Shown here piece by piece: positions 1 through 64,000 of a DNA stretch of 64,000 bases. Below the pieces are notes generated by a model that saw only the letters and a list, made by a program, of their open reading frames with translations, did not search any database and was not told where the DNA came from. Origin of the DNA: Halorientalis sp. IM1011 (lineage in GTDB: Archaea; Halobacteriota; Halobacteria; Halobacteriales; Haloarculaceae); NCBI RefSeq assembly GCF_001989615.1, contig NZ_CP019067.1, positions 1,922,001-1,986,000 of the forward strand, given 5' to 3'. Position numbers and translations under genes: made by a program. Position 1 is the stretch's first letter. Each line of letters begins with the position of its first letter.

Positions 1-1
1 G

Positions 2-63
2 GGCACCCGGTACTTCGACGGCGTGTCGACCTTCCTCACCCGCCGGCTCCGCACGGGCGACTA
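2..63 (+). CDS. C-terminal end of an unidentified protein (partial)
   Basis: An open frame runs in from the left edge and ends at a TAG at 61-63. Only about 20 residues are visible, ending RRLRTGD. That is too short to assign a family. It converges on the Orc1 gene, whose stop lies 20 bases further on. Confidence 0.5.
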
Positions 64-83
64 GCCCCCGCCGGCCGAGCCGG

Positions 84-1220
84 CTACGTTTCCAGTCGGT
101 CGAGCACGGCGTCGGCGTCGTAGTTCAGCGTCAGCTCCCGCGAGCGACCCCGGCCGTCCACGTCGGTGTAGGTGGCGTCGATGATCCCCAACCGATCGAG
201 TTTGTTGATGATCTCCGAGTACCGGGTGTAGCCCAGATCGGTCCGGTCGTTGAAGGTGTCGTAGACGTCGCCGGCCTGTTCGCCGGAGTGTTCGGCGATC
301 ACCGCGACGAGGGCGGCCTCGCTGTCCGAGAGCCCCTGTAGCGCCCGCGAGAGGTGGACGAACTTCGATTTGTCGTAGGCCTCTTCGACGTCCTCGACGC
401 TGACCTCCGTCGAGGCGCGCATCTCGGCGTTCAGCCCAGCCCGGCGGAGCAGATCGATCCCGACCCGCAGGTCACCGTTGGACTCGGCGGTGAGTTCGGC
501 CACCCGGTCGAGTTCTCTGGGCGAGATCACGCCGTCGTGGAAGCCGCGGTCGACGCGTTCGTTCAGGATGTCGACGATCTCGCTCTCGTCGTATTTGGGG
601 AAGTAGACCTCCTCGGGGCGGAACACCGACTGGACGCGCCCGTCGAGTTCCTCGATCACGTCCAGATCCAGATCCGAGGAGATACAGATGACGCCGATCT
701 TCGCGCCGGCGTGTTCCTCGTGGGCGCGCAGAAGCGAGTACAGCGTATCGGAGGCCTCGTTCTCGTAGAAGAGGTAGTTCACGTCGTCTAGGGCCACCAC
801 GAGGACCTCCTCGTCGTCGACCAGGCGGTCGGTCACCTGCTCGAACAGCCGCTTGAAGGAGATGCCCGAGGAGGGCGGTTCGTAGTCGAAGATCCCCTCG
901 AACAGTCTGGAGAAGACGGAGTAGCGGGTGCCGTTGACCTGGCAGTTGACCCGGACCGCTCGCACGTCGGTGGTCTCGGCCCGGAGTTCGGTGAACAGTT
1001 TCTGGATCGCCGTCGTCTTCCCGGTCCCGGGCGGGCCGCGGGCGACGACGTTCAGCGGCCGCGAGCCCCGGACCGCCGGCCGGAGGGCGTACTTCAGGCT
1101 CTCCATCTGCGAGTCGCGGTGGTGGAACGTCTCGGGCAGGTAGTCGATCTCGAAGACGTGCTCGTCTCGAAACACCGACTCGTCCCACGAGAGCATCCCC
1201 TCCTCGGGGTCGTCGGTCAT
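84..1220 (-). CDS. Orc1/Cdc6 family replication initiator ATPase
   Basis: 378 aa. Orc1/Cdc6 proteins bind replication origins and load the MCM helicase. An AAA+ core is visible, with Walker A GPPGTGKT at residues 62-69 and Walker B LVVALDDV near 140-147. A C-terminal winged-helix region covers roughly residues 290-378 (ending NYDADAVLDRLET). The start was set at the ATG read from 1218-1220 (MTDDPEEG). The same frame stays open much further upstream, but that part is the antisense shadow of the histidine kinase gene. The kinase gene lies 44 bp upstream in the same orientation, leaving no room for an origin on that side. No origin recognition boxes were recognised here, so this may be an Orc paralogue away from its origin. 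Confidence 0.9.
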   Translation of the reverse strand: MTDDPEEGMLSWDESVFRDEHVFEIDYLPETFHHRDSQMESLKYALRPAVRGSRPLNVVARGPPGTGKTTAIQKLFTELRAETTDVRAVRVNCQVNGTRYSVFSRLFEGIFDYEPPSSGISFKRLFEQVTDRLVDDEEVLVVALDDVNYLFYENEASDTLYSLLRAHEEHAGAKIGVICISSDLDLDVIEELDGRVQSVFRPEEVYFPKYDESEIVDILNERVDRGFHDGVISPRELDRVAELTAESNGDLRVGIDLLRRAGLNAEMRASTEVSVEDVEEAYDKSKFVHLSRALQGLSDSEAALVAVIAEHSGEQAGDVYDTFNDRTDLGYTRYSEIINKLDRLGIIDATYTDVDGRGRSRELTLNYDADAVLDRLET

Positions 1221-1264
1221 CAGTTTCACCACGCTCCCCGTCGCACTTAGTGTTTCGCCAGCAC

Positions 1265-2698
1265 TCACGTCCCAGTTACGGGCAACTCGACGACGAACAC
1301 GGCCCCGGACTCGTCGTCGGCCCGGTCCTCGACCCACACCGATCCGCCGTAGCTGTCGACGAGACTGTAGACGAGATAGAGGCCGATCCCCGACCCCGGA
1401 CTCTCCAGCCCCTTCTCGTCTTTCCCGAAGATCGTCTCTTTCTGCCCGTCGGGGACGCCGGGGCCGTCGTCGGCCACGCGGACACGGACCACCTCGGCGT
1501 CGCGCTCGGCCGAGACAGTGACGGTCGGCGACTGGCCGTCGTTGTGCTGGACCGCGTTGTTCAGCAAATTCCGGAACACCGAGGGGAGCATGCCGTCGGC
1601 AGCGACCCGGGTGTCGGGCAACTCGCCCTCGATCTCGACGGTCGCGTGCGGATAGGACTCGCGGTGCTTCTCGATCTCCGTCCCGAGGGTGTCGGCGAGG
1701 TCGGTCGGCTCGGGTTCGATCTCGCCGTCGCCGACGACCACGTCGACGTGATCGCGCGCAATCTCGGTGAGTTCGACGACGTGCTCGCTGGCTCGCGCGA
1801 TCCGCTCCAGTGCGTCCCGACCGTCCTCGCCGACGTGGGCTTCGAGCGCCTCCAGCCACGCCAGCACGACGGTCATGTCGTTGCGGATGTCGTGGCGCAC
1901 GACGCGGTTGAGGACCTCCAGCTGTTCGGTCCGCTCGGCCAGCTGTCGCTGGTGTTCGACCCGCTCGGAGATGTCCCGGACCGTCCCGATCACCTTCCGC
2001 AACTCGCCGTCGAACCGGACCGCCGACAGCCGGACCTCGATCACGCCGAAGATTCCGTTCGGCGACTCCAGATCGAGTTGCGTCCGGTCGTCGCCACTCT
2101 CGACGAACGCCTCGAAGGCCCGCTCGAACTGTTCGACCGGCTCCGGGCCGGACACGCTCTCCTCGGCGAAGACCCGCGCTGTGTTCCCGAGCCAGCGCTC
2201 TCGGTCGATTCCGGTCACCTCGGTGATCCGCGGGTTGACGTACTCGATGGTCCCGTCGGTGTCGAAGACGTACACGCCGTCGCTGACGTTCTCGACGATG
2301 GTCTCGTAGAGCGTGGCTTCCCGTTTCGAGTCCTTGAGATCCGAGATGTCGCGGGTCCGGGCGAGCCCGATCTCGCCATCGGCCGTGTCGACGATCGACA
2401 GCGCCACCTCGGTCCAGAAGTGGGTCCCGTCGCTGTGCCGTTTTCGCCACTCGACCGTCGTCGATCCGTCTTCGCGTGCCCGTTCGACGAGCGTTTCCCG
2501 ATCCGCAGGCCACTCCCAGCCGTCAGCCGTCACGTCCGACAGCGTCACTTCGTCCAGTTCCGTCTCGTCGTAGCCCACCAGTTCACAGTACCGCTCGTTC
2601 GCGTCGACGATGCCCCCCGTGTCGGGGTCGAAGACCACGAGAGCGTCGACCGCGTTCTCGAAGAGTGCGCGGTAGTCGACCTGCCCAGCCATTCCCAC
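1265..2698 (-). CDS. PAS-domain sensor histidine kinase
   Basis: 477 aa, with no membrane segment, so probably a cytosolic sensor kinase. Two PAS domains cover about residues 8-120 and 130-245. They are followed by a dimerisation/phosphoacceptor helix with His269 in the motif VVRHDIRND. The ATPase domain has an N-box near 377-386 (RNLLNNAVQHN), a G1 box at 410-413 (DDGPG) and a G2 box near 436-440 (GSGIGL). The H-box with the HDIRN pattern is typical of haloarchaeal kinases. No response regulator gene lies beside it, so the partner is unknown. An alternative start two codons in (third residue Met) is equally possible. Confidence 0.9.
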   Translation of the reverse strand: MGMAGQVDYRALFENAVDALVVFDPDTGGIVDANERYCELVGYDETELDEVTLSDVTADGWEWPADRETLVERAREDGSTTVEWRKRHSDGTHFWTEVALSIVDTADGEIGLARTRDISDLKDSKREATLYETIVENVSDGVYVFDTDGTIEYVNPRITEVTGIDRERWLGNTARVFAEESVSGPEPVEQFERAFEAFVESGDDRTQLDLESPNGIFGVIEVRLSAVRFDGELRKVIGTVRDISERVEHQRQLAERTEQLEVLNRVVRHDIRNDMTVVLAWLEALEAHVGEDGRDALERIARASEHVVELTEIARDHVDVVVGDGEIEPEPTDLADTLGTEIEKHRESYPHATVEIEGELPDTRVAADGMLPSVFRNLLNNAVQHNDGQSPTVTVSAERDAEVVRVRVADDGPGVPDGQKETIFGKDEKGLESPGSGIGLYLVYSLVDSYGGSVWVEDRADDESGAVFVVELPVTGT

Positions 2699-2744
2699 GT
2701 ACTATGGAGATCCAACACATGACGTTTTGGGACAGGTCGGCTCC

Positions 2745-3080
2745 CGACCCTCCGCTTCGAGTCGACTCGGCCCTGCAGCTGTTTGGCTTCGTCCGGAATC
2801 TCGCTCCAGGCGACGCTCTCTTGCTCGACGACGTTCTCGGGGCCCATCACGTCGGCGCTCAGCACTGTCGCGGCGGCGACCGCGCACGTTGGCCGCCCGG
2901 TGGCTCGCCCACGGGGTTCGCGCCCGGCCGGTTCGCCGAACCGACGACGATCCGATCGACCATGCCGTAGGTCTCGTGTGGCGGGCACGTGAAGTCGTGG
3001 ACACCCTCCCGCTCGAAGGTGTACAGCCAGTCCACGGACGGGCACGGAAACAACTCGCGGCCACGCCGGGATTGAAAAAG
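2745..3080 (-). pseudogene. Decayed halocyanin/plastocyanin-like copper protein
   Basis: One minus-strand frame encodes a cupredoxin C-terminal half: a VDWLYTFEREG strand, then CPPHETYGM, which carries the Cys, His and Met ligands of a type-1 copper site, then VDRIVVG. This frame hits a stop at 2859-2861. A second frame continues with MGPENVVEQESVAWSEIPDEA (2775-2850), which looks like the usual tail of haloarchaeal halocyanins. The N-terminal half, with the first His ligand and the signal peptide, is missing. The call therefore rests on a truncation plus at least one frameshift near 2880-2900. An assembly indel could explain the frameshift but not the missing N-terminus. Confidence 0.55.
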
Positions 3081-3142
3081 AGTTAACACGACGAGGTCGG
3101 AAGCACCTGCCAACACGTCCGGGGGGACGTGGGGGAATCTGG

Positions 3143-3574
3143 ATGTACTGGCTCGCGGCACTGTCTCTCGGGTCGGCTCTCGCGGTCGTCACCGCGGCGG
3201 TCGTCGATCGCTGTCGGGCGACCGCGGCCGCGCGGCCGATCTCGATCGCGAGTGCGATACCTGTGCTCACCGGGACCGCGAGTGCGAGCGCTGCCGGTCA
3301 GGTCGGAACGGTCGCGTGCCAGCTCGGTATCGGCGACCTCGTCACCTTCGCCATCGCCGCCCTCGCTGTGTTCCACGTCGTGGCGGGGGCGATCAAGGCG
3401 ACGTCGGCGTTCGACCATCTCGGCTCGACCCGCGCCGACCGTCAGCGACAGGGCCGACGCGCCATGATCGGCGCGCTCCAGGTGACCGCCGGCGCCTTTT
3501 TCCCCGTCCTCGTCGGCGCCATCTTCACCGTCGTCCTGGACTTCGAACTCGGCGCGTGTATCCACCTGATCTGA
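3143..3574 (+). CDS. Small multi-spanning membrane protein, function unknown
   Basis: 143 aa. I do not recognise the family. Hydrophobic segments lie near residues 2-22, 34-50, 60-84 and 106-130, so three or four membrane helices are likely. The middle carries the polar stretch STRADRQRQGRR, a probable cytoplasmic loop. It stands alone between the halocyanin relic and a hairpin-rich intergenic region, facing the MutS-like gene. The ATG at 3143 gives a start that leads straight into the first hydrophobic segment, the usual pattern for a leaderless membrane protein gene. Confidence 0.7.
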   Translation: MYWLAALSLGSALAVVTAAVVDRCRATAAARPISIASAIPVLTGTASASAAGQVGTVACQLGIGDLVTFAIAALAVFHVVAGAIKATSAFDHLGSTRADRQRQGRRAMIGALQVTAGAFFPVLVGAIFTVVLDFELGACIHLI

Positions 3575-3869
3575 GCTACGGGCCGCTCCACTCCGCTCAC
3601 GGGCTTCGGCCGTTCGCGTGTCGAGACTCTCCTTCCAGTCGAGTCTCGCGGTCGCCGTTCGCATTTTGGAGGCGCTCCCTGCGGTCGCCCTCGCTGCTCG
3701 CGGGTCACTCCGTTCCCCGCTCGCACGTTCGGCGGTCCTCCCTGCGTCGCCGGCGCGTAGCGCCGGCTGCACGAGGGATCTTCGATCCCTCGCCGGTCGA
3801 ACCGCCCTGCTCACGGCTCCCTGCGGTCGCCGTTCGCATTTTGGAGGCGCTCCCTGCGGTCGCGCCTCC
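3575..3869. repeat. Intergenic region with a 40-bp direct repeat and two hairpins
   Basis: No gene is supported here. A 40-base sequence beginning CGGTCGCCGTTCGCATTTTG occurs at 3649-3688 and again, identically, at 3824-3863. Between the copies lie two perfect inverted repeats with 3-nt loops. One has an 8-bp stem (3749-3756 with 3760-3767, loop GTA). The other has a 9-bp stem (3772-3780 with 3784-3792, loop TTC). The same hairpin pair layout recurs beside tnpB at 62767-62807. Confidence 0.8.
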
Positions 3870-5900
3870 CTATTCGAACTTCGCCAACAACCGCCGATAG
3901 AACGCTTTCGACCGCTCCTCCCCGTCCTCGGCCAGTTTCTCGACGATCAACTCCGGCGTCGACCGCGCCAGCTCACCCTTGACCGGCGACCGGTTCACCC
4001 GAAGCTCCCCGTCCTCCAGCCCGACGGCCTGAATCCCGTCGACCTGCACGTCGAAGTCGGCGGCCGCCCGGATCTCCCGCGCGAGGTGAGAGACGAACAC
4101 GGCCGTCGCGCCCCGCTCGTCCAGCGCCTCCAGAATTCCGGCCATGATCTTCGCGCTCGCGCCCGGCTCCGTGATCGACTCCAGTTCGTCCACGAGCACG
4201 AGCTTGCGGGCCGGTGCGGGCGACTCGTCGCCGTCTCCCCCGTCGCTCCGCTCGTCACCGACGCCGGTCACCAGCCCGCCGAACTCCCGGAGCGTGGACT
4301 CGAAGGCCCCCGCGTCCAGCGTCCCCTGCGTCTTGGCGTGGTAGTGCAACTCGGCCAGTCGGCCGACGCGGGCCTCCTCGGCGGGCACCGGTAACCCCAT
4401 GTGCGCGAGGATCACGACGAGTGCCACCAGATCCAGCGTCGAGGTCTTCCCACCGCTGTTGACGCCCGACAGAAGCGTCACGCCGTCGACGCCGTACTCG
4501 ACGGGTTCGACGGCCTCGAAGGGCACGTCCAGCAGCGGTGAGCGCCCGCCCTCGATCCGAAAGCCCGCCTCGTCGGAGAGGGTCGGCATCGTGCAGTCGA
4601 ACTCCCGGGCGAAGCGTGCGATAGCGAGTTCCACGTCCAGATCCAGCGCGGCGTCGACCAGTTCCTCGGCGGCCGGCCGCGCGTCGGCCAGTTCGCCCGC
4701 GAGTTCCCGCTTGCGCCGGGTCGCCCGCCGGTCGCGGGCCGCGGTCAACTCTTCTCGGAGGCGGGCGACGACGTTCTCGTCGCGCTCGACGGGAAACGTG
4801 GGGTCGTCCGGGAAGGCCTGCCGGGCGATGCTCTCGGTGTCGCGCAACTGCAACGCGTCCACGAGGTGGTCGCGGGCGGCCGCGACGGCGTCGGCGTACT
4901 CGTCGGCCAGTTCCCGACTCAACAGTGAGTCGACGCCCGCGCCGCGCTCGACCAGCGTCAGGAGGTCCGCGCCCTCGATGGTCACGTCCCGCTCCTCGAT
5001 GGCCTCGCGGAGGCGGTCGTTGGCGACGGACTCGGCGGTCGAGACCGCGGCGTCCAGATCGTCGACGGCCGTCGAGAGCCGGTCGAGTTCCTCGTCGCCC
5101 CGGACCGCCCCGTCGTCGTCGAGCTGTTCGAGGCCCGACTCCAGCGCGTCGAGATCGCAGTCCACGTCGATGTCTGCCAGCTGGGCGACCTCGGCCGCCG
5201 CCCGCAGGCTGTCGCGGTTGCGCGCAAAGAAGGTCAGTACGCGCTCGGGGACGACCTCCGCCGGGTTCTCTAACGCCGCCGGTTCGACGCGCACGTCGCC
5301 GTCGAGTTCGACGCCCGCGAACGTCTCGTCGAGCGCAATCACGGTCGCGTACCCCCGCGCCAGTTCCGAGAGCTTGCGGGCGTCGTCGACGAGTTCGACG
5401 CTGACCTCCGGGATCGCCTCCTGTGCGCGGGCGTAGGTCTCGGCGTCGCCGGTCGCCAGACAGCGGTCGCGGATCCGGACGTCGCCGGGTTCGTCGAGTG
5501 GCTCTACGTCGGCGAGTGCGTCCAGCACCGCGGGATCGGGGTCGCGCTCGGTCGCCGTACTGGCGAACGCGCGGACCTCCTCGATTCGAGATTCGGTAGC
5601 GCTGGGATAGATCGTCTCCAGTCGCCGGGCGGCGTAGTCGGTGACCGTCCGTTCCTGGAGCAGGCCGAGTGCGTCGCGGTAGAGTTCGCGGGCGCGATCG
5701 GTTCCGAGAAAGCCGCCTGGGTCGTCGTGGTCGCGCCGGATCGCACCGCGAGCGATGCGGGCCGCCCGGCCCGCGCTGATGCCGGGCGCGCGGGCGATGG
5801 CGGCCACGTCGCCCTCCCGGAGCGCGCGCTCGGGATCGTCGAGTTCGGCCAGTCGCTCGGCCGTCTTCGCGCCGACCCCGGGAATCGCTTCCAGGTCCAT
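3870..5900 (-). CDS. MutS2-like DNA repair ATPase with N-terminal helix-hairpin-helix
   Basis: 676 aa. The N-terminus (residues 1-50) holds helix-hairpin-helix repeats of the type used for DNA backbone binding (IPGVGAKTAERLAEL, APGISAGRAARIA). A long helical middle region of MutS core/clamp type follows. The C-terminal ABC-type ATPase has Walker A GVNSGGKTS near 479-487, Walker B LVLVDE near 567-572 and a switch His in VFVSH near 601-605. There is no mismatch-recognition domain with a Phe-x-Glu motif at the N-terminus and no Smr nuclease domain at the C-terminus, so it is not classical MutS1 or bacterial MutS2. Haloarchaeal MutS5-type proteins are the nearest description. The start at 5898-5900 places MDLEAIPGVG directly at the first HhH. 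Confidence 0.85.
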   Translation of the reverse strand: MDLEAIPGVGAKTAERLAELDDPERALREGDVAAIARAPGISAGRAARIARGAIRRDHDDPGGFLGTDRARELYRDALGLLQERTVTDYAARRLETIYPSATESRIEEVRAFASTATERDPDPAVLDALADVEPLDEPGDVRIRDRCLATGDAETYARAQEAIPEVSVELVDDARKLSELARGYATVIALDETFAGVELDGDVRVEPAALENPAEVVPERVLTFFARNRDSLRAAAEVAQLADIDVDCDLDALESGLEQLDDDGAVRGDEELDRLSTAVDDLDAAVSTAESVANDRLREAIEERDVTIEGADLLTLVERGAGVDSLLSRELADEYADAVAAARDHLVDALQLRDTESIARQAFPDDPTFPVERDENVVARLREELTAARDRRATRRKRELAGELADARPAAEELVDAALDLDVELAIARFAREFDCTMPTLSDEAGFRIEGGRSPLLDVPFEAVEPVEYGVDGVTLLSGVNSGGKTSTLDLVALVVILAHMGLPVPAEEARVGRLAELHYHAKTQGTLDAGAFESTLREFGGLVTGVGDERSDGGDGDESPAPARKLVLVDELESITEPGASAKIMAGILEALDERGATAVFVSHLAREIRAAADFDVQVDGIQAVGLEDGELRVNRSPVKGELARSTPELIVEKLAEDGEERSKAFYRRLLAKFE

Positions 5901-6012
5901 CGCCCCCTCCTACCGAACCCGGGGCCAAAAGCGTTCCCGGGTCGCGTGGGTGACTCCCCGCCCGCGGAGCCGAGACAACGGGCTTTTGCGCCGTGACGGC
6001 CAAGTCGGGGCC

Positions 6013-6906
6013 ATGGCAGCCGAGGACACCAGTGTCGACGCGGACGCGGTTTCGGACAAGATCGCGGCCGTCCGCGACGACCTGGCCGAGATGGACGGCG
6101 TGTTGATCGCCTTCTCCGGCGGCGTCGACTCAAGCGTCGTCGCCGCCCTCGCCCACGACGCCCTGGGCGAGGACGCCGTCGCCTGCACCGCCAAAAGCGA
6201 GACCCTCCCCGCCGAGGAACTGGAGGACGCCAACCGGGTGACCGACGAGATCGGTATCCGCCACGACATCGTCGAATTCTCGGAACTCGCCAGCGACGAG
6301 TTCGTCGCCAACGGCGAGGACCGATGCTATCACTGCCGGTCGATGCGCCTCTCGGCGATGTACGACCACGCCCTCGAACTCGACATCGACGTGGTCTGTG
6401 ACGGCACCAACGTCTCCGACACCGGCGAGGGGCATCGGCCGGGCCTCCGGGCCGTCGAGGAACTCGACGCCTACTCGCCCCTGCTCGAACACGGCATCAC
6501 CAAGCCCGAGGTCCGCGAGATCGCCCGCCGGTACGATCTCTCGGTCGCCGACAAACCCTCGATGGCCTGTCTCTCCTCGCGGATCCCCACGGGACTCGAA
6601 GTCACCGAGGATCGCCTCTCCCGCATCGAGAAGGCCGAGCGCCTGCTGCGGACGTGGGGCTTCGAGCAGTTCCGCGTGCGCGACCACGACGACCTCGCCC
6701 GCATCGAGATCGCCGAGGACGAACTCGACGTGGCCCTCGACCCCGACTTCGTGCGGGCCGCCCGCGACCACATCGGCGACCTCGGCTTCGACCACGTGAC
6801 GCTGGACCTGCACGGGTATCAAACTGGGAGCGTGAGTCCCGACGAGGAGGACGACGAACCGCTCGTCGAGGACGTGTTCGACGCCGACTACCCGACCGGG
6901 GAGTGA
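6013..6906 (+). CDS. larE: LarE-family ATP-dependent sulfurtransferase
   Basis: 297 aa. LarE adenylates a carboxylate of pyridinium dicarboxylate mononucleotide and then inserts sulfur, a step in nickel-pincer cofactor synthesis. The PP-loop ATP pyrophosphatase motif SGGVDSS lies at 35-41. The CLSSR signature has Cys186, the position of the sacrificial cysteine in the Lactobacillus enzyme. Two more cysteines occur as CYHC at 105 and 108. Three such cysteines are the hallmark of the LarE class that holds a [4Fe-4S] cluster and need not destroy its own cysteine; placing this protein in that class is inference. No larB or larC gene is in the window. The ATG at 6013 was chosen because the frame upstream overlaps the divergent MutS-like gene. 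Confidence 0.85.
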   Translation: MAAEDTSVDADAVSDKIAAVRDDLAEMDGVLIAFSGGVDSSVVAALAHDALGEDAVACTAKSETLPAEELEDANRVTDEIGIRHDIVEFSELASDEFVANGEDRCYHCRSMRLSAMYDHALELDIDVVCDGTNVSDTGEGHRPGLRAVEELDAYSPLLEHGITKPEVREIARRYDLSVADKPSMACLSSRIPTGLEVTEDRLSRIEKAERLLRTWGFEQFRVRDHDDLARIEIAEDELDVALDPDFVRAARDHIGDLGFDHVTLDLHGYQTGSVSPDEEDDEPLVEDVFDADYPTGE

Positions 6907-6962
6907 CCGTCGGCGAAACTGGACAGACGACGAGGCGATCGTCAATTCCCGGGTTGCCCGAA

Positions 6963-7208
6963 CTACTCGCCTCGTTCCTCACTGGATTGGAGCGTCCGGT
7001 TCAGTTCCGCCACTGACCGAGACAGGTTCCACAACTGAAAGGCGATCACGACGAGGAGAGCGATGACGATGGCCGCAACTGTGAACTCGACCGACACGAA
7101 CGCAGACCCGAGAATTAACGACCCGAGAAACAGTGCAAGCAAGAGCCTCGCGAACGACTCCGAACTGATACCGCTGGACAGATCGGATTCCTCGTCGTGA
7201 CTGGACAT
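6963..7208 (-). CDS. Small two-helix membrane protein, function unknown
   Basis: 81 aa. A polar N-terminus rich in Ser and acidic residues (1-20) leads into two hydrophobic segments at about 21-40 and 43-64. A charged C-terminal helix follows (SRSVAELNRTLQSSEERGE) that could form a short coiled coil. I do not recognise the family. It lies between larE (convergent) and the phosphatase gene upstream in the same direction. Confidence 0.6.
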   Translation of the reverse strand: MSSHDEESDLSSGISSESFARLLLALFLGSLILGSAFVSVEFTVAAIVIALLVVIAFQLWNLSRSVAELNRTLQSSEERGE

Positions 7209-7304
7209 CGTTGGTAGCCGAATCGATCAGCGTCTCACTTACTTCTTCGGCTCGGAAACCGGCCGTTCGATCACCGACCTGTCGCTCCGACCCGGCTCCG
7301 TCAC

Positions 7305-7946
7305 TCACTCCAACGCCTCGACGTCCCGATACCCGGTCTCGTTCTCCCGCAAAACTTCGGTCTCGCCGGCCTCGTGATCGTACCGGAGTTCGTTCACCGC
7401 GCAGTTGCGCTGTGAGAGCGTCGTGATCGCCGTCGGGAGGTCGGTCCCCCGGACGTGCGCGAGCAGGACGTAGATCGGGCCGCCGTGGGTCACCACCAGC
7501 ACCTCCTCGTCCGGGCCGGCCTGCTCCAGCAGGTCCTCCCACGCGACGAGGACGCGCTCGCGCGCTCCGAGGAGGCTCTCGCCGCCAGCGGGGCGACTCT
7601 CCAGGCCGAGCATCCCGACCGAGCCGCGGTGTTCGGGGAACTCGCCGAACACCTGTTCGTAGGTCAGTCCCTGAAACTCGCCGAAGGAGCGCTCGCGCCA
7701 GCCTTTCGTGAACTCGGGGTCGGGGAAGTCGCCGCCCTCGCGAACCATGGCCGTGGTCTCGCGGGTTCGCCGGAGGTCGGAGGCGACGATTCGGTCGAGG
7801 TCGTACGACTCCGCGAGGTGGCGGCCGGCGGCGCGGGCCTGCTGGCGGCCGCGATCGTTCAGCGGCGACGCGGCCCACCCCTGGATTCGCCCCTCGCGGT
7901 TCCACTCGGTCTCGCCGTGCCGGAGTACGACGACCGTCGTCATCAC
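7305..7946 (-). CDS. Histidine phosphatase family protein
   Basis: 213 aa. The catalytic RHGE motif is at residues 9-12 (VVLRHGETEWN), and the second catalytic His sits in VVTHGGPIYVLL in the C-terminal third. RRTRET near residue 60 supplies the second phosphate-binding arginine. The family includes phosphoglycerate mutases, phosphatases for sugar phosphates and alpha-ribazole phosphatase; the sequence alone does not separate these. Two adjacent ATG codons make the start uncertain by one residue. Confidence 0.85.
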   Translation of the reverse strand: MMTTVVVLRHGETEWNREGRIQGWAASPLNDRGRQQARAAGRHLAESYDLDRIVASDLRRTRETTAMVREGGDFPDPEFTKGWRERSFGEFQGLTYEQVFGEFPEHRGSVGMLGLESRPAGGESLLGARERVLVAWEDLLEQAGPDEEVLVVTHGGPIYVLLAHVRGTDLPTAITTLSQRNCAVNELRYDHEAGETEVLRENETGYRDVEALE

Positions 7947-7986
7947 GTGGCGGTTCGACGGGGGTCGAAAAGAGTGTGCAGGTTCG

Positions 7987-9315
7987 CTACCGACTGCGTC
8001 GCCAGCGCCACAGCGCGAGGCCGCCCTCGTAGACGACCAGGACCGCGCCGACGGCGACGGCCGTCTCGACCGTCGAGAGGTAGGTCACGTCCAGATTCCG
8101 GAGCAGCGTGGGGTCCGGGCTGGCGAGGTAGCCGGCGGCGACCGCACCGAGCCAGACCGGGACCCGGACACGCGCCAGTAGTTTCCGGACCCGGTAGTCG
8201 GCAGTGACCCGGCGGACGAGGCGGTTGAGACCCTCGAAGATGGCGATGATGGCGATGCCGACGACGATCGGCGTGGCCGAGGTCAGCCCGAGGGAGGCGA
8301 GCCCGTCGATCACGACGGTCGGGAGCCGGTCGTAGTAGCCAGCCGGCATCGGGGCCGGGCTGACGACGTAGGCGACGGCCGCGGTGAGGGTGTAGACGAG
8401 CGGGCGCAACATCGCGACCTGCTCGACGGCCGAGGTGTGGGCGTCGGTCCCGGTCCAGCGGAGCAGGCCCAGCGTCCCCTCGAACAGGACGACCATCGTC
8501 GACGCGACCAGAATGGGGGCCATCCCGGTCGGGTCGGGGCTGAAGAAGAAGGCGAGGGTGAGGAAGCCACCCCAGAAGTAGAGCCGGCGGGCTTCGAGCC
8601 ACCGGCGGGTGGTGATGCCCATCATGATCGCGAGCATGACGAACAGCGGAATCTGGAAGATGAAGGCGAACAGACCGAGCATCATCACCATCAGGTTGAA
8701 CGTCTCCGAGAGGCCGAAGGCGATGACTGCCGCCTCCTCAGAGTAGTAGAGGAAGTAGGTGAAGATTGCCGGCAGGACGAGGAAGAAGGCGAAGGCGACG
8801 CCGACGCCGGCGAGGACGAGGCTGGTCGGGACCGCCGCGAGGTAGTACTTCCGTTCGCGGGGGTAGAGCCCGGGGCGCATGAACAGGTACGTCTGGTAGA
8901 CGAACACCGGAAGCGCGACGATGAACCCGGCCAGCGACGACACCTTCAGCCGGGCGATCATCAGGGAGAGCGGGTGGTAGACCCGGGGACAGGACGAGGC
9001 GGTCGCGCCGGCCGGTGGCGGGCACTGGGAGGCCACGCCCGGGAGGAAGGAGAACCACAGGAAGGTGATCAGGCGGTCGGCGAAGGGGAAGGCGACGCCG
9101 GCGACGGCGGCCATCGCCAGGACGACGATGCCCAGTCGGCGAACCATCTCCTCGATGTGCTCGGTGAGGGGCATCTCCTCGTCGTCGGGGGCCCCCGGGG
9201 TTCCCGTTCCGGCCCCGTGATCGGGCGGCTCGCCGCCCGGGGTCGGATCGGGCTCCGGGCGGTCGGGGCTCTCGATGTCCATCTCGGAGTAGAGCCCCGT
9301 TTCGCCGTCGCTCAT
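7987..9315 (-). CDS. tatC: Sec-independent translocase TatC, single-domain type with C-terminal extension (TatCo-like)
   Basis: 442 aa. TatC is the twin-arginine signal receptor in the membrane. After an acidic, Pro/Gly-rich cytosolic N-terminus (1-48), the TatC signature HIEEMVRRL (53-61) leads to the first helix. The conserved glutamate of the first cytosolic loop is visible in RPGLYPRERK. Six TatC helices are followed by a roughly 130-residue extension with more hydrophobic segments, unlike bacterial TatC of about 250 aa. The start at 9313-9315 (MSDGETG) was chosen because the frame further upstream runs into the divergent TatC gene's coding strand. The two tatC genes share a 109-bp divergent promoter region. 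Confidence 0.92.
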   Translation of the reverse strand: MSDGETGLYSEMDIESPDRPEPDPTPGGEPPDHGAGTGTPGAPDDEEMPLTEHIEEMVRRLGIVVLAMAAVAGVAFPFADRLITFLWFSFLPGVASQCPPPAGATASSCPRVYHPLSLMIARLKVSSLAGFIVALPVFVYQTYLFMRPGLYPRERKYYLAAVPTSLVLAGVGVAFAFFLVLPAIFTYFLYYSEEAAVIAFGLSETFNLMVMMLGLFAFIFQIPLFVMLAIMMGITTRRWLEARRLYFWGGFLTLAFFFSPDPTGMAPILVASTMVVLFEGTLGLLRWTGTDAHTSAVEQVAMLRPLVYTLTAAVAYVVSPAPMPAGYYDRLPTVVIDGLASLGLTSATPIVVGIAIIAIFEGLNRLVRRVTADYRVRKLLARVRVPVWLGAVAAGYLASPDPTLLRNLDVTYLSTVETAVAVGAVLVVYEGGLALWRWRRSR

Positions 9316-9424
9316 GTGAGGCGGATTAGCCGGTGGGGTGTTGTAAACTTTCTTTTCCCGGCCCCGACGCGGCCACGCGCATCGAAAAGGTTGATAACCG
9401 GGTGTCGGCAACCACCGCACGATA

Positions 9425-11647
9425 ATGTCCGGGGCGATCGACGAGGACACCCGCCGAGCCGTCGACAGCGGCCGGCAGACGATCGGTGCGATGCTGTCGG
9501 CCGCACAGTCACACCTCCAGAAGGTGTTCGTCGTCGCCGTCCTCGGCCTCATGGGGACGATATACGCTCTCCGGGAGTTCGGCTGGGCGATCCTGAAAGA
9601 GGACCTGTTCGCCCGGCTGGCCGCCGAAAATCCCGAGGCGTTCGAGTCGACCAAGATCGTCGCTCGAACCCCATTCGACGTCATCCTGTTGCAGGTGAAG
9701 ATCGGCCTCGTGGTCGGTATCCTGCTCGCGCTCCCGGTCTTTCTCTGGTACTCGCGGGACGGCCTCCGGGAACGCGGCCTCTGGCCCGGCGAGCGCGTCG
9801 CCCGCTGGAAGGTCGCCGTCCTCGCGCTCATGTCGCTCGGCCTGCTCGGCGTCGGCGTCGCCTACGGGTACTACGTCTTCTTCCCCATCATGTTCGACTT
9901 CCTGGCGACCAACGCCTACAACGTCGGGTTCCAGCCGACCTACTCCATCGTCAAGTGGGCCGAGTTCGTCTTTTTGCTGACTATCTCCTTCGGGCTAGCG
10001 GCCCAGTTGCCCCTCGTGATGAGCGCGCTGACCTACTCGGGCATCGTTCCCTACGAGACCTTCCGGGACAAGTGGCGTCACGCCGTCGTGGCCATCTTCG
10101 TCTTCGGGGCGCTGTTCTCCCCGCCCGAACCGTTCACCCAGATCATGTGGGCGATCCCACTGCTGATCCTCTATGGCTTTTCCCTCCAGCTGACGAAGAT
10201 CGTCGCCATCGCCAAGCGGAGCGGGAGCGAGGTGGACGTGCCGGGCGTCGCCCGCGACCGCTGGAACGTGCTGGCCGGCGTGGCCCTCCTCGCCGGGGCC
10301 GCCGTCTACGCCTTCTTCACCCGCGGCGGCGTCTCGGCGGCCAACCGCGTCATCGCTGCCATGCCGTTCGAGACCTCCTTCCGGGTCGCCGGGGCCGGCC
10401 AGCTACTCGGCCTGCCCGAAACGGCCGCGGCGGCACTGCTCGCCGTCGTCGTCGCCGCCTTCGCGACCGGGGTCGCGCTGCTGCTCGCCCTCTCGCGAGC
10501 CCTCGGTGCGGCCGACCGGGCGCGGCCCACCGGCCCGGCACCGGCCAGCGCCGGCGCCCCCTCGGAGATCAGCCTCGATCCCCTCGACGCGGGCGGGGTG
10601 CGAGCGGCTCCCCCGGAGGTCTTCGCCGACCTCTCGGAGGACGAGGCCGTCGCGAAGGCCCGCGCCGCCATGGACGCCGACCAGCCGGAGAAGGCCGAAG
10701 CGATCCTCGACCGGTACGACGAGGTGCAAGAACAGCTCGAAGCCCGCGAGCAGGCGGCCGAGGGTGAGACCGACGCCGAGGCCGAGGATGCGGACGCCGG
10801 CACGGCAACGGCGACCGCCGCGGGCATGGTCGACGCCTTCACCGAGGACGAGACGACCGAGGAAGACATCGGCGGCTACTACTACGACATCGCCTTCATC
10901 CTGGAGTCTTTGACCTCCAAGGCCTTCCGGCTGGTCGGCCTGTTCATGATCGTGATGGGCGGCTCGTTCGTCTGGCTCTACCAGGGCGGTATCCGACGGG
11001 TCAAGAACCTCTTTTTCGGCCAGGTGCCCGCCGGCGTCGGCGGGAGCATCGACATCGTCACCCTCCATCCCGTCGAGGCGCTCATCTTCCAGATCAAGTT
11101 CTCCACGCTGCTGGCCATCGTGACGACGCTCCCGCTCTTGCTATACTACGCCTGGCCGTCGATGAAGGCGCGCGGGTGGGTCCGTGGCGACGCCCGCGTG
11201 ATGCTGGTCTGGGGCGGGTCGCTGATCGTCGGCCTGATCGTCGGGAGCGTCCTCGGCTTCCTCTATATCGCGCCGTCGATCATCTCCTGGCTGGCCGCCG
11301 ACGCCATCAACGCCAACATGGTGATCGCCTACCGGATCAACAACTTCGGCTGGCTGGTCATCTACACGACCGTCGGGATCGGTCTCCTGATGGAGGTGCC
11401 CGTCTCGATGGCGCTGTTCCACGTCGGCGGGGTCGCCTCCTACCACACCCAGCGCAAGTACTGGCGGGAGGTCGTCGTCGGGATGTTCGCCGTCGCAGCG
11501 TTCGTCTCGCCCCGCGGCGTGTTCACCATGCTGTTGATAGCCATCCCGGCCGCAGTGGCGTACCTCGCCGGCCTGGGACTGCTCTGGCTGATCACCCTCG
11601 GTGGCCGCCGGGGCCGCCCACAGCCACAGGAGCCCAGCGTGGAGTAA
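9425..11647 (+). CDS. tatC2: Double TatC fusion protein (TatCt-like)
   Basis: 740 aa, about three times bacterial TatC. TatC domain 1 occupies about residues 30-300 and domain 2 about 480-725. Two extra helices (about 280-300 and 335-355) and a long acidic linker lie between them. Part of the linker resembles a helical repeat (AVAKARAAMDADQPEKAEAI). Such TatC-TatC fusions are known in haloarchaea, where most exported proteins use Tat. Domain 1 keeps the loop Glu (LWPGERVAR); the equivalent place in domain 2 reads WVRGDARV, an Asp. It is divergently arranged with the single tatC, so the two are probably expressed together. Confidence 0.93.
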   Translation: MSGAIDEDTRRAVDSGRQTIGAMLSAAQSHLQKVFVVAVLGLMGTIYALREFGWAILKEDLFARLAAENPEAFESTKIVARTPFDVILLQVKIGLVVGILLALPVFLWYSRDGLRERGLWPGERVARWKVAVLALMSLGLLGVGVAYGYYVFFPIMFDFLATNAYNVGFQPTYSIVKWAEFVFLLTISFGLAAQLPLVMSALTYSGIVPYETFRDKWRHAVVAIFVFGALFSPPEPFTQIMWAIPLLILYGFSLQLTKIVAIAKRSGSEVDVPGVARDRWNVLAGVALLAGAAVYAFFTRGGVSAANRVIAAMPFETSFRVAGAGQLLGLPETAAAALLAVVVAAFATGVALLLALSRALGAADRARPTGPAPASAGAPSEISLDPLDAGGVRAAPPEVFADLSEDEAVAKARAAMDADQPEKAEAILDRYDEVQEQLEAREQAAEGETDAEAEDADAGTATATAAGMVDAFTEDETTEEDIGGYYYDIAFILESLTSKAFRLVGLFMIVMGGSFVWLYQGGIRRVKNLFFGQVPAGVGGSIDIVTLHPVEALIFQIKFSTLLAIVTTLPLLLYYAWPSMKARGWVRGDARVMLVWGGSLIVGLIVGSVLGFLYIAPSIISWLAADAINANMVIAYRINNFGWLVIYTTVGIGLLMEVPVSMALFHVGGVASYHTQRKYWREVVVGMFAVAAFVSPRGVFTMLLIAIPAAVAYLAGLGLLWLITLGGRRGRPQPQEPSVE

Positions 11648-11733
11648 CCCGCAAGTAGTCTTCCAGCATCAGGCATCCAGTTTGAAACTACCACGACAAT
11701 TGACACTTTTGGCGTCGTGACGAACTCCGTCGC

Positions 11734-12072
11734 ATGGTAATCGACGACCCGGCCGACAGTGACGACCGATCGGAACGCGCCGAGGTAGACGACCGCGACG
11801 ACCGGATCGTTCACCGCCGGATCGAACCCGATCCCGCCGACGCCGACTACCGGCTCCTCCAGTTGATCGCCGAGGTGGAGGGAATCGACGTGACCGAACT
11901 CCCACCGATCTACGACCGGATCGACCACCTCGTCACACGGATGTACGAGGACCCGCCCTCCGCCGAAGCCCAGGCCCAGTTGAAGTTCTCCTACGCCGGC
12001 TACCGCATCACGCTCGACCAGGACGGCAACGTCTCGCTCATCAAGATCGCCGACGGCCTCCCGTCGGACTGA
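11734..12072 (+). CDS. HalOD1 output-domain protein
   Basis: 112 aa. The N-terminal 35 residues are acidic and probably disordered. The rest matches the haloarchaeal HalOD1 output domain seen at the ends of some signalling proteins: a helix LLQLIAEVEGIDVTELPP, an IYDRIDHLV helix, then FSYAGYRITLDQDGNVSL. Its biochemical role is not established. The domain stands alone here, followed 57 bp later by a ribbon-helix-helix gene on the same strand. Confidence 0.75.
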   Translation: MVIDDPADSDDRSERAEVDDRDDRIVHRRIEPDPADADYRLLQLIAEVEGIDVTELPPIYDRIDHLVTRMYEDPPSAEAQAQLKFSYAGYRITLDQDGNVSLIKIADGLPSD

Positions 12073-12129
12073 CCGCCATCCGAGTGAGCGACCGAAACCG
12101 GTAAGCCACGCTTCCGGTATTATCCCGGT

Positions 12130-12303
12130 ATGCCCAAGATAAGCGTCGAGGTGCCCGAGGAGTTGCTGACGGATCTGGACGATCACGTCGGCGAGAACGG
12201 GAAGTTCGTCAACCGGAGTGAGGCGATCCGGGCCTCGATCCGGAAGACGCTCGACATGCTGGACGAGATCGATCAGCGCCAGGGCCGACTCGACGATGAG
12301 TGA
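12130..12303 (+). CDS. Ribbon-helix-helix (CopG/NikR-type) DNA-binding protein
   Basis: 57 aa. The sequence begins MPKISVEVPEELL, a ribbon-helix-helix beta strand, followed by two helices (LTDLDDHVGENGKFVNRSEA and IRASIRKTLDMLDEID). The NRSEAIRASIRK segment matches the conserved second-helix start of CopG-type repressors. These dimerise and insert the beta ribbon into the major groove. Its last bases overlap the start of the transporter gene by 8 bp (ATGAGTGA), so the two are probably co-translated. It may regulate its own operon. Confidence 0.85.
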   Translation: MPKISVEVPEELLTDLDDHVGENGKFVNRSEAIRASIRKTLDMLDEIDQRQGRLDDE

Positions 12304-13015
12304 GCGCACACCGCTGGCGGCCGCCCAGGTCGCCCTGATCGCGCTGTTCGTCACGGCGCTGGTGACCGCGCAGGTGACGGCCGCGAAGATCCTGGCCTTC
12401 TCGATCCCGGTCTCGCTGCCGGTGACGGGCGCCACGCTGATCCTGCCCGGTGCGGCGCTGGCCTACGCCCTCACCTTCTTCGCCTCGGACTGTTACGCCG
12501 AACTGTACGGCAAACGGGCCGCGCAGGTGATGGTCAACGTGGCCTTCCTGATGAACGGCGTCCTCCTAGTACTGATCTGGAGCACGATCCTCGCACCGGC
12601 CGCGGCGACCAGCATCGACCCCACGCAGTTCCGGCAGGTGCTCGGCGCGAGCACGAACATCGTGATCGCGAGTCTCGCGGCCTACCTCGTGAGTCAGAAC
12701 TGGGACGTGATCGTCTTCCACCGGCTCCGGGAGGCGACCGACGGCGACGCGCTCTGGCTCCGCAACGTCGCCTCGACGGCCTCCAGCCAGCTGATCGACA
12801 CGCTGATCTTCGTCACGCTGGGCTTTCTCGTCATCCCCGAACTGCTGGGCGTCGGCGTCGCACCGCCCCTCCCGGTGATCGCCAGTCTGATCGTCGGCCA
12901 GTACCTCCTCAAACTCCTGATCGCGCTGGTCGATACGCCATTCGTCTACGCCGTCGTCGGGTTCGTCCGGTCGCGCGACGCGACGATCCCGACGACCGAG
13001 CGCGAGCCCCAGTAA
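12296..13015 (+). CDS. Queuosine/archaeosine precursor transporter (YhhQ family)
   Basis: 239 aa with six or so membrane helices. YhhQ-family proteins import 7-cyano- or 7-aminomethyl-7-deazaguanine. Family traits visible are the AAQVALIALFVTALVTAQVTAAKI first helix region, the ASDCYAELYGKRAA segment (the conserved cytosolic D-x-x-x-E-x-Y-G motif) and SQNWDVIVFHRLRE. In archaea the imported base would feed archaeosine synthesis at tRNA position 15. The ATG at 12296 overlaps the preceding ribbon-helix-helix gene. The frame opens further upstream, but those codons are shadows of that gene. Confidence 0.88.
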   Translation: MSERTPLAAAQVALIALFVTALVTAQVTAAKILAFSIPVSLPVTGATLILPGAALAYALTFFASDCYAELYGKRAAQVMVNVAFLMNGVLLVLIWSTILAPAAATSIDPTQFRQVLGASTNIVIASLAAYLVSQNWDVIVFHRLREATDGDALWLRNVASTASSQLIDTLIFVTLGFLVIPELLGVGVAPPLPVIASLIVGQYLLKLLIALVDTPFVYAVVGFVRSRDATIPTTEREPQ

Positions 13016-13774
13016 TTACTCCGCCGGCTGGGCGAAGGCGTACTTCGGTTTGACCTCGTCGACCCGCACGTCCAGTTCCTCGCCCTCCTCGGCTCCCGAG
13101 ACGAACAGCGTGTACCCCTCGACCTTGGCGATGCCGTCACCCTCGTGACCCGTGTCGACGATCTCGACGGTCACCGTCTCCCCCTCCGATACTGGGGCGG
13201 TGAGTCGCCCTTTCGCGACCAGGAACAGTTCCGACGACGACTCCCGGGATGCATCCGGGCGGACCTCGCGGACGTACTCGAACTCGGGCTCGATGTCGGC
13301 TTTCAGGTCGTCGAGGTCCTGGCCGTCGAACACCTTGGCGACGAAGTCACCGCCCGGACCGAGCAGATCCAGGGCCACCTCCAGCGCCTGTCGGACGAGG
13401 TGGACCGAGCGGGCGTGATCGAGGTCGTACTCGCCGGTCATGTTCGGAGCCATGTCCGAGACGACCACGTCCGCCTCCCCGACGATCTCGCGAACCTCGT
13501 CTTTCGTCGACTCCTCGGTCATGTCGCCCCGCACTGTCTCGACGCCGTCGAGGGAGTCGATCCGCTGGCGGTCGACGCCGACCACGGTCCCGGCGTCGCC
13601 GACTTCCTGTGTGGCGACCTGGAGCCAGCCGCCGGGGGCGGCCCCGAGGTCCACGACGGTCGCGCCCTCGTGGAGGAGGTTCGCCGTCCGGTCGATCTGT
13701 TTCAGCTTGTAGGCCGACCGGGAGCGGTACCCCTCCTGTTTGGCCCGGTTGTAGTACTCGTCTTTGCGTGTCAT
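13016..13774 (-). CDS. rlmE: 23S rRNA 2'-O-methyltransferase RlmE with TRAM domain
   Basis: 252 aa. RlmE (FtsJ/RrmJ) methylates the 2'-OH of a uridine in the peptidyl-transferase centre of 23S rRNA. Visible features are the N-terminal RNA-binding segment YNRAKQEGYRSRSAYKLKQ, the SAM motif VVDLGAAPGGWLQVA and the catalytic tetrad context (SDMAPNMTGEYDLDH, then FVAKVFDGQD). A C-terminal TRAM domain (about 195-250, GETVTVEIVDTGHEGDGIAK) is added, as in other haloarchaeal copies. Its stop abuts that of the convergent transporter gene with no gap (TAATTA). Confidence 0.93.
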   Translation of the reverse strand: MTRKDEYYNRAKQEGYRSRSAYKLKQIDRTANLLHEGATVVDLGAAPGGWLQVATQEVGDAGTVVGVDRQRIDSLDGVETVRGDMTEESTKDEVREIVGEADVVVSDMAPNMTGEYDLDHARSVHLVRQALEVALDLLGPGGDFVAKVFDGQDLDDLKADIEPEFEYVREVRPDASRESSSELFLVAKGRLTAPVSEGETVTVEIVDTGHEGDGIAKVEGYTLFVSGAEEGEELDVRVDEVKPKYAFAQPAE

Positions 13775-13834
13775 CTGATTGTCGAGGATAGCCCACGGAG
13801 GGGTTTACGGGTGTCGTTCCGGCGAGCCGTTCGG

Positions 13835-14443
13835 TCACTCCCCGTCGCGCCAGCGGGCGAGCGCGCCAGCGCCCGCGAGTCCCGCCAGCGCCGCGAGGGT
13901 ACCGAAGCCACCGCCGTCGGCCGCGGTCTGTGTCGTCTCTCCCTGATCGTCGGGGGTATCGACCCCCCCTCCGCCCGCGACCTCGCCGAGGACGGAGGTG
14001 TCGGCGGCCATCCGTTCGAGTTCGACCCCGACGTACTCCCCTGCACACTGGGTGACGCCGTTGACGACGTACAGGGTACCGCCGGGAACCGAGCGGTCGT
14101 CCGGGACGTACAGCCGCATCTCCATCGAGTAGTGGTCGTCGTCTTTGCGGTCGATCAGCAGGATCTGGTAGCCCACGGTCTCGTCGGCCGGCCAGTCCGC
14201 GAACGCACACTCGTCACCGAACGAAGCCTCGACCGGGTTCGGGTCCGGATCGACGTGGACGAAATACCCCGGCAGGTTCTCGGCCTGGATTCCCTCGACG
14301 GACGGGACGAGCGCACGTGCGGTGATGCCGTCCTGCTGGCCGACGACTGGATCGGTCGCCGCGAGCGTCCCCACCGCCGATCCCAGTCCCGCGAGGACGG
14401 TCCGACGTGCGACCGCCGAGTCGGGTTCCGTGTGTCGTGCCAT
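13835..14443 (-). CDS. Tat-exported surface protein with a C-terminal PGF-CTERM-like anchor
   Basis: 202 aa. The N-terminus has a twin-arginine signal (VARRTVLAGLG) ending near VVGQ. The middle is a compact domain with two cysteines (GDECAFADW and TQCAGEY) that could pair outside the cell. The C-terminus has a Gly/Thr-rich spacer, then GGFGTLAALAGLAGAGALARWR. This resembles the PGF-CTERM tripartite signal processed by archaeosortase A, but with GGF in place of PGF. The start at 14441-14443 precedes the Arg-Arg by 11 residues. The function is unknown. Confidence 0.7.
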   Translation of the reverse strand: MARHTEPDSAVARRTVLAGLGSAVGTLAATDPVVGQQDGITARALVPSVEGIQAENLPGYFVHVDPDPNPVEASFGDECAFADWPADETVGYQILLIDRKDDDHYSMEMRLYVPDDRSVPGGTLYVVNGVTQCAGEYVGVELERMAADTSVLGEVAGGGGVDTPDDQGETTQTAADGGGFGTLAALAGLAGAGALARWRDGE

Positions 14444-14616
14444 CGTCTCCGTTCCGCCACTGCGAGGCCTAAGCCTTCGTTTCTGCACGAGTAGTCGGCC
14501 GGCGACCGTCGCCGATCGACAGCCAGTCCGCACCGAGTGGCCAAGATCCTCACCCGATCGGCCACCGTCCGCCCCGTTCCCGCTCGAACCGGTCGCGGGG
14601 AACGGAAAGACGGGAC

Positions 14617-14623
14617 TTTTTAA
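14617..14623 (+). promoter_or_regulatory. TATA element of the PCNA gene
   Basis: The A/T run TTTTTAA lies in an otherwise GC-rich region about 30 bp before the pcn ATG. That spacing is expected for a leaderless haloarchaeal transcript. A purine-rich stretch upstream (GGAAAGACGGGAC) would be the TFB-binding side. Confidence 0.6.
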
Positions 14624-14649
14624 GAGATGGGGGCGTAGCCCGGGTCAAG

Positions 14650-15393
14650 ATGTTCAACGCCATCGTGAGTGCGGACACGCTCCGGGCGACGCTCGACTCC
14701 GTGAGCGTCCTGGTGGACGAGTGCAAGATCCACCTCACGGACGAAGGCATCGAGATCCGGGCGGTCGATCCGGCCAACGTCGGGATGGTCGACCTGCGAC
14801 TCGACGCCGCGGCCTTCGAGTCCTACGAGACCGACGGCGGGATCATCGGTGTCAACCTCTCGCGACTCGAGGAGTTCGCCGGCATGGCCGATTCGGGCCA
14901 GCTCATCCACCTGGAACTCGACGAGGAGACCCGGAAACTCCACGTCCAGATCGACGGACTGGAGGGGACCCTGGCGCTGATCGATCCCGACTCGATCCGA
15001 CAGGAACCCGACCTCCCCGACCTGGACCTGCCCGCGACGGTCGTCCTCGAAGGGAACGACATCGACCGCGCGGTCACCGCCGCCGACATGGTGAGCGATC
15101 ACATCGCGCTCGGGGTCAACGCGGACGACGAGGTGTTCTACGTCGACGCCGAGGGTGACACCGACGACGTTCACTTCGAACTCGGTCGGGACGACCTCAT
15201 CGACCTCGTCGCCGGCGACGCCCGTTCGCTGTTCTCGCTCGATTACCTCAAGGACATGAACAAGGCGATCCCGAAAGACGCCGAGATCGAGATGGAACTC
15301 GGCGAGGAGTTCCCGGTCAAGATGCACTTCGACTTCGCGGAGGGTGACGGCAAAGTGACCTACATGCTCGCGCCGCGCATCCAGAGCGATTGA
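14650..15393 (+). CDS. pcn: DNA polymerase sliding clamp PCNA
   Basis: 247 aa, the usual length for archaeal PCNA. The ring-shaped homotrimer tethers replicative polymerase, ligase and FEN1 to DNA. It begins [20 protein letters not shown] with the conserved MVDLRL strand after it. The interdomain connector region reads [15 protein letters not shown]. It ends with [17 protein letters not shown], the typical C-terminal strand. Surface loops are rich in Asp and Glu, as in halophiles. Confidence 0.97.
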
Positions 15394-15458
15394 CCCCACC
15401 GTCTACCACAGTTCTTTTGGTCACGTTGGCCCGCCTTCTTTCCGAGTACTGACCTGTC

Positions 15459-17288
15459 ATGGCTGAACCCGACGACGGGCCGCAAGCGCCCGACCCCGAC
15501 CCCGAGGAATCGGTCCGTGAGGCCGTCGAGCGGTCCCGGAGCGGCGCGCCGGCGGTCGGCCGGGTCGTCCGCGACCGCTTCTCGACGGACGAGGTGTTCC
15601 AGCGCATCATCGCGGCGGCCGACGAGGAGATCACCGCCGGGAGCCGCGAACTGTTCTTCAGCGCGCTGGCCGGCGGGTTCGCCATCACCATCACGTTCCT
15701 CCTCTATGCCTCCCTGACGGCCTCGACCGGCGGGGACACGGTGTTGAGCGTGATGCTCTACCCGCTCGGGTTCATCTACATCATCATCGGCGGCTATCAG
15801 CTATACACCGAGAACACGCTGCCGCCGGTGGCGCTGACGCTGGAGCGACTGGCGTCGATCCCCGCGCTCCTGCGCAACTGGACCGTCGTGCTGGCGGGCA
15901 ACTTCGCCGGGGGCGCGCTGGGGGCTGTCGCGCTGGTGTTCGGCGGCGTCCTCTCGCCCGAGGCGGCGACGGCGGCGACCTACCTCGCCGAGAAGGGGCT
16001 CGCGACGGCGTGGTGGTCGCTGTTCTCCAAGGCCGCGTTCGCGGGCCTCATCGTCGCCGGCGTCGTCTGGGTGGAGTACGCCGCCCGCGACACCATCTCG
16101 CGACTCGTGGTCATCTACCTGGCCTTCCTCGCCATCCCGCTGGGTGGCCTCTATCACTCCGTGGTCTCCTTTACCGAGATGGTGTATCTCGTCTTGCTCG
16201 GCGAACTCGCCTTCTTGACCGGGATGGTCGAGTTCGTCCTCCCGGTCCTGCTGGGCAACACCGTCGGCGGCGTCGTGCTGGTGACGATCGTCAACTACTT
16301 CCAGACGACCGAGACGCGACTTGAGTCGGCCCGGTTCGAGGGCGCGACCCGTCAGCTCTCGATCCGGGAGTGGCTGTTCGGCGGCTTCGTCGGCCGCTCG
16401 TACGTCCCGCTGATCGACACGGCCGAACACGCCGCCGGGAACGGCGACCACCACCGCGTGATCGTCCCCATCGCCAACCCGCGGACCGAGACCCACCTCG
16501 TGGAACTGGCCTGCATGCTCGCCCGTGACCACGAGACTGCGACGGTCCACGCCGTCCACGTCATCCAGAAACCTGATCGCCCGACGCGGGGGTACGCCGG
16601 GTCGAACCGGCGGCGGATCATCGACGAGTCCGAGGCCCTCCTCGAACCCCTTCACGACACTGCGGCGGGCTACGACGTGGGGTTCGAGACCTCGACGGTC
16701 GTCTCCCACCGCTCGTTCGAGGAGATCTTCGACATCGTCCGGCGCAAGAACGCCGACACCGTGGTGATGGGCTGGAGCGACGACCGTCTCTGGACGGCGG
16801 CCCGCTCGGACCGGTCGCTGAACGACCTCACCCGCCGGCTCCCCAGCGACTTCCTCATCCTCAAGGACCGCGGGCTCGACGTCTCGAAGGTCCTCCTGCC
16901 GACCGACGGCGGGCCGAACTGTGAGTTGAGCGCCTCGGTTGCCAGGATCCTCCAGAACGTCTCGGGGGCGTCGGTGGAGTTACTCCACGTCGTCGACGGG
17001 CCCGAAGAGCGCGAGGCCGGCGAGGAGTTCCTCGCCGACTGGGCCGCCGAGCAGGACCTCGCCGACGCGACGATGACCGTCGACGACTCCGGCGACGTGG
17101 AGACGGCCATCGAGAACGCGGCCGCCGACTCGTCGCTCGTGATCATGGGTGCGACCGAACGCGGCATCCTCACGCGACTCGTCGCGGACGCGCTGCACAT
17201 GGACGTGGTCGACGACGTGGACGTGTCGGTGCTGCTGACCGAGCGCAAGGGCGGCGGGCTCCTCAACCGGCTGTTCGGCCGCCGATAA
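15459..17288 (+). CDS. Formate/nitrite-type channel fused to two universal stress domains
   Basis: 609 aa. Residues about 45-290 form a formate/nitrite transporter (FNT) unit. It includes the central pore histidine in LYHSVV (His233), a slit-loop segment QLYTEN (114-119) and NFAGGALG. The C-terminal half holds two universal-stress (USP) modules: about 331-465 (HHRVIVPIANP ... GWSDD) and about 475-600 (VSKVLLPTDGG ... VIMGATERG). FNT proteins pass small monovalent anions such as formate, nitrite or hydrosulfide. USP domains commonly bind ATP or AMP and could gate the channel, which is inference. The gene follows pcn by 65 bp on the same strand but probably has its own promoter. Confidence 0.88.
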   Translation: MAEPDDGPQAPDPDPEESVREAVERSRSGAPAVGRVVRDRFSTDEVFQRIIAAADEEITAGSRELFFSALAGGFAITITFLLYASLTASTGGDTVLSVMLYPLGFIYIIIGGYQLYTENTLPPVALTLERLASIPALLRNWTVVLAGNFAGGALGAVALVFGGVLSPEAATAATYLAEKGLATAWWSLFSKAAFAGLIVAGVVWVEYAARDTISRLVVIYLAFLAIPLGGLYHSVVSFTEMVYLVLLGELAFLTGMVEFVLPVLLGNTVGGVVLVTIVNYFQTTETRLESARFEGATRQLSIREWLFGGFVGRSYVPLIDTAEHAAGNGDHHRVIVPIANPRTETHLVELACMLARDHETATVHAVHVIQKPDRPTRGYAGSNRRRIIDESEALLEPLHDTAAGYDVGFETSTVVSHRSFEEIFDIVRRKNADTVVMGWSDDRLWTAARSDRSLNDLTRRLPSDFLILKDRGLDVSKVLLPTDGGPNCELSASVARILQNVSGASVELLHVVDGPEEREAGEEFLADWAAEQDLADATMTVDDSGDVETAIENAAADSSLVIMGATERGILTRLVADALHMDVVDDVDVSVLLTERKGGGLLNRLFGRR

Positions 17289-17346
17289 CGCCCGTCACAC
17301 GCGCGTCTGACGCATCGTTTTGTAGGAGGAGCGACCATACTGTGGT

Positions 17347-17955
17347 ATGCCGAGCCTCTCGGAGGCCTACACCGACCGACGGGACCGCGGGAAGCGTGAT
17401 CCGCGCCGGATCGCGCTGGGCGCGGCGGTGTCGCTGTCGGGCGCACTCGCGCTCGTCGCCGCTCTCCTCGTCGTGACGACCCCACTGGGGGACCTCCTCG
17501 GGGCTACCGACGGCATCGCCGCCAAACACATGGGTGGCGTGCTCGCCGGACTGGGCGGGCCGGCCGTCCTGCTCGGGGTCGTCGCCGTGTTGCCGTCGAA
17601 GCGTCGCCAGCAACTCGGCGTGGTCGCTGGTTCGCTCGTCGCCGTCGCGGGCGTCTACCTGTTCTCGGTCGCGTACCCGGCACGCTGGTTCTACGCCGCC
17701 GATCCGCTGGTCTTCGAGACGGCCGTCGTCTACTTCCTCGGCGCGTTCGTCGCCCTCTGGTACGTCTTCGTCGCCGTCGCGAACTTCCGGCGGCGCAACG
17801 ACCCCCACGGCACCGTCACGCTCGAAATCGAGAAGGGCGGGGAGACCCGCCGCGTCGAGGTGACGCCCGCCGAACTGCAGGAGTACCGCTCGAAGATGGC
17901 GGACGGCGGGGCGGAAGACGTCGTCACGGAAATCGAGCGCCGGCACGAGCGGTAG
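17347..17955 (+). CDS. Four-helix membrane protein with cytosolic tail, function unknown
   Basis: 202 aa. Hydrophobic helices lie near 22-45, 60-82, 88-108 and 122-145. A soluble tail follows with a short beta segment (GTVTLEIEKGGETRRVEVTP) and a helix ending EIERRHER. The layout resembles haloarchaeal proteins annotated with DUF7139, an assignment I cannot confirm from sequence alone. It lies between the channel-USP gene and priL, all on the plus strand. Confidence 0.65.
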   Translation: MPSLSEAYTDRRDRGKRDPRRIALGAAVSLSGALALVAALLVVTTPLGDLLGATDGIAAKHMGGVLAGLGGPAVLLGVVAVLPSKRRQQLGVVAGSLVAVAGVYLFSVAYPARWFYAADPLVFETAVVYFLGAFVALWYVFVAVANFRRRNDPHGTVTLEIEKGGETRRVEVTPAELQEYRSKMADGGAEDVVTEIERRHER

Positions 17956-18007
17956 CCGCTGATCGGACCGTCGGGTTTATTCGGACCCGGTGGCAACCGA
18001 AGTGTCG

Positions 18008-19099
18008 ATGAAGGCGCTCCACGCCCGCTACCCGTTCCTGGCGGCCGCCCGCGAGGCGGTCGAGACCGCCGGCGTCGATCTGGCCGAACTCGTGGCCAGC
18101 GACTCCGCGGCGGTCGAGCGCGGTCTGGAGCGCGTCGAGTGGGCCATCACCGAGGGGACCGTCGGCGAGCCACACCGGCGCACCCGCGTCGAGTTACTCT
18201 CCTATCCAGTCGCCAGAGTACTGGTCTCGCTGGTCGACGAACACATCCTGTTGCGCCGCTACGCGCAGGCGGAGGCGGCCACGGCGTACGACCGCTTCTC
18301 CGAGGAACTGACCGCGACGGCGGAGTTCCAGAGCACCCGCACCGAGCGACTGGATCTGGACGACCTGCTCGCCGAGTTCGACCTCGCGGGGAGCGTCCAC
18401 GAGATCGGCGGGGAGGGAGACGGCGAGTATCACGTCGACGTCGGCGCGTACCTCGAACACACGGCCGGCCAGTGGGGTGACGAGTGGCGACTGGTCAACC
18501 GCCCGCTCGCGGACGGCCGGGTCCCGGTCGACGAGGACGAACTCCTGTTGATCGTCCGGCAGGCCGTCCGCCGTCGCGTCGAGGACGGTCTCCCCCTCTC
18601 CGTGCCCGACGCTATCGGGACGGAACTGGAAGAGGAAGCCGAGCGCGTCCGGGAGGTGCTGGCCGATCTGGACCTCACCCGGGACATCGACACGGTCGTC
18701 CCGGACCTGTTCCCGCCCTGTATGCGCCACCTGCTCGACAAGGTGCAGAAGGGCGAGCATCTCGAACACCACTCCCGCTTCGCCATCGCCGCCTTCCTGA
18801 CGAGCATCGGGATGACCACCGACGAGATCGTCGACCTGTTCCAGGTCAACCCCGGCTTCGGCGAGGAGGCGACGCGCTATCAGGTCGACCACATCCGCGG
18901 GGACACCAGCCCGACGGAGTACTCCGCGCCGGCGTGTGCGACGATGCAGTCCTACGGCGACTGCGTCAACAAAGACGACATCTGCGAGGACGTGATCAAC
19001 GAGTCACACCCGCTGAACTACTACGAACACCGGCTCGAGGAGGCCGACGAGGATGAACTGGTGGACTGGAGGGAAGGCGAGGGCGAGGAAGCGGAGTGA
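18008..19099 (+). CDS. priL: DNA primase large subunit PriL
   Basis: 363 aa. PriL partners the catalytic PriS to make RNA primers and carries an iron-sulfur cluster. The C-terminal domain shows four spaced cysteines: FPPCMRHL, APACATMQ, YGDCVNKDD and DICEDV. They match the [4Fe-4S] site of archaeal and eukaryotic primase large subunits. The N-terminal MKALHARYPFLAAAREAVE is typical of haloarchaeal PriL. The ATG at 18008 was preferred over one six codons upstream, because an A/T-rich element (TTTATT near 17974) lies a leaderless distance away. Short acidic repeats (EGEGEEAE) close the protein. Confidence 0.92.
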   Translation: MKALHARYPFLAAAREAVETAGVDLAELVASDSAAVERGLERVEWAITEGTVGEPHRRTRVELLSYPVARVLVSLVDEHILLRRYAQAEAATAYDRFSEELTATAEFQSTRTERLDLDDLLAEFDLAGSVHEIGGEGDGEYHVDVGAYLEHTAGQWGDEWRLVNRPLADGRVPVDEDELLLIVRQAVRRRVEDGLPLSVPDAIGTELEEEAERVREVLADLDLTRDIDTVVPDLFPPCMRHLLDKVQKGEHLEHHSRFAIAAFLTSIGMTTDEIVDLFQVNPGFGEEATRYQVDHIRGDTSPTEYSAPACATMQSYGDCVNKDDICEDVINESHPLNYYEHRLEEADEDELVDWREGEGEEAE

Positions 19100-19177
19100 C
19101 GGAGTCGTCTCCGAAAGGCGAGAACGAAGGCGAAGAAACGGCGTGATCGCGTTCGGCCGAGCCGTTCAGACGCCGAG

Positions 19178-19387
19178 TTACTCCCTGAAGGAGAGCCAGT
19201 AGCCGACCAGTGTCATGACGACGATGAACAACCCGACAGCGCCGAGTACGGCGAGGCCACCGGTTCCGGAGAGATTCCCACCGTCGGTTCCGTACGTCAT
19301 GCCGACGGCGACGACGGTCGCGATGAAGACGAGTACCGCTGCGAACGAGACGCCCGCTTCGACGACCGTCTCCCGCTCGATATTCAT
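19178..19387 (-). CDS. Small two-helix membrane protein, function unknown
   Basis: 69 aa starting MNIERETVVEAGVSF. Two hydrophobic helices lie at about 12-31 and 44-64, separated by a glycine-rich loop (TYGTDGGNLSGTGG). Similar short proteins beginning M-x-I/L-E-R-E-T occur in many haloarchaea without a known role. A start five codons earlier at 19400-19402 is possible. It is convergent with priL. Confidence 0.65.
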   Translation of the reverse strand: MNIERETVVEAGVSFAAVLVFIATVVAVGMTYGTDGGNLSGTGGLAVLGAVGLFIVVMTLVGYWLSFRE

Positions 19388-19589
19388 ATGCGCGGCTTTC
19401 ATCGGCCCGAGCAAAAGGGCTTCGATGCGGCCGGCGACGGCCGAATTGGTCCCTCTCCAAACTCCCGAAGACAGTGTCTCTGGGGCCTGTGAGTCCGGTG
19501 TTCGGGTCGTTCCGGCCGTGCGACTTAGGTAGCTCGGGCCCCTCCCTTCGAACGGACGCAGTGGAACCCAGCAGCGTCTTCGATCGCCG

Positions 19590-20192
19590 ATGTCACGAGC
19601 TTCCAAGACCCCGCTCGCGCCCGACCTCCGGGACTGTGACGAGCGGACCGTTCGCGCCTGGACCGAACCGATGGCCGTCACACCGCTCGGCGGCGGCTGT
19701 TACCGCGTCGACACCGACCACGACACCTACACCGTCGACGTGCCCGGCCACCGCTGTACCTGCCCCGACTACCACTTCCGGGGGACGAACTGCAAACACC
19801 GCCGCCGAGTCGCCATCGAGATCACGCAGGGCCGGCTCCCCGCGCCGGGCCAGCGACGGGCCGACTGCGCCGTCTGCGGCCACGAGTCGTTCGTCCCCGA
19901 GACCGACGCGGTCCCGCTGTGTGACGACTGCCGGCTCGACGACGGCGACGTGGCCGTCGACCGCGAGACCGCCGATACACTCGTCGTCCGCCGGGTCCAC
20001 CCCGACCGCGCGGACGAGTACGTGATCGAGGCAACCGGGGCGAGCGTGGCCGCACACGACACCAACGAGGGGTATCCCGCCGACGACGTCGTGGTCGAGG
20101 CGGTCTATCTGGGCGACCAGCTGCGAAACGACGACCCCCGGGTGTACGCGTTCCCCTACTCGCGGCTCCGGCAGGTCGAGGACGCCGATTGA
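19590..20192 (+). CDS. SWIM zinc-finger protein
   Basis: 200 aa. A SWIM-type zinc site is visible as CTCPDYHFRGTNCKH, with the CxC...CxH spacing of the family, near residues 56-70. Two further Cys pairs (CAVCGH and CDDC) about 20 residues apart could form a second zinc ribbon. SWIM domains bind DNA or protein partners and occur with SWI2/SNF2 ATPases, MuDR transposases and Sws1-type recombination factors; no partner is encoded alongside. The C-terminal part is acidic and unrecognised. It lies two genes away from Hjc. Confidence 0.8.
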   Translation: MSRASKTPLAPDLRDCDERTVRAWTEPMAVTPLGGGCYRVDTDHDTYTVDVPGHRCTCPDYHFRGTNCKHRRRVAIEITQGRLPAPGQRRADCAVCGHESFVPETDAVPLCDDCRLDDGDVAVDRETADTLVVRRVHPDRADEYVIEATGASVAAHDTNEGYPADDVVVEAVYLGDQLRNDDPRVYAFPYSRLRQVEDAD

Positions 20193-20254
20193 CTCGTCGG
20201 ACTCGTCAATCGAGCCCTCGGTCGCTCCGCTCCCAAGGACGCAGAACTCGTCGA

Positions 20255-20791
20255 TTAGAGCATCTCGACGGCGTCCTCGACCGAGATGTCGCCCCGATCG
20301 AACGCCGTCAGGATATCTCGGACGGCCTCGTCGTCCGGTTCGTCCTCGCTCTCGTCGTCGGCCGCCCGTGCGGCCTCTTCGAGCGTGACCTTCTGCGTGT
20401 CGCCGACGAATTCCGCGAAGTCGGTGCCGTCGGCGAGCGCCTTGTCTTTCTTGACCCGATAGTTGCCGCCGTCGGTCGTGTAGAGGTCGCCGGGGTGGAA
20501 GAAGTACCAGTCTTCACGGTCGAAGCGGACGCCGACGCGCGGTTTCGCGCCGAAGTTCTGGGCGAAGTAGAGCAGGGCTTCGATCTCTTCGCCGTCGAGG
20601 TAGATGGGGTCGCCCGAGGAGGATTTGGCCTCGATGGCGTAGAAGGCCTCGCCGTCACCCGCGAGCACGTCCGGGAGCTCTCGCTCGGTGGCGCTCCCGC
20701 TGGCGGGGGCGCGCATCACCGCGAACCCGGACTCGTCGAGGGCGTTGACGAGTTCGCGCTCACGGCGGTCGCCTTTCCGATTCGAGGACAT
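20255..20791 (-). CDS. hjc: Holliday junction resolvase Hjc
   Basis: 178 aa. Hjc cuts four-way junctions in homologous recombination. The PD-(D/E)xK nuclease core is clear: [13 protein letters not shown] with the catalytic Glu, then ELPDVLAG with the metal-binding Asp, then [10 protein letters not shown] with the ExK motif. The C-terminal extension of about 60 residues ([19 protein letters not shown] onward) is acidic and longer than in thermophiles. The start at 20789-20791 gives [11 protein letters not shown] directly at the conserved core; the frame opens upstream without similarity. Confidence 0.92.
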
Positions 20792-20904
20792 GCTACCGGC
20801 TTGGCCGGGTGGGGGTAAAAGCACCACGGGAGCGGGGTGGAACTGAACGGAAGCCACTTGAGGCGGCCGCTCCGAGTGGTCGGCGTGACCGGAGTGAGCC
20901 GTCG

Positions 20905-21801
20905 GTGACGGGAACGCCGCTCGCCGTGTACGCGCTGGCGCTGTTGCCCGCGCTCCTCTGGGGCTTTGGCCCCATCTTCGACAAGCGCGGGATGGACGCC
21001 GGCGGGACGGCGATCCAGGCCGCCATCGTCGTCGTGGTCGTCGACACCGTCCTGTACTGGCTGGCGCTGCTGGTGACGTCCTGGCCCGACCCGCTCTCTG
21101 GGCTGACGCTCGATCTCGTCGCGGTCTTCGCCGTCGCAGGCCTGTTCGGGACCGCGATGGGGCGGATCCTCGTGTTCGCGGGCGTCGCGCGGGTCGGCGC
21201 GAGCATCAACAGCGCCGGGATCAGCACGCGCCCGCTCTTTGCGACCCTGCTCGCGCTGGGCTTCCTCGGTGAACCCCTCGGCCCGCTCACTGGGGTCGGG
21301 ATCGTCGTCCTCGTCGGTGGGCTGGTCGTCCTGACCTACTCGAAGGGCGGCGACGTATCCGGCTGGCGGCCCCGGGACGTGCTGTTCCCGGTGAGCGCGG
21401 CGGCGGTGTTCGGGGCGGGGAACGTCCTGCGGCGCTACGGCTTCGGGGACACTGCCGCGACCCCCCTGCAGGCCGTCACGATCAACGAGACCGCGGCACT
21501 CGTGGCGCTCGCGGCCTACGCTCTCGCCACGACCGGCACCGATGCCCTCGACACGCCCCGCGAGTCCTACGCGTACTTCACGGGCAGCGGCCTCGTCACG
21601 GCGGTCGCCCTGCTCTCTTTCTTCACGGCGCTCTCGATGGAGGCGGGCCGGGTCGCTATCGTCGACTCGCTGGCCGCGACGGCACCCCTGTTCACCACCG
21701 TCTTCGCCGCCGTGCTCCTGCGGGACGTGGAGCGCGTGACCCGTGGCGTGGTCGTCGGCGCGCTGCTGGTCGTCGTCGGAGCCGTGCTCGTGACGGTGTG
21801 A
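20905..21801 (+). CDS. EamA/DMT-family transporter
   Basis: 298 aa with about ten membrane helices in two EamA halves. The first half contains [19 protein letters not shown], and the second begins near [27 protein letters not shown]. The family exports metabolites such as amino acids or nucleotides; the substrate cannot be inferred. The GTG at 20905 was chosen as start because no ATG lies between the hydrophobic N-terminus and the divergent hjc gene. Upstream in-frame codons overlap the hjc 5' region. Confidence 0.8.
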
Positions 21802-21885
21802 GACACCCGGATCGACGGCGCGAGCGGTTCGGTCGCCGACATCGCGCCGACCGTTATGTGGTCGCCCCGGCTCTCCGTCGGTAGG

Positions 21886-22242
21886 ATGGGATCGGACTCG
21901 TCGGGGAACGACGGTCGGGAGGCGCTCGCACGGTTCGAGCGGACTCTGCCCGAGTCCCACGCCGTGCTGTGGACGGTCGTCATCGTCGCGGCGGCCTTCG
22001 ACGTGGTGACGACGCTGGTCGGCCTCGCGGCCGGGTTCGAGGAGGGGAACCAGATCGCCCGCGCGTTTCTGGCGACCTACGGCGAGGTCGGGATCGGCCT
22101 GCTGAAGTTCGTCGCCCTGGTCGTCCTCGTGATCACCTGGCACGCCCTCCCGGATCGGCCGGCAGAGCTGGTCCTGACCGGCTTCGCCACGCTCTCGGTG
22201 CTCACCGTCGCGCTCAACGCGCTCACGCTGCTCTCACTCTGA
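21886..22242 (+). CDS. Small membrane protein, DUF5658-like
   Basis: 118 aa. The polar N-terminus (MGSDSSGNDGRE) is followed by three hydrophobic helices at about 27-47, 61-84 and 95-115. The segment AAFDVVTTLVGLAAGFEEGNQIAR, with its D-x-x-T-T and E-x-N pattern, resembles DUF5658 proteins, which have no known function. Its last 9 bases overlap the end of the convergent methyltransferase gene. Confidence 0.65.
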   Translation: MGSDSSGNDGREALARFERTLPESHAVLWTVVIVAAAFDVVTTLVGLAAGFEEGNQIARAFLATYGEVGIGLLKFVALVVLVITWHALPDRPAELVLTGFATLSVLTVALNALTLLSL

Positions 22243-23022
22243 TCGAACTGCGAGAAAGCGTAGCCGTCGGTAGTCGGCCGTCCACGTCTCGCCGTCGAAC
22301 AGGTCGGGTCGGAGTCGGTCTTCGACCGCCGCGACGACGGCCTCGCGCTCGTCGTCGGACACCTCCGCGAAGAGGCTGTCCCCGAACATCGAGAGCCAGT
22401 CGGCGAGTCCCTCGGCACCGCCGTCCAGTTCGGTCGGGCGGTCGAACAGCCGCACGTGGCGGACCTCGAAGCCGTGGGTTTCCAGCCGCGGGGCGTACTC
22501 GCCGACGCTCGGGAAGTACCACGGGTGGGTCGCGTCGTGGCCGCGCTCGTCGAGTTCTGCGAGGGTCGCGGTGACGATCCGGTGGACGTTGCCCGTCCCG
22601 CCCATCTCTGCGACGAACCGGCCGCCCGGGTCGAGCGCGTCGGCCACGCCCGCGAGCACCCGGTTCTGGTCCATCTCGGAGATCCAGTGGAGCGCGGCGT
22701 TCGAGAAGACGGCGTCGAACGGCTCACGGGCGTGAAACGACCGGGCGTCGGCGCGCTGAAAAGACAGATCGGGGTAGTTCTCGCGGGCCTCCCGGACCAT
22801 CTCCGCCGATCGGTCGATGCCGACGACCTCGCCGGACGGGCCGACGGCCTCCGCGATTTCGGCGGTCAGGTGGCCCGTCCCGCAGCCGAGATCGAGGACG
22901 CGCTCCCCCGGTTTCGGGTCGAGCAGGTCGACTACGCTCTCGCCGTACGCGGCGACGTAGCCGTGGTCGTCGTCGTAGTCGTCCGGGTTCCAGCGGTTCC
23001 GGGCACCGTCGTCCTCGGCCAT
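22234..23022 (-). CDS. Class I SAM-dependent methyltransferase
   Basis: 262 aa. SAM motif I is VLDLGCGTGHL near 42-52, the acidic ribose contact is VVGIDRSAEM, and motif IV is in FDAVFSNAALHW. The whole fold resembles trans-aconitate or small-molecule methyltransferases such as Tam, but the substrate is not deducible. It precedes the S-adenosylhomocysteine hydrolase gene only by position: both are on the minus strand, with ahcY upstream by 43 bp, so they may share a transcript. Confidence 0.85.
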   Translation of the reverse strand: MAEDDGARNRWNPDDYDDDHGYVAAYGESVVDLLDPKPGERVLDLGCGTGHLTAEIAEAVGPSGEVVGIDRSAEMVREARENYPDLSFQRADARSFHAREPFDAVFSNAALHWISEMDQNRVLAGVADALDPGGRFVAEMGGTGNVHRIVTATLAELDERGHDATHPWYFPSVGEYAPRLETHGFEVRHVRLFDRPTELDGGAEGLADWLSMFGDSLFAEVSDDEREAVVAAVEDRLRPDLFDGETWTADYRRLRFLAVRSE

Positions 23023-23064
23023 GCGCCGTGGTTCACAGCGCGACAGGAAAAACCGACCGGCCGT

Positions 23065-24342
23065 CTACGTCCCGTGCTGCCACGAGCCCATGTACTCCGC
23101 CTGGGCCTCGCTCAGGTCGTCGAAGGCCACACCTTCGGCGTCGAGCTTGATCTCGGCGACCTCCCGATCCAGATCGTCGGGCACGTCGTGGACACCTGCC
23201 TCGTACTCGTCGCCGGACTCGACGAGTTCGCGCACACAGACCGCCTGCACGCCGAAGCTCTGGTCCATGACCTCGACGGGGTGGCCGAGCGCCACGGGTG
23301 TCGCGAGGTTCACCAGCCGACCCTCCGCCAGCACGTTCAGTTCGCGCCCGTCGGGCATGACGTAGGCCTCGATGCCCTCGCGGGGTTCGGTGACCTCCTC
23401 GGCCATCTCCTCCAGCGCGACGAGGTCGATCTCCACGTCGAAGTGGCCGGCGTTGGCGAGCAACACGCCGTCCTGCATGTTCTCGAAGTCCTCGCGGGTG
23501 ATCACGTCGCGGTTGCCCGTCGTCGTGACGAACACGTCGCCTTCCTTCGCGGCCTCGGCCATGGGCATGACCTCGTAACCCTCCATGTGGGCTTCCAGCG
23601 CGCGGCGGGCGTCGACCTCGGTGACGATCACGCGGGCGTTCTGGCCGGCGGCCTTCTTGGCGACGCCGCGGCCGCAGTCGCCGTAGCCGCCGACGACGAC
23701 GGTCTTGCCGGCGTAGGAGAGGTTCGTCGTCATGGCGATGCTGGCCAGCGCGGACTCGCCGGTGCCGTGGACGTTGTCGAACAGCCGCTTCATGGGCGTG
23801 TCGTTGACGGCGAACACCGGATATTCGAGCGCGCCGTCGTCGTCCATCGCGCGCAGGCGGTGGACGCCGGTGGTGGTCTCCTCACAGCCGCCGACGATGG
23901 TGTCGATGAGGTGGGGATGGTCCTCGTGGATGGCGGCGATGAGATCCATCCCGTCGTCGACGGTGATGGTCGGCTCGTGGGCGATGACGGCCTCCATGGC
24001 GGCGTAGTAGGCGTCGTCGTCGACGCCGCGCTCGGCGTAGGAGGTGACGTTCTCGTGGGAATCCAGCGCCGCGGACACGTCGTCGTGAGTGCTGAGCGGG
24101 TTACAGCCGGTGATGGCGACTTCGGCACCGCCCTCGGCGAGCAGTTCGGCCAGCACGGCCGTCTTGGCCTCGACGTGCATCGCCATCCCGATGACCTCGC
24201 CCGCGAAGGGCTGGCTGTCCTCGAAGTCCTCGCGGAGGGAGGCGAGGATCGGCATGTGTTCGCGCGCCCAGTCCATCTTCCGGCGGCCTTCCGCGCGTGC
24301 GGTCTCGAGGTCGTCGAGCCGCTCGCTGATCGGTGCAGTCAT
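23065..24342 (-). CDS. ahcY: Adenosylhomocysteinase (S-adenosyl-L-homocysteine hydrolase)
   Basis: 425 aa. The enzyme splits S-adenosylhomocysteine into homocysteine and adenosine, relieving product inhibition of methyltransferases. The NAD-binding Rossmann motif is VVGGYGDCGRGVAKK. Other family signatures are CNPLSTHDDVSAAL in the substrate domain, NDTPMKRLFDNVHGTGES with the catalytic Lys and Asn region, and NAGHFDVEID. The length fits the archaeal/bacterial short form. The start at 24340-24342 (MTAPISERLDD) sits next to a perfect inverted repeat, which may be an operator. An amidohydrolase gene likely to consume the adenosine moiety lies 0.9 kb upstream. Confidence 0.95.
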   Translation of the reverse strand: MTAPISERLDDLETARAEGRRKMDWAREHMPILASLREDFEDSQPFAGEVIGMAMHVEAKTAVLAELLAEGGAEVAITGCNPLSTHDDVSAALDSHENVTSYAERGVDDDAYYAAMEAVIAHEPTITVDDGMDLIAAIHEDHPHLIDTIVGGCEETTTGVHRLRAMDDDGALEYPVFAVNDTPMKRLFDNVHGTGESALASIAMTTNLSYAGKTVVVGGYGDCGRGVAKKAAGQNARVIVTEVDARRALEAHMEGYEVMPMAEAAKEGDVFVTTTGNRDVITREDFENMQDGVLLANAGHFDVEIDLVALEEMAEEVTEPREGIEAYVMPDGRELNVLAEGRLVNLATPVALGHPVEVMDQSFGVQAVCVRELVESGDEYEAGVHDVPDDLDREVAEIKLDAEGVAFDDLSEAQAEYMGSWQHGT

Positions 24343-24359
24343 TGTCCGAGAGTCGGACA
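24343..24359 (-). promoter_or_regulatory. Inverted repeat directly upstream of ahcY
   Basis: TGTCCGA-GAG-TCGGACA is a perfect 7-bp inverted repeat that ends at the base before the ahcY start codon. A second, weaker one (GCTGT-CCGA-ACAGC, 24389-24402) shares the TGTCCGA core and lies 30 bp further upstream. A leaderless transcript would start inside the first repeat, so a protein bound there could block initiation. No matching regulator is identified. Confidence 0.55.
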
Positions 24360-24432
24360 GCACCCTCAAAACGCTGCCGAAGCGGGGCGCTGTCCGAACA
24401 GCGGTCGACGAAAAATAGGCTACTCCGTGGGC

Positions 24433-25080
24433 TTACCGGCCGCCGGCGTGTGCGGGCGGACCGCCACCGCCGCCGTTGCCGCCGGCGTTACCGTTGCCAC
24501 CGCCGCTCGCGGACGGACCGCCGTCGTTCCCGTCATTGCTCTGGGTGTCGACTTCTGTCTCGTTCTCGTCGTTACGGTCGGGACCGCGGTCCGCAGGCGG
24601 GCCGCGCTGGTCCGCGCTGGGGCCACGGTCTTCGGGCGGGCCGCGTTCGGTCTCGTTGTCGTCACCGCCGGGGCCTGCGTGTGCGGGCGGGCCGGCGTGG
24701 TCGGGGGCGTTCCCGGGGTTGTTCTGGGTCACGAACGCCGCGATCAACAGCCCGAGGGGCCTGTCGCTGGTGTTCGTGCTGTTCGTGGTGTTCGTGCTGT
24801 TCCTCTCGGTCTGCGTCTCCTCGACGAACGCGGAGACGAGCTGGCCGAACACGGACTCTGTCTCGTTACCGTCCGTCTCGTTGGTCTCGCTCTCGTTACC
24901 GTCGAGCTCCGTTTCGTTGCCGTCCGTCTCGTTCAGGTCGGTCTCGTTGCCATCCAACTCGTCCTCCGTCGAGTCGTTAGCCGCCACGGCGGGTGCGCCG
25001 GCGACCACGGCCGGCCCCAGCGCCGCCCCGACGAGCAGTACTACGGACACGAGTGCGAACAGTTTGCTTCTCGATTGCAT
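24433..25080 (-). CDS. Secreted, sequon-rich low-complexity protein
   Basis: 215 aa. A Sec-type signal peptide is clear (MQSRSKLFALVSVVLLVGAA to about AVAA at 34). The mature part begins with Asn-Glu-Thr/Ser repeats that give eleven N-glycosylation sequons before residue 100; two more lie further on. One short helix (SVFGQLVSAFVEE) and a hydrophobic piece (RPLGLLIAAFV) follow. The C-terminal half is Gly/Pro/Asn-rich, with repeated GPPAHAG and RGPPxDRGP motifs. No enzyme domain is recognised. It is probably a cell-surface or released glycoprotein. The start at 25078-25080 was chosen because it opens the signal peptide. Confidence 0.75.
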   Translation of the reverse strand: MQSRSKLFALVSVVLLVGAALGPAVVAGAPAVAANDSTEDELDGNETDLNETDGNETELDGNESETNETDGNETESVFGQLVSAFVEETQTERNSTNTTNSTNTSDRPLGLLIAAFVTQNNPGNAPDHAGPPAHAGPGGDDNETERGPPEDRGPSADQRGPPADRGPDRNDENETEVDTQSNDGNDGGPSASGGGNGNAGGNGGGGGPPAHAGGR

Positions 25081-25212
25081 CTCACCTGTATCCTGGATAG
25101 AGTACTGCATAAACCCGGACTGCCGTTCAGGTAATTCACTGCGATCCAATACGCCCTCAGAAATCGTTAGAACGTTCAAAAACGAATCTCGGAGTTTAAT
25201 TCTCTCACCGAA

Positions 25213-26517
25213 CTACGATTCCGCGCGGTCGATCAGGGCCGTCGCTCGCTCGCGGGCGTCAGCGAGCACCGCGCGCTCGTCCAGCGTCTGCACGTCGCGG
25301 TCCCGCATGAGGACCTGCCCGTCACAGACCGTGTGGCGCACGTCCGACCCGCTGGCGGCGTAGGCGAGGTGACTCACGAGGTCGTGGGCCGGCGTCAGGT
25401 GGGGCCGCTCGAGGTCCAGCACGGCGAGGTCGGCGTTCGCGCCCGCTTCGATCCGGCCCGAGGCCATCCCCAGCGCTTCGGCCCCGCCCTGCGTGGCCAT
25501 CTCGACGACCGCGTCGGCGGCGACCGCGCTCGCGTCGTCGGCCGCGAGTTTCCCCAGCATGGCGGCGTCGCGCATCTCGTCGAACAGGGAGAGGTCGTTG
25601 TTCGAGGCCGCGCCGTCGGTCCCGAGACCGACGGTCACGCCCAGATCCCGCATCGCCTGAACCGGAGCCATCCCGCTCGCGAGTTTCATGTTCGAGGCCG
25701 GGCAGTGGATCACGGCGGTGCCGCGGTCGGCCAGCAACTCGTGTTCGGTCCGGTCGGTGTGGACGCCGTGGGCCAGGAACGACGAGTCGGCGAGCATCCC
25801 TGCGTCGTCGGCGTATTCGATGGGGCGTTCGCCCCGCTCGTCGACGATGGGATCGACCTCGCCCGCGGTCTCGTTGGCGTGGAAGTGGATCGGGATCCCG
25901 GCCTCGCGGGCCTCGGGCACGTACTCCCGGAGGTAGTCCTCGCCGACGGTGGTGAGGCTGTGGGGCATGAACGCCGTCGAGACCCGGCCGTCGGCCGCGC
26001 CCTCGTACCCCTCGGCGAAGTCGAGGCCGTCCGCCATCTCCTGACGAGCGGCCTCGTCGTCCTTCTGGACGGTGATCGAGCCGTAGCCTAGCTTTGCTCG
26101 CAGCCCCGACTCCTCGACGGCGGCGACGACCTCGGGCATGAAGAAGTACATGTCGGCGAAGGCGGTGGTGCCCGAGCGGATCATCTCCAGAATACCGAGT
26201 CGGGCCCCCGCACGAACGTCCTCGGCGGTGAGTTCGGCCTCGACCGGCCAGATGTCTTCCTGGAGCCACGCGTCGAGCGGTTTGTCGTCGGCGTAGCCCC
26301 GCAACAGCGTCATCGCGACGTGGCAGTGGGCGTTGACCAGTCCCGGAATCACGAGGCCGCCGTCGGCGTCGAGCGTGTCGTCGGCGCTGTCGGTCCGCTC
26401 GCCCTCGGGCTCGACCGCCAGAATCTCGCCGGCGTCGCTGTCGACGAGCACGTCCGCCCGCTCGACCGTGTGGTCGGGGCGGAGGACCTGCCCGTTCCGA
26501 ATTCGAAGTGTCGTCAT
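25213..26517 (-). CDS. Amidohydrolase: 5'-deoxyadenosine/SAH deaminase type
   Basis: 434 aa. This belongs to the MtaD/DadD branch of the amidohydrolase superfamily, which deaminates S-adenosylhomocysteine, 5'-methylthioadenosine, 5'-deoxyadenosine or adenosine. The metal site is visible: NAHCHVAM with the HxH pair, HFHANE with the third His, the later His in VIHCPASN, and the Asp in GLGTDGAASNN. The start at 26517 (MTTLRIRNG) opens the usual beta-sandwich strand. The gene lies close upstream of ahcY, separated only by the sequon-rich protein gene, and fits a shared role in clearing adenosyl by-products. Confidence 0.88.
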   Translation of the reverse strand: MTTLRIRNGQVLRPDHTVERADVLVDSDAGEILAVEPEGERTDSADDTLDADGGLVIPGLVNAHCHVAMTLLRGYADDKPLDAWLQEDIWPVEAELTAEDVRAGARLGILEMIRSGTTAFADMYFFMPEVVAAVEESGLRAKLGYGSITVQKDDEAARQEMADGLDFAEGYEGAADGRVSTAFMPHSLTTVGEDYLREYVPEAREAGIPIHFHANETAGEVDPIVDERGERPIEYADDAGMLADSSFLAHGVHTDRTEHELLADRGTAVIHCPASNMKLASGMAPVQAMRDLGVTVGLGTDGAASNNDLSLFDEMRDAAMLGKLAADDASAVAADAVVEMATQGGAEALGMASGRIEAGANADLAVLDLERPHLTPAHDLVSHLAYAASGSDVRHTVCDGQVLMRDRDVQTLDERAVLADARERATALIDRAES

Positions 26518-26565
26518 GTCCGGGCGTCCGCGGCCGGACGGCATAAAGACGGGGTCTCGGGCCGG

Positions 26566-28149
26566 TCAATCGCCGCGCCCGTCCGCCGCCAGCGTCGCCC
26601 GATCCGTGTCGGCGTCGACCGCGAAGTAGTCGGCCACGTCGCGCAACTCGTCGGTCCGGTCGGCGACGCCCTCCACCGTGTCGGTCGCGTCGGAAAGCGT
26701 CTCCTGCTGGCGGTCGACGGCCTCCGCTGCGGCTTCCCCCTCCTCGCGGGTCCGGTGGCTGATGTCGGCGACCTCCTCGACGGTCGCGACGATCTCCTGC
26801 GTGCGGGCGGCCTGCTCGTCGGTGGTCGCGTCGATCTCCTGGACGCCCTGATTGGCCTCGGCGACCAGCTCCGCCACCCGCTCGAGGGACTCCAGTTCCT
26901 CGGCGATTGTCGCCATGCCGTCCTCCACCCGCTCGCTGGTCTCGTGCATGCCGTCGACGGCCGATTCCGTCCGCCGCTGGATCCGGTCGACGCGGTCGGC
27001 GATTCTGGTGGTGGCCGCCTGGGTCTCCTCGGCGAGTTCCTTGACCTCGTCGGCGACGACGGCGAAGCCCGAGCCAGCCTCGCCCGCCCGCGCGGCCTCG
27101 ATGGAGGCGTTCAGCGCCAGCACGGAGGTCTGCTCGGCGATGTCCTCGATGATGCCGACCACCTCGTCGATCTCGTCCATCTCGTCGTCGAGCTGTTCGA
27201 CTTCGCCCACGGTCTCCGTGGTCTGTGTGCTGATGCGGTCCATCTCGCCGACGGCCGCCTCGGCTGCCTCGCGGGCCCCGTCACCCGCCTCGGCGGCGCG
27301 ATCGGACACCTCGGCCACCTCGTCGGCGGTGGCGGCGATCTCCTCGACCGTGGCCGAGAGCTGGTTCATCTCGTCGGTCGCCGACTGGAGCATCCGGTCC
27401 TGTTCGCTCGCGCCGTCGGCGATGTCGGTGATGTGTCCCCTGACCTCCGACCCGGCCTCCCGGGCCGCGGCGGTTCCCGCGGTGGCCTCGTCGCTCGCGG
27501 CCGCCACGTCGTCGGTGAACGCCCGGAGATCGAGGATCGTCGCCTCGATCTCGTCCATCATCTCGTTGAACTCCGCGGCGATCCGGGCCAGCGCCTCACT
27601 CTCGCCGTCGGCGTCGAGCCGCCGGGTCAGGTCGCCGTCGGCACAGGCCGCCATGGTCTCGCCGAACTCGCTCGCCGTCCGTTCGAGGTGGTCGTTCAGC
27701 TCCTCGGTCGCCGCGCTCAGCTCTTGGGCTTTCTCCCGCTCGCGCCGGGCGGCTTCCTCGGCCTGCTCGGCCGCCTCGATGCGCTCTTGGAGCTTGTCAC
27801 GCATCGTCGCCAGCGCGTCGAACACCTCCCCCACCTCGTCCTCTCGGCGGGTCGTCACACGGGTGTCGAACTCCCCCTGACCGATGGCCTTGGCCTTGCG
27901 CTCGACGCGTTGCATCTGGCCGATGAAGTCCGCGCCGACGTAGTAGCTCGTCCCCGAAGACAACCCGATCAAGATCGCCCACTGCAACAGCATGGGTACC
28001 CACGGCGCGTCGAACAGCACGACCAGCGCCGCCGTCAACACCACCGAGAGCACGGCCACCGTCCCGAGCGCGAACGCGAACTTCCCCCACAGACGCCCCC
28101 GAACCGAATCGGGAAGCGAGAGAAAGAGCCTGTCCAGTGCGTTTGCCAT
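26566..28149 (-). CDS. Methyl-accepting transducer with two adjacent membrane helices and almost no extracellular part
   Basis: 527 aa. Two hydrophobic helices at about 25-46 and 50-72 are joined by only a few residues (FDAPW), so there is no extracellular sensing domain. A HAMP domain (about 72-125, [19 protein letters not shown]) and a long cytoplasmic coiled coil follow. The signalling tip is [21 protein letters not shown] similar design is known in the Halobacterium transducer MpcT, which responds to membrane potential; the same sensing here is inference. No che genes are in the window. Confidence 0.85.
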
Positions 28150-28278
28150 ACGTTCTCGTGCCCAATCTCGATATAAGTCTGTTTCTCCAACAGTATCGCG
28201 GCTGATAACGATCTGTGGGCCCCGAGCGGTCGAGTCGGCGTGCGAAAAGCAATTGCCCGCGGGTCCGGAAGTGTCGGT

Positions 28279-29127
28279 ATGCGCATCGCCGTGCCCAACA
28301 AGGGGCGTCTGCACGATCCGTCGGTCGATCTGCTCGAACGGGCCGGCCTCCACGTCGTCGACGGGGCCGACCGGAAACTCTACGCCGACACCGTCGACCC
28401 CGAGGTCACCATCCTCTACGCCCGGGCCGCCGATATCCCCGAGTACGTCAGCGACGGCGCTGCCGACGTGGGAATCACAGGTCTGGATCAGGTCAGAGAG
28501 TCCGAGACGGACGAGCTGGTCGACCTGCTCGATCTGGAGTTCGGGGCCTGTCGCCTCGTGCTTGCGGCTCCCGAAGAGGGATCCGTCGAGTCGGTGACCG
28601 ATCTGGAGGGTGGTACCGTCGCCACGGAGTTCCCCAACGTCACCCGCGCCTACCTCGACGAGCAGGGGGTCGACGCCGACATCGCGGAGGTGTCGGGCGC
28701 GACCGAACTCACCCCTCACGTCGACATCGCCGACGCCATCGTCGACATCACGAGTACGGGCACGACCCTCCGGATGAACCGGCTGGAAGTGATCGACGAC
28801 GTGCTGGAGAGTTCGGTCCGGCTGTTCGCCCGCGAAGACGTGGTCGACGATCCGAAAGTCGAGCAGGTGCGGACGGCGCTGTCCTCGGTCAAGACCGCCG
28901 AGGACAAGCGTTATCTGATGATGAACGTTCCCGAGGAGAACCTCGACGCGGTGAAGGACGTGATTCCCGGGATGGGGGGCCCGACGGTGATGGACATCGC
29001 GGGCGAGGAGCTGGTCGCGGTCCACGCGGTCGTCGACGAGCAGTCCGTGTTCGAGACGATCACCGACCTCAAGGCCGAGGGGGCCACGGACGTGCTGGTG
29101 ACCGAGATCGAGCGGCTGGTGGAGTAG
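28279..29127 (+). CDS. hisG: ATP phosphoribosyltransferase HisG, long form
   Basis: 282 aa. HisG joins ATP and PRPP in the first step of histidine synthesis. It begins [19 protein letters not shown], the PNKGRL motif of the catalytic lobes. [17 protein letters not shown] forms the PRPP loop. The C-terminal 75 residues ([20 protein letters not shown] onward) form the regulatory histidine-binding domain, so it is the long form that works without HisZ. No other his genes are adjacent. The ATG at 28279 was chosen on alignment with the usual M-R/K-I-A-x-P start. Confidence 0.95.
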
Positions 29128-29517
29128 TTAGAGCAGGCCGAAGATGTTGTTCAGGGCCACGCCGAGGATGGCGGCGAACCCGAAGTGAAGCAGGGTGAGC
29201 GGGATCGCAGAGGACCACTTGAGTCGGTAGACGTAGCTGATGGCGATGGCGTCGGCGGCCAGAATCGCGAGGATGGAGACGCCGGCCGCGAGACTCGGTG
29301 AGAGCGGGCCGAACCCCCGGAGTCCCCACTGCTGGAGCAACAGAGAGGCGAGTGCGGGTGCGGGAGCGACGTAGGCGGCGCGCTGGCTCTGCACGTCGCC
29401 GATGAAGAAGGTCGCCGCCAGGTGGAGCGTGACGGCGTAGAAGGCGGCGACGAGCAGGAAGGTGACGACGATCGCCAGCGGCCCACCACCCGTCGCGTCG
29501 ACCTGTAGCGGAAGCAT
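29128..29517 (-). CDS. Four-helix membrane protein, function unknown
   Basis: 129 aa. Hydrophobic segments near 14-40, 48-62, 75-97 and 104-128 suggest four helices with very short loops. The C-terminus reads HFGFAAILGVALNNIFGLL. I do not recognise the family. Its stop codon abuts that of convergent hisG (TAG then TTA) with no gap. Confidence 0.65.
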   Translation of the reverse strand: MLPLQVDATGGGPLAIVVTFLLVAAFYAVTLHLAATFFIGDVQSQRAAYVAPAPALASLLLQQWGLRGFGPLSPSLAAGVSILAILAADAIAISYVYRLKWSSAIPLTLLHFGFAAILGVALNNIFGLL

Positions 29518-29553
29518 ACCCGCACTAGATGTGGCGTGGGTATGTAGCCTGTG

Positions 29554-30117
29554 CTATCCGTCTAGCAGGCCGAGTTCCTCGAGCCGGGAGACGATCCGGT
29601 CGACGGCTTCCTCGGCGTCCTCGGGCTGTTTCCCGCCCGTGATGACGAGCTTGCCCGACCCGAACAGCAGGGCGACCACGTCGGGGTCGTCCAGCCGGTA
29701 GACGAGGCCGGGGAACTGCTCGGGCTCGTACTCGATGTTCTCCAGACCGAGGCCGATGGCGATGGCGTTGAGGTTGAGGTTCCGGCCGAGATCGGCGGAG
29801 GTGACGATGTTCTGGACCACGATTTCGGGATCGTCGTCGACCTGGATGTTCAGATCGCGAAGCTTGTCGAAGACGATCCGCAGGCTCTCGTGGACGTCGT
29901 CCGTACTCTTCGCACCCGTACAGACGATCTTGCCCGACCGGAAGATGAGCGCCGCCGACTTGGGCTCCTGGGTCCGGTAGACGAGGCCGGGGAACTGCTC
30001 GGGGTCGTAATCCGCGCCCTCGAGGTCCATCGCGACGCTCTGGAGGTCCAGCTCCTGCCCGATGCCCGTCGAGGCGACGACGTTCTCGATATTGATTGTT
30101 TCCTTGGGGTCAACCAT
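29554..30117 (-). CDS. tbp: TATA-box binding protein
   Basis: 187 aa. TBP is the general transcription factor that bends the TATA box and recruits TFB and RNA polymerase. The protein is a tandem repeat of two roughly 90-residue saddle halves, each with YxPEQFPGLVYR (about 37-48 and 128-139) and a GKxVxTGxK motif (KIVCTGAKS and KLVITGGKQ). The start MVDPKETINIENVVAST is conserved. The strong TATA element is at 30145-30152. Haloarchaea often carry several tbp genes; this one has the features of a housekeeping copy. Confidence 0.96.
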   Translation of the reverse strand: MVDPKETINIENVVASTGIGQELDLQSVAMDLEGADYDPEQFPGLVYRTQEPKSAALIFRSGKIVCTGAKSTDDVHESLRIVFDKLRDLNIQVDDDPEIVVQNIVTSADLGRNLNLNAIAIGLGLENIEYEPEQFPGLVYRLDDPDVVALLFGSGKLVITGGKQPEDAEEAVDRIVSRLEELGLLDG

Positions 30118-30144
30118 GTCTCGACTTAAAACACGTATTTAAGG

Positions 30145-30152
30145 TTTATAAA
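30145..30152 (-). promoter_or_regulatory. TATA box of tbp
   Basis: TTTATAAA, a perfect palindrome, lies 28 bp before the tbp start codon, with a CCAAGC-type stretch on its upstream side as the TFB recognition element. The predicted transcript starts only a few bases before the ATG. It suggests TBP can bind its own promoter strongly. Confidence 0.75.
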
Positions 30153-30280
30153 GCTTGGTACCTGTGACTGATAGGTCTCTCGGATTACCAGTGTCCGCGG
30201 GCGCGTCGCGGTGGGCGGGTCACCCGGTGTGAGCGCGCCCGACCGGAAGGTGTATAGGCCACAGGACGCCATCTGCGGGC

Positions 30281-31288
30281 GTGTACCTGCTGGAACTGGC
30301 CGGCGAGGACGACGCCTTCGCCGCCCGTGAGGCGGCCGCCGTCGCGACGGACGTGACCCGGCTGGCCCCGGGCCTGGCGACCGCCCGCGGCGTCGACCGG
30401 CGCGTCCGCGGACTCGCTTACACCCATCGCGCCAGCGATTTCGTCGGCCGGACCGATCCCACCGTCGAGAGCGCCCGTGCGTTGCTGGAGGCGGCCTCGA
30501 TCGAGCGTTCCGGGACGGTCGCGGTCCGTGCCCGCGACGTGCGCGGACTGTCCGATATCGACACCCAGGAGGCAGAGCGGGAACTCGGCGGGGTCCTCGT
30601 GGATCGTGGTTTCGAAGTCGACCTCGACGACCCGGATCACGAACTCCGGGCGGTGTTCACCGAGGACGTGTGCGCCCTCGGCTGGCTCGCCCACGAGAGC
30701 GTCCGGGACTTCGGCGACCGCCGGCCGACCGACCGTCCGTTCTTCCAGCCCGGGAGCATGGATCCCCTGTTGGCCCGTGCCCTGGCGAACGTGGCCGGCG
30801 CTGGCCCGGACGCGACGATCCTCGATCCGATGTGTGGCACCGGTGGAGGGCTGATCGAGGCCGGACTGGTGGGGGCCGACGTGCTCGGCGTCGACGCCCA
30901 GTCGAAGATGGTCCGCGGCGCGGCCGAGAACCTCGACCACTTCCTCGCTCCCGACCGGTCGCTCCCCGGACTCCCGGACCCGGGTGACTGGCACACGCTC
31001 CGGGGGGACGCGACGGCGCTCCCGCTCCCCGAGGACGCGGTCGACGGCGTCGTCTTCGACGCACCCTACGGCCGTCAGTCCAAGATCGCGAACCAGCCGC
31101 TGGCCGACCTCGTGGTGGGTGCGCTCGACGAGGCCCGCCGGGTCGCGCCCCGCGCCGTCGTCGTCGCCGACAGATCGTGGGCCGACGCCGCCCGTGACGC
31201 CGGCTGGAACATTACTGAGCGGTTCGAGCGCCGCGTTCACCGCTCGCTGACCCGGCACGTTCTCGTCCTCGAACGCGGCGACTCCTGA
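30281..31288 (+). CDS. tRNA (guanine(10)-N2)-methyltransferase, THUMP type
   Basis: 335 aa. The archaeal Trm-G10 (Trm11-related) enzyme methylates guanine 10 of tRNA. The N-terminal part (about 1-155) fits a THUMP RNA-binding domain with its linker. The methyltransferase half has SAM motif I DPMCGTGGG (near 182) and the catalytic motif IV DAPYGR at 260-265, a variant of the usual N/D-P-P-Y. The start is a GTG at 30281; no ATG exists between it and the conserved YLLELAGEDDAFAAREAAA. It is divergent from tbp. Confidence 0.88.
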   Translation: MYLLELAGEDDAFAAREAAAVATDVTRLAPGLATARGVDRRVRGLAYTHRASDFVGRTDPTVESARALLEAASIERSGTVAVRARDVRGLSDIDTQEAERELGGVLVDRGFEVDLDDPDHELRAVFTEDVCALGWLAHESVRDFGDRRPTDRPFFQPGSMDPLLARALANVAGAGPDATILDPMCGTGGGLIEAGLVGADVLGVDAQSKMVRGAAENLDHFLAPDRSLPGLPDPGDWHTLRGDATALPLPEDAVDGVVFDAPYGRQSKIANQPLADLVVGALDEARRVAPRAVVVADRSWADAARDAGWNITERFERRVHRSLTRHVLVLERGDS

Positions 31289-31343
31289 ACTGCACACCGG
31301 CTATCCCAGAACGCTGCCACCGAACAGTCACGAGTCCCCGCTA

Positions 31344-32354
31344 TCAGGCTTCCCCGGCGAGTTTCGACAGCATGTGGGAGACGTGGAGTCGCTCGTTGGT
31401 CCCTTCTTTCAGGTCCAGATCGATCTCGCCGGCCAGTCGGTGGAGCCGCGCCAGCCGGTCGGCCTCGTACCGGGAGCGTGCGACCCGGAGCAGGTCATCC
31501 ACGACTTCCTCGCCGCTGTAGCCCTCCTCGACGAGCAGGTCGTCGAGCGTCTTCCGGGCGTCGGTGAACTCGCCGGCCTCGGCGTCGTCGAGCATCTCCT
31601 CGATCCGGTCGTCGGTGCCGACCTCGCCCAGCGCCTGATAGGCGGTCTCCATTGTGATCTCGCCTTCGGTCTCGGCGGTGGTCTGGGCACCGAGCAGGGC
31701 CTTCCGGAGGTCGCCGTCGGCGTAGCCGGCGACGTACTCCAGGCCGTCGTCGTCGTAGTCGGCGTCCTCCGCTTCGACGACCGACCGGAGGACCGAGACG
31801 GTCTCGTCGTGGGTCGGCGCGCGCACCGGGACGGGGAAACACCGCGAGCGGATCGGCGGGATCAGCGCCGAGGGCTGGCGGGTCGCGATGACGAACTGGG
31901 TGGTCTCGTAGTACTTCTCCATCACGCGGCGCAGGGCCTGCTGGAAGTCCTCACGGATCGACTCGGCGTTGTCCAGCAGGATCGTCTTGTACTCGCCCGA
32001 GACCGGTTCGTAGCTGGCCGACTCCTTGAGGACGTGGTTGATGAGGTCGGCCTTCGAGGATTCGCGGCGGCGCTTCGAGGTGATGAACGAGGAGAATCGG
32101 GGGTCCTCGCTCAACTCCTTTTTCGTCATCCCGAAGAAGTCGTCGACGTTGATGACGACGAAGTCGTTGTCGGGGTCGGCGTGTGTCTCGCGGGCCAGCG
32201 CCCGCACGGCGGCGGTCTTGCCGCTCCCTTTCGGGCCGTGGACGACGAGGTTGAGGGGTTCGTCCACCGCCCGCCACAGCGACTCGCGGACCCCGGACTG
32301 TGGGAGATCGTCGATCTCCGGCGCGTGTCCCTCGGTCCACAGGGGGGCGTCCAT
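31344..32354 (-). CDS. Replication factor C small-subunit-like AAA+ ATPase (RfcC type)
   Basis: 336 aa. Clamp-loader subunits open PCNA and place it on primed DNA. Walker A is GPKGSGKT (40-47). The Walker B region reads TILLDNAE (DNAE at 128-131) where active RFC small subunits have DEAD or DExx. The SRC arginine-finger motif is present (170-172). Lid and collar helices fill the C-terminus. The altered Walker B suggests a subunit with weakened hydrolysis, as known for some positions in clamp-loader pentamers. It works with the pcn product encoded elsewhere in the window. Confidence 0.88.
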   Translation of the reverse strand: MDAPLWTEGHAPEIDDLPQSGVRESLWRAVDEPLNLVVHGPKGSGKTAAVRALARETHADPDNDFVVINVDDFFGMTKKELSEDPRFSSFITSKRRRESSKADLINHVLKESASYEPVSGEYKTILLDNAESIREDFQQALRRVMEKYYETTQFVIATRQPSALIPPIRSRCFPVPVRAPTHDETVSVLRSVVEAEDADYDDDGLEYVAGYADGDLRKALLGAQTTAETEGEITMETAYQALGEVGTDDRIEEMLDDAEAGEFTDARKTLDDLLVEEGYSGEEVVDDLLRVARSRYEADRLARLHRLAGEIDLDLKEGTNERLHVSHMLSKLAGEA

Positions 32355-32436
32355 TGACGGCGGCTACGGGAACCGACGGTAAGAATCGGTCGGTCGCGGA
32401 CCGACCGCGACCGCCCGTCGTGATCGAACCGACCGC

Positions 32437-33630
32437 TCAGGACTCGCCGCCGTTCTCTCCGTCTCCTCCGTCGCCGTTCTCACCGTCTCCACCGTCGTCC
32501 CCGTCACCGCCATCTTCCGCATCACCGCCGTCGTCATCGTTCCCGTCGTCTTCCGCGTCTCCGCCATCTTCCTCGTCCGCATCGTCTTCTTCGTCGCCGT
32601 TCGCTTCGTCGGCCCCGTTCTCGTCGTCTCCGTCCGCGCCGTTTTCGTCATCGTTGGCCTCCTGGCCGTCCTCGTCAGCACCGTCCTGGTCCTCGCCGTC
32701 GTCGTCCTGTCCGTCATCCGGCGTTCCGATGTCGATATCGGGCGTCTCGTCGTCTTCCTCGGGCGTGTCGGGTTCAGGCGTGCCTGGTTCCGGCGTGTCC
32801 GTTTCGGGCGTATCTGGCTCAAGAGTCTCCGGCGTATCGGTGCCGTCCTCGATCGGTAGTGTCGTCGTCTCGTTGTTAGGGACCGTCGTGGTGTTGTTGT
32901 CCGTTGTCGTCGTGTTGTTGTCAGTCGTGGTAGTCGTAGTGGTCGTGGTAGTGTCCGTCGTCGGGGTGCCGTCGTCGTCGTCCTCGTCGTCGTCCTCGTC
33001 GTCATCGTCGTCGGGTGGCTGGATGACGATGTCCAGCACGTCCCTGTCGTCCCCGTCGTCACCATCGTCACCGTCCCCATCGGCTTCGTCGTCAGAATCG
33101 TCGACGGTGACGAGTGCGCCGTCCATGATCGGCCACCCGGCGTCGGTGGTGTAGGGCGGGTCGTCCTCGCCGTCGCTGGTCACGAAGTCGAACGTCTCGT
33201 TGTCGTTCGAGTCCTCGTGGGCCATCGCGATCAACAGCGAGTCCGCTTCCAGTTCGTCGTCGTCGAACTCCGCACCTGCGACGTCGTACAGGTCCACCGT
33301 CACGTTCTCGTGCGTGCCGGGTTCGAGGTACTCGGAGGCGCCGATCGTGCTCCCGACGGCCTCCCCGTCGAGCAGGCTCCCGTCGTGGATCACCACGTAG
33401 CCACCGTCGGGGAGGCGCACCTGGTCGACCGTGACTGTGCTGCCATCGGTCTCCTGGTTGTCGAAGGTGACGGACGCGTCGTCCGGCGTATCCTGCTGTG
33501 CGAGCTGTGTGTTCTGGGCCGTCGGGCCGCCGGTGCCGGCGTTGACCGCCATCGCGCCGGCCACGCCGAGACCCAGCACGACGACGACCGCGACGGCTGT
33601 CGCCACTGTGCGCTCCGTTGGCTGTCTCAT
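32437..33630 (-). CDS. Secreted DUF7282-like domain protein with a long acidic tail
   Basis: 397 aa. An N-terminal hydrophobic segment (residues 9-28) acts as signal or anchor. Residues about 50-180 form one domain of the pattern VTFDNQETDGSTVTVDQVRL, GGYVVIHDGSLLDGEAVG, ASEYLEPG, IAMAHEDSNDNETFDF. I match this to DUF7282, a haloarchaeal extracellular domain without a known role. The rest is nearly all Asp, Glu, Gly, Thr and Pro: a run of Asp, a Thr/Asn block with sequons, TPE repeats and a D/G-rich end. The start at 33630 (MRQPTERT) was preferred over the ATG six codons upstream because it directly precedes the basic n-region. Confidence 0.75.
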   Translation of the reverse strand: MRQPTERTVATAVAVVVVLGLGVAGAMAVNAGTGGPTAQNTQLAQQDTPDDASVTFDNQETDGSTVTVDQVRLPDGGYVVIHDGSLLDGEAVGSTIGASEYLEPGTHENVTVDLYDVAGAEFDDDELEADSLLIAMAHEDSNDNETFDFVTSDGEDDPPYTTDAGWPIMDGALVTVDDSDDEADGDGDDGDDGDDRDVLDIVIQPPDDDDDEDDDEDDDDGTPTTDTTTTTTTTTTDNNTTTTDNNTTTVPNNETTTLPIEDGTDTPETLEPDTPETDTPEPGTPEPDTPEEDDETPDIDIGTPDDGQDDDGEDQDGADEDGQEANDDENGADGDDENGADEANGDEEDDADEEDGGDAEDDGNDDDGGDAEDGGDGDDGGDGENGDGGDGENGGES

Positions 33631-33903
33631 GTTCGACGGCCCGGTCAACGGAGACGTGATTAAATCGCGCCAACCGTTGCAGGTGGGTCGACGACCGCCA
33701 GCAACTGGAACCCGGTCTTACTCGCACGGTAAGACAGCGTTTCTCCAGCAGGTGACCGACGAAACTGTGGGGCCGCCCCTCCGCTGGCGGCAACGCCCGG
33801 TCCGACCGATAAAAGGCACGGGACCGCCAGTGGGACCCGGACACCGGGTCACCCTGTCCGGGACCGACGGCGGTGGTCGGCGGTCGAGACGGTCACGACG
33901 GCG

Positions 33904-36288
33904 TCACTCGTCGCTCTCGATCACGAGGTTGCCGTCGTCGACGACCGCATCGCCGTCGGCGTCGGTGTAGGGGCCGTCGGCGGAGCCGTTGGTCGCGGCG
34001 AAGTCGTACTCTTCGTTGCCGTCGGTGTCGAGGTGCGGCATCGCGAAGACCGTCTGCCCGACTGCTAGCTGATCGCGCTCGTACTCGACGCCGGGCACGT
34101 CGAAGAGCACGATCTCCAGGTCCTCGTACTCCCCGGGTTCGAGGTACTCGGAGACGCCGATCACGCTCCCGACCGCGTCTCCGTCGAGCAGCGACACGTT
34201 GTGGACGACCACGAAGCCGCCCTCGGAGACGTTGACGCTATCGACGGTGACGGTCGTCCCGTTGGTCGCCTGATCCGCCAGGTCGACGGTCGCGGTCGGG
34301 GTCGGCTCCTCGTCGTCTTCCGGCGTCTCGGTCCCGTCGTCCGCAGTTTCGTTCTCCTCGGTGCCCGGCTCAGCCGTCCCGTCCTCGGTTTCGGTGTCTT
34401 CGGGAACTGGCTGTTCGGGAGTCGACTCCTCGGTGACGGGTTCTTCGGTGGCCGGTTCCTCAGTTTCCTCTGCAGTTTCGTCTTCGGTTGCAGTATCCTC
34501 GGTAGTCGGCGCAACGGGGACCGGCTCCTCGGTTTCCTCTGCAGTTTCGTCTTCGGTAACCGGTTCTTCGGTAACTGGCTCTTCAGCTGCCTCCTCGGTA
34601 GTGGGTTCTTCAGTTTCCTCCTCGGTGGGTGGCTCTTCGGTCTCTTCTTCGGTGGCTGGCGTTTCAGGTTCCGCTTCGCTATCCGGTTGCTCGACGGTCA
34701 CGGCCGCGTCGTCGAGCGTCGCGTCCCCGTCCTCGTCGGTGTAGGGGCCGTCCGCTTGGCCCTCAGTGGCGACGAAGTCGTAGGTCTCGTTGTCGTTCGT
34801 GTCGAGGTGGGGCATCGCGATCAGCGTCTGATTCTCCTCGAGCGTCTCGTTCTCGAGGTCGGCCCCGGGTACGTCGAAGAGGTCGACCTCGACGTCCTCG
34901 TACTCCCCGGGTTCGAGGTACTCGGAGACACCGATCACGCTCCCGACCGCGTCCCCGTCGAGCAGCGAGGCGTCGTGGATCGCGACGAAGCCGCCGTCGT
35001 CGACGGACACCGACTCGATCGTGACGGTGTCGTTGTCGACGGTCTGGTTCTCGAAGGCGATCGAGGCCTCGGGCGGTGCCGGCACGAGCTCGATCTCGGC
35101 GAAGTCACCGTCGGTCACCGTGAAGACGCCGTGGGTGTAGTTCCCGGGTTCGACGCCGCTTGCGTTCACCTCGAGCGAGACGGTCTCCTCCGCGCCGCCG
35201 TCGAGCGTGACTTCGGTGCTATCCGCGACCGCACCGTCGAAGCGGAACGCGACGGTCTGGGTCGCCTCTGCGTCGTTGGGGTTCCGGACGGTCGCGTTGG
35301 CCGTCACGGTCTCACCGACGGTCGCGTTCTCGGGGGCTTCCAGGTCGACCAGCTCGAAGGACTGTTCGAGGCCGATCGTGCCCAGTTGCCAGTCGTTCTC
35401 GGTGAACACGCCGTGCTGGAACTCGCCCTCGCTGAGGTTCTGGAGGCCGCTGTCGACCGCGAAGCTGACGGTCGCTTCCTCGTCGGCCTCGACGGTCACC
35501 TCCTGATTGGCGATCAGTTGCCCGTCGACGCGGAACTCGACTCGCTCCGTCGTCTCCGAGTCGCCCTGGTTCTCGACCGTGGCGGTGACGTTCAGGGTCT
35601 CACCGACGGTCGCGTTCTCGGGTGCGTCGAGTTCGGTCACCGCGAGGCCGTCGACCGCTGCCTCGTCGGTCTCGTTGCCCTCGTCTGCCTCCTCAGTTTC
35701 GTCTTCGTCGTCCTCGTCGGCTTCGTCCTCGTCGTCCTCGTCAGGTGGGCCGGCGTCCTCGGGCGGGCCAGCATCCTCAGGCGGACCGGCGTCCTCCGGA
35801 GGGCCGGCCTCCTCGGGTGTGCCACCTTCGTCCTCCTCGTCTTCGGCGGTGACGGTGGCGCTGTCGACCACGGCCTCACCGTCGGCCGTGTACGGGCCGT
35901 CCTCCTCCCCGTCGGTCTCGACGAAGTCGAAGGCCTCGTCGTCGTCGGAGTCGAGGTGTGCCATCGCGACGAACTCCTCCTCGTCCTCGATATCGTCGTC
36001 GAGTTCGACCTCGATATCTTCCGATTCACCCGAGTCGAGGTACTCGGAGACGCCGACGACGTCACCCGCCTCGCCGTCGTCGGATTCGTGGATCACCACG
36101 AACCCGCCCTCGGGGAGGTCGGCCGACTCGACCGTGACGGTGTCGTCGTCTACGCTCTGATCTGCGAACGATACGGTGGCCGCGTCCTGTGTCTGACTGC
36201 CGAGCGCCCCCGCTGGGAGGACTGCCGCTGCCCCTGCCGAGAGCGCGACGATGCCGGCGATCAAGACTGCGTACTGTCGTGTATTCAT
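33904..36288 (-). CDS. Large secreted protein with three DUF7282-like and two CARDB-like domains
   Basis: 794 aa. A signal peptide (1-31, AVLPAGALG) precedes DUF7282-like domain 1 (about 37-148). A linker with four tandem GPP(E/D)-type repeats follows (161-183). Two Ig-like CARDB-type domains come next (about 213-313 and 314-402), each opening with APENATVGET. DUF7282-like domain 2 (407-532), a Glu/Thr/Pro linker built from TEEPVTE-type repeats (533-664) and DUF7282-like domain 3 (666-791) complete it. There is no C-terminal anchor, so it is released or held by other wall proteins. Domains 2 and 3 are almost identical over a 75-bp stretch. The start at 36286-36288 opens the signal peptide. 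Several N-glycosylation sequons are present. Confidence 0.78.
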   Translation of the reverse strand: MNTRQYAVLIAGIVALSAGAAAVLPAGALGSQTQDAATVSFADQSVDDDTVTVESADLPEGGFVVIHESDDGEAGDVVGVSEYLDSGESEDIEVELDDDIEDEEEFVAMAHLDSDDDEAFDFVETDGEEDGPYTADGEAVVDSATVTAEDEEDEGGTPEEAGPPEDAGPPEDAGPPEDAGPPDEDDEDEADEDDEDETEEADEGNETDEAAVDGLAVTELDAPENATVGETLNVTATVENQGDSETTERVEFRVDGQLIANQEVTVEADEEATVSFAVDSGLQNLSEGEFQHGVFTENDWQLGTIGLEQSFELVDLEAPENATVGETVTANATVRNPNDAEATQTVAFRFDGAVADSTEVTLDGGAEETVSLEVNASGVEPGNYTHGVFTVTDGDFAEIELVPAPPEASIAFENQTVDNDTVTIESVSVDDGGFVAIHDASLLDGDAVGSVIGVSEYLEPGEYEDVEVDLFDVPGADLENETLEENQTLIAMPHLDTNDNETYDFVATEGQADGPYTDEDGDATLDDAAVTVEQPDSEAEPETPATEEETEEPPTEEETEEPTTEEAAEEPVTEEPVTEDETAEETEEPVPVAPTTEDTATEDETAEETEEPATEEPVTEESTPEQPVPEDTETEDGTAEPGTEENETADDGTETPEDDEEPTPTATVDLADQATNGTTVTVDSVNVSEGGFVVVHNVSLLDGDAVGSVIGVSEYLEPGEYEDLEIVLFDVPGVEYERDQLAVGQTVFAMPHLDTDGNEEYDFAATNGSADGPYTDADGDAVVDDGNLVIESDE

Positions 36289-36554
36289 CGTCCTGCGACG
36301 GAACGAGTAGGGATTTAGGAGGATAAACTGGACAGTTACTTCAAGACGTTTCACCGTAGAATTATGAACGTACGCTGACCCCAACGTGTCTAAGACGGGA
36401 TTGTTCCGTCCCGGACGCCGTGGAACCGAATAGGCCCGTCTTTCGAGCGGGAAATCCGGCGTTTCGGGCCGTGAAACGTTCGGAAGAGGCCCGGAGTCCG
36501 CCAGCATGGGGCCGTTTCGAAGCGGGTTTACCGTGGCCGGACCTCCCGTCGGAC

Positions 36555-37496
36555 ATGCACGTGACCTTTCTCGGGACCAGCGGGGCCGTCCCGACGACGA
36601 TGCGCAACCCGAGCGCGGTGATGGTCCGACGGGAAGGGGAACGCTACCTCTTCGACGCTGGCGAGGGGACACAGCGCCAGATGATGCGCTTTTCGACCGG
36701 CTTTGCCGTCTCCCACGTCTTCGTCTCCCACCTCCACGGCGACCACGTCCTCGGTCTCCCCGGGTTGATCCAGACCTGGGACTTCAACGACCGCGAGGAC
36801 CCCGTCGCCATCCACACGCCCGCGGGCACCCGCCGCCGGATCCGGGAGCTGATCACGGTGACCGGCAACGAACCCTCCTTTCCCGTCCGCGTCGACGAGG
36901 TCTCACCCGGCGACGTGGCGCTTTCCGGCGAGAGCTTCGAGGTCCGGGCGTTCGAGACCGACCACCGGGCCACATCCGTCGGCTACGCCATCGTCGAAGA
37001 CGACCGCAAGGGACGGTTCGACCGCGAGAAAGCCCAGCACGACCTCGGCATCGACCCCGGTCCGAAGTACAGCAAACTCCACAACGGCGAGCCGGTCGAA
37101 CTCGACGACGGCACCGTCGTCCAGCCCGACCAGGTCGTCGGGCCGCCACGACCCGGCCGACGTGTGGTCTACACCGGTGACACCCGGCCCGCCGAGAGCG
37201 TCGTCGAAGCGGCCGCGGACGCGGACCTGCTGATTCACGACGCGACCTTCGCGGAGGACCGCCGCGAGCGTGCGGGTCAGACCGGGCACGCCACGGCGAA
37301 GCAGGCCGCCGAGATCGGCAACCGGGCGGGCGCGAAACGGCTGGCGCTCACCCACGTCTCGACCCGCTACGCCGGCCAGTCCGGGCGACTGGAAGACGAG
37401 GCCCGCGAGGTGTTCGATGGCGAGGCCTTCCTCCCCGACGACGGGGACGAACTCGACGTGCCGTTCCCTGACGCCGACGCGGACGACCGGGACTGA
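36555..37496 (+). CDS. rnz: Ribonuclease Z
   Basis: 313 aa. RNase Z cuts the 3' trailer from pre-tRNAs. The metallo-beta-lactamase zinc motif is HLHGDH (59-64), with the conserved start MHVTFLGTSGAVPTTMRNPSA. Other metal ligands are visible in YTGDTRPAE, HDATFAED and LTHVSTRY. The length fits the short form. The frame is open 45 codons further upstream, but the ATG at 36555 matches the family start exactly. The HIT gene follows 31 bp after the stop. Confidence 0.95.
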   Translation: MHVTFLGTSGAVPTTMRNPSAVMVRREGERYLFDAGEGTQRQMMRFSTGFAVSHVFVSHLHGDHVLGLPGLIQTWDFNDREDPVAIHTPAGTRRRIRELITVTGNEPSFPVRVDEVSPGDVALSGESFEVRAFETDHRATSVGYAIVEDDRKGRFDREKAQHDLGIDPGPKYSKLHNGEPVELDDGTVVQPDQVVGPPRPGRRVVYTGDTRPAESVVEAAADADLLIHDATFAEDRRERAGQTGHATAKQAAEIGNRAGAKRLALTHVSTRYAGQSGRLEDEAREVFDGEAFLPDDGDELDVPFPDADADDRD

Positions 37497-37527
37497 ACTT
37501 TTTCCCGTCGGCCGTCCAGATGCCGGT

Positions 37528-37944
37528 ATGACCGACGACTGCCCGTTCTGTGCCATCGTCGGGGGCGACGCGCCGGCCAGCGTCGTCCACGAGACCGACG
37601 ACACGCTCGCGTTCATGGACATCGCGCCCGTCACCGAGGGCCACGCGCTGGTGATCCCGAAAGCTCACTCGGCGGGACTGGACGGGCTGGACCCCGACAC
37701 CGGCGGGCGACTGTTTCGGGTGGGCCAGGAGATCGCCGCGGCGTTGCGAGCCTCGGACGTGCCGACCGAGGGCATCAACCTCTTTCTGGCCGACGGCGCG
37801 GTCGCGGGTCAGGAGGTCTTTCACGTCCACTTGCACGTGATTCCCCGGACGGGAGACGACGACGTGGTGCTCGGGTTCGAGCGATCCGACCCCGAACGCG
37901 AGCGACTGGACGACCTCGCCGACGCGGTGGCGTCGGAACTGTGA
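37528..37944 (+). CDS. HIT-family nucleotide hydrolase/transferase
   Basis: 138 aa. The histidine triad HVHLHVIP is present near the C-terminal third, preceded by GQEVF. The N-terminus CPFCAIV is typical of Hint/HIT proteins, where the two cysteines may bind zinc. Hint-type enzymes hydrolyse adenosine phosphoramidates. It follows rnz closely on the same strand and precedes the DUF460 gene, so a short operon is possible. Confidence 0.92.
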   Translation: MTDDCPFCAIVGGDAPASVVHETDDTLAFMDIAPVTEGHALVIPKAHSAGLDGLDPDTGGRLFRVGQEIAAALRASDVPTEGINLFLADGAVAGQEVFHVHLHVIPRTGDDDVVLGFERSDPERERLDDLADAVASEL

Positions 37945-37981
37945 CCCGGCACGAAGTTTATGGCCCGCAGGTCCCTAGTCC

Positions 37982-39967
37982 GTGATAGTCGTGAACGCCC
38001 GCACGAGCGCGCTCGATGCAGTCGTCTTCGGGGTCGACGTCCAGAGCGGAGACGTGAGGGGTGACGCACCCTCGTACGCCCTCGTTGCCTTCGACGGCGA
38101 CTCCGTCGACCGCGACGTCGTCTCCCGGCGGAAGCTCCGCCGGCTGATCGAGGACGAAGAGCCCGCCATCGTCGCCACGGACAACATGTACGAACTCGCC
38201 GCGGACAAGGACGCCCTGATCCACTTCCTCGGCGAGTTGCCCGACGAGACGAAACTCGTTCAGGTGACCGGCGCGGAGCGGCCGGAACCGCTCTCCCGGG
38301 TCGCCGGCCGCCACAACGTCCCCTACGGCAAGGACCCGATGAAAGAGGCCGAGGCGGCGGCGCGGCTGGCGGCCCAGAACGTCGGCCAGGAAGTCTCCGC
38401 CTTCACGAACACCACGCAGGTGAAGGTCGCTCGCGGGCGCTCGACCGGCAAAGGCGGCTGGTCGGAGGATCGCTACACCCGCCGGATCCACGGCGCGGTC
38501 AAGAAACGCGCCCGTGAGGTCGAGTCGGAACTCGACGACGCCGGCCTCGACTACGAACGTGACGTGACCGAGAAATACGGCGGCTTCTCGAACGCGATCT
38601 TCGAGGTGGAGGGCCGACCCGCCGACGTTCCCGTATCCGCACACCGCTCGGGTGACGTGCGGGTCGAGATCGAGCGCGAGCGCCGCGACGGCATCGAGTT
38701 CCGGCCGCTGGCCAAGCGCCGCGATCACGTCATCGTCGGCATCGACCCGGGGACGACGACCGCCGCCGCCGTCGTCGACGTCCACGGCGAGGTTCTGGAC
38801 GTGTTCAGTACGCGTACTGCGGACACGGCGGCGGTGATCGAGTGGATCATCGAGCGCGGGCGGCCGATCGTCGTCGCTGCGGACGTGGAGCCGATGCCCG
38901 AGACCGTCGAGAAGATCCGGCGGAGCTTCGAGGCCGCCGCGTGGATCCCCACCAGCGACCTGCCGGTCGACGAGAAGAAACACCGCACCCGAGAGGAAGG
39001 ATACGACGACGACCACCAGCGCGACGCGCTGGCGGCGGCGCTGTCGGCCTTCGACGCTCACGAGGACCAGTTCGAGCGCGTCGCCGAGAAGGTCCCGCCA
39101 CAGCACGACCTGGGTGAGGTGCTGGCCCGCGTCGTCGCCGGCGAGGAGTCAGTCGAGGCGGTGCTCTCGGATCTGGAACGCGATCCAGACGACGAGGAGG
39201 AGACGACCGAACACACGGTCCGGGAACTCACCGCCGAGGAGAAGAAGATCAAGCGCCTCGAAGCGCGGGTCGACAGGCTGGAAGACCACAACGAGGACCT
39301 GAAAGAGACCATCGCGCGCAAGGACGACCGGATCGAGGAGTACGAGCAGGAGCTCTCGGAGGCCCGTCGCGAGGAGCGCCGGGAGGCCCGCGAGCGCCGC
39401 GAGATCACCCGGCTGGAGCGGGAGAACGAGCGGTTAGAGCGCGAACTCGACGAGGAACGCGAGCGGGTCGAGAAACTGGAGAGCAAACTCGACCGGCTGA
39501 AGGCGCTGTGGAAACTCGACCACTCGGACTTCGCGGACGTCTCGGAGAAACAGGCCGACCTCGTCCCGGTGAAGGTGATCGAGGAGTTCACGCGGGATGC
39601 CATCGAACACGCCGACGAGGCCTACGGGCTCGCCGAGGGCGACGTGATCTACCTGCGGGACGGCAGCGGCGCGGGGCGGTCGACGGCCCAGCGCCTCGCC
39701 GACGTGAACCCCCGGGTGGTCCTGCGGTCGGGCGGGTCGCTCTCTGAGGCCGCCGACGACCTGCTCTTCGAACACGAGATCCCAGTCGGTCCCGCCGACG
39801 ACGTGGGGATCCAGGAGGTCGACGAACTCGCGGTCGCTCGCGAGAGCGAGGTCGAAACCGTCATCGAGGACTGGGAGGACCGTGCCGACGAACGCGAGAA
39901 ACAGAACAACGAGCGGATGGTCGACAGACTGATCAGCGAACACCGGGCCGACCGCCCGGAGAGCTAG
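37982..39967 (+). CDS. DUF460 protein, predicted RNase H-fold nuclease with coiled coil
   Basis: 661 aa. DUF460 is an archaeal family of unknown function. Two RNase H-fold-like segments are visible. One is N-terminal (FGVDVQSGDVRGDAPSYAL). The central one is VGIDPGTTTAAAVVDVHG (near 255), with acidic residues downstream in AADVEPMP and YDDDHQRDA, as in RuvC/YqgF nucleases. A strongly charged coiled coil (about 410-515) is followed by a final alpha/beta domain with YLRDGSGAGRSTA. Catalysis is inferred from the fold. The start is a GTG at 37982, 37 bp after the HIT gene. Its TAG overlaps that of the convergent gene in a shared CTAG. Confidence 0.85.
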   Translation: MIVVNARTSALDAVVFGVDVQSGDVRGDAPSYALVAFDGDSVDRDVVSRRKLRRLIEDEEPAIVATDNMYELAADKDALIHFLGELPDETKLVQVTGAERPEPLSRVAGRHNVPYGKDPMKEAEAAARLAAQNVGQEVSAFTNTTQVKVARGRSTGKGGWSEDRYTRRIHGAVKKRAREVESELDDAGLDYERDVTEKYGGFSNAIFEVEGRPADVPVSAHRSGDVRVEIERERRDGIEFRPLAKRRDHVIVGIDPGTTTAAAVVDVHGEVLDVFSTRTADTAAVIEWIIERGRPIVVAADVEPMPETVEKIRRSFEAAAWIPTSDLPVDEKKHRTREEGYDDDHQRDALAAALSAFDAHEDQFERVAEKVPPQHDLGEVLARVVAGEESVEAVLSDLERDPDDEEETTEHTVRELTAEEKKIKRLEARVDRLEDHNEDLKETIARKDDRIEEYEQELSEARREERREARERREITRLERENERLERELDEERERVEKLESKLDRLKALWKLDHSDFADVSEKQADLVPVKVIEEFTRDAIEHADEAYGLAEGDVIYLRDGSGAGRSTAQRLADVNPRVVLRSGGSLSEAADDLLFEHEIPVGPADDVGIQEVDELAVARESEVETVIEDWEDRADEREKQNNERMVDRLISEHRADRPES

Positions 39968-40158
39968 GTCATGTCACCGACCCCCATTCCGAGCGCACCC
40001 AGAATCGTCGTCACGAACCCGTAGGCGACGAGCAGCAGACCCGCGATCACGAAGCAGAGCCCAGCTGCCACGTAGACGCTCTCCAGCGCGACGACACCGA
40101 TCCCGCCGAGCAGGAGCACCAGCCCCAGAACACCTGCCGTCCCGATCTTGTCCAGCAT
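39964..40158 (-). CDS. Small two-helix membrane protein, function unknown
   Basis: 64 aa, almost entirely hydrophobic. There are two glycine-rich helices, about 8-26 and 29-55, with no sizeable loop. The stop codon shares the tetramer CTAG with the DUF460 stop on the opposite strand. Similar short proteins are common in haloarchaea; no role is known. Confidence 0.65.
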   Translation of the reverse strand: MLDKIGTAGVLGLVLLLGGIGVVALESVYVAAGLCFVIAGLLLVAYGFVTTILGALGMGVGDMT

Positions 40159-40243
40159 ACCCGTCTCTCCCGTCTCGGGTAGCTTAAAAACGGTGACTCG
40201 GTACGCGGTCGGCGGCCGGCGACGAACCCCCTCGAAGTCGGCG

Positions 40244-41311
40244 TCAGAACTCGTTGCAGACGGGGATGCCGACGGTCTCGTAGTTGCCCATGTTGGCGAT
40301 CACGTCCGGGACGTCGTCGAGGGCGACGGTCTCGGTGACGATCTGTCCGGGGTCGATCTTGTCGCGGGCCATCATGCGGAAGATCTGGTCGTACTCGTTC
40401 GGCGGCATCCCGAACGAACCGTAGAACTCGCGTTCGTCCATGACCATGTTGTCGATGGGCATCTTGACCTGCCCCTCGTCCTCGCCGGTCGTGAGGCCGA
40501 TCTGGAGGTGCTGACCGCCCTTTCCGAGGGAGTTGACGGCGGCCTTGCAGGTCTCGGCGACGCCCAGCGCGTCCACGGCCACGTCGACGCCGCCCGTGCC
40601 GTCGACGTGTGCCTTGACCGCCTGCGCGGCGTCCTTGACCTCGGTTGCGTTGATGATCTCGTCGGCGCCGAGTCCTTCCGCGGCCCAGAGCTGTTCGTCC
40701 TTGATGTCGACGGCGATCACGTTGGCACCGAGCGCGTCGGCGATGTGGACGGCGGAGAGGCCGACGCCGCCACAGCCGTGGATGGCCACCCAGTCGCCGG
40801 GCGTGATGTCGACGCGGCTGACCAGCCCGTGGAAGGCCGTGGCGAACCGACAGCCGAGGCCGGCGACGCTGACGGGGTCCACGTCGTCGGGCAGTTTCAC
40901 GACGTTGTGGTCGGCCTGGCGCACGGGGAACCGCTCGGCGAAGGCCCCGGGGGCCATCTGCAGGAAGCCGAGGGGGACCATCCGGTCACAGATGTTCCCG
41001 CGGCCGTCCCGGCAGTGCTGACAGGTGCCGTCGGAGAGGTTGAAGGGTACGGTCACCATGTCACCCTCGCGGAACCGCTCGACGTTGTCCCCCACCTCGA
41101 CGACGCGGCCGGCCGGTTCGTGGCCGAAGATCAGTCCCTCTGTCGGGACCACGCCGATGTGTCCCCAGTCGCCCTTCCAGGCGTGCCAGTCGCTCCGGCA
41201 GATCCCACAGGCCTCGGTCTCGACGACCACCTGATCTTCGTCCGCAGTCGGCTCCTCCACGTCCTGGATCTCCAGCGGTTCTTCGACCCCCTGAAAGACT
41301 GCTGCTTTCAT
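40244..41311 (-). CDS. Zinc-dependent alcohol dehydrogenase
   Basis: 355 aa, medium-chain dehydrogenase/reductase family. Catalytic-zinc ligands are Cys38 in GICRSDWH and His64-Glu65 in GHEPAG, with a further Cys in GLGCRFA. The nucleotide motif is GCGGVGLSAV. In the structural-zinc loop only three of the usual four cysteines are present: C97, C100 and C108, with Gly at the CxxCxxC third position. The substrate is probably a primary or secondary alcohol. The start at 41309-41311 (MKAAVFQGVEEPL) is 29 bp from a TTTTATT element, which fits a leaderless transcript. Confidence 0.9.
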   Translation of the reverse strand: MKAAVFQGVEEPLEIQDVEEPTADEDQVVVETEACGICRSDWHAWKGDWGHIGVVPTEGLIFGHEPAGRVVEVGDNVERFREGDMVTVPFNLSDGTCQHCRDGRGNICDRMVPLGFLQMAPGAFAERFPVRQADHNVVKLPDDVDPVSVAGLGCRFATAFHGLVSRVDITPGDWVAIHGCGGVGLSAVHIADALGANVIAVDIKDEQLWAAEGLGADEIINATEVKDAAQAVKAHVDGTGGVDVAVDALGVAETCKAAVNSLGKGGQHLQIGLTTGEDEGQVKMPIDNMVMDEREFYGSFGMPPNEYDQIFRMMARDKIDPGQIVTETVALDDVPDVIANMGNYETVGIPVCNEF

Positions 41312-41336
41312 ACACCCCCAACTATAGAGGGACCCT

Positions 41337-41343
41337 AATAAAA
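41337..41343 (-). promoter_or_regulatory. TATA element of the alcohol dehydrogenase gene
   Basis: TTTTATT on the minus strand sits centred 29 bp before the ATG at 41311 in a markedly A/T-rich stretch. The gap to the divergent aIF1A gene is about 200 bp. Confidence 0.6.
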
Positions 41344-41484
41344 CATTGGTAGGCCTTTTCATACCCCAGATTTCTCAGGGTCGGCCGGTTATATGGGGTA
41401 GTTCTTTTTGGGATGTGGTATCTCGCGTGAGATGACAGAATCGGTAGGGCTGTGGAGTCGTGGCCGTTCCGCAGTGTTGAAAAA

Positions 41485-41490
41485 CTTAAA
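41485..41490 (+). promoter_or_regulatory. TATA element of the aIF1A gene
   Basis: CTTAAA, preceded by GAAAAA as the TFB-binding side, lies about 28 bp before the ATG at 41516. This supports starting the gene there rather than at earlier in-frame ATG codons. Confidence 0.6.
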
Positions 41491-41515
41491 CCGTCTGCCC
41501 GTCCAACTGGCGACT

Positions 41516-41803
41516 ATGAGCGACAACGAGGGGCGCAAAGACCTCCGGATGCCCGACGACGACGAGGTCTTTGCTGTCGTCATGGACATGCTCGGTGCGA
41601 ACCGGGTACGCGTCAGGTGCATGGACGGTGTCGAACGCACAGCCCGCATCCCCGGGAAGATGCAGAAACGAATCTGGATCCGGGAAGACGACGTGGTCCT
41701 TGTGGAACCGTGGGACTGGCAGGACGAGAAGGCAGACATCACCTGGCGCTACGAGAAACAGGAGGCCGACCAGCTCAGACAGGAGGGCCACATCCAGGAG
41801 TAG
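41516..41803 (+). CDS. eif1A: Translation initiation factor aIF1A
   Basis: 95 aa. aIF1A binds the 30S A site and promotes start-codon selection. The OB-fold signatures are [44 protein letters not shown] and the tail ADITWRYEK. Upstream in-frame ATG codons at 41408 and 41432 were rejected. The one at 41516 matches the family start [13 protein letters not shown] and lies a leaderless distance from a TATA element. The rio1 gene follows, keeping part of the widespread archaeal aIF1A-Rio1-Pno1 order. Confidence 0.95.
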
Positions 41804-41989
41804 CGCTGATGTTCGTGTCTCCGGCCCGCGGGGGCCTCGTCGGGAACGTAACGCGAGCGAACGGAGTGAACGAGCGCCGCGGGGAGGCGACGCGAGACCG
41901 CAGGGAGCGCGACTGGACCGACCCGCGATTTTCGGCCCGGATTTTCGCCCGACCGAGTGAGCGGATGCGAACGAGGGAGGTGCAAAACG

Positions 41990-42877
41990 GTGGCTGAGTT
42001 CGACCTCGTCGACACCGACGACGTCGACTCGCCCGGCGACGAGTGGGAGGAGATCGACGTTTCAGACACGGAAGCCGACCGTATCGCCCGCAGCCGCGAC
42101 CGGGAGTTCAGCCAGTTCCGCGAGCGGATCAAGGACGCAGACCAGTTCAAGGTCGAGGCCTCGGTGTTCGACGACGCCACGTACGGCGCCCTCTACAAGC
42201 TCGTCCAGGACGGTCACATCGAGGCGTTCGGCGGCCCGATCTCGACGGGCAAGGAAGCCAACGTCTACTCGGCGCTGGGCGGCCGGGCGGCCGCCGACGT
42301 GCTGGACACCCCGGACTCGCCCGAGGTCGCCGTCAAGGTCTACCGGATCAACGCATCCGACTTCCGGGACATGCGTGGCTATCTCGACGGTGACCCCCGG
42401 TTCGAGGGCATCGGCTCGAACAAGAGCGACGTGGTGAAGGCGTGGGTCCGCAAGGAGTACGCCAACCTCGAACGCGCCCGGCAGGCCGGTGTCAGGGTCC
42501 CGGAACCGATCGCCGTCGAGCGCAACGTCCTCGTGATGGAACTGCTCGGGATCGACGAGGGGCGGGCGAAACGGCTCTCGGAAGTCCACGTCGAGAACCC
42601 CGAGACCGCCTTGGAAGTGGTCCGGGAGTACATGCGCCGGCTCTACGACGCCGGCCTCGTCCACGGCGACCTCTCGGAGTACAACGTCGTCCTCCACGGC
42701 GAGGAACTGGTCGTCATCGACCTCGGCCAGGCGGTCACCGTCCACCACCAGAACAGCCGCGAGTTCCTCGAACGGGACTGTCACAACGTCGCCTCCTTTT
42801 TCCGCCGGCAAGGCCTCGAAATCGAGGACGACGACCTGCTCGCGTTCGTGACCGACGACGAAGACGGGGGCGACTGA
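41990..42877 (+). CDS. rio1: RIO1-type serine/threonine protein kinase/ATPase
   Basis: 295 aa. Rio1 acts late in small-subunit ribosome maturation. The RIO core shows ISTGKEANVYSA (P-loop-like), VAVKVYRI with the Lys, and the catalytic loop HGDLSEYN with H225, D227 and N232. The metal-binding Asp244 lies in VVIDLGQ. The GTG at 41990 was chosen because a strong Shine-Dalgarno (GGAGGTG, 41976-41982) precedes it at proper spacing. An ATG in frame at 41957 lies upstream of that site. A start with an SD is unusual in this largely leaderless window and suggests translation from a longer mRNA with eif1A. Confidence 0.93.
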   Translation: MAEFDLVDTDDVDSPGDEWEEIDVSDTEADRIARSRDREFSQFRERIKDADQFKVEASVFDDATYGALYKLVQDGHIEAFGGPISTGKEANVYSALGGRAAADVLDTPDSPEVAVKVYRINASDFRDMRGYLDGDPRFEGIGSNKSDVVKAWVRKEYANLERARQAGVRVPEPIAVERNVLVMELLGIDEGRAKRLSEVHVENPETALEVVREYMRRLYDAGLVHGDLSEYNVVLHGEELVVIDLGQAVTVHHQNSREFLERDCHNVASFFRRQGLEIEDDDLLAFVTDDEDGGD

Positions 42878-42886
42878 GCCCCTCTC

Positions 42887-43843
42887 TCACTCGATTTCCG
42901 GAAGCACCTCGTCTTCGTAGGTCTCGAAGAACCCGTCCACGTCCGCGCCGACCTGGTGGACGACGACGTGATCGAACCCCGAATCGGCGAACTCCTCGAT
43001 GTTTCCCACGTGGGCAGCCGGGTCGGGGTCGGTGACGGTACTTCCAGCCGCGATATCTTCCTTCTCGACGGACTGGCTGGCCTGCTCGAAGTGGACCGGC
43101 GTCGCCAGTTCCGAGGAGAGATCGCCCGGGAGTGCGCTGTTGGGCCAGCGTTCGTACGCGGAGTCGACGGCCTCGTCCTCGGTCTCGGCGTAGGAGATCG
43201 TCAGCTGGGCGTAGGCCGGGCCCGACCCGCCTTCGTCCTCGAACCGTTCCCGAACCGACTCCTGCGGGCCGACGGTGTAGAGACCGTCGCCGATGTCGGC
43301 GGCGAGTTCGGCCGCCTTCGGGCCGTACGCGGAGACGTAGATCGGCGGCGGCTCCTCGGGCAGGGTGAACAGGCGGGCGTTCTCGACGGTGTAGTGGGTG
43401 CCGTGATGGGTGATCTCCGCGCCGCGCCAGAGCGCGCGGATCACACCGAGGGCCTCCTCCAGCATCTCCCGGCGGACGGAACTGGGCGGCCAGTAGTCGC
43501 CGACGACGTGTTCGTTGAGCCGTTCGCCCGTGCCGACGCCGAAGAAGAAGCGCCCGTCGAGCGCCGCGGCGGCGGTCGCGGTCGCCTGCGCGAGGATGGC
43601 CGGGTGGTAGCGCTGGTTGAGCGCGGTCACGCCCGTCCCGACGGTGATGTCGTCGGTTGCTTCGGCGATCCCCCCGAGCGTCGTCCAGGCGAAGGGGCTC
43701 TCGCCCTGCTCGGGGATCCAGGGGTGGAAGTGATCGGAGACGGCGACGAAGTCGAAGCCGGCCCGCTCGGCGCGGGCCGCCTGGTCGACCAGTTCGCTCG
43801 GGCCGAAGAGCTCGCTCGACAGTGCGAAGCCGACCTCGGTCAC
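42887..43843 (-). CDS. F420-dependent LLM-class oxidoreductase
   Basis: 318 aa. This belongs to the luciferase-like (TIM-barrel) flavin/F420 family, closest in pattern to the F420-dependent glucose-6-phosphate dehydrogenase-related group. Typical pieces are ERAGFDFVAVSDHFHPWIPEQGES, TVGTGVTALNQRYHPAILAQ, FFGVGTGERLNEH and PPIYVSAYGPKAAELAADIGDG. The substrate is unknown. The gene sits reversed between rio1 and the KH-protein gene, interrupting a conserved translation cluster. Confidence 0.85.
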   Translation of the reverse strand: MTEVGFALSSELFGPSELVDQAARAERAGFDFVAVSDHFHPWIPEQGESPFAWTTLGGIAEATDDITVGTGVTALNQRYHPAILAQATATAAAALDGRFFFGVGTGERLNEHVVGDYWPPSSVRREMLEEALGVIRALWRGAEITHHGTHYTVENARLFTLPEEPPPIYVSAYGPKAAELAADIGDGLYTVGPQESVRERFEDEGGSGPAYAQLTISYAETEDEAVDSAYERWPNSALPGDLSSELATPVHFEQASQSVEKEDIAAGSTVTDPDPAAHVGNIEEFADSGFDHVVVHQVGADVDGFFETYEDEVLPEIE

Positions 43844-44036
43844 GGTGGGTCACCACGCATGGGCCCACCGTCGGTCGCGGCGGCCATAACCTCGGGCCCG
43901 GCACGTGCAACCCGGCGGTCGGTCGGCGTGTCATCGCCCGACGGCGACGGCAAACGGAGCGTCCGCGACCCGCGGCTCGGCGGCGGCCACCGTGCGAAGC
44001 CTTGAAACCGCGTGGTATCGTAGTTGCGAGCATATT

Positions 44037-44585
44037 ATGCAGCACGTGAAGATACCGCAGGACCGCATCGGCGTACTCATCGGTGAGGGCGGCGAGACGA
44101 TGCGCGAGATCGAAGAGCGCGCGGAGGTTCGCCTCGACATCGACTCCGAGAGCGGGTCCGTCCGCATCGAGAAGGTAGGTGACCCCATCGTGGGGCTGAA
44201 CGGCCCGGACATCGTGAAGGCCATCGGCCGCGGGTTCGCCCCGGAGGACGCCCTGGAACTGCTCGCCGACGACCTGATGATGTTCGAGGAGGTCGATCTG
44301 AAGGCCGCCTCCCGGAACAAGAAGGACATGCGCCGGAAGAAGGGCCGCCTCATCGGCGAGGACGGCCGGACCCGCGAACTGATGGAGGACCTCTCCGGCG
44401 CGGCCGTCGTCATCTACGGCTCGACGCTGTCGATCATCGGCCAGCCCGAACAGGTCGACACCGTCCGCGAGGCCACCGAGATGATCCTGGAGGGCGCACC
44501 CCACGGCTCGGTCTACTCGTTCCTCGAGCGCCGCCACAACGAGATGAAACGCGAGGGCATGGAGTACCACCAGTTCACCGGCTAG
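44037..44585 (+). CDS. KH-domain protein, archaeal Pno1/Dim2 homologue
   Basis: 182 aa. Pno1/Dim2 binds the 3' end of small-subunit rRNA during maturation. KH domain 1 has IGVLIGEGGETMREIEE (about 10-28). KH domain 2 has a degenerate GxxG loop in KGRLIGEDGRTRELME (about 104-119). The C-terminus RRHNEMKREGMEY is conserved. The ATG at 44037 was selected on the family start MQHVKIPQDRIG. Together with eif1A and rio1 it forms a ribosome-maturation/initiation cluster. Confidence 0.9.
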   Translation: MQHVKIPQDRIGVLIGEGGETMREIEERAEVRLDIDSESGSVRIEKVGDPIVGLNGPDIVKAIGRGFAPEDALELLADDLMMFEEVDLKAASRNKKDMRRKKGRLIGEDGRTRELMEDLSGAAVVIYGSTLSIIGQPEQVDTVREATEMILEGAPHGSVYSFLERRHNEMKREGMEYHQFTG

Positions 44586-44591
44586 AGCCGT

Positions 44592-46145
44592 CTACCGCTC
44601 TTCTTTCGTCTCCCCGGTATTCGACGCCGTCGTCTCTTTCCCGAACCAGTCGGCCCACAGCGGCCGGAACGCGTCCTCGCCCTCGGAGATGCGGTCCCAG
44701 TCGGTGAGCCCGCGCTCCTCGTCGCTCCCGGGGATCGTGTTGTCGAACACGAGCGCCGTGAGGCCGCCGACCGCCATGCCGGTCGTGCCGACGACGTAGA
44801 CCGTGTTGGCGACCGCCTCCGTGCCCAGAACCGAGCCGGCGAGGGGGATCCCGGCCAGTCCCGCCTGGAAGGTGGCCACGTCGCCGACGTTGGCCATGTA
44901 CTCGGGGATGGCGAGGCCGACGAAAAGGGAGATGCCGAGGACGAACACGTTCCGCGAGGAGTCCAGATCGACGTACTTCAGGTTCGAGAGGCCGACGGCG
45001 ACGATCTGGCCGAACATGGCGACGAACAGGCCGCCGACGATGGGGTCGGGCACGGTCGCGACCAGCTGGCCGAAGTAGCCGACGAACCCGACGACCAACA
45101 TCACGAGCGCGCCGACCTGGACGACCGCACGCGAGGCCACGCCGGTCAGGCCGATGGCCCCGATGTTCTCGGAGTAGGAGGTCGCGCCGGCCGTCCCCAT
45201 GATCCCGGAGAAGACGTTGGTAAGTCCCTCCATGCCGATGCCGTGGTTGATGCGGCGCTCGCTGGGCATGCCGTTCCCGGTCAGGCGCGCGACGGCGTGG
45301 TAGTCCCCGAAGCTCTCGACGATGGAGGCCAGCACGCCGGCGAACATGCCGATGGCGAAGGCCAGCTCGAAGCGGGGCATCCCCCACTGGAGTGGGGTGA
45401 TCGGGAACACCGGCCGGGCCTCGGTGACCGCGCCGAAGTCGACGTAGCCGGCGGCCCCCGGTGTATACACGCCCGTTGCGGAGAGGATGGCCGCGACGGT
45501 CCAGGCGATCACCACGCCCAGCAGGACGGGAAACAGGCTGAACGCGCGGTGGCGGCGGTCGAGGTACTGCGAGAACAGGACGATCAGGCCCAGTGTGAGC
45601 CCCAGCAGCCACCAGTCGGTGGTGGCGGCGGTGATCTGGGGCGTGTTGAACAGCGCCAGTCCGATGAGGGTGATCGTGGGGGCGACGACGACCGGCGAGA
45701 GGAAGGCTCTGAGCTTCCCGACGATGCCCAGATAGCCGATGGCGACCTCCGCCAGCGCGGCGACGATGATCGCACCCTGCAGTACCTGGAGTTTGGCCTG
45801 CCAGCCCGGGAGCCCGCCCGTGGCGGTCGCGGTCGTCACGATGGCGATCGCCGGCGCGAGCATCGAGAATGGCGCGCCCTGAACGATCGGGTAGCGGTTC
45901 CCGATCGTGGTCTGGGCGAGCGTCGCGATACCGGAGACGACGAAGAACGTGCCGACGAACCGCGCGGTCACGTCGGTGGGCATCTCGAGCGCGCCCGCGA
46001 GGATCAGCGGGACCGCGACGTTGGCCCCGACCATCGTGAGGTAGTGCTGGAGGCCGAGCAGTATCGACGCCCCCAGCCCCGGCCAGTCGTCGACTCCGTA
46101 CTCAACGAACGACGCCTCCGCACCATCCTCGGCCTCAGTACCCAT
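44592..46145 (-). CDS. NCS2-family xanthine/uracil permease
   Basis: 517 aa with about 14 membrane segments. The NCS2 family cotransports nucleobases with H+ or Na+. The marker segments are LLGLQHYLTMVGANVAVP in the first helix, GAPFSMLAPAIAI, VESFGDYHAVARL with the substrate-binding Glu, and GATSYSENIGAIGLTGVASR. It is 6 bp from the convergent KH-protein gene. The start at 46143-46145 (MGTEAEDG) was chosen; one nine codons upstream is also open. Xanthine versus uracil specificity is not settled by sequence alone. Confidence 0.9.
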   Translation of the reverse strand: MGTEAEDGAEASFVEYGVDDWPGLGASILLGLQHYLTMVGANVAVPLILAGALEMPTDVTARFVGTFFVVSGIATLAQTTIGNRYPIVQGAPFSMLAPAIAIVTTATATGGLPGWQAKLQVLQGAIIVAALAEVAIGYLGIVGKLRAFLSPVVVAPTITLIGLALFNTPQITAATTDWWLLGLTLGLIVLFSQYLDRRHRAFSLFPVLLGVVIAWTVAAILSATGVYTPGAAGYVDFGAVTEARPVFPITPLQWGMPRFELAFAIGMFAGVLASIVESFGDYHAVARLTGNGMPSERRINHGIGMEGLTNVFSGIMGTAGATSYSENIGAIGLTGVASRAVVQVGALVMLVVGFVGYFGQLVATVPDPIVGGLFVAMFGQIVAVGLSNLKYVDLDSSRNVFVLGISLFVGLAIPEYMANVGDVATFQAGLAGIPLAGSVLGTEAVANTVYVVGTTGMAVGGLTALVFDNTIPGSDEERGLTDWDRISEGEDAFRPLWADWFGKETTASNTGETKEER

Positions 46146-46196
46146 CGGTAGGGGCTGTGACCTGGCGGGCAAAACTCCGTCGGTCTCGGCCGACGC

Positions 46197-46682
46197 TCAC
46201 TCCTCGTCGTCTTCCAGCGACACGTCGCCGATGGCCTCGGCGATGTCGTCGTCGGCCGCGGCCTCCTCCTCGGTCTCGCCCTCGTCGAGGTCCATCGCCT
46301 CCTGCTCGGGTTCGATATCGTCGTCCAGACTCGCGGGCTCGCCGCCGTCCCCGCCGCCCAGATCCGGTTCCGTGTCGCTGGATCCCAGACCGGCACCGCC
46401 AGCGTCCGCGTTCGTGCTCGCGGCCCCGCCGGACTGTCCGAGGTCGGCGTCGGGGTTGGTCGGCTCGTCCAGGTCGAGCTGGCGTTCGAGCAGTTTCACG
46501 CGCTCTTCCAGTTCCGAGACCCGGCTGGCGACGGCCGGGGCCTGCGTGCTCGCCAGATCCGACATCGGCCGGTTGGCGACGATCCACCGGAGGTACGCAC
46601 CCCGGTCGTCGAACCCTTGGAGCTGGGCCTCCTCGTCCAACTCGGCGACCAGATCGTCGTCCAGACGTAGGCGAATCTCCAT
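46197..46682 (-). CDS. Ribbon-helix-helix-like protein with coiled coil and acidic tail
   Basis: 161 aa. The N-terminus MEIRLRLDDDLVAELDEEAQ matches a ribbon-helix-helix strand plus first helix. The second helix carries YLRWIVANRP. A short leucine-rich coiled coil (VSELEERVKLLERQLDL) follows, then about 85 residues of low-complexity Asp/Glu/Gly. DNA binding is plausible from the N-terminus, while the acidic tail may hinder or modulate it. It is divergent from the thermosome gene across a 197-bp gap, which makes it a candidate regulator of that promoter. Confidence 0.7.
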   Translation of the reverse strand: MEIRLRLDDDLVAELDEEAQLQGFDDRGAYLRWIVANRPMSDLASTQAPAVASRVSELEERVKLLERQLDLDEPTNPDADLGQSGGAASTNADAGGAGLGSSDTEPDLGGGDGGEPASLDDDIEPEQEAMDLDEGETEEEAAADDDIAEAIGDVSLEDDEE

Positions 46683-46844
46683 CGACCGAACATATGTGAA
46701 CCGCTACCGTAAATGTGGGTGCCGATACGCCCCATCGTCACCGCCCCGCCCGCCGTCCCGGTGTTTAAACGCCGGCTTGCCACACGGTACCACGCCAGCC
46801 AGCGGCGCCGCCGGTTGGCGGTTTCCCCTGCGGGTAACACAACG

Positions 46845-46852
46845 CTTATATA
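46845..46852 (+). promoter_or_regulatory. TATA box of the thermosome gene
   Basis: CTTATATA is the strongest TATA element seen in the window and lies about 30 bp before the thermosome ATG, with AACACAACG on its TFB side. A strong core promoter fits an abundant, heat-inducible chaperonin. Confidence 0.75.
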
Positions 46853-46879
46853 GAATGGCAATACAACTTTTCCGTGACT

Positions 46880-48574
46880 ATGGCTCAGCAGATGGGTAAC
46901 CAGCCCCTCATCGTACTCTCCGAGGACAGTCAGCGGACATCGGGGAAGGACGCACAGTCGATGAACATCACGGCCGGGAAGGCCGTCGCCGAGTCCGTTC
47001 GGACCACGCTCGGTCCGAAAGGGATGGACAAGATGCTCGTGGGCGACACGGGCAGCGTCGTCGTCACGAACGACGGCGTCACCATCCTCGACGAGATGGA
47101 CATCGAGCACCCCGCGGCCAACATGATCGTCGAGGTCGCCCAGACCCAGGAGGACGAGGTCGGCGACGGGACGACGACCGCGGTCGTCATCTCCGGTGAA
47201 CTCCTCGCGAAGGCCGAGGACCTGCTGGACCAGGACATCCACGCCACGATCCTGGCCCAGGGGTACCGACAGGCCGCCGAGAAGGCAAAGGAGATCCTCG
47301 AGGACATGGCCATCGAGGTCAGCGAGGACGACACCGACATCCTCGAACAGATCGCCGCGACCGCGATGACCGGCAAGGGCGCCGAGAACGCCAAGGACAC
47401 CCTGGCCTCGCTCGTCGTCGACTCCGTCCGTGCCGTCGCAGACGACGAGGGCATCGACACGGACAACATCAAAGTCGAGAAGGTCGTCGGCGGCTCCATC
47501 GACGAGTCCGAACTCGTCGAGGGCGTCATCGTCGACAAGGAGCGCGTCCACGACAACATGCCCTACGCCGTCGAGGACGCCGACGTGGCCCTGCTGGACA
47601 CGGCCATCGAGGTCCCCGAGACCGAACTCGACACCGAGGTCAACGTCACCGACCCCGACCAGCTCCAGCAGTTCCTCGATCAGGAGGAAAAACAGCTCAA
47701 GGAGATGGTCGACAACCTCAAAGAGGCCGGCGCAGACGTCGTCTTCTGCCAGAAGGGCATCGACGACATGGCCCAGCACTACCTCGCCCAGGAGGGTATT
47801 CTGGCTGTGCGCCGCGCCAAGAAGTCCGACATCAAGGCCCTCGCCCGCTCGACGGGCGCTCGCGTCGTCTCCAACATCGACGACGTCACCGAGGACGACC
47901 TCGGATTCGCCGGCTCCGTCGCCGAGAAGGACATCGGCGGCGACCAGCGCATCTTCGTCGAGGACGTCGAGGACGCCAAGGCCGTCACGATGATCCTGCG
48001 CGGCGGCACCGACCACGTCGTCGACGAGGTCGAACGCGCCATCGAGGACTCCCTCGGTGTGGTCTCCGTCACCCTCGAAGACGGGCAGGTCCTCCCCGGC
48101 GGCGGCGCACCCGAGACCCAGCTCGCGCTCGGTCTCCGTGACTACGCCGACTCCGTGGGTGGCCGCGAGCAGCTGGCCGTCGAGGCCTTCGCGGACGCCA
48201 TCGACGTCGTCCCGCGCACGCTCGCCGAGAACGCCGGTCTCGACCCGATCGACTCGCTGGTCGACCTGCGCAGCAAGCACGCCGACGGCAACACCACGTC
48301 CGGTCTCGACGCCTACACCGGCGAGGTCATCGACATGGAGGACGACGGCGTCGTCGAACCCCTCCGCGTCAAGACCCAGGCCGTCGAGAGCGCCACCGAG
48401 GCCGCCGTGATGATCCTGCGCATCGACGACGTCATCGCTGCCGGCGACCTCAAGGGTGGCCAGAGCGACGACGACGGTGACGAAGGACCACCTGCCGGCG
48501 GCCCCGGCGGCGCGCCCGGCGGTATGGGCGGCGGCATGGGCGGCATGGGCGGCGGCATGGGCGGCATGATGTAA
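46880..48574 (+). CDS. ths: Thermosome subunit (group II chaperonin)
   Basis: 564 aa. It forms the double-ring ATP-dependent folding chamber. Family motifs include [30 protein letters not shown] (ATP site) and the helical protrusion region. The C-terminus has the flexible repeat tail [16 protein letters not shown]. The ATG at 46880 ([13 protein letters not shown]) follows the TATA box by about 30 bp; a GTG two codons before is less likely. Whether it is subunit A, B or C of the haloarchaeal set cannot be told. Confidence 0.96.
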
Positions 48575-48866
48575 ACCCACTTTTTGCACCTCACTCGGGC
48601 GCCTCGCGCCCTCGTTCGGGCAAAAACGTGGGGAAAAATCTCGGCTCGCTCCAGTGGGCGCGCACGGCGCGCCCGTAGTCGCTCGCCGAGGTTCCGCGCG
48701 CTCGCGGGGCTTCGCCCCGCTCGCGTGCGGTGCAACGCCTCGCTGCCCGCCGCACTGCACCCGCACCGCTCGGTCGAACGCAATTCCGTTTCTTTCGTGA
48801 CCGCTCGCCAGCGACGGCGCCCGAACATGTAGAAGACATTTCACGCTGGGGGTTCCCCACACTGCC
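48575..48866. repeat. Hairpin-rich intergenic region downstream of the thermosome gene
   Basis: No coding signal is seen. An inverted repeat TTTTTGC/GCAAAAA (48581-48587 with 48620-48626) lies just after the thermosome stop and could end transcription. Inside its loop is GGGCGC-CTC-GCGCCC (48597-48611). Further on lie GGGCGCGC-ACG-GCGCGCCC (48656-48674) and GCGGGGC-TTC-GCCCCGC (48704-48720). The 3-nt loops match those of hairpins at 3749-3792 and 62767-62807. Confidence 0.7.
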
Positions 48867-50060
48867 ATGTGCCCTCCCACTCGGCGGGCGGTCCTCGGTG
48901 CCGTTCCCGCCATCGCCGCCGGTCTCGCCGGCTGTAGTCTCTCCGACGACGACGAACCGCCCGTTCCAGCCGCCTGGACGACCGACATAGCGTCACCGCT
49001 CCCGGGCGTCCAGTTCGGAGACGGCCCCCTCCTGATCGGCTCGGCGTACTACTCGGACCGCGAACCCCTCGTCGCCGGACTCGACCCGGCCACCGGGGAG
49101 ACCCAGTGGTCGGTCGAACGGCTCCACGAGGACGAACGGGGCTCACCGGTCAGCGGTGCCGACGGCGTCGCCTACACCTTCTCGACGACCGGCACCGTCC
49201 GCGCGCTGGACGCCGCGTCCGGCGACTACCGCTGGCGGGTCTCCATCTCCGGCCTCCCCGAACCCGACCCCGGGGTCGCCGCGTTCGCGCCGATGCCGGT
49301 CGACGACCTGATACTCGTCCCCGTCTCCGGACGGGAAGACGACGTGGCCGATCGGATCGTCGCGCTGGACGCGGACGACGGCGGGCAGCGGTGGTCCTAC
49401 CCCCTCGCCGCCTCCCTCTCGGGCCGACCCGACGTGACCGACGGGGCCGTCGTTCTCCCCCAGACCGACGGCGTCGTCGAGGCGGTCGACCTGTCCGGCG
49501 ACCGACGCTGGTCGATCTCGAAGCCGACTCCCTACACCGGTGTGACGGCCGAAAACGGGGTTGCCTACGTGGGTAACGTCGCGGAGCGGATCGAAGCGCT
49601 CGACGTCGAGTCGGGGGAGCGACGGTGGCAGTCGCCGACGGACAACGCCGTCACGACGCCACCGGTCCTCGACGGCGCGGACGGGTCGGGTTCGGGGACG
49701 GTCTACGTCGGTGCTGGGGACCACTACGTGTACGCGGTCGACGCCGCGAGTGGGACCCGGCGGTGGCGGACCGAGACGCGGGCGGCGGTCACGAGCGGCC
49801 CGGCACACACCGGCGACGCGCTCGTCGCGATCGCGGGCGGCCCCTTCGAGGAACGGGCGCGAGGACAGCACGTCCCTCTCGGCGTCTCGCCGTCGCTCCA
49901 CGTTCTCGGGGCCGACGATGGATCTCGGCGCGAGCGGTTCATCACGGAGGGGTATCAGAGCGAGGGCGATCTGTGGTGGGTGGCCGCCGTCGGCGACCAC
50001 GTGTACGTCGGACAGGAACGGCAACTGCTGCGACTCGACGGGGGTGTGCTCGATGCGTAG
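48867..50060 (+). CDS. Tat lipoprotein with PQQ-type beta-propeller repeats (first of two)
   Basis: 397 aa. A twin-arginine signal (TRRAVLGAVPAIAAGLAGC) ends in a lipobox AGC with the lipidated Cys near residue 23. The mature protein is a repeated beta-propeller: segments such as LDPATGETQWSVE, LDAASGDYRWRV, LDADDGGQRWSY, LDVESGERRWQS and VDAASGTRRWRT follow the W-rich blade motif of PQQ-binding-like proteins (BamB-like folds). A bound cofactor is not implied. The last 8 bases overlap the second copy's start, so the pair is an operon. Confidence 0.85.
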   Translation: MCPPTRRAVLGAVPAIAAGLAGCSLSDDDEPPVPAAWTTDIASPLPGVQFGDGPLLIGSAYYSDREPLVAGLDPATGETQWSVERLHEDERGSPVSGADGVAYTFSTTGTVRALDAASGDYRWRVSISGLPEPDPGVAAFAPMPVDDLILVPVSGREDDVADRIVALDADDGGQRWSYPLAASLSGRPDVTDGAVVLPQTDGVVEAVDLSGDRRWSISKPTPYTGVTAENGVAYVGNVAERIEALDVESGERRWQSPTDNAVTTPPVLDGADGSGSGTVYVGAGDHYVYAVDAASGTRRWRTETRAAVTSGPAHTGDALVAIAGGPFEERARGQHVPLGVSPSLHVLGADDGSRRERFITEGYQSEGDLWWVAAVGDHVYVGQERQLLRLDGGVLDA

Positions 50061-51333
50061 CGACCCGCCGGACGGCGATGGTGCGCGAGCGGACGGGTCC
50101 CGACTGCCCACGACCCGCCGGACGCTGCTTCGATCGGTCGGGGTCGCGGGTACCCTCTCGCTCGCCGGGTGTTCGTCCCTGCTCGGCGTCTCCCCGGACT
50201 GGACCGCGGACCTCGACGAGGCCGCCAGGGCGGGCCCGCCGGCCGTGACCGACGATACCGTCGTCGTGGGGGCACAGGACAAGGCCCTGTACGCGGTCGG
50301 GACCGAGAACGGCGAGCGCCGCCTCCGCGTCGAGACCGGCGGGCCGATCGAGTCCCGGCCGGCCGTCCCCGACGAGGGCGAGTTCGTCCACGTCCACAGC
50401 ACCGACGGGGACTGCTACGGCGCCCACCTCGACGACGGGATCCAGTGGACGGTCGAAGGGGAAGCGGTCGACGCCGACATCGAGAGACGCGGGCCGGCGC
50501 TGCTATCGCTCACGGATCGGCGGAACGGGGACGGCTACACGCTGCGGGCCGTCGGGGCGAGCGACGGGACCCCGCTCTGGGAGCGGGTGATCGCGACCTA
50601 CCGAATCCCGACCGGTGCCGGATCGCGAACGGTCGTCCCGGTCGCGGCCGCCGACACCGTCGAATCGAACGACTCGACCCGTGCGGTCGCGCTCGACACG
50701 GCCACCGGATCGACCGCCTGGTCGGCGACGTACGAGGCCCCGCCGGCTGTCGCCGCCGACGCCGACCTGGTCGCCCTCCTCGGCCGGACCGAAGGCGAGT
50801 TCGGCGTCGCCGGTTACGACCCGGCCGACGGGAGGCGACGGTGGTGGACGCCCATCGAACGATCGCTAGCCCTCGTCAGTGATCTGGCCCTCGGGCCACA
50901 CGTGATAGTCGCGACGGACGGGGACGACGGTGGGGCGGCCGTCGGGGTCGACCGCGAGAGTGGTGCCGTCGCGTGGCGACAGTCGCCCGAGGGCCAGATC
51001 AGGGACCTGGCGGCGGGTCCCGAAACGACCGTCGTCGCCAGACGCGTCCAGCGCGACGACGAGAGCCGGATCCAGCTCCAGGCCTACGGTGCCGACGGGA
51101 GCCAGCGATGGACGACCGTGCTCGACGCCGCCAAAGCGGAGCGGACCGCCGTCGTCGGATCGACGGTGCTCGCGAGCGACGAGCACAGTCTCACCGCGCT
51201 GGCCATCGAGACCGGCGAGACGCGGTGGCGGTACGAGTCCGAGGAGAGCCGTCAGATCGCCTTCGCAGCGACGGCCGACGCCGCGTTCGTCAGCCACGTC
51301 GACACCGGCGAACTCGTTCGCCTCTCGCTGTGA
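50053..51333 (+). CDS. Tat lipoprotein with PQQ-type beta-propeller repeats (second of two)
   Basis: 426 aa. The signal TRRTLLRSVGVAGTLSLAGC has its lipobox Cys near residue 39, after an unusually long polar n-region (MRSDPPDGDGARADGS). Blade motifs recur (LDTATGSTAWSA, YDPADGRRRWWT, VDRESGAVAWRQ, LAIETGETRWRY). It is a diverged paralogue of the gene it overlaps by 8 bp. The two could form a surface sensor or a scaffold for assembly of other proteins; no partner gene is evident. Confidence 0.82.
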   Translation: MRSDPPDGDGARADGSRLPTTRRTLLRSVGVAGTLSLAGCSSLLGVSPDWTADLDEAARAGPPAVTDDTVVVGAQDKALYAVGTENGERRLRVETGGPIESRPAVPDEGEFVHVHSTDGDCYGAHLDDGIQWTVEGEAVDADIERRGPALLSLTDRRNGDGYTLRAVGASDGTPLWERVIATYRIPTGAGSRTVVPVAAADTVESNDSTRAVALDTATGSTAWSATYEAPPAVAADADLVALLGRTEGEFGVAGYDPADGRRRWWTPIERSLALVSDLALGPHVIVATDGDDGGAAVGVDRESGAVAWRQSPEGQIRDLAAGPETTVVARRVQRDDESRIQLQAYGADGSQRWTTVLDAAKAERTAVVGSTVLASDEHSLTALAIETGETRWRYESEESRQIAFAATADAAFVSHVDTGELVRLSL

Positions 51334-51497
51334 GTCTCCGTCGGTCGCGCCCGAACCGGACCGCGCCGTAGTCGAGGTCCGCCGTTACCCCTTCGCCGGT
51401 CTCGACCTGCAACAGCACCGAGCTGTTCCGGCCTAACTCTCGGGGGCCCGTCTGTCCCGGGGTTGGAACTAAGTCCCGCGGCCGACCAGATGCGGGT

Positions 51498-52490
51498 ATG
51501 GAGACGCTGCTGCTGGACCCCGACGCCGTCGAGGAGAGTGCCCAGCTACCGGCGGTCGTCGAGGCCGTCGAGGCGGCGTTCGCCGCCTACGCGGGCGGCG
51601 ACGCGCAGATGCCCGCCAAGTCCTACATCGACCTGCCGCAGTACGACGGGGACTTCCGGTCGATGCCCGCCTACCTCGCCACCGACGAGTGGGACGGCGC
51701 TGGCATCAAGTGGGTCAACTCCCACCCCGGCAATCCCGAGGACCACGGCCTCCCGACGGTGATGGGGACGATGATCTACTCCGATCCCGAGACGGCCGTT
51801 CCGCTCGCGATCATGGACGGGACGACGCTGACCCGCAAGCGGACCGGCGCGGCCGCCGCCGTCGCCACCGACCACCTCGCCGTCGAGGACGCAACCTCGC
51901 TCGGCCTCGTCGGTGCCGGCGTGCAGGCTCGCGCCCAGCTAGCGGCCATCGCCACGGTTCGGGACATCGAGACCGTCGTCGTCGCCGACAAGGACCCGGA
52001 CGCCGTCGCGGACTTCCGGGCGGCCGTGGCGGACAGCTACGACGTGCGGGCGGGCTCGATCGCCGACGCCGTCGGCTGTGACGTGGTGTCGACGACGACG
52101 CCGGTCAGAGAGCCAATCGTCCCCCGCGAGGCCGTCGGCGATAACACGCACATCAACGCGATGGGGGCCGACGCCGAGGGGAAACACGAACTCGCAGACG
52201 GGATCCTGCTGGACGCGAAACTGGTCATCGACGACCACGCCCAGTGTACCCACTCCGGGGAGATCAACGTCCCCTACGCTGCGGGGACGCTCGGCGACGA
52301 GGACATCCACGCCGAACTCGGCGCGGTCGTTATCGGTGAGGCCAGTGGTCGGACCGAGGCGGACGGCATCACTGTCTTCGACTCGACGGGGCTGGCCATT
52401 CAGGACGTGGCCAGCGCCCACGTCGTCTACGAGTACGCCAGCGAACACGACGTGGGGACGGCGATGGAACTGGTCGGGACCGACCTCTAG
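51498..52490 (+). CDS. Ornithine cyclodeaminase / archaeal alanine dehydrogenase family
   Basis: 330 aa. This family (mu-crystallin/OCD) uses NAD for ornithine cyclisation or alanine oxidation. The substrate-site region is GIKWVNSHPGNPE, the catalytic TRKRTGAAAAVATDHLA follows, and the Rossmann motif is LGLVGAGVQARAQ. NAMGADAEGKHEL closes the active site. The archaeal branch usually acts as alanine dehydrogenase, so that is the likelier function, but the sequence cannot exclude OCD. Its TAG overlaps that of the convergent gene in CTAG. Confidence 0.88.
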   Translation: METLLLDPDAVEESAQLPAVVEAVEAAFAAYAGGDAQMPAKSYIDLPQYDGDFRSMPAYLATDEWDGAGIKWVNSHPGNPEDHGLPTVMGTMIYSDPETAVPLAIMDGTTLTRKRTGAAAAVATDHLAVEDATSLGLVGAGVQARAQLAAIATVRDIETVVVADKDPDAVADFRAAVADSYDVRAGSIADAVGCDVVSTTTPVREPIVPREAVGDNTHINAMGADAEGKHELADGILLDAKLVIDDHAQCTHSGEINVPYAAGTLGDEDIHAELGAVVIGEASGRTEADGITVFDSTGLAIQDVASAHVVYEYASEHDVGTAMELVGTDL

Positions 52491-52696
52491 CTGGTCTGTC
52501 GGCCGACGAACTCGACCGTCTTGGAGGCGAGCCAGAACAGGAGCAGGAAGGGGACCAGCGGCAGGACGACAACGACCAACACGAGCGCGATGAGCCAGCC
52601 GATCACGTCCATCTCCATATCCGGGCGACTCGTGTACGGTTCGGTCACGGTCCGGAGTGGCTCGGGCAGTGAGGAGTCGGCGTCTCGCTCGCTCAT
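52487..52696 (-). CDS. Small membrane protein, function unknown
   Basis: 69 aa. A polar N-terminus (MSERDADSSLPEPLRTVTEPYTS) leads into one long or two short hydrophobic helices (about 29-58), then a short tail ending VGRQTS. The family is not recognised with confidence. It shares a CTAG stop tetramer with the convergent dehydrogenase-like gene. Confidence 0.65.
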   Translation of the reverse strand: MSERDADSSLPEPLRTVTEPYTSRPDMEMDVIGWLIALVLVVVVLPLVPFLLLFWLASKTVEFVGRQTS

Positions 52697-52796
52697 ACCG
52701 GCCGCTCCACGGAGCGACGGATAAAACGACGTGACCGTTCTCGCGGGACAGTCGGGTGCGGGAAAATAAGGCGCCCTTACCGCTCCGGAGTTGCGG

Positions 52797-54281
52797 TCAC
52801 TCGGTCAGCCGCTGGAGCGATTCGTTGATCTCGTTGACGGTGGCGGTCTGTTCCTCGTTGGCGGCGGCCACGTCCTCGATCTCCGCGGAGACCTGCTCGG
52901 CTTTGTCGACGACGCCGTCGATCATGCTGGCGATCTCCTCGGTCGAGGCGGCCTGATCGTCGGTCGCGTCCGAGACCTGTCGGACGCCGTCGGCGGCCTC
53001 CCGGGCCACCTCGGCGATCTCCTCTAAGCGCTCCATCGCCGTCTCGACCTGTTCCATCCCCGTCTCGACCTGCTCGGTCATCCGTTCGAGGCTCTCGACG
53101 GTCCGCTCGGTGTCGTTCTGGATCGCCCGAACCCGGGCTTCGATCTCGCCGGCCCGGTCCTGTGACTCCCCGGCGAGTTCCTTGACCTCGTCGGCGACGA
53201 CGGCGAAGCCCGACCCCGCCTCGCCGGCCCGCGCCGCCTCGATGGAGGCGTTCAGCGCGAGGATGTTCGTCTGGTCGGCGATGTCGTTGATCACCTCGAC
53301 GATCTCGTCGATCTCGTCGACGCGGTCCCGCAGGTCGTCGACGGAGTCGGTCACCGACTCCGTCGAGTCGTTCACGTCGTCCATCACGTCGATCGCCTCT
53401 TGGCCGGCCGTCCGCCCCTCGTCGGCGAGGTCCGCCGCCTCCTGGCTCGTCGTCGCCACTTCGTCGGAGGTCGACGCGATCTCCTCGACGGTCGCGCTCA
53501 ACTGGGACACCTCCGAGGCGACGGTTTCGACGTCCTGGGACTGCTCGTCGGCGAGGTCGCTGATCTCGCTGGCGCTCTCCGCGACGGCCCCGGCCGACCG
53601 CTCCAGCTCCGCGGTCCGCCGGCCCACGTCCGCGACGAGGTCCGACAGCTGTTCGGCCATCCGGTTGACGGCGTCGACGACCGCCAGAATCTCGTCGTCG
53701 AGGCGATCCGAGTCGAAGGAGGCCCGCGCGTCGAGGTCGCCGTCGGCGATCGACGTGAGCGTGCCCGACACTTCCTCGACCAGCCCGTGTAACTGCTCGC
53801 GCCGGCGTACCTCCGCCGTCTGGTCTTTCACCATCTCGACGGCACCGACCAACTCGTCACCCTCGTACAGCGGCGCGGCGCTGAACTCGATCTCCCGCTC
53901 GGTCCCGTCCGCCGCGACCATCGTGCTCGTGTCGCCGTACAGCGTGTAGCCCACGTCGTCGATCCGGGGAACACCGAACTCCTCGTCGGCCGACTCGGGC
54001 GCTTCGAGAACCTTGTCGGCCAGCGTCTTCGAACGCCGGCCGTCGTGGTAGAACGCCTGGCTGGCCATCTCCATGGCCTGTGCATCCGCCTCGGAGTGGC
54101 CCGTCAACTGCCTGAGCCCCTCGTTCCAGGTGACGATCTCGTGGTCCGCGTCCAGGACGAAAATCGACGCGTCGAGGTGATCCAGTATCGGGCCGAACGA
54201 CAGCGGGAACTGCCCGCTGTCCGGACTCGGCTCTGCATCCGGCACCGACGACTCTGTTTCGGACCGGTTTTGTGACGCCAT
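52797..54281 (-). CDS. Soluble PAS-domain methyl-accepting transducer
   Basis: 494 aa with no membrane helix. A PAS domain (about 30-155, [23 protein letters not shown]) is followed by a linker and a long coiled coil. The chemoreceptor tip is [20 protein letters not shown], identical in plan to other methyl-accepting proteins. It probably senses an intracellular signal, perhaps redox state or a ligand bound by PAS. The start at 54279-54281 ([10 protein letters not shown]) was chosen because the upstream frame has no similarity and lies before an A/T-rich promoter-like stretch (54311-54335). Confidence 0.87.
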
Positions 54282-54550
54282 GGTTCTGGGTGAGGGGTTT
54301 CCGAGTCCCTCGTAATAATCTATTGGGTAGTTTCTGATAAATCTGCCACGAATTAACGTTTCAGGACATATACCCTGCCACCATATCCCGACTATTCTGT
54401 GGGAGAAACTCTCCACGGGTTCTCTGCAAGTGCGCCGACCACTGCACGACACGCTGTGGGGTGGTGGCCGCTGTCGGGCGGGCCAATGTGGTGGCCGGAC
54501 TCGGCGACCGCGACCGTGACCACGGGCGAGCGGGGCTCGTGGTACGAGAC
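54282..54550. other. Intergenic region between leuS and the transducer gene; no gene seen
   Basis: The first 70 bases next to the transducer gene are A/T-rich and hold its likely promoter (ATTATTA on the minus strand near 54311-54320). The rest is GC-rich, with no convincing frame, tRNA or repeat. Open frames crossing it are shadows of leuS. Confidence 0.5.
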
Positions 54551-57475
54551 CTACTCCAGGTGGATCGCCGGCCGGAACGGGACGGCGCTGTCGGCTTTCC
54601 CGTCGGGATCGACCGCGTCGGGGTCGTCCTCCGCGTAGACCTCGACGGTCGCGTCGAACTCGGATTCGAGGAAGGCCACGGCGTCCGCGTAGACGGCCCC
54701 CTCGTCGACGTCGGCCATCGCGGCGAGTTCCTCGTCGTCGCGCTCGCGGACCAGTTCCACGAGGTCCTGCACCAGGTCGTTGACCGCGTCGCCTCTCTCA
54801 CGGAGGTCCGGGTCCTCCATGACCTGGCCCATGACCGCGCCCACGTCGGTGCCGGTCTCCCGAACGGTCTCGAACACGTCGCGTTTCCAGTCGGCGGCGA
54901 CGTACACCCGGACCGTGTCGGGGTCCGTTCCGGTCACGTCCACGATGTCGTGGATGTCGTCGGTGACAGACTCGACCAACTGTTCCCGGCGCTCGACGCC
55001 CTCGTCGTCGAACTCGGGGTCGGGCTCGGGCCAGTCGGCGTCCTCGGCGGGTTCGCCGGTCAACCGCTCGTGGAGTTCGTTCGCCATGAACGGCACGAAG
55101 GGCGCGAGCAGGCGCAGTCGCGTCCGGAGCACCTCTCGGAGCGTCCACTTCGCGCCCGGCCGGTCGAGGTCCGCCCGTCGCCGGTACCACTTCAGGTGTT
55201 CCTCGAAGCTGTAGAAGATGGCCTGACTCGCCGTCCGGGTCTCGAAGCCGTCCATCGCCTCGGTGGCCTCCCGGATCGTGCCCTGCAGTTTCGAGAGCAG
55301 CCAGCGGTCGACGTGTTCGAGTTCGGGCCGTGCCTCCTCGTCGATGGCCACGTCGGTCGTCTCCTCGCCGTCGACTTCGAGGGTGATCTCCACCATCTCC
55401 TCGACGTCGTAGTCGATGACCTCCTCGGCTCGCGACCAGAACCGTTCGAGCTGATCGCGCGTACTCCCCACGAGGTCGTCCCGCCAGTCGTAGTCCTGCC
55501 ACGGCTCCGCGGAGTTGAGCAGGAAAAAGCGGACGGTGTCGGCCCCGTACTCGTCGATTGCCTTCGAGGGCAACACGACGTGGCCCTTCGAGGAGGACAT
55601 CGCTTCCCCTTCGAGCAGACCCATGCCCATGATGGTGATGCCCTGGGGCCAGTTGTCCTCGGAGAACAGTTCGCCGTGGTGGAACTGGAAGAAGGTCAGG
55701 TGGTTGTTGATGAGGTCGTTACCCGAGCAGCGCCAGTCGACGGGGTACCAGTGGTCGAACTCCTCGTGGAGGTCGAGGGCGCGCTCGTCGGGGTCGTCGA
55801 CGGCGTCCTCGCCGTAGAACAGCGCGTCGAAGAAGTCGGGGTCGAGGTCCTCGGGCGGGACGTCCTCGATCCGGTGGGCGACGGTGTAGTAGGACATGTA
55901 GATCGTCGAGTCCGAGAGGGGTTCGATGACGAACTCGTCGTCCCACGGCAGGCGGGTGCCCAGCCCGTAGTTGCGGATGCAGGGCCACTCGTTGAGCCAG
56001 TCGATGGTGTGGTCGTACTGGTCGCGGGTGTTCTCCGGGATGGTCTCGAGGCCGGAAAGCACCCGGTGGGCCTTCTGCTTCCACTCGGCGTCGTTGTAGC
56101 GCAGGAACCAGGTGTCCTGTTTGGCGACCTCGACGTCGCCGCCACAGCGACAGACCACGTCCTCGGTGAACTCGTACATCTCGTCGAACGCGCCTTCGTC
56201 CTGGTAGTGATCGCGGAACTCCTCGCGGACGTTCTCGACGGTCATGCCCGCGAACTCGCCGTAGTCCTCGTGCATGATCCCCTGGTGGAACTCGGCCTGG
56301 TAGAGGTCGGCCGTCACGTCCTCCAGTTCGGGGTCCTCGGAGGACTCGATGCCGGCCGCCTCGACCGCCGTCCGGGCGGGGATCTCGCCGTACTCCTCGA
56401 TGTCGAGGATCGGGATCGGCTCGATGGCGGCCACGTCGGCGGGGTCGATCCCGTACTCGCGCATCCGCTCGTCGTCGGCCTTTGCCTCCTGCAGCGCGAG
56501 GTAGTCGTCCGGCGAGTGGGCCGGGACCGACATGACGACGCCGGTGGCGTTGTCGGTGTCGACGAAGGTCGCCGGCAGGATCAGGACCTCCTCACCCGTG
56601 ATGGGGTTGGTGACGGTCTCGCCGATCAGGTCCTCGCCGGTGAGTTCGTCCTGTATCTCGATCTCGCGTTCCTGCAGTTCGAGTTTCTCGACGGCCTCAC
56701 GGGAGACGATCCACGCTTCGCCATCCACGTCGGCCCGCACGTACTCGCCGTCGGGGTGGGCGTAGGCGTTCGTGACACCGCGCACGGTTTCAGGGCGGAG
56801 GGTGGCCATCGGGGCGATCACGGAGTCGCCACCGATGTCGCCCTCGAACTTGACCAGAGTGTACTCCTGAAACTCGGCGGTCTCGCCTTCCAGGAGGTCG
56901 TGTGTCGTGACGGGATTTTCCTCGTCGGTGCAGTACTTGACGGGGTGGAGCCCCTTCTCCAGCAGCCCCTGCTCTTTGAGCCGCTCGTACTGCCAGGTGA
57001 TGAACTTCGAGTAGCGCTCGTCGTTGGTGGTGAACTCCCGCCGCCAGTCGATGGAGAGCCCCAGCTGTTTCATCCCCGATTTGTAGTGGTTCTCGATGAA
57101 GTAGCGGGCGTAGCCCATCGGGGTTTCGAGGTCCTCGAGGGTGTCCTCGGGGACGTCGTAGGTATCTCGCAGGACCGACAGCTGATCTTCCTCGCCTTTC
57201 TTCAGGCGCTCGACGGCACCGATGATCGGCGTGCCGGTGACGTGCCAGGCGATGGGAAAGAGGACGTCGTCGCCCTGGAGCCGGCGATAGCGGGCGTACA
57301 CGTCGGGGACGGTGTAGGTCCGGCAGTGGCCGATGTGCATCCCGCCGCTCGGATAGGGGTAGGGGACGGTGATGAAGGTGGGCTCGGTGTCCTCACCGGG
57401 GTCGGCCTCGTACCGCCCCGCCTCGGCCCAGCGCTCGCGCCACTCCGCCTCCAGTCGTTGAGGCTCGTAATCCAT
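54551..57475 (-). CDS. leuS: Leucyl-tRNA synthetase
   Basis: 974 aa, the archaeal/eukaryotic-like long form. It charges tRNA-Leu. The class I HIGH motif is at residues 47-50 ([11 protein letters not shown]), and the KMSKS equivalent is MSSSKG near residue 626. The CP1 editing domain lies between ([19 protein letters not shown] and the T-rich editing site region). A zinc-like Cys pair occurs in CRCGGD. The anticodon-binding and C-terminal extension are strongly acidic. The start [16 protein letters not shown] is conserved. Confidence 0.97.
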
Positions 57476-57523
57476 ACGTGTCGGTTCCCCCTGCCAGCCT
57501 AAAAGAACTCCCTATCTGCCGAG

Positions 57524-57934
57524 TCAGTCCTCGCCCGGCAGGTCGGCGGGAACCCACTCGAGTTCGGGTGGCAACTCCGCGCCGAGGGTCGTCAACTCGA
57601 CGGCGGTCCGCCGGTCGGGTTCGACCCACGTGAGGAGTCCCGCGTCGATCAGTTTCGGCAGATGGACGTGGTACAGCGAGGTCTCGACTTCGGTGTAGGC
57701 GGCGTCCGCATCGCCCGTCGTTTCGGCCGTGGCGACGTAGGTCGCCACGTGTTCGACCGGGACCGCGCGCCGCTCGTCGCGGAGGTACGCCAGCACGCGG
57801 CGGCGACGAGTGTGGGCCAGCGCCCTGAACACCTCGTTCCGGATGCCGTCCGCACGCGGCGACCCGACCCGACTCCCGCTTCGCTCCCCGGGGGGCTCCT
57901 CGTCACGCATCGTCTCTCCCTCGCTGGTCGTCAC
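57524..57934 (-). CDS. Winged-helix protein, DUF7344-like
   Basis: 136 aa. After a polar N-terminus (1-28), the region VFRALAHTRRRRVLAYLRDERR through ETSLYHVHLPKLIDAGLLTWVEPDRRTAVELT has the helix-turn-helix-wing pattern of haloarchaeal winged-helix regulators annotated DUF7344. It lacks a ligand domain, so it may act as a small dimeric DNA-binding protein. A Met at residue 9 is an alternative start. It sits 49 bp upstream of leuS on the same strand. Confidence 0.75.
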   Translation of the reverse strand: MTTSEGETMRDEEPPGERSGSRVGSPRADGIRNEVFRALAHTRRRRVLAYLRDERRAVPVEHVATYVATAETTGDADAAYTEVETSLYHVHLPKLIDAGLLTWVEPDRRTAVELTTLGAELPPELEWVPADLPGED

Positions 57935-58007
57935 CCATTACCTTCCGTTTCGATGTCCTATCGTAAAAAAACTTCCAGCGAACCTACTTCTGTTGTCGCC
58001 GACCCCC

Positions 58008-58463
58008 TCAATCGAGCGTGACGACGCCATCGTCGAGCAGTTCGAGCAGGAGATCGCGGGCGTGGCCGTCGGGGTTCACGCCGGTCAGGACGCGCTCGAC
58101 GGTCCCGTCGACGAGCACGAACGTCGTTCGCGGCGTCGACTGGCCGGGCGCGTCCCGGGGGACGCCGAAGGCCGCCGCCACCTCGCCGTCGGGGTCGGCC
58201 AGCAGGTCGAACTCGACGCCGGTCTCGTCGGCGAACGCGCGGTGGGACTCGACGTCGTCCGTCGAGACGCCGTAGACGGTGACGCCCGCGTCGTCGTAGC
58301 TCTCGCGCTCCCGTGCGAACTGTTCGGCCTCGGTGGTACACCCCGGCGTCCCGTCCTCGGGATAGAAGTAGACGACCGTCGGGTCCGAAAACGTCGGCGA
58401 GACGGTCTCGCCGTGCTGGTTCCGCGCCGTCACGTCGGGTGCCGGATCGCCCGATTCGAGCAT
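58008..58463 (-). CDS. bcp: Peroxiredoxin, BCP/PrxQ type with a single cysteine
   Basis: 151 aa. It reduces hydroperoxides. The peroxidatic Cys42 is in PEDGTPGCTTEAEQF. The usual resolving Cys five residues later is Glu here, and no other Cys exists in the protein, so it must act as a 1-Cys enzyme or borrow a partner thiol. The N-terminus MLESGDPAPDVTARNQHGE is typical of the BCP branch. The Hsp20 gene lies 37 bp upstream on the same strand, hinting at shared stress control. Confidence 0.9.
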   Translation of the reverse strand: MLESGDPAPDVTARNQHGETVSPTFSDPTVVYFYPEDGTPGCTTEAEQFARERESYDDAGVTVYGVSTDDVESHRAFADETGVEFDLLADPDGEVAAAFGVPRDAPGQSTPRTTFVLVDGTVERVLTGVNPDGHARDLLLELLDDGVVTLD

Positions 58464-58500
58464 ACCCGGCGGTTCGACGGCCGGCGGGAAGTTCGTTGTG

Positions 58501-58929
58501 CTAGTTCACCGGGATGTCCGTCCCGCTACCGGCCTCCTGTTTCGGGAGCGTGATGGTCAGGACGCCGTTGTCGTAACTCGCCTCGGCGTCCTCCGTCCGG
58601 ACGCGGTCGGGCAGCGGTACGGTCCGACTCATCGTGCGACGGGTCCGCTCCTGGCGGATGAACTGCTGGTCTTCGCTTTCGCCTCCCTCCTCGCTGGTCG
58701 TCTCCTGGCTGGCGGCGATCCGCACGGTCCGCGGATCCGGCAGCGTCACGTCGATGTCGTCGCTGGAGTAGCCGGGGACGTCGGCCGTGGCCTCGAAGGT
58801 CTCCCCGGTGTCGGCGACGTCGACGGCGACGCTCCCACCCAGTCCCGCTCCGGGCTCGAAGTCACCGAATTCGCTGCTGATCCGGTCGAACAGGCGGTCG
58901 ATCTCCTCGAATGGGTTCTGTCGATTCAT
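58501..58929 (-). CDS. Small heat-shock protein, Hsp20/alpha-crystallin family
   Basis: 142 aa. The alpha-crystallin domain covers about 44-132 (VAVDVADTGETFEATADVPGYSSDDIDVTLPDPRTVRIAA in outline, then SYDNGVLTITLPKQE). The C-terminal IPV at the very end provides an I-x-V anchoring motif. These chaperones hold unfolding proteins in large oligomers. The ATG at 58929 was chosen on MNRQNPFEEIDRLFD; the frame is open 22 codons upstream without similarity. Confidence 0.93.
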   Translation of the reverse strand: MNRQNPFEEIDRLFDRISSEFGDFEPGAGLGGSVAVDVADTGETFEATADVPGYSSDDIDVTLPDPRTVRIAASQETTSEEGGESEDQQFIRQERTRRTMSRTVPLPDRVRTEDAEASYDNGVLTITLPKQEAGSGTDIPVN

Positions 58930-59002
58930 GGGCTCACCCCACCGGGAGTACGACGGCCTGCTAAAATTGTCTGTCGGCGACCGCAGGGTCGCCACCCGCC
59001 GG

Positions 59003-60319
59003 TCACTCGCTTCCCTCGGCGAGGTCCTCCGAGAGGTCGTCGACGGCCGCGCGCACCTCCTCGACGATGTCGTGCTGGCGCTCGGTCAGGTCGGCGGTCT
59101 CGGTGGCGGTCTCGTGGATCTCGGTCGCCGCCGTGGCGCTCTGTTCGACCGACGCCGTCACCTCCTCGATGTGGGCCGCCTGGTCGTCGTTGGCCGTCGC
59201 GATCTCCTCGGCCCCGTCGGCGGCGTCGGCGACGTGTTCGACGATCTCCTCGAGGGCACCCAGCGTCTCGCTGACGCGATCACTGACCTCGACGGCGCGG
59301 TCGTGTGCGCGCTCGACCTCCTCGACCGTCCGGTCGGTCTCGCCGGTGATCGCCTCGATCTCGTCGCCGATCTCCTCGGTGTGCTCGCGGGTCTGGTCCG
59401 CGAGGTCTTTCACCTCGTCGGCGACGACGGCGAACCCCTCGCCCGATTCGCCGGCCCGCGCCGCCTCGATGTTGGCGTTCAGCGCGAGGATGTTCGTCTG
59501 CTCGGCGATGTCGGCGATGATCTCCGCGACCGCCTCGATGTCGTCCATCCGCTCGGCCAGCCGGCCGACCGTCGCCTCCAGACTCTCGCTGGTCGCGAGG
59601 ATGTCGTCGGCCGCCGCCTCGGCCTCCGCACCCGCTTCCTGCCCGCGGCGGGCGGCCTCGCGTGCGCTCGCGGCCGTCTCGGCCACCTCGTCGGTCGTCG
59701 CCGCGATCTCCTCCATGTTGGCGCTGAGCGACTCCATCTCCGCGCTGATCTCGTCGAGTCGGTCGTCCTGTTCGATCGCCCGGTCCTCGATGTCGGCCGC
59801 GTTGTCGGCCACGTCTCCCGCGACCGTCTCCAGCCGGGAGATTACGCCGGTCAGCCGCTCGGCGACCTGTTCCTGGCTCTCCTGGAGGCGGCGCTCCGTC
59901 TCGCGCAGCTCCGTCACGTCCTGCAGTGCCGTCACGGAGCCCGCGAGCTCGCCGTCGGCGTCGTACATCGGCGTGCTCGTGATCTGGACCAGGCGTTCCT
60001 CGTCGTCGTGGTTCAACAGTGTGGACTCGACCCCTCTGATCTGGGTCTCGTTTTCCATCGTCCGCTGGGCGGTCGTCGTCTTCGTCCCGTGGGTCTCCTC
60101 GGTACGGAACACCTCGTGGCCCTCCATCTCCGGGACGCGTTCGGGATCGAGCGCCATCAGATTCTGCATCGCCGGGTTGAAAAGGAGAATATTCGACTCG
60201 GCGTCCGTGACGACGATCGGAACGGGCAGGTCCTGCAACGCACGGACCCACTTCATCTCGGCGTCGTCGAAGTCGGCGTAGATGCCCGCTGCCTCCCCGC
60301 GCCGCTGTTGCTCTGACAT
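59003..60319 (-). CDS. Soluble PAS-domain methyl-accepting transducer (third transducer)
   Basis: 438 aa with no membrane helix. The PAS domain (about 22-145) includes [25 protein letters not shown] and a second half with [24 protein letters not shown]. The coiled coil carries the tip [19 protein letters not shown]. It differs from the other soluble transducer in having a shorter signalling domain. The signal sensed is unknown. No CheA, CheW or CheR gene lies nearby. Confidence 0.86.
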
Positions 60320-60386
60320 CTCTGCCGGACGTTCTCACACCCCGTGCCTGAACGTTTCGGCGAGGTTATCGATCGCGATAACGCGG

Positions 60387-61199
60387 TTACTCGACCACGT
60401 GTTCGGTGTCGTAGGATCCGAGCCGGCGGACCCACCCGTCCTCGGCGATCGCATCGATCTCGTCGAGGGCTGCCTGCGTGCGGTCCTCGTAGAGGCCGGC
60501 CGCGATGTCGATGTGGAAGACGTAGTCGCCCAGCCGCTCGCCGCTGGGACGGGATTCGACGCGAGTCATGTTGATGTCCCGTTCGGCGAACGGTTCGAGC
60601 ATCTCCAGCAGGAGGCCGGGGTAGTCGACGTTGGGGTAGACGATCAGCGAGGTCTTGCCGCCGCCCTCGGAGCGCTCGCTCTCGGGCGCGACGACGAGAA
60701 AACGGGTCGCGTTCGAGGACTGGTCCTGGATATCCTCGGCCAGCACCTCCAGATCGGTGCCGTTGGTCGCGTTCTCGGGGTGGCCGATGGCCGCGACAGA
60801 CGGGTCCTCGCGGGCGCGCTCGACGCCACGGGCGGTCGAGGCGACGGCTTCGAGAGCGGCGTCGGGGTACTCGGCGTCGAGGTAGTCCCGGCACTGGGCC
60901 AGCGCCTGGGCGTGGCTGGCGACCAGTTCGAACTCCGGTCCCTGGGCGAGCAGGGCGTGGCGGATGGGCGTGATCAGTTCCCTGACGACCGCCACGTCGT
61001 GTTCGGCGAAGGCGTCGAGCGACTCGGTGACGCTGCCCTCGATGCTGTTCTCGACCGGGACGACCCCGCGGTCGTACTCGCCCGCTGCGACGGACTCGAC
61101 GATGGCGGTCACCGACTCGGAAAAGGCGACCTCGTCGGCGACGGCCGTCGCGGCCCGGTGTGAGTAGGTCCCCGCCGGACCGAGCGTGAGTGCCTTCAT
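60387..61199 (-). CDS. pheA: Prephenate dehydratase
   Basis: 270 aa. It converts prephenate to phenylpyruvate for phenylalanine synthesis. The catalytic Thr-Arg-Phe motif is in SSNATRFLVV, and the N-terminal PVENSIEGSV site is visible. The C-terminal ACT regulatory domain has the ESRPSGERLGDYVFHID segment, whose ESRP motif binds phenylalanine. There is no chorismate mutase domain, as in other archaea. The ATG at 61199 (MKALTLGPAGTYSHRAA) matches the family start and sits about 27 bp from a TTTTTA element. Confidence 0.95.
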   Translation of the reverse strand: MKALTLGPAGTYSHRAATAVADEVAFSESVTAIVESVAAGEYDRGVVPVENSIEGSVTESLDAFAEHDVAVVRELITPIRHALLAQGPEFELVASHAQALAQCRDYLDAEYPDAALEAVASTARGVERAREDPSVAAIGHPENATNGTDLEVLAEDIQDQSSNATRFLVVAPESERSEGGGKTSLIVYPNVDYPGLLLEMLEPFAERDINMTRVESRPSGERLGDYVFHIDIAAGLYEDRTQAALDEIDAIAEDGWVRRLGSYDTEHVVE

Positions 61200-61290
61200 C
61201 GGCGACGGCTTCGCTGCTAGCGGTAAAAAGCGTCGTGGTGTCACCCGGCTCGTCGAGGCCGCTCGACGATATCTTGATTCAGCGAGAGAA

Positions 61291-61358
61291 TCCCGCCCTT
61301 CCCGTGAGGGACGAGTGTTCCGACGCTTAGTCGGAACCGAGGACCGAACAGGGCGGGA
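61291..61358. repeat. Left structured element: outer stem with two inner hairpins
   Basis: TCCCGCCCT (61291-61299) pairs perfectly with AGGGCGGGA (61350-61358). Inside it lie TCCC-GTGA-GGGA (61300-61311) and GTTCCGAC-GCTTA-GTCGGAAC (61317-61337). The flanks read GAGAA before and GTGAATCG after. The arrangement parallels the element at 62757-62823 and could be a relic right end of another copy, a left end, or a small RNA. Confidence 0.7.
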
Positions 61359-61459
61359 GTGAATCGCGTAACCTTCGATACCCAGCCGACATTGTTCCTC
61401 CCAGCAGGATATTCCACGCCGACCGAAAGATTAAGTCATTGTGCTGTCATAGGCTATGT

Positions 61460-62716
61460 ATGGTGAATCTGGTCACGACCCGCACCATTACAGCTGCACT
61501 CACCAACGACCGTGAGAGTGTCGTGTGTGACCTTGATTCACTCGCTCGTTCCGGCAGTAAAATCTGGAACGTCGCTCGGTGGACTGCTGGCCGCATCTGG
61601 GACGAAACCGGTGAGATACCCGATGAAGGACCGCTTAAGTCCTACATGAAGAACCAACCGTGCTGGAAAGATTTGAACGCCCAATCAAGCCAGGCAATCA
61701 TCGAAGAATTGGCTGGCGCTTTCCAGTCCTGGTTCGAACAAGACAACCCAGACGCCAACCCACCGGGCTACCGCAAACACGGCGACCAACGACCACGCTC
61801 AACAATCACGTTCAAAGAAGACGGCTTCAAACTCGACACCAAACACGAGCAGGTCCGACTATCGAAAGGGCAAAACCTGAAAGACGGCTGGAGTGACTTC
61901 ATCCTCTGCGAATACGATACCGGTCCAGACGCAGACCTGACTGCCGTCGAAGACGTGCAACAGGTCCGCATCGTCTGGACCGGTGAGCAGTGGGAACTGC
62001 ACTTTGTCTGTAAAGTTGCCATTGACGCCACTGACTTGTCTGGCGAGAAGACGGCTGGTGTTGACCTCGGTATCTGCAACACGGCGGCTGTCTCTGTTGG
62101 TGACGAGACGCTGTTGTATCCGGGGAACGCTTTGAAGGAGGACGCCCACTACTTCCGCCAGGAAGAATACGATACGGAAGGAGAAAACGGTCCCAGCACC
62201 CATGCTGAGTGGGCACGCCAGAAGAAATCACGGCGGCAGACCCACTTCCTGCACGCACTCTCGAAAGACATCGTAGAGCAATGTGCAGACCGTGGCGTGG
62301 AGACGATAGCGGTTGGACATCCGAAGGACATTCGTGCGAATGAAGACTGGGGTCGTCACGGGAACAAGCGTCTGCACGATTGGGCGTTTGAAACGGTGCT
62401 GAGTCACATCGAGTACAAGGCTGAAGAACGTGGTATCGAGGTAGAGCGTGTTGACGAGTACGAGTTAGCCACGTCGATAACCTGCTGTGCGTGCGGGATG
62501 AAAGCCGATTCGAACCGTGTCGAGCGTGGCTTGTACGTGTGTGAGAACTGCAAACTGGTCGCTAATAGCGACCTGAATGCGGCGGAGAATATGCGGGCGA
62601 CGGTAACTCCGAGTCCTGCTGAGGATAGGAGTAACGGCTGTCTGGCCCAGCCTTCGGTGCGCCTGTTCGATACATCGACGGGGAGAGTAGCCCCTCAAGA
62701 ACAGGTCTACCCGTAG
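61460..62716 (+). CDS. tnpB: TnpB, RNA-guided nuclease of an IS1341/IS605-type element
   Basis: 418 aa. TnpB is a guide-RNA-directed nuclease, the ancestor of Cas12. RuvC-I is AGVDLGICN with Asp202. RuvC-III is NSDLNAAENM with Asp371. The zinc ribbon uses C342-x-x-C345 and C361-x-x-C364. In the RuvC-II region the usual V-E-D-L reads AVGHPKDIR (284-292), so the standard catalytic Glu is not at its place; nearby E295 or other acids might substitute. GRHGNKRLHDWAF and HIEYKAEERGIEV match haloarchaeal TnpBs. The start ATG at 61460 (MVNLVTTRTI) was preferred over 61439, which precedes it without similarity. Confidence 0.92.
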   Translation: MVNLVTTRTITAALTNDRESVVCDLDSLARSGSKIWNVARWTAGRIWDETGEIPDEGPLKSYMKNQPCWKDLNAQSSQAIIEELAGAFQSWFEQDNPDANPPGYRKHGDQRPRSTITFKEDGFKLDTKHEQVRLSKGQNLKDGWSDFILCEYDTGPDADLTAVEDVQQVRIVWTGEQWELHFVCKVAIDATDLSGEKTAGVDLGICNTAAVSVGDETLLYPGNALKEDAHYFRQEEYDTEGENGPSTHAEWARQKKSRRQTHFLHALSKDIVEQCADRGVETIAVGHPKDIRANEDWGRHGNKRLHDWAFETVLSHIEYKAEERGIEVERVDEYELATSITCCACGMKADSNRVERGLYVCENCKLVANSDLNAAENMRATVTPSPAEDRSNGCLAQPSVRLFDTSTGRVAPQEQVYP

Positions 62717-62832
62717 ACCGGCAAATATCCCAACGCTTGCGGTGCGGTTCGGGAAGCCTCGCCGTCGTCGGGCTACGCCCGACTGCTTGAGGGAGCTTCG
62801 CTCCCTCTCCGTTTACGGCGAGGAGGAGGTCA
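62717..62832 (+). ncRNA. Predicted 3' part of the TnpB guide RNA (omega/reRNA) and right end
   Basis: TnpB guide RNAs are made from the 3' end of the tnpB transcript and stop at the element's right end, with the guide taken from flanking DNA. Here the stretch holds CCTCGCCGT (62757-62765) pairing with ACGGCGAGG (62815-62823). Enclosed are GTCGGGC-TAC-GCCCGAC (62767-62783) and GAGGGAGC-TTC-GCTCCCTC (62789-62807). The guide would begin near 62833. The 5' limit of the RNA, probably inside tnpB, is unknown. Confidence 0.5.
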
Positions 62833-63774
62833 CAGGCTGTACGTGTCGAACTTGGCAGTGACGACGCCTGCGCGGCCGTTCTGTTCCACCTTCACGTTCC
62901 GGGCCCGGGCGAACGTACCGCTGTTGTCGTTGGCCTCGATCCAGTCGTTGAGGTCGCTCGTGTTCACGTCGCCCTCGCCGCTGAAGACGAACACCCACTG
63001 GCGTTTCGTCGTGTCGCCGTTGACCGACAGGGACTCGCCGTTCGCCACCTGCCCCTCGAAGATGCCCGACTCGGCGTCGGCCTGGTCGGAACTGACCTCG
63101 TCGCTCCGGGTCTCGGCGCTAATACTGGTTCCACTGTCGAGCGTGTTCACGAGCGTCGAGAAATCGTCGTTGTTGCTCGTGGCGCGTGTCCCGTTGCCGC
63201 CCTTGGTGTCGATGATTCCCTCGACGACGTCCGTGGCCGACACAGCGTCCCAGTCGGAGCCAAACGGCGGTTCGACGCGCTGTCCGAAGACGATGGCGCT
63301 GTCGGCGACGGCCACTGCCTGTCTGACCGTGTCCGCGTCCGACGGCACGTACACCTCGTAGCCGCTGTAGTTCCCGTCGCTCTCGAACTCGGTGTTCGTG
63401 TCGTCTTCGAGTTCGGCGACCACCTCGCTCGTATCGTAGGATCCCTTGAGGACGCGCCCCTGGGGGAGCCTGAGATCCATGCTCACGTCCCGTCCGATCA
63501 GGCCGACCGTACTGTAGGTCCCCCTGAGCGCTCTGTACGTGTTCGGGTAGAACGACTTCCGGTTCTCGTAGATGGCCTGCTGATTCGTCACGTTGACGCT
63601 CATCCCGTCGGCGTCCTGATTGAACTGGTCGGCCGGATAGGCCCACTGCTGGTAGTCGCCCAGTCCACCGCCGCCGACGAACGGGATGGCGTCCGTGACC
63701 GCGTTACACCCTGCGAGCGCACCTGTACCCACCACAGCACTGGCGGTGAGAAACCGCCGACGTGTCTGTTCCAT
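62830..63774 (-). CDS. Tat lipoprotein of unknown function
   Basis: 314 aa. The signal TRRRFLTASAVVGTGALAGC ends with a lipobox Cys near residue 23. The mature domain has no recognised motif. It shows alternating strand segments and two halves: about 40-150 (YQQWAYPADQF, LIGRDVSMDLRL) and about 155-310 (AVADSAIVFGQRVEPPFG, RQWVFVFSGEG). The TGA stop (62830-62832) lies exactly at the predicted right end of the IS1341-type element, so the natural C-terminus may have been longer or slightly different. The start at 63772-63774 (MEQTRRR) is standard. Confidence 0.75.
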   Translation of the reverse strand: MEQTRRRFLTASAVVGTGALAGCNAVTDAIPFVGGGGLGDYQQWAYPADQFNQDADGMSVNVTNQQAIYENRKSFYPNTYRALRGTYSTVGLIGRDVSMDLRLPQGRVLKGSYDTSEVVAELEDDTNTEFESDGNYSGYEVYVPSDADTVRQAVAVADSAIVFGQRVEPPFGSDWDAVSATDVVEGIIDTKGGNGTRATSNNDDFSTLVNTLDSGTSISAETRSDEVSSDQADAESGIFEGQVANGESLSVNGDTTKRQWVFVFSGEGDVNTSDLNDWIEANDNSGTFARARNVKVEQNGRAGVVTAKFDTYSL

Positions 63775-63873
63775 GTACCGTTCGTGTACGCTACAACATA
63801 AAATATATTCGATGATTGTGACGGGCTGTGACCGCGGAACACACCCGCAGGCCGACTGTCAGCGGCCGACAGC

Positions 63874-64000
63874 TCAGCGATTCAGCGTGTGGATGGCCGC
63901 CCCCATCGCGTTGGCGGCTGCCTCCATCACCGCCTCCGAGAGCGTCGGGTGGGTGTGGACCGTCGCCACCAGATCCTCCAGCGTCGCCCCCATCTCGATG
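63874..64000 (-). CDS. lpdA: C-terminus of dihydrolipoyl dehydrogenase (partial)
   Basis: 41 residues are visible, ending at the TGA read from 63874-63876. [15 protein letters not shown] contains the His-Pro-Thr-x-x-E active-site motif of the dimer interface in dihydrolipoamide dehydrogenase and related flavoprotein disulfide reductases. [10 protein letters not shown] before it and AIHTLNR after it also fit Lpd. The remaining 430 or so residues lie beyond the right edge. Confidence 0.88.

Follow-up and report, generated by a model that had tools for sequence, protein, structure and literature searches.

The two small hairpins near the right end of a tnpB element in Halorientalis sp. IM1011 probably (we would put this at roughly 70%) represent a small mobile repeat that sits at the tips of the palindromes of IS605-type transposons and PATEs, spreads within the genome and is tolerated in a loop of the TnpB RNP. 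The right end itself should thus be reread as a scaffold that ends in a simple stem, with the apparent enlargement being a separate, spreading sequence. An earlier note on this DNA had taken the two hairpins as an enlargement of the guide-RNA scaffold, a view that was not supported, since the insert is absent in most close relatives and present in tnpB-less elements and left-end palindromes. The window, i.e. the whole stretch of DNA that was analysed, comprises 64,000 nucleotides, and the features relevant here are the following (positions within the window):

61269–61272, + strand: presumed target or TAM position, ATAT, assigned by comparison (predicted TAM)
61273–62833, + strand: IS1341-type (tnpB-only) IS200/IS605 element of 1561 bp, C-TTGAT...GGTCAC, delimited by the conserved ends of relatives and the empty site of the copy L025
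61282–61367, + strand: near-terminal palindrome of the left end with 18-nt arms that are 78% complementary, enclosing further hairpin sequence
61460–62716, + strand: tnpB, intact frame of 418 amino acids with the Pfam domains OrfB_IS605 and Cas12f1-like_TNB
62601–62774, + strand: match to Rfam RF02656 (sot0042), overlapping the 3' end of tnpB (E 1.7e-16, 66.9 bits)
62757–62823, + strand: 9-bp stem at the right terminus, predicted to be the final stem of the omega-RNA scaffold; its tip carries the insert
62757–62765 (CCTCGCCGT) with 62815–62823 (ACGGCGAGG), + strand: outer stem, 9 of 9 positions paired, from folding and comparison
62766–62811, + strand: double-hairpin cassette of 46 nt, CGTCGGGC..CTCTCCG, inserted at a UUYA tetraloop and absent in most relatives
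62767–62773/62777–62783, + strand: hairpin 1 of the cassette, 7 bp, loop TAC (a 3-nt loop that varies among relatives)
62789–62796/62800–62807, + strand: hairpin 2 of the cassette, 8 bp, loop TTC
62830–62833, + strand: TCAC, right end of the element, from the shared ends of relatives and the L025 site
62834–62849, + strand: predicted 16-nt guide AGGCUGUACGUGUCGA in the flanking host DNA, by analogy to ISDra2 (PMC8612924) and from the L025 boundary

The limits of the element and the start of its guide were carried over from L025, a close copy in Halorientalis regularis for which uninterrupted homologues in sister genomes provide the empty site. The gene hit there appears from its sequence to be epimerase-like, and the site reads ...GAG-CTAT|CC-GCGCAGG..., with CTAT as the target, an element running from CTTGAT to GGTCAC and no duplication; a one-base ambiguity at the junction (a shared C) was settled by the ends that all copies share. 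In two genus relatives (L091 and L092), the same prephenate-dehydratase-like and lipoprotein genes have no element between them. The flanks of these two align with those of the window and bracket its own empty site, and the diverged intergenic DNA blurs the junction; for this reason L025 served to determine the TAM. The window has ATAT at the target position, where almost every relative of the CTAT group has CTAT. In relatives from many haloarchaeal genera, the 3' flanks align through GGAGGAGGTCAC or GGAGGATGTCA and diverge immediately after. The element has palindromes at both ends and, as judged from the L025 site, inserts 3' of a short motif without duplication, in the manner of the IS200/IS605 family. 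The proposal of a tnpB right end was borne out by the tnpB domains, the ends shared among relatives and the empty site of L025. Here a lipoprotein gene on the − strand converges with tnpB on the + strand. Its product is clipped by a few residues at the C-terminus by the insertion (DTYSL, compared to DTYDLFR or DTYNLFR in sister genomes), and its stop codon, TGA on the opposite strand, is supplied by the TCA of the element at 62830–62832.

The minimum free energy (MFE) structure of 62717–62832 consists of exactly the outer stem and the two hairpins (−53.3 kcal/mol), confirming base for base the earlier description of a 9-bp stem enclosing two hairpins (7 and 8 bp), each with a loop of 3 nt. The coordinates given for this fold were also correct; the right boundary, set at 62832, was one base short of the element end at 62833. 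The energy of the fold (z = −2.07, with 6 of 200 shuffled sequences equally stable) was rejected as weak evidence, since 15% of random 116-nt pieces from the GC-rich window fold equally well. When upstream tnpB sequence was added, hairpin 2 paired with the 3' end of tnpB in a competing structure that can become the MFE structure, and the probability of the outer stem varied between 0.11 and 0.76 with the assumed start of the RNA. That the fold is more than chance is indicated by comparison instead. Among 72 distinct homologous sequences, pairing is kept in 96.5% of cells (at most 92.4% in shuffles) and two-sided changes occur in 81 cells (at most 35 in shuffles). The latter affect all three helices and include compensatory exchanges at outer pair 3 (T-A/G-C/C-G), in hairpin 1 (T-A to C-G) and near the loop of hairpin 2 (T-A/G-C/C-G). 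Such compensatory changes could, however, also stem from hairpin-templated repair and not from selection.

Homology gives good support for reading the outer stem as the final stem of the predicted 3' omega-RNA/reRNA scaffold. The sot0042 family, a haloarchaeal tnpB sense-overlapping transcript which is now called omega-RNA, has a right-end hairpin in Halobacterium (PMC12558985). Its match in the window, although below the gathering score of 88, indicates together with 3' flanks conserved up to GTCAC that a conserved scaffold overlaps the 3' end of tnpB and reaches the right end of the element, as expected of an omega-RNA. A plain haloarchaeal right end reads CCTCGCCG-TTTA-CGGCGAGG, followed by the end GGAGGTCAC, a layout as in ISDra2, where a UUUA tetraloop (−20 to −17) joins the crRNA-like and tracrRNA-like halves and, by cryo-EM, is disordered (PMC10097598). 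According to the earlier note, the whole fold was the 3' scaffold, and relatives whose 3' flank lacks the outer stem would have spoken against this. The relatives were found to share that stem, which together with the sot0042 match upholds this part of the proposal; the inner hairpins, being an optional insert, have to be taken out of it. The guide, previously expected to start near 62833, is predicted by the L025 site to follow directly after TCAC, at 62834. An Rfam HgcC match at 62764–62846 (21.4 bits) was rejected as a family assignment.

The two inner hairpins constitute a discrete insert of 47 nt if one flanking T is counted. TnpB relatives that are 86–93% identical keep the outer stem and close it by a 4-nt loop, and comparison of the window with L017, whose TnpB is 93% identical, yields a single clean 47-nt insertion at the tetraloop. 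A survey of right ends using the pattern GGGAARCC-N-GGAGGAKGTCAC gave 266 comparable ends in 194 haloarchaeal genomes. The short class accounts for 227 of these (a sum of per-genome counts), and essentially all of its members among the matches listed are plain 16-nt stem-loops closed by UUYA. The remaining 39 ends form a long class, 37 of them with the cassette, in some cases slightly changed, and two, both from genome G054, with another double hairpin. Real intermediate or longer forms were not found in this survey, the next longer class being one spurious match. Insertion of the cassette adds no more than one T to the target, and a target duplication never exceeds 1 bp. The orientation is uniform, with a GTCA end downstream in the same orientation in 84 of 89 copies (five copies in another context were set aside). 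The tip reads CCGT in 70 of the 89 copies, and the cassette still ends in CCG where the stem reads TCGT, GCGT or CTGT; it therefore has fixed ends of its own instead of being copied from the stem. These ends, CGTC..CCG, form no terminal inverted repeats, and the cassette has no coding capacity.

The distribution of the cassette is patchy and linked to the genome. Its pattern was present in 46 of 391 haloarchaeal genomes and in 21 of 86 genera, and a reversed control pattern had no match in the same 391 genomes. We collected 94 distinct copies, which have the same ends throughout Halobacteria. A tnpB frame lies directly upstream in about 41 of them; many others are accompanied, within 700 bp, by a left end only and correspond to tnpB-less PATE-like elements. 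In L064 and L110 a left end is fused to a right end, L115 has the cassette in a left-end palindrome, L111 has two double hairpins in tandem within a left end, and in L074 the cassette occurs twice in tandem. Several TnpB families, tnpB-less elements and left-end palindromes are hence carriers of the same unit. On a quick tree of TnpB proteins, its presence or absence requires 10 changes, and at least 7 of these are forced by well-supported branches. Between unrelated ends of the same genome, cassette identity is 0.920, compared to an expected 0.882 ± 0.007, and none of 5000 permutations was as high; between genomes, cassette identity has no link to the identity of the flanks (r = 0.07). The cassette sequence thus follows the host genome and not the element, which argues for independent spread within genomes by transposition or gene conversion, and the similarity within genomes could reflect gene conversion only. 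Copies were also present on 14 haloarchaeal plasmids (PLSDB); none were found in phage records or, by exact pattern, in viral contigs. One context of the cassette, represented by L079 and others and here called the Halorubrum type, is not an IS605 end and counts against a confinement to IS605 tips.

According to the reading that we prefer, the cassette, non-coding and without target duplication, would colonise the tips of IS605-type and PATE palindromes. The region would then have two roles, at the RNA level as the stem with which the TnpB omega-RNA scaffold is predicted to close before the guide begins at 62834, and at the level of single-stranded DNA as the near-terminal palindrome used in IS200/IS605 transposition. 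From one end to another of the same genome, the cassette might be passed on when palindromes recombine, or a Y1 (HUH) TnpA might move it by acting in trans on single-stranded DNA, two routes between which we cannot choose; the genome has four intact Y1 TnpA genes of its own, and core deletions between left and right palindromes have been documented (PMC3119063). We infer this movement and have not seen it, as no pair of strains with a plain and a filled version of the same insertion was found. The cassette would persist at its site with the scaffold core and the guide junction left intact, and its tolerance by TnpB is suggested by the position of the site in a loop which is the flexible, unresolved tip of the TnpB RNP. 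Tentatively, it might even be speculated that this minimal 47-nt mobile unit, inserting into the hairpin loops of transposon ends, rides within an unbroken TnpB guide RNA and may modulate TnpB or TnpA in trans across a genome; if so, a 47-nt unit within a putatively transcribed guide RNA would be the natural counterpart of an aptamer inserted into an sgRNA tetraloop.

The hairpins might alternatively act on the DNA by altering how Y1 TnpA recognises the right end, so that the cassette would either be selected or silence the element, as has been proposed for SMR-A. We regard this as rather unlikely, although palindromes of both the left and the right end carry the cassette, as do tnpB-less elements, for which TnpA has to act in trans, the genome has intact TnpA genes, and SMR-A has been proposed to inactivate IS605-type elements (PMC3119063). 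With regard to silencing, the cassette-bearing L015 adjoins its own tnpA, so transposition is not obviously stopped, and the near-identical copies L151–L153 at different sites of one genome argue against silencing being complete. It is less probable still that the hairpins enlarge the omega-RNA functionally and co-evolved with TnpB, for example for RNA stability, 3' processing or TnpB binding. The insert is in the transcribed orientation and placed in the last scaffold stem, and its helices are kept by compensatory change, all of which would fit a role in the RNA; however, TnpBs 86–93% identical to that of the window lack the cassette, many copies are in tnpB-less elements and some in left ends outside any omega-RNA, and the cassette sequence tracks the genome and not TnpB. 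We consider it quite improbable that the cassette is ancestral and was lost repeatedly by replication slippage across its hairpins. Tip hairpins favour slippage, and CCGT on both sides of the cassette in 61 of 89 copies makes a precise loss plausible, but this would not account for the similarity between unrelated ends of a genome, the unchanged CCG end also in TCGT or GCGT stems or the sporadic occurrence in at least four distantly related TnpB families, and the tandem pair in L074 and the left-end copies require gains. Finally, a bidirectional transcription terminator, which the strong GC hairpins between the convergent tnpB and lipoprotein genes might bring to mind, is hardly credible and was rejected, since archaeal termination depends on U tracts and no T-run follows the structure on either strand, and since the structure belongs to the element and occurs beside unrelated genes.

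In the TnpB protein that would use this scaffold, Pfam domains PF01385 and PF07282 were found above cut-off, as is characteristic of an IS200/IS605 (IS1341-type) element, and RuvC-I residue D202, RuvC-III residue D371 and the zinc ribbon are all present. The canonical RuvC D-E-D triad is nevertheless incomplete: with D202 and D371 retained, the residue aligned with the RuvC-II glutamate is a glycine (G286), and glycine or serine occupies this position across the whole clade, whereas other TnpBs of the same genome retain the glutamate. D202, D296 and D371 are (nearly) invariant within the clade, and D296 might, judging from the alignment, serve as a substitute catalytic acid; an AlphaFold2 model was unusable for this question (mean pLDDT 45.6). 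TnpBs with a rearranged RuvC-II exist and at least one of them cleaves DNA (PMC10278001), so nuclease activity of the glutamate-less TnpB remains conceivable by analogy.

Among known systems, the cassette most resembles SMR-A of Haloquadratum walsbyi, repeats within near-terminal palindromes (HqIRS42, HqIRS43 and HqIRS55; PMC3119063). Both are short and non-coding, cause no target duplication and reside in the near-terminal palindromes of IS605-type transposons or PATEs. SMR-A was, however, described from Haloquadratum with a length of about 110 bp and prominent terminal inverted repeats (PMC3119063), whereas the cassette, with a length of 47 nt, contains two hairpins, lacks terminal inverted repeats and extends over 21 of 86 sampled haloarchaeal genera. 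As the behaviour at the target site agrees and length and inverted repeats do not, we refer to the cassette as SMR-A-like and not as SMR-A. A gap-pattern search of Haloquadratum genome G417 gave no recognisable case of SMR-A among the matches inspected. Like the CGTC-tagged REP elements, the cassette is a short palindromic repeat that starts with CGTC and has no dedicated transposase. Those elements are single palindromes scattered between genes, mostly in alpha-proteobacteria, and are defined by a single stem of 8–9 bp, a loop of 4–5 nt, A-T pairs first and a CCA tail (PMC3733652). The cassette consists of two unlike hairpins located in transposon ends, and with their 7 and 8 bp, 3-nt loops and G-C first pairs its membership in that group was rejected.

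On the RNA side, the window shares with the haloarchaeal omega-RNA/sotRNA (RF02656 sot0042; PMC12558985) the overlap with the 3' end of tnpB, the right-end hairpin and the match at 62601–62774; it differs in a score below the Rfam threshold and in a right-end stem enlarged by the cassette. Similarly, in the ISDra2 TnpB omega-RNA/reRNA (PMC8612924, PMC10097598) the scaffold ends at the right end, the guide follows directly and UUUA closes the last stem. In contrast to ISDra2, the window has a 47-nt double hairpin in the tetraloop, the TAM position reads CTAT or ATAT and not TTGAT, and the TnpB of the window has no canonical RuvC-II glutamate. The open-access literature searched described neither the 47-nt unit nor any natural insert in the tetraloop of a TnpB omega-RNA. 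The cassette would provide a natural, class-wide example of the scaffold of an RNA-guided nuclease with a foreign structured sequence at an sgRNA-like tetraloop. It also revives a question dating from 2011, namely how small mobile repeats target IS605-type palindromes, for which it appears useful as a very short unit that has a precise target loop (CCGT | TYACGG), inserts in one orientation and allows plain and filled ends to be compared in many cases.

Double-hairpin inserts of other sequence were observed as well. The two long-class ends of genome G054 (G054:C12:70-160 and G054:C16:6871-6961) have a different 55-nt insert (ATCAGAACAC...TGTGAC) in the same right-end loop. Left-end palindromes are bimodal among relatives, being either plain with 17–18 nt or 62–74 nt long, and the longer ones hold other double-hairpin inserts, some of which form recurrent sequence families; the left ends examined besides that of the window (61282–61367) were those of L003, L014, L033, L086, L141 and L157. 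The Halorubrum-type context (L079, L082, L083, L084 and L136, around 1400–1900) is a multi-hairpin region in several genomes of one genus, probably Halorubrum. No Rfam match was obtained for this region, which has the conserved blocks GAGCACGCGCGAGG, GAGGCTGGGGAGGYGTGAGG, GGGACTCAAAGGGGCAG and GACGTAAGCACC and holds a near-copy of the cassette along with other double-hairpin inserts. In L061 and L086, further double-hairpin inserts are located upstream of the cassette at the same right end, in the preceding hairpin of the scaffold.
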